IMG/VR virus record: IMGVR_UViG_3300044646_001834
Coordinates: 1-27,683 of that record
Source: a virus
Reading direction: 5' to 3' (one strand)
Length of the DNA stretch: 27,683 bases
The notes beneath the pieces are model-generated. The model ran no database searches and was not told the DNA's origin. It saw only the letters and a list, made by a program, of their open reading frames with translations. A program made the position numbers and the translations under genes. This document shows, one piece after another, positions 1-27,683 of this stretch. Position 1 is the first letter of the stretch. Each line of letters starts with the position of its first letter.

Positions 1-18
1 GGTGAACGCGAGACCGCA

Positions 19-48
19 TTGAATCCGTGCGCGTAAAATAGTGATAAA
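19..48 (+). promoter_or_regulatory. Weak sigma70-like promoter candidate before the packaging operon
   Basis: TTGAAT at 19-24 and GATAAA at 43-48 are separated by 18 bases, and the AT-rich patch stands out from the GC-rich surroundings. The first start codon is at 57, so a transcript would have almost no leader. Both hexamers match the consensus imperfectly. A better-looking TAAAAT at 34-39 has no -35 at usable spacing. The left edge (1-56) holds no other recognisable feature. Confidence 0.3.
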
Positions 49-56
49 TCAGTAAC

Positions 57-269
57 ATGACGACCGCCGCTCAACACGTATTGAAATCGTTCGGTCCGCA
101 CCTTGTGAGGTGGGCGCTTGGACGCATTCGCGCAGGCTCCCTAACTCCAAAAACCTTTGCCGAATGTCACGGCGTCTCGGGTTGCCTATTGACGAAGGAG
201 ACCATCCAGAAGGGGCTCACCGATCTGGCCACGACCAACCCGCAGGATCTCCCTCAGTCGATCCGATGA
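57..269 (+). CDS. Hypothetical small protein upstream of the terminase genes
   Basis: This 70-residue protein is not recognised. It is basic and helical in character, with a central GRIRAGSLTPKTFAE stretch, and has no signal peptide or membrane segment. Its TGA stop overlaps the ATG of the small terminase gene (ATGA at 266-269). The same 4-base coupling recurs throughout the window, and it is the main reason to accept this ORF as real. No Shine-Dalgarno sequence precedes the ATG. A DNA-binding or packaging accessory role is possible from position alone. Confidence 0.5.
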   Translation: MTTAAQHVLKSFGPHLVRWALGRIRAGSLTPKTFAECHGVSGCLLTKETIQKGLTDLATTNPQDLPQSIR

Positions 270-868
270 TTACCCAACGCGACTACGCCATCCACGCCGG
301 GTTGACCGCGGGGCGGGTGTCCCAGCTTGTAAAGAAGGGGATGCCGTTGACCTCCAAGGAAGCGGCAGACGCATGGCGCGGGATGTCGGCCAAGGGGAAG
401 GTGATGAACCTGCCGGCGCCGGAATCCCCGGGCCCGTACCGGCCACCGGACGCCGAGGGTCAACCCGCCCATGCATCGGTTGCCGAGGATAGCCCGCATG
501 GTGCCTACGAGCGCCAGCGGCAGATCGAGCGTGCTGCCTACGATCTCGCCGTCCAGGCGCTGAAGGGCCACCAGCCCGATGCTGGCCGGTTGGTTGCCGT
601 CCACGCTCAGGCCGCCCGGAACCTGACACAAGCGCAGCAGGAGGTGTTGGACCTGTCGGAGCGCGAGAAGAAGCTGGTCGATGGAAGCTGGGTGCGGAAG
701 GTGATGACCGACCACGACGGCGCCGTTGCCCAACTTCTCCGCGCCATGCCGAAACAACTCGCCGGCCGCATCGCCCCACACGATCCCGAGCATTGCGAAC
801 GTGAGCTCGACCGATGGGTGCAGGAGGTTGCCCTTGCCACGCTGCACAGCACCGACCCATGGAAATGA
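266..868 (+). CDS. Terminase small subunit (Nu1-like)
   Basis: The 200-residue product probably recognises phage DNA and recruits the large terminase subunit for packaging. Residues 1-45 form a helix-turn-helix pattern, with TAGRVSQLVKKGMPLTS as the likely recognition region, as in Nu1-type small subunits that begin with a MerR/winged-helix fold. A proline-rich linker follows (about 50-75), then a long charged helical region (90-190) suited to oligomerisation. The frame is open further left, to an ATG at 110, but the ATG at 266 is preferred because it overlaps the previous stop and begins exactly at the HTH. The gene ends in an ATGA overlap with the large subunit. The assignment rests on the HTH and on position; overall similarity cannot be measured here. 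Confidence 0.75.
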   Translation: MITQRDYAIHAGLTAGRVSQLVKKGMPLTSKEAADAWRGMSAKGKVMNLPAPESPGPYRPPDAEGQPAHASVAEDSPHGAYERQRQIERAAYDLAVQALKGHQPDAGRLVAVHAQAARNLTQAQQEVLDLSEREKKLVDGSWVRKVMTDHDGAVAQLLRAMPKQLAGRIAPHDPEHCERELDRWVQEVALATLHSTDPWK

Positions 869-2715
869 CCGACCTCCAGCGCGATCTCGTCGAGTTCCGG
901 CGCAGCCTCTACCGCCCGGCCCAGCGCCAGACGGTCGTCGAGTGGGCGGAGTCCAACTTGCGCTTCACGGCCCGCCAGACCGAGCATCCCGGGCCGTTCT
1001 CGACGTCTGTCCGTCCCTACGTCCGGGAGCCGCTCGAATGCTGGAAGCACCCGGGCGTTTCCGAGGTGACGCTGTGCTGGGGATCGCAGACATCGAAGAC
1101 GACGACCCTAATGGTCGGACTGGCGTGGCTGATCGACCAAGAGCCGAGCCCGGCGCTGTGGCTGATGCCAACGGAAAACCTCGCCCGGTCGTTCTCCAAG
1201 TCGAGATGGATGCCGATGTTGGAAGACTCGCCGGCCATGCTCGGGCACTTCCCGGCAGACAAGGACCAGATCACAAATCTGGAACAGCACTTCACCCGCT
1301 CGACGCTCACCTTCGTCGGATCCAACAGCCCGGCCAACCTCGCCAGCCGCCCCGTCCGGGTGCTGATCGCTGACGAAGTTGACAAGTTCGCCGACGCAAC
1401 GGCCAAGGAGGCCGACGCGCTCGACCTAGCCGAGCAGCGCCTCAAGGCATTCTCCAGCTCCAAGGCCTTCATGACCTCGACGCCCACCGTGGTCGAGGGT
1501 CGGATCTGGCAACGGTTTCTCCGAGGCGACCAGCGGCGGTTCTACCTTCCGTGTCCCAACTGCCGGGAGTTCATCAAGCTGGAATGGCGGCAGGTCGAAT
1601 GGTCCGACATCCGCACCGAGGACGGGCGCCACGACCTCCCGAAGATCCGCGCCTCGGCCCGATACGTTTGCCAGCTCTGCAAGGGTAAGATTTCCGACGC
1701 CCAGAAGGTCGCCGCGCTACGCCACGGTGAGTGGCGCCCCGAGAATCCCGGAGCCCTCCCCGGCGTCCGGTCCTACCACCTGTCCAGCCTCTACAGCCCC
1801 GACCGGAAATGCACCTGGGGCGCTCTGGCCGTCCAGTTTCTGGAAGCAAAGGGATCGATGATGGGGCTCCAGGGTTTCATCAACGGCAACCTTGCCGAGC
1901 CATGGGAGCAACAGGACCTCCAGCCCGAGAGGTCGGAGACCAGCAGCGCCGTCAGCGTCGAGGGTGGCAGACGCTATCTGACCGCAGACGTGCAGGCTGT
2001 GGCGCCGTTCCTCTGGTGGGTCTGCCGCGAGTGGAAGGACGGCAACTCAACGCTGGTTGCCGCGGGCCACGCCGACGACTTTGCGGCCCTCCGGCGCGTG
2101 CAGGTTGCGCTTGGCGTGCACGACATGGACGTGGGCATCGACTCGGGCTTCAATACGCAGGTCGTTTACGATGCGTGCGCGTCGTTTTCGGAGATCACCA
2201 ACAGCCCGATCACGTTTCCGTCTGGCCTTCGGTATCCGCCCGAAGGAGGACTTCGGAAACCCATGGTCATCGGTTGGCTTCCGATGAAGGGCCGCGAAAA
2301 CGGGGCACGGTTCACGGCCAAGACGGGAGCCGTTCATCCGTTCGGGTTGTCGACGTCGTCATCCATGCGGACCGACGTGGTGCAGCCGCTCTTGATCTTC
2401 GACACCGAGCATCTTCGGGAAATCCTGTCGAGGCTCCGAAAGGGGGACATCGACCGCGACTGGGGCATCCACCAGAGCCCGCCCAGCGTGCAGGCCGAGG
2501 GAAGCTATCTTGCCGACCCCGAGACGTACTGGCGGCATCTCGACTCCCATGTTCTGCGGCCGGTGGCAAACCGGGCTGGGCGCATCAAGCACGTCTGGAT
2601 GAAGCGCAACCAGAAATGGCCGGACCACCTGCACGATTGCGAGATCATGCAACTGGCCATGGTGATGCTCTGGAACGAACTATCCGGATTTTCCGGTGAG
2701 TTGACGCAAGGCTAG
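865..2715 (+). CDS. Phage terminase large subunit, GpA family
   Basis: This packaging motor ATPase and nuclease cuts concatemeric DNA and pumps it into the prohead through the portal. In the 616-residue product the ATPase half has a Walker A-like GSQTSKTT at 73-80 and a Walker B VLIADEVD at 166-173 with catalytic D170/E171. A zinc-ribbon pair follows, C230/C233 and C269/C272. The nuclease half shows TADVQ at 373-377, GIDSGFNTQVVYD from 424, and a C-terminal DHLHDCE. This domain order is that of lambda gpA (641 residues). The start at 865 overlaps the previous stop (ATGA); an in-frame ATG at 859 is the alternative. A gpA-type enzyme suggests cos-type packaging, but no cos site was identified. 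Confidence 0.95.
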   Translation: MTDLQRDLVEFRRSLYRPAQRQTVVEWAESNLRFTARQTEHPGPFSTSVRPYVREPLECWKHPGVSEVTLCWGSQTSKTTTLMVGLAWLIDQEPSPALWLMPTENLARSFSKSRWMPMLEDSPAMLGHFPADKDQITNLEQHFTRSTLTFVGSNSPANLASRPVRVLIADEVDKFADATAKEADALDLAEQRLKAFSSSKAFMTSTPTVVEGRIWQRFLRGDQRRFYLPCPNCREFIKLEWRQVEWSDIRTEDGRHDLPKIRASARYVCQLCKGKISDAQKVAALRHGEWRPENPGALPGVRSYHLSSLYSPDRKCTWGALAVQFLEAKGSMMGLQGFINGNLAEPWEQQDLQPERSETSSAVSVEGGRRYLTADVQAVAPFLWWVCREWKDGNSTLVAAGHADDFAALRRVQVALGVHDMDVGIDSGFNTQVVYDACASFSEITNSPITFPSGLRYPPEGGLRKPMVIGWLPMKGRENGARFTAKTGAVHPFGLSTSSSMRTDVVQPLLIFDTEHLREILSRLRKGDIDRDWGIHQSPPSVQAEGSYLADPETYWRHLDSHVLRPVANRAGRIKHVWMKRNQKWPDHLHDCEIMQLAMVMLWNELSGFSGELTQG

Positions 2716-2723
2716 TCTGCCGC

Positions 2724-2751
2724 TTCAAGGTTGGCCGCAATGGCCTACAAT
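2724..2751 (+). promoter_or_regulatory. Possible promoter between terminase and the gpW-position gene
   Basis: TACAAT at 2746-2751 matches five of six bases of the -10 consensus. TTCAAG at 2724-2729 lies 16 bases upstream and is a poor -35. The layout resembles the 25504-25531 candidate, since both carry a CTT(G)CAAGG element. The site lies in the 44-base gap after the terminase stop, and the next start (GTG 2760) would be nearly leaderless. Evidence is weak. Confidence 0.25.
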
Positions 2752-2759
2752 CCGCGCCG

Positions 2760-3167
2760 GTGATTACCTACACCGTCGCAACCAAGCGGGCGTTCCTCCG
2801 CAGCGTTTACGCTGCGTTGACGGGAACCACCCTGCTTGCCGCGCTGGTGGCCAAATCAACCGAAGCCGCTGCGGCAATCGCAAACGGACAGGTTGTCCGG
2901 TCGACGTCTTCGGCTGACGTCTCCGTCGAGTTCGCCGAGCCCGGCAAAGGCGCCCCGACACCGTCCGAAATGGCCGAGATGTGGGAGTCGCTGCTCAACG
3001 ATTACGACCTCGCCGTTTCGTTCCTCGTGCAGGAAGGCGTTGCCAGCCCGACCGACACCCAGATTTACAACAAGATGATGTCGACCGTGCTGATCGCGGT
3101 GACGTCGTTTGGCGGCGACTTCTCGCAGTTCCGCCGCGAGGCCTACATCTCCAACCGGATGACGTGA
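2760..3167 (+). CDS. Hypothetical protein in the gpW (head completion) position
   Basis: The 135-residue protein sits between large terminase and portal, where lambda carries gpW, which plugs filled heads. Residues 1-50 are alanine-rich and helical (AALTGTTLLAALVAKSTEAA). A short beta-like patch follows (RSTSSADVSVEF, about 48-59), then a helical C-terminal half containing PTPSEMAEMWESLLNDYDLA. It is twice the length of lambda gpW and similarity is not evident, so the function is positional inference. Translation starts at GTG 2760, which overlaps the TGA of a seven-codon upstream reading frame (ATG at 2740, MAYNPRR). That tiny frame could couple translation, or be chance. The stop overlaps the portal start. 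Confidence 0.6.
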   Translation: MITYTVATKRAFLRSVYAALTGTTLLAALVAKSTEAAAAIANGQVVRSTSSADVSVEFAEPGKGAPTPSEMAEMWESLLNDYDLAVSFLVQEGVASPTDTQIYNKMMSTVLIAVTSFGGDFSQFRREAYISNRMT

Positions 3168-4690
3168 TGGGCTTCCTCGATTCCATCCTGTCGAAGTTCC
3201 GGTCTGCGCCTGTCGACCGATACGAGGGCGCCGGCAACAGCCTGCGGCGTTCCTACCTTGACACGTCCTACACGTCCGCCCGGTTCGACGTGTCGTCTTG
3301 GACTCGGCAGGCGATTGTTCGAAAGTCGCGATTCTTTGAGCAGAACAACGCGGTGATGAACCGCCTGGGCGACCTTTTCGAGAGCTACACGGTCGGGAGC
3401 AACTTCTCGGTTCAGCCTGCTTCGTCGGATCCCGCTTGGAACCTACGGGCCAAGAAGTGGTGGGACGTCTGGTGCCGGTATCCCGACATCGGCTCCCGGC
3501 AGTCTTTCGGGACTCTGATGTCGCTGGCGGCACGCGGCTGGTTCTACGACGGCGAGTCGTTCTTGTTGTTGACCAAGGGCGAGTCTGGGCGTCCGCGCCT
3601 GCAACTCGTTGAGCCGCAGCAAATCTCGACGCCGACCGGGCAGGAAAACGCTGCCGACATCTTCGACGGCGTGCGGTTTGACCAGCGGACGGGCCGGGCT
3701 CTGACCTACTACGTCGGGCAAGAGCAGAAGCAGGGTGAGTTGACCGACATCCGCCCGATCTCGGCCGACTCAATCGTCCACATCTACGAACCGCAGCGCG
3801 CAAACCAACTGCGCGGCCTGCCATTTGTGGCGCCGGTCATCAACGACCTGCACGATCTCGACGACCTCCAGAAGCTGGAGATGGAATCCTGCAAGCTGGC
3901 GTCCAGCGTTGCCCAGGTCGTCAAGACGTCGTCCGGCGAGGTGCAGGCAACCAGCCTCCGGTCTGGCGTTGGAGGGTCTCAGGGAAGCGCCCAGACCTAC
4001 TACGAAAACGTCTTCGGCGCCCAGGTCAAGGTGCTGAAGTCCGGCGACGAGTTCGAACAGTTCATGTCTGACAGGCCGTCGGTCAACATGCGCGACTACT
4101 GGCGCCAGTTGACCGAAAAGGTCTGCGCCGGTGTCGGGATCCCATACGTCTTGGTCTATCCCGAGTCGATGCAGGGCACGGTCTACCGCGGGGCCTTGGA
4201 TATGTCGGCGGTCTGGTTCCGCGCTCGTCATGCGGTCATGGCGTCCGCCGCCCGCCGGATCTGGGAATACGTGATGGAATACGCCATCCGCGTGGATCCG
4301 ACGCTCAAGGATTCGCCGGACGACTGGTACGAGGTGGCCATCCAAGCGCCCCGTGCTCCCAACGTGGACGTCGGCCGAAATTCCGCCGCCCAGCTTGCCG
4401 AGCTGGAGGCCGGCGTCACGACTTACGACGAAGTCTATGGCGCCCGCGGCATCGACTGGCGGTCGGCGCTGGAGGCCAAGGCGCAGCAGGCCAAGTTCAT
4501 CCATGAGCTTGCCGAGAAGTACGATGTCGATGTCTCGGAAATCAGCCGAGCCCAGAAGCTCCCGATTGCCCCGGAGCCGGCCGAAGCCGAGGAGGTCGAG
4601 GTCGAGGAACCCGAGGACATGATGCCCCCGACCCCTGCGCCTACTGCCTCGGTTGCGAAACCAAAACGGAACCGGAGAAAGAAGAAATGA
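3167..4690 (+). CDS. Portal protein, lambda (gpB-like) family
   Basis: The portal forms the dodecameric ring at one capsid vertex through which DNA passes and to which the connector attaches. The 507-residue length is close to lambda gpB (533). Recognisable family segments include RKSRFFEQNNAVMNRLGDL near residue 50, the central ARGWFYDGESFLLL, QISTP, VHIYEPQRANQLRGLPFVAPV, and VCAGVGIPYVLVYPESMQGTVYRGA, typical of lambda-type portals. The C-terminus has an acidic glutamate-rich stretch followed by a basic KPKRNRRKKK tail. The start is ATG 3167, overlapping the previous TGA (TGATG). The reading frame is open further left, but the MGFLDS start fits the family. It ends in an ATGA overlap with the protease-capsid gene. 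Confidence 0.93.
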   Translation: MGFLDSILSKFRSAPVDRYEGAGNSLRRSYLDTSYTSARFDVSSWTRQAIVRKSRFFEQNNAVMNRLGDLFESYTVGSNFSVQPASSDPAWNLRAKKWWDVWCRYPDIGSRQSFGTLMSLAARGWFYDGESFLLLTKGESGRPRLQLVEPQQISTPTGQENAADIFDGVRFDQRTGRALTYYVGQEQKQGELTDIRPISADSIVHIYEPQRANQLRGLPFVAPVINDLHDLDDLQKLEMESCKLASSVAQVVKTSSGEVQATSLRSGVGGSQGSAQTYYENVFGAQVKVLKSGDEFEQFMSDRPSVNMRDYWRQLTEKVCAGVGIPYVLVYPESMQGTVYRGALDMSAVWFRARHAVMASAARRIWEYVMEYAIRVDPTLKDSPDDWYEVAIQAPRAPNVDVGRNSAAQLAELEAGVTTYDEVYGARGIDWRSALEAKAQQAKFIHELAEKYDVDVSEISRAQKLPIAPEPAEAEEVEVEEPEDMMPPTPAPTASVAKPKRNRRKKK

Positions 4691-6543
4691 CCAAGGTGAA
4701 CAACTGGCTGTCCTACAGCCCGCGAGCCGCTGCCAACGAGCCGGCCAACATCCAAATCTTCGACCAGATCGGCGAAGACTGGTTCAGCAATTCCGGCGTC
4801 ACGGCAAAGTCGTTTGCAGAAACCCTGCAAGCGGTCGGGCCCGGTCCGCTCAACGTCGAGATCAACAGCCCGGGCGGCAACGTCTGGGACGGCTTGGCCA
4901 TTTACAATATGCTGCGCGGTCGGCAGGCCCCGGTGACCACCAAGGTTGTCGGCGTTGCGGCTTCCATCGCTTCGATCATCGCGCTGGCTGGCGACACCGT
5001 GGAAATCGCGGACGCCGCCTTGATGATGATTCACGACCCGTCCGGTCTTGCGGCCGGCACGTCCGAGGACATGAGGAAGATGGCCGACGCTCTCGACCAG
5101 CACGCGGCCATCCTCGCCGGAGTCTACGAAAAGAAAACCGGCAAGACCGCATCGGCGATCCGTGCGGCCATGAAGGCGGAAACGTGGTTCACGTCCGCCG
5201 AGGCAATCGACTTTGGCTTGGCTGATTCGATCACCGAAAAGCAGCCCGCCATGCAGGCCAACGCCGCCCGCGCATGGGTGAGTGCGGCTCTCTCCAAACT
5301 TTCGACCGGCAGCACCAACGCTGTCGCCGATGGCGCGAACACCGCGCCGACATCACAGACACCACACAACATGGAAACCAAGACCCCTGATCCCGTGGTG
5401 CCGGCTGCTCCCGCTGCGCCGGCCCCTGCCGCCCCTGCCGCCATCGACATCGAGGCCATCGTCGCAAAGGCCGTCGCCGCCGCCATCTCGGCCAAGGCTC
5501 CGACCGCCGCGCCGGCCCCCGAGCCGATTGCGCCGCGCATCGAGAACATCGGCAACCCTCTGATCGAGGCCCACCGAAAGATGCAGGCCGGCGCCGAGCG
5601 TCGCGACTTCCTCGTCAAGAACCACGCTGAGCTTCTGCGGCAGGCTTCGATCCACGCGCCGCAGAACGCCAACACGTTCACCTCCACGCTGGTGGTCGAC
5701 TATCTGGCCGACGCGCTTATCACCGTTGCCCCGACCCGGCTGGCTCTGGTCAACGCCTTCAGCCGCAACGTCGGCCTGGACAACCTGCGCCCGCTGGCCG
5801 TTGTCCGCGTCAAGCGGTACACCACCGGCACCGCCGCCCAGACGAATCCCACCAACTGGGAGACAAACAACGACTCGCAGCTCGCCGCCACTTCGGTGAC
5901 GGTCGATCAGATCAGCAAAAACTTCACGGTGACCCAGCAGGAGCTCAACCAGGGCTTCAGCCTCGCCGACCTCGCCGCCGGTTCCGCCGACCTGTTCGCC
6001 TACGGCATCAGCGACAAGCTGACCGCCATCATGACCGCCGCCAATTTCGGCACGGCCATCACGATTGGCACCGCGGCCAACTTCGACTCCAGCGACCTGC
6101 CGGCGATCCTCGCGGCCGCGAAGAACTACCGCTCCAAGAACCTGATCCTCGACGGTGGCCACATCGCCAGGATCCAGTTTTCCGGTCTCACCACCGCCGC
6201 TGCCGGCACCGTGGCGATGCCCGACAGCCGATACGGCCCGCTCAACAACGGTCGCTTCGGCTTCGACGTCATCGCCGAGAACAACCGCTGGACCGGCGCC
6301 GAGACCAACGCGGCCGGCTTCGTCTGCGGCCCTGCCGCCATCGCCATCGCCGCGGGCCTCCCGGTTGGAATGGTTGCCGGTGAGTTCATCGAGCAGCGCG
6401 CCGTGACGACCTCCAACGGTCTGTCCGCCTTGCTTTCGGTCTGGTACAGCCGCGCCACCCGCTCCCACATGGCGTCCTACGACATCATGTTCGGCGCCGC
6501 CACCGGCGACACCACGCAGGCCGAGGTCCTCATCACCGCCTAA
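4687..6543 (+). CDS. ClpP-like prohead protease / major capsid protein fusion
   Basis: One 618-residue polypeptide combines a serine protease and the HK97-fold shell protein. Residues 1-185 are the ClpP/S49-type prohead protease: NSPGG (60-64) forms the oxyanion strand, S93 in GVAAS (89-93) is the expected nucleophile, H116 in MMIHDPSG the general base, and E165 lies at the third catalytic position. Residues about 215-295 are an alanine/proline-rich linker with a helix that could act as scaffold. Residues about 295-618 are the capsid domain, with RKMQAGAERRDFLVKN and VAPTRLALVNAFSRNV. Protease-capsid fusions are an established arrangement in some phages. The start overlaps the portal stop (ATGA) and is preceded by GGAGAAAGAAGAA. 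Processing between the domains by the protease itself is likely but inferred. Confidence 0.93.
   Translation: MTKVNNWLSYSPRAAANEPANIQIFDQIGEDWFSNSGVTAKSFAETLQAVGPGPLNVEINSPGGNVWDGLAIYNMLRGRQAPVTTKVVGVAASIASIIALAGDTVEIADAALMMIHDPSGLAAGTSEDMRKMADALDQHAAILAGVYEKKTGKTASAIRAAMKAETWFTSAEAIDFGLADSITEKQPAMQANAARAWVSAALSKLSTGSTNAVADGANTAPTSQTPHNMETKTPDPVVPAAPAAPAPAAPAAIDIEAIVAKAVAAAISAKAPTAAPAPEPIAPRIENIGNPLIEAHRKMQAGAERRDFLVKNHAELLRQASIHAPQNANTFTSTLVVDYLADALITVAPTRLALVNAFSRNVGLDNLRPLAVVRVKRYTTGTAAQTNPTNWETNNDSQLAATSVTVDQISKNFTVTQQELNQGFSLADLAAGSADLFAYGISDKLTAIMTAANFGTAITIGTAANFDSSDLPAILAAAKNYRSKNLILDGGHIARIQFSGLTTAAAGTVAMPDSRYGPLNNGRFGFDVIAENNRWTGAETNAAGFVCGPAAIAIAAGLPVGMVAGEFIEQRAVTTSNGLSALLSVWYSRATRSHMASYDIMFGAATGDTTQAEVLITA
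5371..5373 (+). other. Candidate internal start codon for a separate capsid polypeptide
   Basis: ATG 5371 encodes Met229 of the protease-capsid fusion, exactly where the protease domain ends and the alanine/proline-rich region begins. The preceding ACACCACACAAC resembles the purine-poor A/C leaders in front of independent genes in this window (for example before 14949 and 18232). No Shine-Dalgarno sequence is present. Initiation here would give a 390-residue scaffold-plus-capsid product, comparable in principle to the nested Nu3 start within lambda C. This is inference only. Confidence 0.3.
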
Positions 6544-6548
6544 TCAAC

Positions 6549-6725
6549 ATGAGGCTCGCAACCACCATCTCCGTGGACAAGAACGGCAAGTCTAAGCTCG
6601 TGTCTGGTCCCGAGGTTGGCGCGGATCTCCAACGCGACAACTTCAACACGGCGAACGTTCCCGAGGGAGGCAAGCTTGTCCTGTTCATTCAGGGAGCCCT
6701 GGCACCGAAGATCCGCAAAGGATAG
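6549..6725 (+). CDS. Small hypothetical protein after the capsid gene
   Basis: This 58-residue ORF starts five bases after the capsid stop (TAATCAACATG) and fills the space before the hairpin at 6737. The product is basic and beta-like, starts MRLATTISVDKNGK and ends GALAPKIRKG. It contains no signal peptide or membrane helix. Family members are not recognised. Expression with the capsid gene suggests a small virion or assembly component. It could equally be a short accessory of no known role. Confidence 0.55.
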   Translation: MRLATTISVDKNGKSKLVSGPEVGADLQRDNFNTANVPEGGKLVLFIQGALAPKIRKG

Positions 6726-6736
6726 CAGTCAAACCC

Positions 6737-6766
6737 GGGGGCCTCGGCAATCCGGCCGGGGCCCCC
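6737..6766 (+). terminator. Strong GC hairpin after the capsid operon
   Basis: GGGGGCCTCGG (6737-6747) pairs with CCGGGGCCCCC (6756-6766) as an 11-pair stem with one G-U pair and an eight-base loop. No U-tract follows (TCATCCGAAAAAC), so it is not a canonical intrinsic terminator. It lies in a 57-base intergenic gap in an otherwise overlapping operon, directly after the presumably highly expressed capsid gene. Partial termination or protection of the capsid mRNA 3' end are both plausible. Confidence 0.4.
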
Positions 6767-6782
6767 TCATCCGAAAAACAAC

Positions 6783-7043
6783 ATGGCGCTGCAATCAGAC
6801 ATCTCGACCGAATACTCGATGGGCCGGCACGGCAGTTTCGTCACGTCGTCGACCTCGACCCAGACCGGCAATTACGCCGCAATCGAATGCGTGGTCCCGA
6901 CCGCGTTTGTATCGGTCACCGGAGAAAACATGAGTGGCTATGGGCCGTCCGTGACGTTCCCGGCCGGGTTTCAGATCCGGGGCATCATCTCCGCGTTTCA
7001 GATCGCCAGCGGCACCGTTCAGGTGACACTCGCCCGCTCGTAA
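6783..7043 (+). CDS. Small putative virion protein
   Basis: The 86-residue product has no charged helices and is rich in serine, threonine and glycine with alternating beta-like segments (FPAGFQIRGIISAFQIASG near the C-terminus). Such composition is common in small phage decoration or tail-surface proteins. It begins MALQSDISTEYSMGRHG, preceded by an A-rich leader (CCGAAAAACAAC) without a Shine-Dalgarno sequence. It is the first gene after the hairpin at 6737-6766. The location just downstream of the capsid gene makes a head-decoration role possible, but nothing in the sequence proves it. Confidence 0.6.
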   Translation: MALQSDISTEYSMGRHGSFVTSSTSTQTGNYAAIECVVPTAFVSVTGENMSGYGPSVTFPAGFQIRGIISAFQIASGTVQVTLARS

Positions 7044-7044
7044 C

Positions 7045-7278
7045 ATGAGGTCAGCAATCGGCATTGGGATCAACAGGGAACGGATCGCCGACAGCGGCGG
7101 TCTCGACCTGCCAATCATGCGCCGAGACCTGTTGCAACAGGACGACTTTTTCGTGTTCCAAGAGGACAACTCCAAGATCGTCCTCAGCCTTGGAACCTAC
7201 GACCGGATTGCCACCGAGCAGGGCACCGACCTTTTACTGATGGAAGACAACTCAAAGTTCACACTCACCGTTTACTGA
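7045..7278 (+). CDS. Small hypothetical protein with EDNSK repeats
   Basis: The 77-residue protein ends with two related beta segments, FQEDNSKIVLSLG (residues 38-50) and LMEDNSKFTLTVY (65-77), separated by about 14 residues. This is a short repeat of the kind found in phage beta-rich surface proteins; a related ILLEDGNLLLLESG occurs in the gene at 14385. The ATG follows the previous TAA by one base. The stop is followed by CCT and then the in-frame ATG of the fibre gene, so readthrough would fuse the two. No family is recognised. Confidence 0.55.
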   Translation: MRSAIGIGINRERIADSGGLDLPIMRRDLLQQDDFFVFQEDNSKIVLSLGTYDRIATEQGTDLLLMEDNSKFTLTVY

Positions 7279-7281
7279 CCT

Positions 7282-8370
7282 ATGCCCGACGCAAAAATCA
7301 CGGCCTTAACGGCTATCTCTGTCATCGACCCCGCTGTCGATCCGCTGCCCATCGTCGACGTGTCGGACACCGCCATGGCGGCTTCCGGCACGACGAAGAA
7401 AATCACGATCAACCAGCTCCTCGGCGCATCCGGCACCGCCACCCTCGCCTCCGCCACCATCACCGGCGATCTGACGGTGGATACGAATACGCTGTTCGTG
7501 GATGCGGCGAACAATCGGGTGGGCATTGGGACGGCGAGTCCGGCTGCTCCACTAAGCATTGGAAGTGCTATTTCGCGTTACCTTCTTGCCGACGGACAAA
7601 CCATTGGTTCCAGCTATGCAGAAGTCACAACGACAGGTGGAAATGCAAACTACGGTGTTGTCAATTCTGCTGCTACGTTGTTCACGAATGCGCTTGCGAA
7701 TGCGTCATTCTTTGGTTCTGGAAACGCGACTCCTCTTCAATTCATAACCAACTCAACTTCGCGTTATGAAATATCGTCAACCGGCGTAGCTACATGGTCC
7801 AACGTCGGCGGAGTCGCTGGCACCGCCATGACCCTCAACTCCACCGGACTTGGGGTGGGGGGAAGTGCTTCCGCTCGTATCCACGCGATTGATTCTGGTG
7901 GAGTTTGCGCTTTGTTCACACGCGCCACTGCCCCCGCTGCCCCGTTGTCTGCAATAACCATCCAAGCTCCGGTTTCTAGCGGGTTTAGCAGCAATCCGGT
8001 GATGAATTTTTGGTTTCAGAACGCCGGCATTTCAAATCCTGCTAATGAGTGTTTTGCCATTCGCACTAGCAGCGCTGACCGTCTCTATGTTGACGCAGCC
8101 GGCAACGTCGGCATCGGAGTTAGCACGTTTGGAACCTCTGCCGCTAAGGTTCTCTCTATTGGAACCGGAACTGAGCCGACCACCGGACCTGCTGGATCTG
8201 TTCAGTTTTTTACATCTACTCGCTCAGCAAATAACACCATTCCAGCGATTTTCACCGAGGGTTCTGGTGTCACCAACGCGGCAATCACAAACACGACTGT
8301 TACAAACAAGATTGCTATCAAGGTCAACGGAACGATTTATTACCTGCTCGCCACAACCTCTGCCGCCTAA
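7282..8370 (+). CDS. Tail-fibre-like surface protein
   Basis: The 362-residue protein carries repeats characteristic of trimeric phage fibres: LFVDAANNRVGIGTASPAAPLSIG (about residues 72-95) and RLYVDAAGNVGIGVSTFG (about 268-285). Similar VGIGT-SP motifs are widespread in fibres and often precede an S74 chaperone, but no chaperone domain is present here. The N-terminus (KITALTAISVIDPAVDPLPIVD, about 5-26) resembles attachment segments of such proteins, and the C-terminus (KIAIKVNGTIYYLLATTSAA) is a recurrent fibre ending. G+C falls visibly in this gene: 50 percent at 7561-7620 and 38 percent at 8281-8340, against 65 percent at 9601-9660. This suggests recent acquisition. It probably contributes to receptor binding or the capsid/tail surface. 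Confidence 0.75.
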   Translation: MPDAKITALTAISVIDPAVDPLPIVDVSDTAMAASGTTKKITINQLLGASGTATLASATITGDLTVDTNTLFVDAANNRVGIGTASPAAPLSIGSAISRYLLADGQTIGSSYAEVTTTGGNANYGVVNSAATLFTNALANASFFGSGNATPLQFITNSTSRYEISSTGVATWSNVGGVAGTAMTLNSTGLGVGGSASARIHAIDSGGVCALFTRATAPAAPLSAITIQAPVSSGFSSNPVMNFWFQNAGISNPANECFAIRTSSADRLYVDAAGNVGIGVSTFGTSAAKVLSIGTGTEPTTGPAGSVQFFTSTRSANNTIPAIFTEGSGVTNAAITNTTVTNKIAIKVNGTIYYLLATTSAA

Positions 8371-8373
8371 TTT

Positions 8374-8739
8374 ATGACCATCCTCTGGCTCATCGAACGC
8401 CTTCTCACCAAGCCTGTTGAAGGCTCCAACACCGATGTCGTAATCACCGCCGACTGGCGTTGCAACGGCACCGTTCAATCGCCCACTGAAGCCTACAGCG
8501 GCACCTGCTACGGTTCGTGCAGCTTCGCGCCGCCGAGTGGTAGCTTCACGCCTTACGAAGACCTCACCGAAGCGCAGGTGCTGGACTGGTGCTTCGCCAA
8601 CGGCGTCAACAAGAGCGCGATTGAAGCCAACGTCACCGCGCAGATCCAGAACCAGATCAACCCGCCGGTGGTGAGTTTGCCGCTGCCGTGGTTGCCGCAT
8701 GTTGACGTGGTTGTTGCCGATGCTCCTACCGCTGTATGA
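8374..8739 (+). CDS. Conserved phage protein, DUF7936-like
   Basis: The 121-residue protein matches, from memory, a widespread phage family placed near fibre genes (DUF7936). The hallmark is an N-terminal beta region with VVITADWRCNG, then FTPYEDLTEAQVLDWCF and IEANVTAQIQNQINPP. Function is unknown. Four cysteines (in WRCNG, GTCYGSCS, DWCF) are unusual for a virion protein. The start follows the fibre stop by three bases and in frame. The end overlaps the next ATG (ATGA), placing it in the fibre/lysis operon. It may be a fibre adaptor or assembly factor, but that is guilt by association. Confidence 0.7.
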   Translation: MTILWLIERLLTKPVEGSNTDVVITADWRCNGTVQSPTEAYSGTCYGSCSFAPPSGSFTPYEDLTEAQVLDWCFANGVNKSAIEANVTAQIQNQINPPVVSLPLPWLPHVDVVVADAPTAV

Positions 8740-8888
8740 TCAAGATCGAACTCACGCCGCAGCAGTTCAACCAACTCTATGAGCTGCTCGTCATTGGAAT
8801 GAAGGCCGGCAACGTCAACAACATGAAGGTCGGCATCCCGCTGGTGGAAATCCTCGAAACAGCAGCAGCCCAACACAAGCCCGAGTGA
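8736..8888 (+). CDS. Small hypothetical protein
   Basis: The 50-residue ORF overlaps the preceding stop by ATGA at 8736-8739, which supports its reality despite its size. The product (starts MIKIELTPQQFNQLYELL) looks like two amphipathic helices without cysteines or membrane segments. Similar short helical proteins are frequent beside phage lysis genes, but I do not recognise this one. A gap of four bases separates it from the membrane protein at 8893. Confidence 0.55.
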   Translation: MIKIELTPQQFNQLYELLVIGMKAGNVNNMKVGIPLVEILETAAAQHKPE

Positions 8889-8892
8889 AACC

Positions 8893-9099
8893 ATGCCACC
8901 CGTTGACACCCACGAGCTTGAGGTCCGAATCGTGCGCCTCGAAACCACCATCGGTGACAAGGATTCCGGCCTCGTCTCCGACATCCACGGAATCAAAGCC
9001 TGTGTCGAGGGGCTGAAACAGTTCCAATGGAAGCTGTTCGGAGGCCTCGCGGTCATAGTCGTTCTCGCCCAAATGTTCGTTAGAATCGTACTGAAATGA
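8893..9099 (+). CDS. Small membrane protein with N-terminal coiled coil, lysis cluster
   Basis: The 68-residue protein has a charged N-terminal helix (HELEVRIVRLETTIGDKDSG, about residues 7-26) and one C-terminal transmembrane segment (LFGGLAVIVVLAQMFVRIVL, about 48-67). This is the architecture of XhlA-type haemolysin or holin accessory proteins, which sit in the inner membrane. The neighbour at 9096 is holin-like, and the two genes overlap by ATGA. The most likely role is a holin accessory, regulator or inner-membrane spanin-like protein. The transmembrane call is direct from the sequence; the lysis role comes from context. Confidence 0.65.
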   Translation: MPPVDTHELEVRIVRLETTIGDKDSGLVSDIHGIKACVEGLKQFQWKLFGGLAVIVVLAQMFVRIVLK

Positions 9100-9263
9100 A
9101 TCCCAACATCGCCTCCCTCATCCGCCACGCCCTCACCGCCGCCGGTGGCTTCCTCGTCGCCAAGGGTGTTGCCAGCACCGAGCAAATCACCGAGCTGGTC
9201 GGTGCGCTGCTGTCGCTGGCCAGCGTCGGCTGGTCGATCAAAAACAACGCCAAGAAGGAATGA
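9096..9263 (+). CDS. Putative holin (Pam3-gp28-like)
   Basis: The 55-residue protein has two hydrophobic helices (about 5-23 and 30-47) and a charged C-terminal tail, NNAKKE. The pattern IRHALTAAGGFLVAKG followed by a linker and GALLSLASVGW matches small two-helix putative holins, from memory the Pam3-gp28 family. These accumulate in the inner membrane and release the endolysin at lysis. It starts in an ATGA overlap with the coiled-coil membrane gene and ends in an ATGA overlap with the next. The only lysozyme in the window is 16 kb downstream, at 25793. Confidence 0.75.
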   Translation: MNPNIASLIRHALTAAGGFLVAKGVASTEQITELVGALLSLASVGWSIKNNAKKE

Positions 9264-9439
9264 GCGCAGGCTGGATCTACCAGATCATCAAAGCCTTCCT
9301 CGACTTCTTCCGAGAAACCCCGCCCACCGATGTCCAGCACGGCCAAGCTCCCAAAGCTCTCAAGGATGATCTGGTTGCTCGTGTTGCCGATCTTCCCGGC
9401 CTGCCAACAGACCAAGGTGGTCTTGGTGCCAAACGGTGA
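9260..9439 (+). CDS. Small protein hosting the nested lipoprotein start
   Basis: The 59-residue product starts with an aromatic amphipathic helix (WIYQIIKAFLDFFRE, about 5-19), followed by a polar region ending GGLGAKR. It has no clear transmembrane span. Related small proteins occur between holin and lipoprotein genes in other phages. The start overlaps the holin stop (ATGA). The next gene starts inside it in a different frame at 9330, an arrangement reminiscent of Rz/Rz1 pairs. Because Rz normally has a membrane anchor and long coiled coil, an i-spanin role is doubtful. Confidence 0.6.
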   Translation: MSAGWIYQIIKAFLDFFRETPPTDVQHGQAPKALKDDLVARVADLPGLPTDQGGLGAKR

Positions 9440-9557
9440 CCCGGTGATGCTGGCCAGACCAACCAAGGCGAGCGTCTATGGCTTCGACAAGGACAAGAAG
9501 CTGGTCGGGCCGTCAACCGTGACGCTTCCGGCTGGTTGGTACGCTCTCCCGAAATGA
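9330..9557 (+). CDS. Small lipoprotein (Rz1-like position)
   Basis: The 75-residue protein has a lipoprotein signal: a positively charged start, hydrophobic IWLLVLPIF and a lipobox-like FPAC, with the modified cysteine at residue 25. The mature part is short and beta-like, ending TLPAGWYALPK. Comparable small phage lipoproteins with a conserved LVPNGDPVML-type core occur in lysis clusters. Export to the outer-membrane inner leaflet is expected. Translation may begin at 9330 or at ATG 9366, which directly precedes the hydrophobic core (MIWLLV). It overlaps the previous gene by 110 bases in another frame and the next by ATGA. Confidence 0.7.
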   Translation: MSSTAKLPKLSRMIWLLVLPIFPACQQTKVVLVPNGDPVMLARPTKASVYGFDKDKKLVGPSTVTLPAGWYALPK

Positions 9558-9904
9558 CGACCGTCACCAACGACATCCCCCGCGGCGACCGCTGGATCGT
9601 TCCCATCACCGTGACGATCCCGGACGAGCCTGCGTTCGACTGGACCGGCATCCAGGGCAAATGCGAGGTCCGAAACGCTGACGACCTGTCGCTGATCCAC
9701 ACGCTGACGTTGACGGCCGATCTCACCACGGCAGGCGCCGCCACCTTCAAGCCCGAGTTGACCGGAGCGCAGACCATCGCCCTCGACATCGGGGACAAGC
9801 TCATCGCCGATGTCGTAATCTGGCGAACGTCGCCGGTTTTCGGACCGCACACGCTGATGAAGTTCAACCTGTCCATCGTTCGGCGCATCACCGTCACGAC
9901 ATGA
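9554..9904 (+). CDS. Ig-like virion protein (BppU N-terminal-like)
   Basis: The 116-residue product opens with NDIPRGDRWIVPITV and continues through alternating beta strands (TGIQGKCEVRNADD, LSLIHTLTLTAD, DVVIWRTSPVF). This layout is typical of the small Ig-like domains found in baseplate/fibre proteins such as BppU N-termini. The ATG at 9554 is preferred to an upstream GTG because it overlaps the lipoprotein stop (ATGA) and removes a non-homologous extension. It is followed by a 252-residue fibre protein, also by ATGA. A receptor-binding or adaptor role is likely; exact family membership is unconfirmed. Confidence 0.6.
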   Translation: MTTVTNDIPRGDRWIVPITVTIPDEPAFDWTGIQGKCEVRNADDLSLIHTLTLTADLTTAGAATFKPELTGAQTIALDIGDKLIADVVIWRTSPVFGPHTLMKFNLSIVRRITVTT

Positions 9905-10659
9905 GCGACATCGCTGTCCAGATCAAGGAACAGGTCTATCAGGTCAACTTCCCGCGCTACGTCGCCGGAAACGTTGCCGGTGGCGCCGTGGCGTGGAATG
10001 ACGTCACCGGGAAGCCGGCCACGTTCCCGCCGTCCGCGCACACTCACCCGATCTCCGAGGTCATCGGGCTGCAAGACCGCCTCGACGAGGCCGACGGGAC
10101 GAAGCTCAATCAGGCGACCATCAAGCTGGTCCGCAAGTCTACCGCCGGCACGATCACGAAGGGGCAGGTCGTCTACATCGTCGGGTCCCAAGGCACCCAC
10201 CTGACCGTCGAACTAGCGGACGCAGACGCCGAGGCCACGGCTGCGACGACGGTGGGCGTTGCGCTCGAAACGATTACCAATACGGCCGAGGGGTTCATCA
10301 TGGTGCAGGGGCTCTTGGAGGGCCTGAGCAATCTGCCCACGGCGAGCTTCACCGACGGCGCCGCCCTGTGGCTGAGTTCGACGGCTGGCGGGTGGACGAC
10401 GACGCGGCCGACCCAGCCCGCGCACGGCGTGTTCCTCGGGTGGGTGGTCTCCGCATCCAACGGCGCGTCGGGTCGGGCTTACGTCAAGGTCATCAACGGG
10501 CAGGAGCTTGAGGAACTCCACGACGTCCTCATCACCAGCCCGACCAACGGTCAGGTCCTCACCTACGATGCGTCCACCGGGCTCTGGAAGAATCAGGCCG
10601 CATCGGGCGGAGGCATCACCAACGGTCAATCCATCGTCAACGCTCTGATCTTCGGATGA
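9901..10659 (+). CDS. Tail fibre protein
   Basis: The 252-residue protein contains the fibre signature DVTGKPATFPPSAHTHPISEVIGLQDRLDE (about residues 34-63). Its THxH motif commonly coordinates metal in trimeric fibre shafts. A beta-rich domain follows with repeated glycines, and the C-terminal DVLITSPTNGQVLTYD is a common fibre shaft phrase. The ending is ITNGQSIVNALIFG. The gene overlaps its neighbours by ATGA on both sides. It is probably part of the adsorption apparatus. Confidence 0.8.
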   Translation: MSDIAVQIKEQVYQVNFPRYVAGNVAGGAVAWNDVTGKPATFPPSAHTHPISEVIGLQDRLDEADGTKLNQATIKLVRKSTAGTITKGQVVYIVGSQGTHLTVELADADAEATAATTVGVALETITNTAEGFIMVQGLLEGLSNLPTASFTDGAALWLSSTAGGWTTTRPTQPAHGVFLGWVVSASNGASGRAYVKVINGQELEELHDVLITSPTNGQVLTYDASTGLWKNQAASGGGITNGQSIVNALIFG

Positions 10660-11612
10660 AATCCTTCATCGCCCCAAGCTACACGTTCACGCCGGGCGCC
10701 TCGGGCGTCGGCACCGTCAACCTGTCCGGCATCTCGGGCTTTGACATCAAATACCTGGTTGCCGTCATCAACCAGACCCGCGGCGTCGTCATCTACTCGA
10801 CCGGCGACACGGCCACCCGATACACGAATCTGTCCGGGACCACGTTGACGCTCAACGTCGACACCTCGACGCACAATTCTGGCGACGTGCTCCAGGTCAT
10901 CTACGAGGTCACAAGCTCTGACCCGTTGACCAACACCCAGCTTCGGGCCTCGGCGGTTCCGGTCTCGGCATCGTCACTTCCGCTGCCATCCGGGGCAGCA
11001 ACGCTGACCGAGCAACAGTCACAGACCACGCTGCTCGGAACCATCGACGCCGACACGGGCGCGATTGCTTCCTCGGTTGCCAGTCTGGATTCCAAAAACC
11101 CGGCGCTGGTCGGTGGCCGTGTTCCGGTCGATGGGTCCGGCGTCACTCAACCCGTCAGCATCGCATCCTCGGTGGCGGTGACTGGCCCGCTGACCGATGC
11201 AGAGCTTCGGGCGTCTGCGGTTCCTGTTTCGATTGGCGCAATGGCCTTGCCAACCGGCGCTTCAACGCTGGCCGAGCAGCAGACTCAAACGGCCAGCCTC
11301 GGGCTGATCCAAGCCGACGCGGACGAAACCGTAAATGCGCTGGAGGCCTTGAGAATGGCCATCCAATCGCTGACGCGCACGGTTGGCCAAGTTCAACCCG
11401 ACACCGCTGCCCGTATGCGCGTGGCCATCGACGCCATCTCCGGCTCGCTGACGCTGGCAACCGTCAGCACCGTGACAACCGTTTCAACAGTCACCACCTG
11501 CTCCACCCTGACCAACCAGACCCAAATCGGCGGTCTGGCGGCTACGGAGCAAATCCCGTCGCTGATGCGACTCGGGGCGGATTCTGCGCGCCGAAACATT
11601 TCAGTCACCTGA
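10656..11612 (+). CDS. Repeat-bearing virion surface protein
   Basis: The 318-residue protein starts with a beta domain (residues 1-88) and then has two copies of a 44-45 residue unit, at about 90-133 and 178-222. Each contains LRASAVPVS, LP-G-TL-EQQ-QT and L-IDAD/QADAD. Such LRASAVPVS units are seen in many phage virion proteins of unknown role. A helical segment follows, then a serine/threonine-rich patch (TVSTVTTVSTVTT), and the end is SARRNISVT. The gene starts by ATGA overlap. Its TGA is followed by CCT and an in-frame ATG. Confidence 0.7.
   Translation: MKSFIAPSYTFTPGASGVGTVNLSGISGFDIKYLVAVINQTRGVVIYSTGDTATRYTNLSGTTLTLNVDTSTHNSGDVLQVIYEVTSSDPLTNTQLRASAVPVSASSLPLPSGAATLTEQQSQTTLLGTIDADTGAIASSVASLDSKNPALVGGRVPVDGSGVTQPVSIASSVAVTGPLTDAELRASAVPVSIGAMALPTGASTLAEQQTQTASLGLIQADADETVNALEALRMAIQSLTRTVGQVQPDTAARMRVAIDAISGSLTLATVSTVTTVSTVTTCSTLTNQTQIGGLAATEQIPSLMRLGADSARRNISVT
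10923..11054 (+). repeat. First LRASAVPVS protein repeat
   Basis: Copy 1 encodes about residues 90-133 of the 10656 gene product. It shares LRASAVPVS, a small proline/leucine segment and an EQQ-QT helix start with copy 2 at 11187-11321. The DNA has diverged but the protein repeat is clear. Confidence 0.75.
11187..11321 (+). repeat. Second LRASAVPVS protein repeat
   Basis: Copy 2 encodes about residues 178-222 of the same protein. Roughly 45 residues of unrelated linker separate it from copy 1, so this is not a strict tandem array but repeated module use. Confidence 0.75.
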
Positions 11613-11615
11613 CCT

Positions 11616-13052
11616 ATGGCTACAACCAACGGAAACCGGAAGATCCTCGACCTCAAGCGCTGGGAGTTCTGCACGCCGAGCCCCAACGCCACCGCTGCCG
11701 CCACGTTCATTGTTTCGTCGAGGCACTACCGGCAGCAGCAGCTTCACGTCGTCAGCAACACGGTTGCCAACCTCTACAACCCACAAGAAGACGGCTGGAT
11801 TGCTGTCCCCTCGCCCGCGCTGGCCGGCACGTTTGGCGCCGGAGCCTGCGGCGTGGCTGGGTCGTTCAGCACGGGCACCACGGTGGCGGCCTCAAGCCTG
11901 ACCGCTACGGCCGGCACCACGACGACGATCACGACCAACCAGACGCTCGCCCGCGACCTCCGCGGCTACAGCGTCTACTTCGTCGGCGGAACCAACGCTG
12001 GCAAGACCAAGACCATCGCCAGCAACACGATCGGCACCAACGCGGTCATCACCTTTGATTCTGCCGAGGCCGTGGCGTTCGATGCGACGAGCCAATACCG
12101 GCTCAAGACGCCGGTCTTCTACGTCCTCGGGGCGGGCACCTTGGCGGCAGGGTCGTTCCGCAAATACGACTTCGCCACCAACACCTGGACGACGCTGGCC
12201 ATCACAGGACTTGCCGCAACCATCGGCACCGATGGCCGAATGATCTCCACGCCTGCTTGGATCGACAACGGCTTCAAGAGCTTCGCCACCGGCACAGCCA
12301 CGGCTGGCGGGGCCTCGACGCTGACCAACAGCGCGAAGGCGTGGGCGACCAACCAATGGACCAATTACCAGATCCGCATTTCCGGCGGCACGGGGGCTGG
12401 CCAGATCCGCACGGTGGCGTCCAACACCGGCACGGTTATCACGGTGTCGGCCGCATGGACGACTCAGCCGGATGCGACCTCGACCTATTCGATCGAGGGC
12501 AACGACGACTTCATCTACTTCATCGGCAACAACGCGGTGACGCTCTACCGCTACAGCATTTCCGGCAACGCATGGTCAACGCTGACCCCGGGCGTGGCTC
12601 GTGGTGGCGCTCCGGGCGCTGGCATGGGCGGCACTTGGATCCACAGCGTGTCGGCCGCCGACTGGAACAATGAGAACCTGATTCTCAATGGTCGATACAT
12701 CTACAGCTTCCGAGGCGCTGCCGGTGCGCTTCTGGACCGCTACGACATCGCCGGCAACACCTGGGCCGCGATCACCTACAGCCCGGCCGTCGAGACGTTC
12801 ACCACGGGCACCAAATATGCCTATTGTAAGGACCGGCTCTACATTCAAAAGGAAGCCACGGGCCGGTGGTTTGCCTACGACCTCGCGGAAAACGCCATGC
12901 AGCCGTTTGGGACGACCACCTACACGCAAGGCGCCGCTGTTCTCGGGGACACCGCGTTTGACGTCACCTACAAGGACGGGGCCACCGAGATCGACTACGT
13001 ATATTTCCTTCTCAACACCTCCACCGTCCTGCTTCGGCAGATGGTCATTTGA
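11616..13052 (+). CDS. Kelch-like beta-propeller virion protein with two inserted domains
   Basis: In this 478-residue protein, kelch/propeller strands with aromatic turns are visible as FRKYDFATNTWTTL (181-194), LYRYSISGNAWSTL (310-323) and DRYDIAGNTWAAI (near 366-378). Two copies of a separate beta unit interrupt the propeller, at about 96-163 and 228-293. Both run TATAG, a GG-AG turn, a TIASNT/TVASNT strand and Y-L/I. That unit is a recurrent insertion in phage surface proteins. Propellers often bind sugars or proteins, so an adhesin role is plausible. The start lies one codon in frame after the previous TGA. Confidence 0.7.
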   Translation: MATTNGNRKILDLKRWEFCTPSPNATAAATFIVSSRHYRQQQLHVVSNTVANLYNPQEDGWIAVPSPALAGTFGAGACGVAGSFSTGTTVAASSLTATAGTTTTITTNQTLARDLRGYSVYFVGGTNAGKTKTIASNTIGTNAVITFDSAEAVAFDATSQYRLKTPVFYVLGAGTLAAGSFRKYDFATNTWTTLAITGLAATIGTDGRMISTPAWIDNGFKSFATGTATAGGASTLTNSAKAWATNQWTNYQIRISGGTGAGQIRTVASNTGTVITVSAAWTTQPDATSTYSIEGNDDFIYFIGNNAVTLYRYSISGNAWSTLTPGVARGGAPGAGMGGTWIHSVSAADWNNENLILNGRYIYSFRGAAGALLDRYDIAGNTWAAITYSPAVETFTTGTKYAYCKDRLYIQKEATGRWFAYDLAENAMQPFGTTTYTQGAAVLGDTAFDVTYKDGATEIDYVYFLLNTSTVLLRQMVI

Positions 13053-13055
13053 CCC

Positions 13056-13220
13056 ATGAACATCCAGCATCTCATCGCCATCGTTGAACGTCGCATCGTC
13101 TACCTCAGCCAAGTCAGATCCAGCGCCGAGGCTCTCGGCGACATCGAGCGCGTTGCCGCCATCGATGCCGAGGTGAACGAGACCAACGCCACCTTGGTCA
13201 AGCTCAGGACGCTTCTGTGA
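13056..13220 (+). CDS. Small coiled-coil protein
   Basis: The 54-residue product is a single amphipathic helix or short coiled coil (IAIVERRIVYLSQVRSSAEAL, about residues 7-27, then a similar C-terminal stretch). Short proteins of this form are common in phage structural operons and may stabilise a neighbouring virion component. It starts after TGACCC and is in frame with the upstream propeller gene. Its end overlaps the GTG at 13217. No specific function is recognised. Confidence 0.6.
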   Translation: MNIQHLIAIVERRIVYLSQVRSSAEALGDIERVAAIDAEVNETNATLVKLRTLL

Positions 13221-13594
13221 CCATCATCGGCACCAGCCTGCAGCAGGGGATGTCGGTTCTCGCCAAACTCATCGGCGAGCCGGCGTTCCTTTGGAAGGGT
13301 GCCGCCGTGGACTGCATCCCGGCCTCGGTCAACGATGCCAACAGCGTCGTCCCGGGTGGAATGCAGGACGACGTCCAGATGCGGCTTCTGGTCAAGATCC
13401 AAGACTGGTTGTCGGCCGACTCAGCCATCGTCTTGGTCGACGACACGGTTGCCGTGCTTGGCGACGACGAGCGACCCAAGCCGATCATCGGACGGACGCT
13501 GACATACAAGGGGAGGCTCTACCGCATCACCCAAGTCCGTCAGGATCCCTCTGGCGGGTTCTACCAGATCAACCTCGCCAGCCCGCGTAAATGA
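13217..13594 (+). CDS. Head-tail connector protein, gpFII-like candidate
   Basis: The 125-residue protein lies at the head-tail boundary, as lambda FII does. It is rich in beta strands: FLWKGAAVDCIP, VQMRLLVKIQDW, SAIVLVDDTVAVLG, PIIGRTLTYKGRLYRI. It ends GGFYQINLASPRK. The length is close to lambda gpFII (117). FII caps the portal and docks the tail. Strand order and size are consistent, but no diagnostic motif was seen. The GTG start overlaps the preceding TGA. Confidence 0.55.
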   Translation: MTIIGTSLQQGMSVLAKLIGEPAFLWKGAAVDCIPASVNDANSVVPGGMQDDVQMRLLVKIQDWLSADSAIVLVDDTVAVLGDDERPKPIIGRTLTYKGRLYRITQVRQDPSGGFYQINLASPRK

Positions 13595-14388
13595 GGCCCG
13601 TCGTCTACATGGATGTCAACACGACCCGCTTCGACGAGGCCATGAAGCGTTACCTGTCGACGACCAAGCGGGACTTGGACAAGGCGATCAATGCACGGTT
13701 CTTCTACCTGTTGGTCCGTCTGTTTGTTTTGGTTCCGCCCAAGAGCCCGGGGCAGGAACGTCGGAGAATCGGCGACTATCTCGCCAAGCCAGTCGGAGAC
13801 ATCAACCGAAAGGACGCCAAAACCGGGCGCCGGGTTGGCCGGAGTCGGATCCTGCGACGGGTGCATTTGATCGCCCAAGCCCGGCAGGCGAAAGAGGGTG
13901 GCCGAGGACTCTACGGCAGGCGGATGAAGGATGCGGCATCGGAACTCATGCGAAAAGCCATCGGATCCGTTGGCTACCTCCGGTCCATGGTCGTCAAAGG
14001 CATCCGGGTCTACAACCGAGGGTTTTCTCAATTTCAATCGGCCAAACACAAGCCTTTGGTCAAGCCGGCAGGCTACAGGCCCCCAAGGAAGACCAACGCC
14101 GCGCTGGTGGCATTGGCCAACCAGTACGGCTTGCCAGAGGAAAACGTGGCCGTCCACAAGGGAACGCGTGCGCGTGGTTACGAGGCTGTCCCGGGCTGGA
14201 ATCCGACGGCATCCATCACGATGACCGCTGGCATCGCCGACAACCAGGTTGGCCGCGTGCAGGGCATCTACAACCCGGCCATGCAAAAGGCCCTCGACGA
14301 CGAGCGTGCCGAGCTGGAAGCCCACATGGCCGAGGCGCTCTTGATCAACGCCGATGAACTGGTCAAGAATGGCATCGACGTCAAATGA
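13591..14388 (+). CDS. Minor tail / tail completion protein, gpZ-position candidate
   Basis: The 265-residue protein is strongly basic in the centre (RRRIGDYLAKPVGDINRKDAK, and GRRVGRSRILRRVHL). It occupies the lambda Z position after the FII candidate and before the U candidate. The N-terminus (DVNTTRFDEAMKRYLSTTKRDL, about residues 8-29) is like the helical start of HK97 gp10/gpZ-type tail completion proteins. The centre also carries VPPKSPGQERRRIG, typical of related phage proteins that mention MK-, PPKTG-like segments. Assignment is by position and general character; similarity is modest. Confidence 0.5.
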   Translation: MRPVVYMDVNTTRFDEAMKRYLSTTKRDLDKAINARFFYLLVRLFVLVPPKSPGQERRRIGDYLAKPVGDINRKDAKTGRRVGRSRILRRVHLIAQARQAKEGGRGLYGRRMKDAASELMRKAIGSVGYLRSMVVKGIRVYNRGFSQFQSAKHKPLVKPAGYRPPRKTNAALVALANQYGLPEENVAVHKGTRARGYEAVPGWNPTASITMTAGIADNQVGRVQGIYNPAMQKALDDERAELEAHMAEALLINADELVKNGIDVK

Positions 14389-14936
14389 ACGGTGTCGCCC
14401 TTAGAGCCGAGCTTGCGCTTGCCGAATACCTTTCGGCGGCATCGTGGCCTGACGACGCCGAGATCCTGCTGGAGGACGGGAACCTGCTGCTACTCGAAAG
14501 CGGATCGTCGGTCATCTACTCGCGAGGCCTCGGGGCGCCCGACGTCCTGCCGTCGTTTGCCCGCGGCGAATACGAGGACGAAGACGAGCAGGACACGATG
14601 CCGGCCTTCCCGCGCATCGTTGTCTCCGCGCAGTCGGCAATGCCGATGCAGCGCGACGACCTGACCTGTGAGGTCCAGATTCAAGTCGAGCTTCAAGTCT
14701 CCGCCGACGATTCAACGCGCCTCGACATCCGCGAAACCGTTGGGCGCCTCGACGGTCTCATCCTGCCGCTGTTTGATGAATCCGGGTCGGCCGTCCTGAA
14801 TGCCGGGGTCGATTCCGAGTGGGGCCCGTTCACCGCCCAGTTTGCGGTTCCGTCGGACTTCGGCCAATCGTCTGTCTCCAACCGCTCGCGCACGTTCCAG
14901 CGCACGTTCAGCCTCTTTTGTTCAGCAACCACCTAA
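14385..14936 (+). CDS. Tail terminator candidate (gpU position)
   Basis: The 183-residue protein is in the gpU position and has the acidic, beta-rich character expected for a tail terminator, which caps the tail tube and binds the connector. Between about residues 25 and 46, AEILLEDGNLLLLESGSSVIYS is a repeated strand motif unusual for gpU. It resembles the EDNSK repeats at 7045, suggesting a small insertion. The centre has ALQ-like strands QIQVELQVSADDSTRLD, and the end is FQRTFSLFCSATT. The start overlaps the previous stop (ATGA). Function is inferred. Confidence 0.5.
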   Translation: MNGVALRAELALAEYLSAASWPDDAEILLEDGNLLLLESGSSVIYSRGLGAPDVLPSFARGEYEDEDEQDTMPAFPRIVVSAQSAMPMQRDDLTCEVQIQVELQVSADDSTRLDIRETVGRLDGLILPLFDESGSAVLNAGVDSEWGPFTAQFAVPSDFGQSSVSNRSRTFQRTFSLFCSATT

Positions 14937-14948
14937 CCACCACCCACC

Positions 14949-15425
14949 ATGGCTAATTCACAGGGCCGCGTTTATCGCTTCGGAGCGCCGGCCACCCTCG
15001 CCCTCTACGATTCCAACAACAACCTTGTTATTACCGGGTACGTGTCGCCGGATATGGAGTCCTACGACCTCACCCACGAGGCCGACTCCGAGGAAGTCCG
15101 AAACAGCGCCGGCGAGGTCGTCGGGCATATCGGCTACAACAACCGGCTGACCCTGACGGTCAACTTCATCCCGGCCGCTGGCACAAGCGCCGACGCGCTC
15201 AAGGCCATGTCCCTGCCGGACGTCAATGGCACGTGCATCATCACCGGGGCGCCCGCGGTCCAATGCGGCGGGTACGCTGACGCGATCAACGCCGCGACCG
15301 GCAACCGCTGGATCTATGCCGGCGGCGGGTCGCTGAAGTTCACCCAGACCGGTAAGGTCACGGGCACAATCACCTTGAAGCGGTACACCAATTTGACCGC
15401 CTCGGGCGCTGCGTTGGGCCTGTGA
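14949..15425 (+). CDS. Major tail protein (tail tube) candidate
   Basis: The 158-residue protein follows the terminator candidate and precedes the assembly chaperone and tape measure, the usual place for the tube subunit. It has a beta-sandwich pattern: FGAPATLALYDSNNNLVITG, MESYDLTHEADSEEVRNSAG, NNRLTLTVNFIPAAG, KVTGTITLKRYTNL. The segment with EADSEEVRNSAGEVVGHIGYN is like the conserved loop of several siphoviral tube proteins. The start at ATG 14949 is preceded by the C/A-rich CCACCACCCACC without a Shine-Dalgarno sequence. The stop overlaps the GTG of the next gene. Confidence 0.65.
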   Translation: MANSQGRVYRFGAPATLALYDSNNNLVITGYVSPDMESYDLTHEADSEEVRNSAGEVVGHIGYNNRLTLTVNFIPAAGTSADALKAMSLPDVNGTCIITGAPAVQCGGYADAINAATGNRWIYAGGGSLKFTQTGKVTGTITLKRYTNLTASGAALGL

Positions 15426-15988
15426 CCGGCTTGGCCGACATCCTGAACGCAGCTTGTCCTGCGACTCCAACTGTGCTCGGTCTCCGCATGGAACCGTTCA
15501 CGGTTGGCCACGCCATCCTGTTGCACAGGCTGGAATCCCCTTTTGTCACCGGAGGGGAAATCACCTCAAGGTCGCTGGTGGAGGCTGTTTTGGTCTGCAG
15601 CCAATCCGCCATCGAGTCAGTCAAGGCTATGGCATCACCATTCCGATGGCTTCCGCTTCGACTCATGCGGTCTCGGGTTCAGCGGTCGAATCTTCTCCAA
15701 GAATGCGAGACCATGAAGTCTTGGATTGAATCTCAAACCGACTGCCCGGAGGTTCTTCAAAAGCCTGGATCTCGCGCAAAACGACCTGCAATGCCGTGGC
15801 CGGAACGGCTTCTCGTTGGACTGGTGGACATTGGTTTCAGCGAATCGACAGTCGTTCAAATGCGAGTTGTTGATGCAGAACGGCTCTATTTGACGCGGGC
15901 TGAGATGAAGGGCGATGTTGAATTGTGGTCCGATAGAGACGAGGAGTTGTGGCGCTACGCTCAGGAGCATTCAGCCAATCGAAACTGA
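15422..15988 (+). CDS. Tail assembly chaperone candidate
   Basis: The 188-residue protein lies between tail tube and tape measure, the position of gpG-type chaperones, which coat the tape measure until assembly. Its N-terminal half has RMEPFTVGHAILLHRLESPF (about residues 22-41), then helical segments, a pattern I associate with chaperone-like phage proteins of this location. G+C is lower than in the tail genes around it. The GTG start overlaps the tube stop. The gene ends TGACCA then an in-frame ATG of the tape measure, and no slippery heptamer was seen, so a lambda-style G-T frameshift is not evident. Confidence 0.55.
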   Translation: MTGLADILNAACPATPTVLGLRMEPFTVGHAILLHRLESPFVTGGEITSRSLVEAVLVCSQSAIESVKAMASPFRWLPLRLMRSRVQRSNLLQECETMKSWIESQTDCPEVLQKPGSRAKRPAMPWPERLLVGLVDIGFSESTVVQMRVVDAERLYLTRAEMKGDVELWSDRDEELWRYAQEHSANRN

Positions 15989-15991
15989 CCA

Positions 15992-16984
15992 ATGGCAATC
16001 TTCTCTCTCATCGCCAAGCTGGGGCTCGACGGCACTGCGTTTGAAAGCGGGCTGAAACGCGCAGGCAGCTTGACCGACAAGTTCCGAAACAGCATTGGCG
16101 CCCAGCTTGGCGCAGCGCTGTCGGTGGCTGCGGTCGCAAGTTTTGCGTCCAAAGTGGTCGAAACCGCCGATGCTGTCGGTGACCTGTCGGAGCAGCTCAA
16201 CATCAGCACCGACGACGTCCAGCGTTTGCAAGTCTTGGCCAGCCAGACAGGGGTTTCGTTTGAGACGATGGCAAAGGCCATCACAAAGGTCTCTCAAGAA
16301 CGCCTGAAGGCTATCGAGGAAGGCGGAAAGGCTAGGGAGTATTTTGCGGCATTGGGCATTTCGGTCGGCGAGCTAAACAACAAGAGCCTCTCAAACATCC
16401 AGCTAATCACCAGAATGGGCCAAGCCCATCAGGATGCCGGAAAGAGCGCGCAGACTCAGGCTGCCATTATCGAGCTGCTGGGCGAAAAGGCGTTCAAGGC
16501 TGCAGGTGCAATTTCAAAGATCAACGAGCTTGGACCGATTGACCTCATAACAAAAGAGCAGATTGAAGCCATAGGCCAAATGGCCGACCGCATTGACGAA
16601 ATCAAGCGGCAGATTGTTGTTCAGGCTGTTCCTGCGGTCAACTTTTGGGCGGATGCGATGGAAAGGGCAATCCGAGACGAAAAGGACCTTGCAGATGGAT
16701 GGAAAGGAATCGGTCAAATGCTCATGGGAAAGGGGTCAATCACCAAAGCCGCCATCCAAGAGGCGTTTGCCTCGCCTGAGGAAGCTTCAAAACGCTTTGA
16801 GCCTTTGCCGATAATGCGTGGCGCTATTTCGCGGATCGACATGAGAAAGAAAGAGACGGTCCTAGGAGGCAAGGACGCTCCAATCTGGGCGCAGTCGCTG
16901 TTGAATCAGGCGAGATCGCAGACATCGGAAATCAGGGGCGTAAGGAACAACACAGCACGCACGGCAAAGGCCGTCGAGGAATAA
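15992..16984 (+). CDS. Tape measure protein (short)
   Basis: The 330-residue protein opens with AIFSLIAKLGLDGTAFESGLKRAGS, typical of tape measure N-termini. It then has a hydrophobic alanine-rich stretch (AQLGAALSVAAVASFASKVV, about 37-56), TADAVGDLSEQLNISTDDVQRL, and long helices. It sets tail length and may help DNA entry. It is far shorter than lambda gpH (853 residues). At roughly 0.15 nm per residue it would specify a tail of about 50 nm. The ATG at 15992 lies one codon after the chaperone TGA and in frame with it. Confidence 0.85.
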   Translation: MAIFSLIAKLGLDGTAFESGLKRAGSLTDKFRNSIGAQLGAALSVAAVASFASKVVETADAVGDLSEQLNISTDDVQRLQVLASQTGVSFETMAKAITKVSQERLKAIEEGGKAREYFAALGISVGELNNKSLSNIQLITRMGQAHQDAGKSAQTQAAIIELLGEKAFKAAGAISKINELGPIDLITKEQIEAIGQMADRIDEIKRQIVVQAVPAVNFWADAMERAIRDEKDLADGWKGIGQMLMGKGSITKAAIQEAFASPEEASKRFEPLPIMRGAISRIDMRKKETVLGGKDAPIWAQSLLNQARSQTSEIRGVRNNTARTAKAVEE

Positions 16985-16985
16985 C

Positions 16986-17819
16986 ATGGCCACGATCCAA
17001 GGCATCCCCAACCCGACGGCGCTTGAATACATCGAGGTCAGCCGCGGTTACGAAAATGTCGGCAACGGTCGGGTTGTCACGCTTGTCTTTCGCGGATCAA
17101 AAGACGCCCTGAGAATCGCCTCGGCCCAATGGGTCGCCCTCGGTGCTCGGTATCAGATCCGAGAGGACGGCCCCTACTCTGAGGCGACGGTCACCATCGG
17201 TGGCAACGACTTTGATCCGGGCACGCCGATTTCCGAGCAGTCGGCGCCGCTGCCTGGACAGGTTGAGGCCGACTACCGATACGAGTTCCGCACCGACTAC
17301 TTCGAACAATCTTTGTTCGCTTTGCCGGCCGTCTCAAAGGAAGCTGATGCCACAGGCAATCCAATGGCCTATCGGTTCATCATTGAAACGGCCGCAAAGA
17401 ATGGTGAGGCGTTGCCGATGCCGCCCGAAAGTTTCGTCGGAAATCTTCCCTTGGCTCAAAAGGTGTGGCGATCCCTTTATCGCGGTGAGGATTCAATCTC
17501 TGTGGCCCGGGTCAGCCTCACCCGCATCGGGACGTTTTCCGGCAACCTCGGCCTTCCTCAGATTCCGCAGGGCATCCCGCCGGTCTACAGGCCTGTTTCG
17601 TTTGGAATCGTCTGGGGTCTCCCGACTTCCGTTCAATCCATGCTTCCACGGGTGCCGACCGATCCAGCAACGGGTCAAATCCTAGCACCGAGCGGCACCG
17701 AGTGGGGCTGGAAGCAGACCAACTATTCATCCAGCCTTGTCACGAAGACCAATCAGGTCGAGCAGGTGATCTCTTGGACGTTTGCTCCCTACGCCACCGA
17801 CATTTATCCGTTCTTCTAA
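16986..17819 (+). CDS. Tail protein following the tape measure, distal-tail candidate
   Basis: The 277-residue product is beta-rich and follows the tape measure, where distal tail or tip proteins are encoded. Segments include TALEYIEVSRGYENVGNGRVVTLVFRG near the start, an aspartate-rich SEATVTIGGNDFDPG loop, VEADYRYEFRTDYFEQ, and a C-terminal WTFAPYATDIYPFF. No named family is recognised with confidence. A real Shine-Dalgarno-like GAGGA precedes the ATG by five bases, unlike most neighbouring starts. It is likely a structural component of the tail tip or distal tail ring. Confidence 0.6.
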   Translation: MATIQGIPNPTALEYIEVSRGYENVGNGRVVTLVFRGSKDALRIASAQWVALGARYQIREDGPYSEATVTIGGNDFDPGTPISEQSAPLPGQVEADYRYEFRTDYFEQSLFALPAVSKEADATGNPMAYRFIIETAAKNGEALPMPPESFVGNLPLAQKVWRSLYRGEDSISVARVSLTRIGTFSGNLGLPQIPQGIPPVYRPVSFGIVWGLPTSVQSMLPRVPTDPATGQILAPSGTEWGWKQTNYSSSLVTKTNQVEQVISWTFAPYATDIYPFF

Positions 17820-17843
17820 CCCTAACCCACACCCTCCCCATCT

Positions 17844-18218
17844 ATGGCTGACGAAATCCAGATGACCGCGAGGCTTTATGCCTCCAAAAATGGCGCTTAC
17901 CTCCCGAGCGTCACCTACACCAAAACCGCCACCATGGTCGGCGTCGACATGGGCTCCCAGACGCAATCCATCGGCACCGGCGCTTCCGAAGTCCTCGACG
18001 TGCCGGTCGACGTGACCAGCCCGTACAAGGTGCTGATCTCCAACCTCGACTCAACCAACTACGTCGAATTGTCGTTCACGTCCGGCTTTGCCGCTGGTGC
18101 CGGCACGATGCGCCTGCCGGCCGGCGAGACGATGCTGATCCCGTACATCAATACCAACTTGTACCTGATCGCCAACACGTCGGCGGTGACGATTCAGGCG
18201 ACCTTCTGCGAGATCTAA
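17844..18218 (+). CDS. Beta-rich virion protein, paralogue A
   Basis: The 124-residue protein is a beta-sandwich candidate and a member of a common phage family starting with MADEIQ- or MANEI-type sequences. It shares ARLYASK, the TY-A stretch, DMG-QTQ and a CEI ending with the protein at 18232. LDVPVDVTSPYKVLISNLDS (about residues 51-70) and LPAGETMLIPYINTN are typical family segments. The role is unknown; tail tip or surface decoration is plausible. The start is preceded by CCCTCCCCATCT with no Shine-Dalgarno sequence. Confidence 0.65.
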   Translation: MADEIQMTARLYASKNGAYLPSVTYTKTATMVGVDMGSQTQSIGTGASEVLDVPVDVTSPYKVLISNLDSTNYVELSFTSGFAAGAGTMRLPAGETMLIPYINTNLYLIANTSAVTIQATFCEI

Positions 18219-18231
18219 CCGACCACCCGCC

Positions 18232-18615
18232 ATGGCAAACGAGATCGAAATGTCGGCGCGGCTCTACGCCTCCAAGGGCGGGGCCTCGATCAATCCGCTG
18301 ACCTACACGGCCGTCGTCAACATGACCGGTCGGGACATGGGGCAGCAGACGCAAGACGTCGGGAACACCTCCGAGCCGCTAGACACGCCGAGCGATCTGG
18401 CGCTGCCGTACAAGCTGCTGCTGGTCAACCTCGACTCACAAAATGGAGTCTACATCCGGGTCAGGGACGCGGGCACCTACCCGACATTCGTTCAGGCCAT
18501 CCTTGTGCCGCCTGGCGAGTTCGCCCTCATCCCGCGCATCGAGTCGGGTGTGGACGTTCACGTCCTGTCGACCTCGGGCGTCGTCAAGATCATGACGCAA
18601 TACTGCGAAATCTGA
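18232..18615 (+). CDS. Beta-rich virion protein, paralogue B
   Basis: The 127-residue protein is the second paralogue (see 17844). It retains ARLYASKGG, TGRDMGQQTQDVG, LALPYKLLLVNLDSQNG and an EFALIPRIESG strand, and ends MTQYCEI. Divergence in the central loops between the copies suggests different partners, positions or surfaces. It starts 13 bases after paralogue A and has no Shine-Dalgarno sequence (CGACCACCCGCC). Two adjacent copies could form hetero-oligomers at the tail tip, which is speculative. Confidence 0.65.
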   Translation: MANEIEMSARLYASKGGASINPLTYTAVVNMTGRDMGQQTQDVGNTSEPLDTPSDLALPYKLLLVNLDSQNGVYIRVRDAGTYPTFVQAILVPPGEFALIPRIESGVDVHVLSTSGVVKIMTQYCEI

Positions 18616-18619
18616 CGCC

Positions 18620-18829
18620 ATGCCGATCCAACTGCCTGCCAAGCTGGCCGAGCGCGGTCTCAAGTCCGACCACGCCCGGGCGATCAACCAACTGATCGAG
18701 GCCGTCCGTAGGGTCCAGCTTGTCGCTGGGCCCGGGCAGCGGGTCGAGCAGAACGCCAACGGCACGGTGCTCAAGTTGCAGCCTGGCACCACGATCACGC
18801 AGACGTCCGAGGAGTCCTGGTTCTACTGA
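18620..18829 (+). CDS. Small hypothetical tail-operon protein
   Basis: The 69-residue protein has an N-terminal helix (PAKLAERGLKSDHARAINQL, about residues 6-25) and a short beta C-terminus ending TITQTSEESWFY. It is not recognised. It is flanked closely by the paralogue pair and the 929-residue protein. Its stop is followed by CCCACC then an in-frame ATG of the latter, so it could be a translational leader or a small partner of the large protein. Confidence 0.55.
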   Translation: MPIQLPAKLAERGLKSDHARAINQLIEAVRRVQLVAGPGQRVEQNANGTVLKLQPGTTITQTSEESWFY

Positions 18830-18835
18830 CCCACC

Positions 18836-21625
18836 ATGCCCTACGCCGTCGACCGCCGGGAGAAGATGTGGACGGCGGCGAACCTCAACAGCCTCTACAG
18901 CCGCTTCGATCAGAAGTGCGCCCGGGTGCTGGACGACAAGTCGCCGCTGTTTGCCAACTCGAAAGACGGACCGTGGGTCGGGCAGTATCCCTACGGCGTC
19001 TGGTACGTCTATCGGAACGACCCGGACTCCTGCCGGCGCTTGGTCGACGACGGGGCTGTGCCCAACCCGTCCATCCCGGGCATCGGCAGCGGCTACCGAG
19101 ACGAGCACAACGAGGTTGCCGCCCGGATCGAGCTGTCGAAGCTGGAGAACAAGCACGTCGACGTCGAAGGTGGGCAGGTCTACGTCGACCGATTCGTTGG
19201 CGCCGGCGATCCGTTCACCTGCGACGTCGGCCGCATCCACTTCTCCTTCGAGGTGCACCGCCGGGAGATCGCCGGCGTGCCCTACGACGTCCACCTCGGC
19301 TGGGATCCGACCACCGCGGGGCTGACCTCCTACGTCCGCGGCAGTCTTGGCCCCATCGACCCGACGCTGCCGCCAGGCCGGATCCACAAGCACCGGCTGG
19401 CCGTCGCCGAGATTGCGGTCGAGGGCCTGACCGCGTTTTCGATCCTGCGGACTTATCAGCGCTTCGACTGCTGGAGGATCCACAACTGCGGCGACAACGT
19501 GCTCCGGGTCAACCTGCAGAACCCGGACGGCAGCACGACGCCCCACTTCGTCCCCAAGGGTGGATGCCGTGCATTTCGCCGGAAGCCTGACGGCAACTGG
19601 ATCAACACTTGGCCGGGTGGCGGTGTCTGCACCTATTTTTTCCCGTACCTCACCGGCGACGTGCCGTTCTTTGCGGGCGGGCCTCCGGAATGGTCCGCCA
19701 ACGCTACGGAATCACCCTTCCTAGCCTTGGAACGGTCGGCTGCGGCCAACAACGTCGCCAACCCGTTTATCCTGCTGGAATGGCGCAGGGTGATGGGAGC
19801 GGTGCACGATCCGTTCGCCTCCTACGACATCCGGCAGATCTACCAAGGAGTCTATGGAGACCCGGGCGCATTCGGCAACGGTGTGGGCGACTGCGTGTTC
19901 ACCTGGGGCCGTGCCCGTGTCACCTACTCGGACGCCACCGGCAATGTCTTTGACCAGCGGGTCGTCCGGTTCAGCGGCGCCGGCACCCTGGTGGCCGGCC
20001 TTCGGTCTCTAGGCATGACCGTGGTCGAGAACGCCACCAGCCTGACCCTGACCTCCAACCGCGGCATCATTCGGATCTACCCGGTCGACGCCAACATCTT
20101 CACCACCGCATCCGATGCCTTCTGGGAGATCGGCGGGTCGCCGGTGACCATCTCGACCGTCTACCCGCAGACATTCATCCGATCCAATGGCGCCAACTTC
20201 TACGAATCGAAGTCCTGGTCGGCAGGAAACGAGGTGACCATCTTCGACTCCATCATCGACCTGCGGAGGAAGGTTGCGGTGGAGGAGGGATTCCTCAACA
20301 ACTACGACGACGCCCCGGACATCCTTGAGGAGAAGGTCTCCACCGTCACGATGACACCGATGGGGCTGGTCGTCCGGGCGACAAGTTCCACAGGCATCTC
20401 CGGCGACCTTTTGGTCAACTACGAGGCCAACGCAGACAACGAGTCGCTGTGGATCAGCGACCGCCCGATCAACTGGGGCGCCGGCCCATGGGCCAATAGC
20501 CGCTACACGTCCACCACTCGGATCTACTACCTGCACCGGGAGCGCAGCACATCGTCTCCGCTGTGGTCGAACCTGTTCCCGGGGATGTCGCTGGCCACCG
20601 TCAGCGGCTCCTACAGCTCGCAGGCGGTCAACACCGCATTCATCCCCCCGGGCGGCCCGTGGGGCTTCTCATCGTCCATCTACGACACCGAGAAGGCCCG
20701 GGCCTTCGGCTTCTCGGAATCCAGCACCGAGACCCGCGGCTGGGGCGCCGACTTCTGGATCGACAAGTGGGGCGGTGCCGAAGGTGGGGACGCCTCGGTA
20801 CGGATTCCGGGCAGCCCCAACCGGACCCGGCAATACGAGCGCATCGTCGACCCGTTCACCTTGGACGAGCTGACCGGGCAGATCGAAAGCCGCATCGATG
20901 ACATTTTCAAGGATCAGGACCAGGCTGCATTCGCTGCCACGGTGCCGCTGCCGGTGACCGGGGCGGCCAATTACAAAGAGGGCCTGACCGACATCCGCTG
21001 GACCTATGGCAACGACCAGCAGTTCGCCCTGGACTTCTATGCGGTCGAGAATCGCCTGCTGGCCGGTGGCGGCCCATTTTTCCACAAGATCCCGAAGTCG
21101 CCATGGCTCTGGAACCTGCTGGAATGGTCGGTCCGGAGCTGGACCCGCGCGGTGCCGTTGTGCCACGGCAACCTTGTCTGCCCGATCTTCGACGCCAGCG
21201 GGACCGCCGCGGTGCTGCAGGTGCTGACGGTCAACATGCTCCTGCTTGGGACGACCGGCTACGAGGCCGGCCTCGACATGGACGTGTGGTATCTGACCGA
21301 AGCATCCCACGACATCCTCATCGCCAACGGCGTGCCAGCCTACAAGCAGACAGACGCCTTTGGCACCGACTACTGGTTTGTCCAGGCCATCGACCTCGCC
21401 GCATATTGTAACCGGATGGGCTTCGGCTCCTGGAACTGGGACACGAAGGACGGCCAGCCAACCGCCAACCCTCCGGTGGCCGACACTCGCTACAAGGCGG
21501 TCCGGAACTACGGCCCGGGCGAGCGGGTGCAGGTCGGCAGCTACCTCGACGTCACGACCGGCGACTACGTCTTCCTGACCCTCCGATACGTCGACCTGCG
21601 CCTGCCCAACGAGTTCGGCGCTTGA
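18836..21625 (+). CDS. Large unrecognised tail protein (929 residues)
   Basis: This is the largest complete gene here and lies where tail tip or central-fibre proteins are encoded. The N-terminal region (MPYAVDRREKMWTAANLNSL, then a helix and beta segments) and the C-terminus (VGSYLDVTTGDYVFLTLRYV) show mixed alpha/beta character. The protein is rich in aromatic residues, such as WRIHNCGDN, FWEIGGSP, WNLLEWSVRSW and FGTDYWFVQAID. No transmembrane segment, peptidase or glycosidase motif was identified. It has no clear VGIGT or kelch repeats. It is probably a receptor-binding tip or a tail hub; the family is unknown to me. The start is ATG 18836 after CCCACC. Confidence 0.7.
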   Translation: MPYAVDRREKMWTAANLNSLYSRFDQKCARVLDDKSPLFANSKDGPWVGQYPYGVWYVYRNDPDSCRRLVDDGAVPNPSIPGIGSGYRDEHNEVAARIELSKLENKHVDVEGGQVYVDRFVGAGDPFTCDVGRIHFSFEVHRREIAGVPYDVHLGWDPTTAGLTSYVRGSLGPIDPTLPPGRIHKHRLAVAEIAVEGLTAFSILRTYQRFDCWRIHNCGDNVLRVNLQNPDGSTTPHFVPKGGCRAFRRKPDGNWINTWPGGGVCTYFFPYLTGDVPFFAGGPPEWSANATESPFLALERSAAANNVANPFILLEWRRVMGAVHDPFASYDIRQIYQGVYGDPGAFGNGVGDCVFTWGRARVTYSDATGNVFDQRVVRFSGAGTLVAGLRSLGMTVVENATSLTLTSNRGIIRIYPVDANIFTTASDAFWEIGGSPVTISTVYPQTFIRSNGANFYESKSWSAGNEVTIFDSIIDLRRKVAVEEGFLNNYDDAPDILEEKVSTVTMTPMGLVVRATSSTGISGDLLVNYEANADNESLWISDRPINWGAGPWANSRYTSTTRIYYLHRERSTSSPLWSNLFPGMSLATVSGSYSSQAVNTAFIPPGGPWGFSSSIYDTEKARAFGFSESSTETRGWGADFWIDKWGGAEGGDASVRIPGSPNRTRQYERIVDPFTLDELTGQIESRIDDIFKDQDQAAFAATVPLPVTGAANYKEGLTDIRWTYGNDQQFALDFYAVENRLLAGGGPFFHKIPKSPWLWNLLEWSVRSWTRAVPLCHGNLVCPIFDASGTAAVLQVLTVNMLLLGTTGYEAGLDMDVWYLTEASHDILIANGVPAYKQTDAFGTDYWFVQAIDLAAYCNRMGFGSWNWDTKDGQPTANPPVADTRYKAVRNYGPGERVQVGSYLDVTTGDYVFLTLRYVDLRLPNEFGA

Positions 21626-21801
21626 CGCAAACCCAGCGTTGGCTTTTCCTCTGGGGAGTGCGCTGCCCCGTCTGCAATTCCATCTTTGCCGTAAGCCTCG
21701 GCGACTTCGCCCGGGAGATGGGGCGCTGCACGTCCAAGAAGAAGGCCGCCGCCGCTCGCCGCAACGGCAGGAAAGGCGGACGGCCGAGAAAGAAAAAATG
21801 A
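21622..21801 (+). CDS. Small basic protein with CxxC and GRP tail (TTG start)
   Basis: The 59-residue ORF begins with TTG, overlapping the preceding stop by TTGA at 21622-21625. It has a hydrophobic, aromatic start, a zinc-knuckle-like CPVC (residues 15-18), another cysteine in MGRC, and a basic C-terminus (AAAARRNGRKGGRPRKKK). That tail resembles a DNA-contacting, AT-hook-like GRP element. Its TGA overlaps the ATG of the candidate annealing protein at 21798, so its placement supports a coupled gene. It could be a nucleic-acid-binding accessory of the replication/recombination operon. Confidence 0.45.
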   Translation: MTQTQRWLFLWGVRCPVCNSIFAVSLGDFAREMGRCTSKKKAAAARRNGRKGGRPRKKK

Positions 21802-22853
21802 TCGAAGAAACGCAACCAGTCGAGGTCGTCGCCAACGACGCCTTGGCCTCAATCGAAAGGGCACAAGTGGACGTTCAAATTGCCACCGCCCGCAAATACC
21901 CTCGGACCCTGTCGAAGGTGAAGGAGCGCATGCTGTCCTTCGCCACCCTCGACGAGGAGACCGCCAGCAGTTGCTTCTACACCCTCCCGGCGCGCCGCGG
22001 GGGCGACGACAAGCCGATCCAAGGACCCAGCATCCGCATGGCCGAGATTGCGCTGGCCTCGTACCAGCACATCAAGGCCGGCTCCCGCATCATCAACGAC
22101 GACGGGAAGTTCCTCACCGCGCAGGCGGTCGTCCACGATCTCGAAAACAACGTGGCGGTCTCCATCGAGGTCCGGCGCCGGGTCACAAACAAGTCGGGCC
22201 AGCGGTTCGGGGACGACATGATCGCTGTGACCGGAAACGCGGCTTGCTCCATCGCCCTCCGCAACGCCGTGTTCCGGGTCGTTCCTCGGGCGCTGATCAC
22301 GCCGGTCTATGAGGCAGCCAAGCGGGTCGCAGTCGGGGACGTCAAGAGCCTGACCTCAAAGCGTGCCCAGATCATCGGCAGGCTAAAACAGATGGGAGCC
22401 AAGGAAGCTTCCATCCTTGCGGCCGTGGGCGCCGAGAAGATCGAGGACATCGACTTGGCCAAGCTGGAGGTGCTGATCGGGTTGGGCACCGCCATCAAAG
22501 ACGGCGAGACTACCCTCGAAACCGCGTTCCCCGGGGCCGCGCCTGCCACCGATGGCAAGCCGATCTTCAAGGAGGAGCCGAAGGCGGTGCCCGCCGCGCC
22601 AGAACAGCCGGTCGCCGCGCCGGCCGCGCCGGAGCCCGTAGCTGTTGAGCCCGCAGGGACCGCGCAGGAGCGCCTTGCCGCCGTGGTCACGGACGCCGGG
22701 TTCACGCTCGACACCTTCAACAGGTGGTGCATCGACACCGGGTTCCTGCAAGCGGAGGTCGGGACGTGGGCCGAGGTGCCCGAGGCGCTCGCAGCCCGAT
22801 GCCTCAAGGGCGCCAAGGGGCTCGTTGCCCAGCTCAAGGAGGTGGCCAAGTGA
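21798..22853 (+). CDS. Candidate single-strand annealing recombinase
   Basis: The 351-residue product resembles phage recombination proteins next to exonucleases. Landmarks are QIATARKYPRTLSKVKERML (27-46), SSCFYTLP, a conserved PIQGPSIRMAEIALASY (74-90), SIEVRRRVTNKSGQRFG, TGNAACSIALRNAVFRVVPRA and a helical GLGTAIKDGETTLETAF (228-244). A proline/alanine linker (about 250-285) leads to a C-terminal helical domain. The gene lies two genes upstream of a Cas4-like nuclease, the layout of lambda Red or RecET cassettes. The family identity is from memory and a fold search is needed. The start overlaps the prior stop (ATGA); an in-frame upstream extension is rejected. Confidence 0.5.
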   Translation: MIEETQPVEVVANDALASIERAQVDVQIATARKYPRTLSKVKERMLSFATLDEETASSCFYTLPARRGGDDKPIQGPSIRMAEIALASYQHIKAGSRIINDDGKFLTAQAVVHDLENNVAVSIEVRRRVTNKSGQRFGDDMIAVTGNAACSIALRNAVFRVVPRALITPVYEAAKRVAVGDVKSLTSKRAQIIGRLKQMGAKEASILAAVGAEKIEDIDLAKLEVLIGLGTAIKDGETTLETAFPGAAPATDGKPIFKEEPKAVPAAPEQPVAAPAAPEPVAVEPAGTAQERLAAVVTDAGFTLDTFNRWCIDTGFLQAEVGTWAEVPEALAARCLKGAKGLVAQLKEVAK

Positions 22854-23152
22854 GCGCAGACATCAACCGATTGGAGGAATTGGCCGCGCTGATCCAAGCC
22901 GAGGTCCCGCGCATCATTGGCGAGGCCACGGACGCCATCAACGAGTCGATCACGGTCGCGCTGGAAGAAGCGCAAGAGGCCGAAACCGATGCGCCTGCCA
23001 AGCTCAAGCTCGCGATCACCGCCACGTGGAACCTCGACACCAACAGCGTCGAGGTCTCGATGCCGGTGGCCGTGAAGCGCAAGTTCACCCGGACTGCAAA
23101 GCTCCCGGATCACAGTCAAGCCAACCTGCCGCTGGGAGGTGCCAATGAGTGA
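22850..23152 (+). CDS. Small recombination-operon protein, function unknown
   Basis: The 100-residue product starts at GTG 22850, overlapping the preceding TGA and preceded by a strong AAGGAGGTG. It has a helix (LEELAALIQAEVPRIIGEA, about 8-26), an acidic linker, and a beta C-terminal half (KLKLAITATWNLDTNSVEVS, about 53-72). Related small proteins accompany phage recombination genes but the role is unknown. Eight bases of its 3' end overlap the nuclease start at 23145. A single-strand binding or partner role is a guess. Confidence 0.6.
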   Translation: MSADINRLEELAALIQAEVPRIIGEATDAINESITVALEEAQEAETDAPAKLKLAITATWNLDTNSVEVSMPVAVKRKFTRTAKLPDHSQANLPLGGANE

Positions 23153-24236
23153 CGAACGCAAGGGCCTCCCGTCCGCCAGTTCCGCGCAGCGCTACGCCCT
23201 CTGCCCGGGATCCTTCCTGCTGGAGCAGTCGGTTCATGAGCCGGACACCGCTGGAGCCGACGCCCAGATCGGAAACCGCATCCACGGCTTTCTGGCCGGG
23301 GAAAAGATCAACCTCGACGACGACGAGGCAAAGCTCGCCGCAATCTGCTTTTCGCAGGAGGTCGAGATCGCCAAGGCCGTGTTCCCGTTCCAAGAGCGGC
23401 TCACTATCATCCGCGAGCGCCGGCTGTGGGCGGTGGATGCGGATTTCAACAAGTCGTGGTCCGGCAAGCCGGACGTGGTCTACAACGACGGACTCAACGC
23501 CTTGGTCATCGACTACAAGACCGGCCGAGGCACCGTTGAACACGCCGCCGGCAACGCCCAGCTGCGGGCGCTGGCGGTCTTAGTCAACCAGTCGTGCGGA
23601 CCGTTCGGAGAGGTGACGGTTGCGATCATCCAACCGCTGGCCGGCGACCCGACGACATGCACCTACAGGTCCGAAGACCTGTCCCGCGCAGACTACGAGA
23701 TCAACCGGCTGATGTCGGACATCCGCAAGCCGGGCCAGCCGCGCAACCCGTCGGCCGAAGCCTGCAAATACTGCCGCGCCAAGGGCGTCTGCCCGGAGGC
23801 TCAGGCAGAGGTCAACAACCTCCCGACGCTGGTTCCGAGGGACGGGGTCGAGATCGTCATGACTCCCAAGCAGATCGCGGAGTTCCTCGCCAAGGCCCCG
23901 CTGGCCGAGGCCGTCATCGAGTCGGTACGCGGCAAGGCTCGCCGGATGCTGGAGGCCGGACACGCCATCCCCGGCTGGAAGCTCAAGCCCGGGTCGGTCC
24001 GCGAAACCATCACCCAGCCCGAGACCGTGTTCGGTCGATTCGTCGAGGCTGGTGGCACACAAGCCCAATTCGTCGGGGCAATCAGCATCACCAAAACCAA
24101 GCTAAAGGACGCGGTCAGGTCTGCCACCGGCCGCAAGGGCAAGGAGCTGGACGCCGCTGTCGAGGCCATCCTCGACGGCTGCACCGAGACCAAACAGACC
24201 GCGTCATCGCTGGTCGAAGACAAGGAGGCCGCGTGA
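23145..24236 (+). CDS. Cas4-like / DUF2800 PD-(D/E)XK nuclease
   Basis: The 363-residue protein is a likely metal-dependent exonuclease making recombinogenic 3' ends. The PD-(D/E)XK signature is visible: GNRIHGFL (H47), a strand with GKPD (D110), then VIDYKTG with D123 and K125, and Q139 downstream. A Cas4/AddB-like iron-sulphur set is present: C20 near the N-terminus and C207-x2-C210-x5-C216. The C-terminal third is helical. Pairing with the annealing candidate upstream is the logic of phage recombination modules. ATG 23145 is preceded by GGGAGGT at good spacing. Substrate polarity is unknown. Confidence 0.8.
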   Translation: MSDERKGLPSASSAQRYALCPGSFLLEQSVHEPDTAGADAQIGNRIHGFLAGEKINLDDDEAKLAAICFSQEVEIAKAVFPFQERLTIIRERRLWAVDADFNKSWSGKPDVVYNDGLNALVIDYKTGRGTVEHAAGNAQLRALAVLVNQSCGPFGEVTVAIIQPLAGDPTTCTYRSEDLSRADYEINRLMSDIRKPGQPRNPSAEACKYCRAKGVCPEAQAEVNNLPTLVPRDGVEIVMTPKQIAEFLAKAPLAEAVIESVRGKARRMLEAGHAIPGWKLKPGSVRETITQPETVFGRFVEAGGTQAQFVGAISITKTKLKDAVRSATGRKGKELDAAVEAILDGCTETKQTASSLVEDKEAA

Positions 24237-24658
24237 AGCACCAGATGGACCTTGTCCAAGAGTTCCACCAGGTGATGCAGGTGCACACCCCGAGTCGCCC
24301 CACCATGCCGTCGCCCGAGGTGCACAACCTGCGCTTCCGGCTGATCGACGAGGAAGCCCAGGAGCTTGCCGAATCCACCAACCTGATCCAGTACCTGGAC
24401 GCCATCGGGGACCTGCTCTACGTCGTCAACGGCGCCGCGCTTGCCGCCGGCTTCACCCCGGCCCAAGTCGACGCAGCGTTTGCCGAGATCCACCGGAGCA
24501 ATATGTCGAAGCTCTGGAGCGCGGACGAGATCGACTGCATCCCGGCCGACTGTCGCGCCGTCAACGTTGGGGACGGTCGCTACATCGTCCGCCGGAACGA
24601 CGGCAAGATCATCAAGAGCCCGTCCTACTCGCCAGCCGACCTCAGGGGGATCGTATGA
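24233..24658 (+). CDS. MazG-like nucleotide pyrophosphohydrolase
   Basis: The 141-residue enzyme of the all-alpha NTP pyrophosphohydrolase superfamily probably hydrolyses nucleoside triphosphates or alarmone-like nucleotides. Motifs include LIDEEAQELAES (E40/E41/E44 as metal ligands), DAIGDLLYVVNGAALAAG (D56 and D60), and HRSNMSKL (87-94) with a DGK-IKSPSY-PADL C-terminus, a familiar phage MazG-like ending. An additional segment with cysteines (about residues 97-119, DEIDCIPADCRA) separates the last two parts. GTG 24233 overlaps the nuclease stop and is preceded by AAGGAGG. Confidence 0.8.
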   Translation: MKHQMDLVQEFHQVMQVHTPSRPTMPSPEVHNLRFRLIDEEAQELAESTNLIQYLDAIGDLLYVVNGAALAAGFTPAQVDAAFAEIHRSNMSKLWSADEIDCIPADCRAVNVGDGRYIVRRNDGKIIKSPSYSPADLRGIV

Positions 24659-24981
24659 GGGGCCTCCAAGCGTTCGGCTTCGGCCGCATCCACACCTCCG
24701 CGGAGGTCCACACCAACGACGACGACAACAAGTTCCTCCAGATGATCGTCGAGTTTGAAGATCGACTCCTGCACAAGAGCGGGAAGGTCTACAACCAGCG
24801 CGTCCTGTTTCGCTCGTTTGACCAACTGGACATCGAGCGCGTGCAGGACTTCACCGATGGGCGATTCGTCGTGGTGGACGGGATGATCGACGCAGTCGCC
24901 GAGAAGTCGTCAACCGGCTGGTGGTACGCCAACCCGCGCCTGACAGGACGGATCCACTCAGTCATCAACACCGAGCCATGA
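24655..24981 (+). CDS. SSB-like small OB-fold protein candidate
   Basis: The 108-residue protein has the strand-turn pattern of small OB-fold DNA-binding proteins: GRIHTSAEVHTNDDDN, FLQMIVEFED, YNQRVLFRSFDQLD, GRFVVVDGMIDAVAE, WWYANPRLTGRIHSV. It shows no acidic C-terminal SSB tail. Its location between pyrophosphohydrolase and resolvase genes supports a DNA metabolism role. It starts by an ATGA overlap. Alternative: a related beta-barrel of unknown binding partner. Confidence 0.55.
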   Translation: MRGLQAFGFGRIHTSAEVHTNDDDNKFLQMIVEFEDRLLHKSGKVYNQRVLFRSFDQLDIERVQDFTDGRFVVVDGMIDAVAEKSSTGWWYANPRLTGRIHSVINTEP

Positions 24982-25448
24982 CCGACATCCTCCACTTCTG
25001 GGTGCCTGGAATCCCGAAAGCCCAGCCACGGGTCAAGGCCTTCCGCCGAGGCAACCGCGCTGGAGTCTACGATCCGGGCACGGCAGACGGCTGGAAACTG
25101 CTGGTGACCAATGGAGTCAACAGGAATTGGAACCGCGTTCAATTCACGGGACCGCTGCGGCTGGTGCTGGCATTCGTCATGCCGCGACCGAAAGCGCATC
25201 TCAACCGGCACGGAGACGTCAAATGGTCCGCGCCGTCGTGGCATCAATCCAAGCCTGACCTCGACAATCTGGCCAAGGCTGTGATGGATGCAATCACCCA
25301 AATGCAGGTCTGGCGCGACGATTCACAGGTCGTCCAACTGGAGGTCGGCAAGGGCTACGGCACACGCTCTGGATGCTTCGTCGTCTTGGGTAATGCGTCG
25401 TCCACCGACCCGCTGCTCAAGCTGGATTTCCAGCGCTTCGTCGCCTGA
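24978..25448 (+). CDS. rusA: RusA-family Holliday junction resolvase
   Basis: The 156-residue protein belongs to the RusA family, which cuts four-way DNA junctions. Sequence hallmarks are the N-terminal VPGIPKAQPRVKAF (9-22), FVMPRPKAH, and KPDLDNLAKAVMDAI, with D94/D96, followed by VWRDDSQVV with D115. The D-x-D spacing and the 19-residue gap to D115 reproduce the catalytic D70, D72, D91 arrangement of E. coli RusA. It may resolve recombination and replication intermediates before packaging. ATG 24978 overlaps the upstream stop. The annealing protein, nuclease and SSB-like genes precede it in the same operon. Confidence 0.92.
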   Translation: MTDILHFWVPGIPKAQPRVKAFRRGNRAGVYDPGTADGWKLLVTNGVNRNWNRVQFTGPLRLVLAFVMPRPKAHLNRHGDVKWSAPSWHQSKPDLDNLAKAVMDAITQMQVWRDDSQVVQLEVGKGYGTRSGCFVVLGNASSTDPLLKLDFQRFVA

Positions 25449-25581
25449 CATCACGGGGGCCGCGCATCCGAAAAACGCGGTCAAAAAAAATCTGAGAAAG
25501 TTCTTGCAAGGTCTGCGGTCTCGGCTAAGGTGGTGCGCGTCGGAGGCAATCAAGCCGCCGAGAAACGGAACGAATCAAACC
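25449..25581. other. 133-base intergenic region with no gene
   Basis: This is the longest non-coding stretch in the window. It contains a short inverted repeat CCGCG/CGCGG (5 pairs), then an A-run (AAAAAAAA at about 25483-25490), which is not a plus-strand terminator. The promoter-like sequence at 25504-25531 follows. It separates the resolvase operon from the small 25582 gene, so transcription probably restarts here. Confidence 0.65.
25504..25531 (+). promoter_or_regulatory. Promoter candidate for the 25582 gene and downstream lysozyme/helicase
   Basis: TTGCAA at 25504-25509 and TAAGGT at 25526-25531 are separated by 16 bases. An upstream A-rich tract could act as an UP element. The expected start would leave an approximately 40-45 base leader before ATG 25582. 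Location after the longest gene-free stretch increases plausibility, although neither hexamer is perfect. Confidence 0.5.
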
Positions 25582-25788
25582 ATGAGCAACACGGTCACAA
25601 TCAATAACACGTTCAACGCAATCTGGGTCGACGACGCCTGCATTACTTCTGGCGCCTATGTCATCGAGGAGACCGGGTGGTGGTCCGAAGACGGTTCCGC
25701 TTGGTACGGCGTAGAGTCTGCCAACGAGTTCAATGCGTCGACCATCGTGCTGGTCGGTGGGCCTGCTGACGGCAAAGTCATCCGCTGA
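25582..25788 (+). CDS. Small acidic hypothetical protein with its own promoter
   Basis: The 68-residue protein is acidic (nine D/E against two K/R), with many aromatic residues (ETGWWSEDGSAWYGVES) and beta-like segments. It ends GGPADGKVIR. No family is recognised. It is preceded by an A-rich leader without a Shine-Dalgarno sequence, after the promoter candidate at 25504-25531. Its stop is followed by four bases and the lysozyme ATG. Small acidic phage proteins sometimes inhibit host factors or mimic DNA; here that is only a hypothesis. Confidence 0.6.
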   Translation: MSNTVTINNTFNAIWVDDACITSGAYVIEETGWWSEDGSAWYGVESANEFNASTIVLVGGPADGKVIR

Positions 25789-25792
25789 CCCC

Positions 25793-26137
25793 ATGACAAC
25801 CCTCTCCAACCTGATCTCCGCCCTGATCATCGTCGAGTCATCGGGCAACGACCTTGCCGTCGGCGACGGCGGCAAGGCCATCGGCCCGCTCCAGATCCAC
25901 CGCGGCGTGGTGATCGACGTGAACCGGATCACCGGATCGAGCTACCGGCACCAGGACATGACCAACCGGGCACAGGCCCGGGCGGTCTGCGAGGCCTATC
26001 TGCTGCACTACGGCCGCGGCAAGACCACCGAGCAGCAGGCCCGGATCTGGAACGGGGGCCCTACCGGGGACTGCAAGACGGCCACGGTGGCCTACTGGGC
26101 CAAGGTCCAAGCCCAAATGACGAAAGGAACCAAGTGA
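25793..26137 (+). CDS. Small lysozyme / transglycosylase-like endolysin
   Basis: The 114-residue protein has the lysozyme-like fold signature: IIVESSGND with catalytic E15, GKAIGPLQI (28-35), and a C-terminal ARIWNGGPTG (83-92) and AYWAKVQ. Such small enzymes cleave peptidoglycan glycan strands and are found in phages and in Verrucomicrobiota-type genomes. There is no signal peptide, so release would need a holin. The holin-like cluster is about 16 kb upstream. The ATG at 25793 is chosen because the family begins there; an earlier in-frame extension lacks homology. Confidence 0.8.
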   Translation: MTTLSNLISALIIVESSGNDLAVGDGGKAIGPLQIHRGVVIDVNRITGSSYRHQDMTNRAQARAVCEAYLLHYGRGKTTEQQARIWNGGPTGDCKTATVAYWAKVQAQMTKGTK

Positions 26138-27683
26138 ACGATTACGACGCGTTGATTGCAAAGAAGCGCAAGGTGACGGCCAACTACGGCTTCGATCCCT
26201 TGCCTATCACGGCGCCTCTGTTTCCGTGGCAGCGCCAGATTGTTGAATGGGCCGTCAGAAAAGGCCGATGCGCTCTCTTTGAGGATTGCGGCCTTGGAAA
26301 GACCGCGCAGCAACTTGAATGGGCGCATCAAGTCTGCCAGCACACGGGAGGTTCCGTTTTGGTTCTGACGCCTCTTGCGGTCGCCAGGCAAACCCAGCTT
26401 GAAGCAGTCAAGTTCGGCATCCCGTCCTGCATCGCAAAAGACGCATCCGACGTTACCAGCCCGGGAATCTGGATCACCAATTACGAGAAGCTGGACAAGT
26501 TCAACACAGACGAGTTTGCGGGTGTCGTGCTGGATGAAAGTTCAATTCTGAAAAGTTTCACCGGCAAAACCAGACAGGAATTGACAGCGGCATTTAGCCG
26601 GACCCCGTATCGACTGGCGTGCACAGCAACGCCATCGCCAAACGATTACACCGAGCTTGGTCAGCACGCGGATTTTCTCGGCATCTGCACGCCGGCGCAA
26701 ATGTTGGCCACCTATTTCATCAACGACACATTCAACACGGGCGACTGGAGGCTCAAAAAACACGCCGAAGCATCGTTTTGGAGATGGCTCGCCAGTTGGG
26801 CCGCGTGCGTTTCCAAGCCGTCAGACATTGGATTTGATGACAAAGGATACGACCTTCCAAAGCTCAACCTAGAAACCATCACGGTGCACGTCGACGAAAG
26901 CGCGTCGACAGGGGAAGACCTGTTTCGGATTGCAACGCTGTCGGCGACAACGATGCATCGAGAGATGAAGCTGACGTCTGGCCCGCGGGCCGACGAAGTC
27001 GCCCGTCTTGTGAACCACAGCACCGAGCCGTGGATTGTGTGGTGCAACACGAACGACGAAGCGGACGCTTTGATTGAGCGGATCCCAGATGCCATTGAGG
27101 TCAGAGGAAGCGATACCCCAGAACGAAAGCAAAAGGCCTTGGCCGATTTCAGCGAAGGAAGATCCAGAATCATCATCACGAAGCCTTCCATCGCCGGCTT
27201 CGGATTGAACTGGCAACATTGCCGCAACGTGGCCTTCGTCGGTCTTTCATACTCGTTTGAGGATTTTTACCAAGCGCTTCGGAGGTCCTACAGATTCGGC
27301 CAGACCCGAGAAGTAAATGCCTACATCGTGCAGGCCCAAACCGAAGGGGCTATTCTTCGGGCTATCGAAACAAAGATCAATCAACACAAAACCATGCAGG
27401 AAAACATGAAGCTGGCGGCAAAGGAATTGAGGTTTGCAACCTCGGAAACAATAGATGCCAAGGTCGACATCACGACCACAACCGGAGACGGCTGGACCGT
27501 TCACCATGGAGATTGCGTTCGGGTTGCCCGAGAAAAGATCGCCGATCACAGCATTGGCTTTTCCGTTTTCTCGCCGCCGTTTGCTGATCTTTTTACCTAC
27601 TCGGCAGACCCTCAAGACATGGGAAACTGCTCAACGATGGCCGAGTTCATGGAGCACTTCGGCGTATTGATCGGTGAATTGAA
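26134..27683 (+). CDS. SNF2-like helicase fused to a DNA methyltransferase (partial)
   Basis: The first 516 codons of a gene truncated by the right edge combine two enzymes. The ATPase part shows Walker A EDCGLGKT (50-57), Walker B VVLDES (131-136), TATPSPND (164-171), motif V AGFGLN (354-359) and motif VI QALRRSYRFGQ (380-390). It follows the SNF2/DEAD helicase order. From about residue 455, HHGDCVRVAREKIADHSIGF precedes SPPF (480-483), the catalytic motif IV of N6-adenine or N4-cytosine methyltransferases. Motif IV before motif I indicates a beta-type arrangement; motif I (FxGxG) would lie beyond the edge. GTG 26134 overlaps the lysozyme stop and has an AAAGGA upstream. G+C is lower than in the structural genes. 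Confidence 0.88.
   Translation, partial: MNDYDALIAKKRKVTANYGFDPLPITAPLFPWQRQIVEWAVRKGRCALFEDCGLGKTAQQLEWAHQVCQHTGGSVLVLTPLAVARQTQLEAVKFGIPSCIAKDASDVTSPGIWITNYEKLDKFNTDEFAGVVLDESSILKSFTGKTRQELTAAFSRTPYRLACTATPSPNDYTELGQHADFLGICTPAQMLATYFINDTFNTGDWRLKKHAEASFWRWLASWAACVSKPSDIGFDDKGYDLPKLNLETITVHVDESASTGEDLFRIATLSATTMHREMKLTSGPRADEVARLVNHSTEPWIVWCNTNDEADALIERIPDAIEVRGSDTPERKQKALADFSEGRSRIIITKPSIAGFGLNWQHCRNVAFVGLSYSFEDFYQALRRSYRFGQTREVNAYIVQAQTEGAILRAIETKINQHKTMQENMKLAAKELRFATSETIDAKVDITTTTGDGWTVHHGDCVRVAREKIADHSIGFSVFSPPFADLFTYSADPQDMGNCSTMAEFMEHFGVLIGEL

Follow-up and report, generated by a model that had tools for sequence, protein, structure and literature searches.

In type III restriction systems the Res subunit is made up of a superfamily 2 (SF2) motor with a C-terminal nuclease and Mod is separate, while DISARM consists of DrmD with drmMI and the drmABC core, and BREX of the methyltransferase PglX with PglZ and BrxC. 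The methyltransferases of type ISP restriction enzymes are of the gamma class, in which motif I comes before motif IV; motif IV ahead of motif I is the circularly permuted order of the beta class. Type ISP enzymes, such as LlaBIII and LlaGI, carry an SF2 motor and, after it, a methyltransferase on a single chain, which also contains a nuclease of the Mrr family, a coupler and a domain for DNA recognition (PMC4666363). In phages, gp60 of mycobacteriophage Pacc40 has been described as having a helicase domain with a methylase domain after it (PMC11855218, 2025), and related actinophage methylases are reported to be orphan, non-essential and often gained, lost and transferred (PMC9957025, PMC11855218). 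Orphan phage methylases are usually explained as protection against restriction (PMC9957025), and our literature search found no test of the exact job of the phage helicase-methylase fusions.

The window (the whole stretch of viral DNA analysed here, 27,683 bases, which is also the full length of its viral record) ends inside a gene of this architecture, which has a GTG start and is open through the final base of the record (Table 1). Its product scored above the Pfam cut-offs for SNF2-rel_dom (26.8 bits; cut-off 24.9) and Helicase_C (36.9 bits; cut-off 23.5), with ATPase motifs I, II, III and VI all intact. Past the linker the frame reads through GWTVHHGDC into SPPF, and a phrog_67 DNA methyltransferase match covers residues 423–493; the methyltransferase part inside the window is too short for Pfam, and motif I, which lies past the window's end, was read from relatives. 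An earlier note on this DNA, made from the letters alone, had described complete helicase motifs running in frame into an HGD-type segment and SPPF, and the motifs do occur in the expected order in a frame open to the contig end. Its further remark that an N-terminal nuclease is missing also held: no in-frame start codon was found between the last upstream stop and the start of the gene, leaving no room for a nuclease domain before the motor, homologues begin at the same place, and Pfam found no nuclease domain in the window ORF or in the full-length relatives.

Table 1. Positions in the window of the helicase-methyltransferase gene, its motifs and the genes upstream of it.
Feature	Position	Strand	Basis or remark
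DUF2800/PD-(D/E)XK phage exonuclease, early recombination module	23139..24236	+	Pfam DUF2800, PDDEXK_1; phrog_69
RusA-type Holliday-junction resolvase	24936..25448	+	Pfam RusA 1.5e-21; phrog_140
Lytic-transglycosylase-like small protein	25793..26137	+	relatives' copies profile 4e-47
Helicase-methyltransferase fusion gene, cut by contig end	26134..27683	+	516 of about 730 codons
Swi2/Snf2-type superfamily 2 motor, two RecA lobes, residues about 28-420	26215..27393	+	Pfam
Motif I (Walker A) GLGKT	26290..26304	+	sequence
Motif II (Walker B) LDES	26530..26541	+	sequence
Motif III TATP	26623..26634	+	sequence
Motif VI RRSYRFGQ	27280..27303	+	sequence
Beta-class DNA amino-methyltransferase domain start, residues 453 onward, cut by contig end	27490..27683	+	phrog_67
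Methyltransferase motif IV SPPF (residue 480)	27571..27582	+	sequence

Homologues at 62–97% identity were found on 80 IMG/VR contigs. Adding 80 GTDB genome loci and a further 80 viral loci gave the homologue set, in which 208 fused proteins were complete (680 aa or longer, typically about 730 aa). GxGKT, [ST]ATP and [FY]SPPF were present in all 208, LDES in 204 and the DE of motif II in 206; motif VI (RRSYRFGQ) was conserved with small variation and the motif I region of the methyltransferase nearly always read PFxGIG. The order of the motifs was the same throughout and the proteins start at the same point as the window ORF. With 80 homologues at this level of identity and a motif order common to 208 fused proteins, chance is excluded, and an artefactual fusion is ruled out because so many contigs yielded complete fused proteins. 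Among intact full-length relatives the closest (L003) is 84% identical over the shared part and scored 53.2 bits against Pfam N6_N4_Mtase (cut-off 26.7); PHROG 16 ('DNA helicase') aligned to its residues 24–732, covering both domains. The same note had allowed that the frame might stop shortly after SPPF or lack an S-adenosylmethionine-binding motif. In the relatives about 250 residues follow SPPF, and FTGIG or FAGIG is present, with FTGIG about 207 residues after SPPF at about residue 687.

One relative (L002) is 97% identical at the protein level and up to 98.9% identical over 1,146 bases of DNA. In this copy (L002:1790-3940) an in-frame 42-base deletion removes VVLDESSILKSFTG, the Walker B motif (window 26523–26564), and the methyltransferase half is intact; judged from the sequence of this one contig, the deletion either occurs in nature, leaving the motor dead, or comes from misassembly. 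Two further loci (L159 and L161) both come from CAINEA010000067.1, a 37,563-base contig assigned to an Acetobacteraceae bin. The two ends of this contig cut the fusion gene, so that it probably represents a circular phage genome linearised within that gene.

The C-terminal domain is predicted to be a beta-class amino-methyltransferase, acting on adenine N6 or cytosine N4, because motif IV ([FY]SPPF; residue 480) comes before motif I (FxGIG; FTGIG at about 687 in the relatives). Sequence searches with this domain returned TTHA0409, CcrM, MboIIA and relatives of DpnA and PvuII. The closest solved structure is TTHA0409 (PDB 2zie/2zif/2zig; sequence match 2.5e-13), a putative beta-class modification methylase of Thermus, which stands alone without a motor and has SPPY, whereas the window family has a fused motor and SPPF. 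The form of motif IV was not decisive for the methylated base, since TTHA0409 has SPPY and MboIIA has DPPY. AlphaFold2 modelling of L003 with 63 diverse family members gave a confident two-domain model (mean pLDDT 85.9, pTM 0.75) with a dip in pLDDT at residues about 430–440, the inter-domain linker. Residues 22–429 of the model aligned to INO80 and ISWI/SNF2h ATPases, the best match being INO80 (Z 34.1, rmsd 2.7 over 373 residues), and two RecA lobes with a Snf2-type fold are accordingly present in the model; in Foldseek searches TTHA0409 matched the C-terminal part (TM by target 0.83). Identity along the fused homologues revealed no hypervariable target-recognition stretch: the mean for residues 601–656, a stretch whose boundary is a guess, was 0.48 against 0.47 for the second lobe of the motor, which suggests a conserved, perhaps short, target.

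Judged by its sequence, the window gene belongs to a known phage helicase-methylase family of the PHROG 16 type, found in hundreds of phages and prophages, with an SF2/SNF2 helicase followed by an N6/N4 methyltransferase on the same chain. The Pfam matches, PHROG 16 and the 208 complete homologues all uphold the claim of an SNF2-like motor fused to a DNA methyltransferase, but the novelty implied by the earlier note does not stand, as PHROG 16, names in GenBank and PMC11855218 already give this architecture. The names 'DNA helicase/methylase' and 'DNA helicase/methyltransferase' are in use in GenBank for Mycobacterium phages Girr (gp64), Saal (gp68) and Sparky (gp66) and Arthrobacter phages Hestia and Gorpy, and the same protein occurs under other names in Synechococcus phage S-CBS3 (gp40) and Flavobacterium phage FCV-1. 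These proteins resemble the window gene in their two domains, order, length and motifs, although the copies of the named phages are less than 48% identical to it. Pacc40 gp60 has the same architecture but carries an intein and an HNH-containing insertion, neither of which was seen in the window's part of the gene. A query made of the motor and the start of the methyltransferase matched 393 of 50,697 phage records, and the methyltransferase domain matched 324; both halves were found in equal numbers of records for Mycobacterium (146/146), Flavobacterium (85/85), Arthrobacter (27/27) and Pseudomonas (22/22). Only 12 of 72,556 plasmids matched, and the fusion is by this comparison phage-borne.

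The comparison with type ISP enzymes drawn in the earlier note fails on two defining features. The window gene resembles LlaBIII and LlaGI in the order of motor and methyltransferase on one chain, but those enzymes combine an Mrr-type nuclease with a gamma-class methyltransferase, whereas the window family lacks the nuclease and has the beta-class motif order; it is not type ISP because a nuclease is neither fused nor regularly adjacent. Type III restriction (Mod/Res) was also ruled out, there being no nuclease domain and the methyltransferase lying on the motor chain. In DISARM, the SNF2 helicase DrmD and the methyltransferase DrmMI are used together, as are the two domains here, but they are separate bacterial defence proteins of a multi-gene system and the window family is single-chain. 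In a PADLOC scan of the relatives, DrmD gave a partial helicase match (28 bits) and no BREX model was among the best 25 matches. Nothing points to DISARM or BREX at this locus, where the contig ends at the fusion gene.

The fusion gene sits in the early replication/recombination region of the phage. Upstream of it lie the DUF2800/PD-(D/E)XK exonuclease, a MazG-like pyrophosphohydrolase, RusA and the small lytic-transglycosylase-like gene, so that the statement of the earlier note that the gene lies apart from the recombination genes was incorrect: RusA is about 0.7 kb upstream and the exonuclease just upstream. The lysozyme that it placed next door corresponds to the small gene; the window copy is only weakly lytic-transglycosylase-like (E 0.035), and the copy in one relative (L026) passes the Pfam SLT cut-off. 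The stop of this gene overlaps the GTG start of the fusion gene by 4 bases, which suggests translational coupling of the two. In the window's clade, 19 loci have the same small gene within 4 kb, a cell-wall enzyme thus being regularly beside an early DNA-modification gene. Elsewhere in the window, positions 4687–6543 hold one ORF of 618 aa in which a ClpP-like head maturation protease (residues about 3–278) is fused to an apparent major capsid protein. In the tail region, positions 18836–21625 hold an ORF of 929 aa that had no match in PHROG and may be a tail or receptor-binding protein.

Across the relatives, the neighbours included exonucleases, RusA, VRR-NUC, SSB, DnaB, primase, sliding clamp and RecT-type genes; they were called by a simple longest-ORF script, and some opposite-strand neighbours are spurious. 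The count of SF2-helicase neighbours was dropped, as the profile also hits the fusion gene, and a non-overlapping neighbour cluster was used instead. C5 cytosine methylases were found within 4 kb of 27 loci and made up 10 of 140 neighbours of the fusion gene in bacterial genomes. In the bacterial loci L086–L146 the commonest annotated neighbours were ParB-like proteins (phrog_620, 4715, 3264, 6218) and these C5 methylases, which look grouped as if in a DNA-modification island.

Among the loci fetched, 220 were fused and 23 split into adjacent genes; the use of full-length queries to fetch them makes these counts favour paired forms. Many split pairs overlap briefly, for example by 4 bases. On a quick helicase tree, the fused or split state changed about 10 times by parsimony (at least 5 on well-supported branches) with the genes staying adjacent, and the window's nearest relatives all fell in a fused aquatic clade that includes copies in Verrucomicrobiota assemblies. 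Distances of the helicase and methyltransferase domains were correlated (r = 0.83), and at 95% support the methyltransferase tree contradicted 3 of 17 helicase splits, so that domain swapping between the two is at most occasional. This shared inheritance of the two halves speaks for a joint function. The linker was the least conserved stretch (mean identity 0.19), suggesting a tether, not a rigid interface.

A modification-only enzyme, one of the possibilities raised in the earlier note, is the reading best supported by these observations, and we consider it somewhat better than an even bet that the gene encodes an orphan phage enzyme that methylates new phage DNA against host restriction, the dsDNA motor delivering the methyltransferase or clearing proteins. 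One polypeptide of ~730 residues joins a predicted Swi2/Snf2-type dsDNA translocase, through a short variable linker, to a beta-class amino-methyltransferase; the methyltransferase would mark newly made phage DNA and so blunt host restriction, and the motor would carry it along dsDNA or clear bound proteins, such that sites could be reached during rapid replication. The motor probably helps the methyltransferase to reach or act on DNA. The C5 methylases next door were taken as support for a modification context. The lack of a hypervariable target-recognition stretch counts against an anti-restriction role, for which arms-race selection might be expected to vary the target; a translocase that carries the methyltransferase processively on replicating phage DNA, in an enzyme whose target is fixed, short or degenerate and which lacks a restriction partner, is conceivable, though we would rate it as rather unlikely. 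Similarly doubtful is the proposal that the motor is a replication or recombination helicase, engaged for example in branch migration or fork remodelling, with a Dam-like methyltransferase marking daughter DNA for the phage's own regulation. This would fit a methyltransferase as conserved as the motor and without a variable recognition region, and also the neighbouring RusA, DUF2800 exonuclease, SSB, DnaB, primase, sliding clamp and RecT-type genes. Phages of Paenibacillus and Streptococcus have distant helicase-only relatives (about 22–25% identity) whose replication modules contain no methyltransferase and in which VRR-NUC, primase and polymerase genes adjoin the helicase; as plain replication-module helicases they indicate that the motor may have a separate job, and their setting suggests that a replication-module motor gained a methyltransferase. 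However, the commonest annotated neighbours in bacterial genomes are other methyltransferases, and related actinophage methylases are reported to be often gained or lost and non-essential, unlike a core replication function (PMC9957025, PMC11855218).

The two activities might instead be independent and share an mRNA or chain for co-expression only, the motor doing nothing for methylation. The persistence of split versions with short overlaps and the poorly conserved linker would agree with this, as would the copy that lacks motif II and keeps its methyltransferase, which, if real, speaks against an obligatory motor; but the pair is adjacent across bacterial phyla, the halves change together, and Walker A is intact in 208/208 and the DE of motif II in 206 of the fused proteins, and we regard mere co-expression as improbable. 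Participation of the motor and modification parts in a phage-borne restriction system for superinfection exclusion, with a nuclease such as VRR-NUC supplied in trans, seems very improbable. An SF2 motor, a methyltransferase and a nuclease are the make-up of type I, III and ISP enzymes, and VRR-NUC occurs near some copies as well as beside the methyltransferase-free relatives, yet there is no fused nuclease, only 11 of about 245 loci had VRR-NUC within 4 kb, it was not found in the window, and the PADLOC matches were generic type II methyltransferases and partial SNF2 helicases, with no full system. We give almost no credence to a degenerate type ISP enzyme that has lost its nuclease: the single chain with an SF2 motor and then a methyltransferase would suit it, but it is contradicted by the order of motif IV then motif I, the methyltransferase relatives are TTHA0409, CcrM and MboIIA, and a nuclease remnant ahead of the motor is absent.

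The family is large, the fusion being carried by phages and prophages from many bacterial phyla, and cultured phages such as Mycobacterium smegmatis phage Girr and Flavobacterium phage FCV-1 make it easy to test. If the motor powers methylation, these proteins would be a rare example of a nuclease-free modification enzyme that runs on ATP, and would offer a compact model of a dsDNA translocase and a methyltransferase acting jointly.
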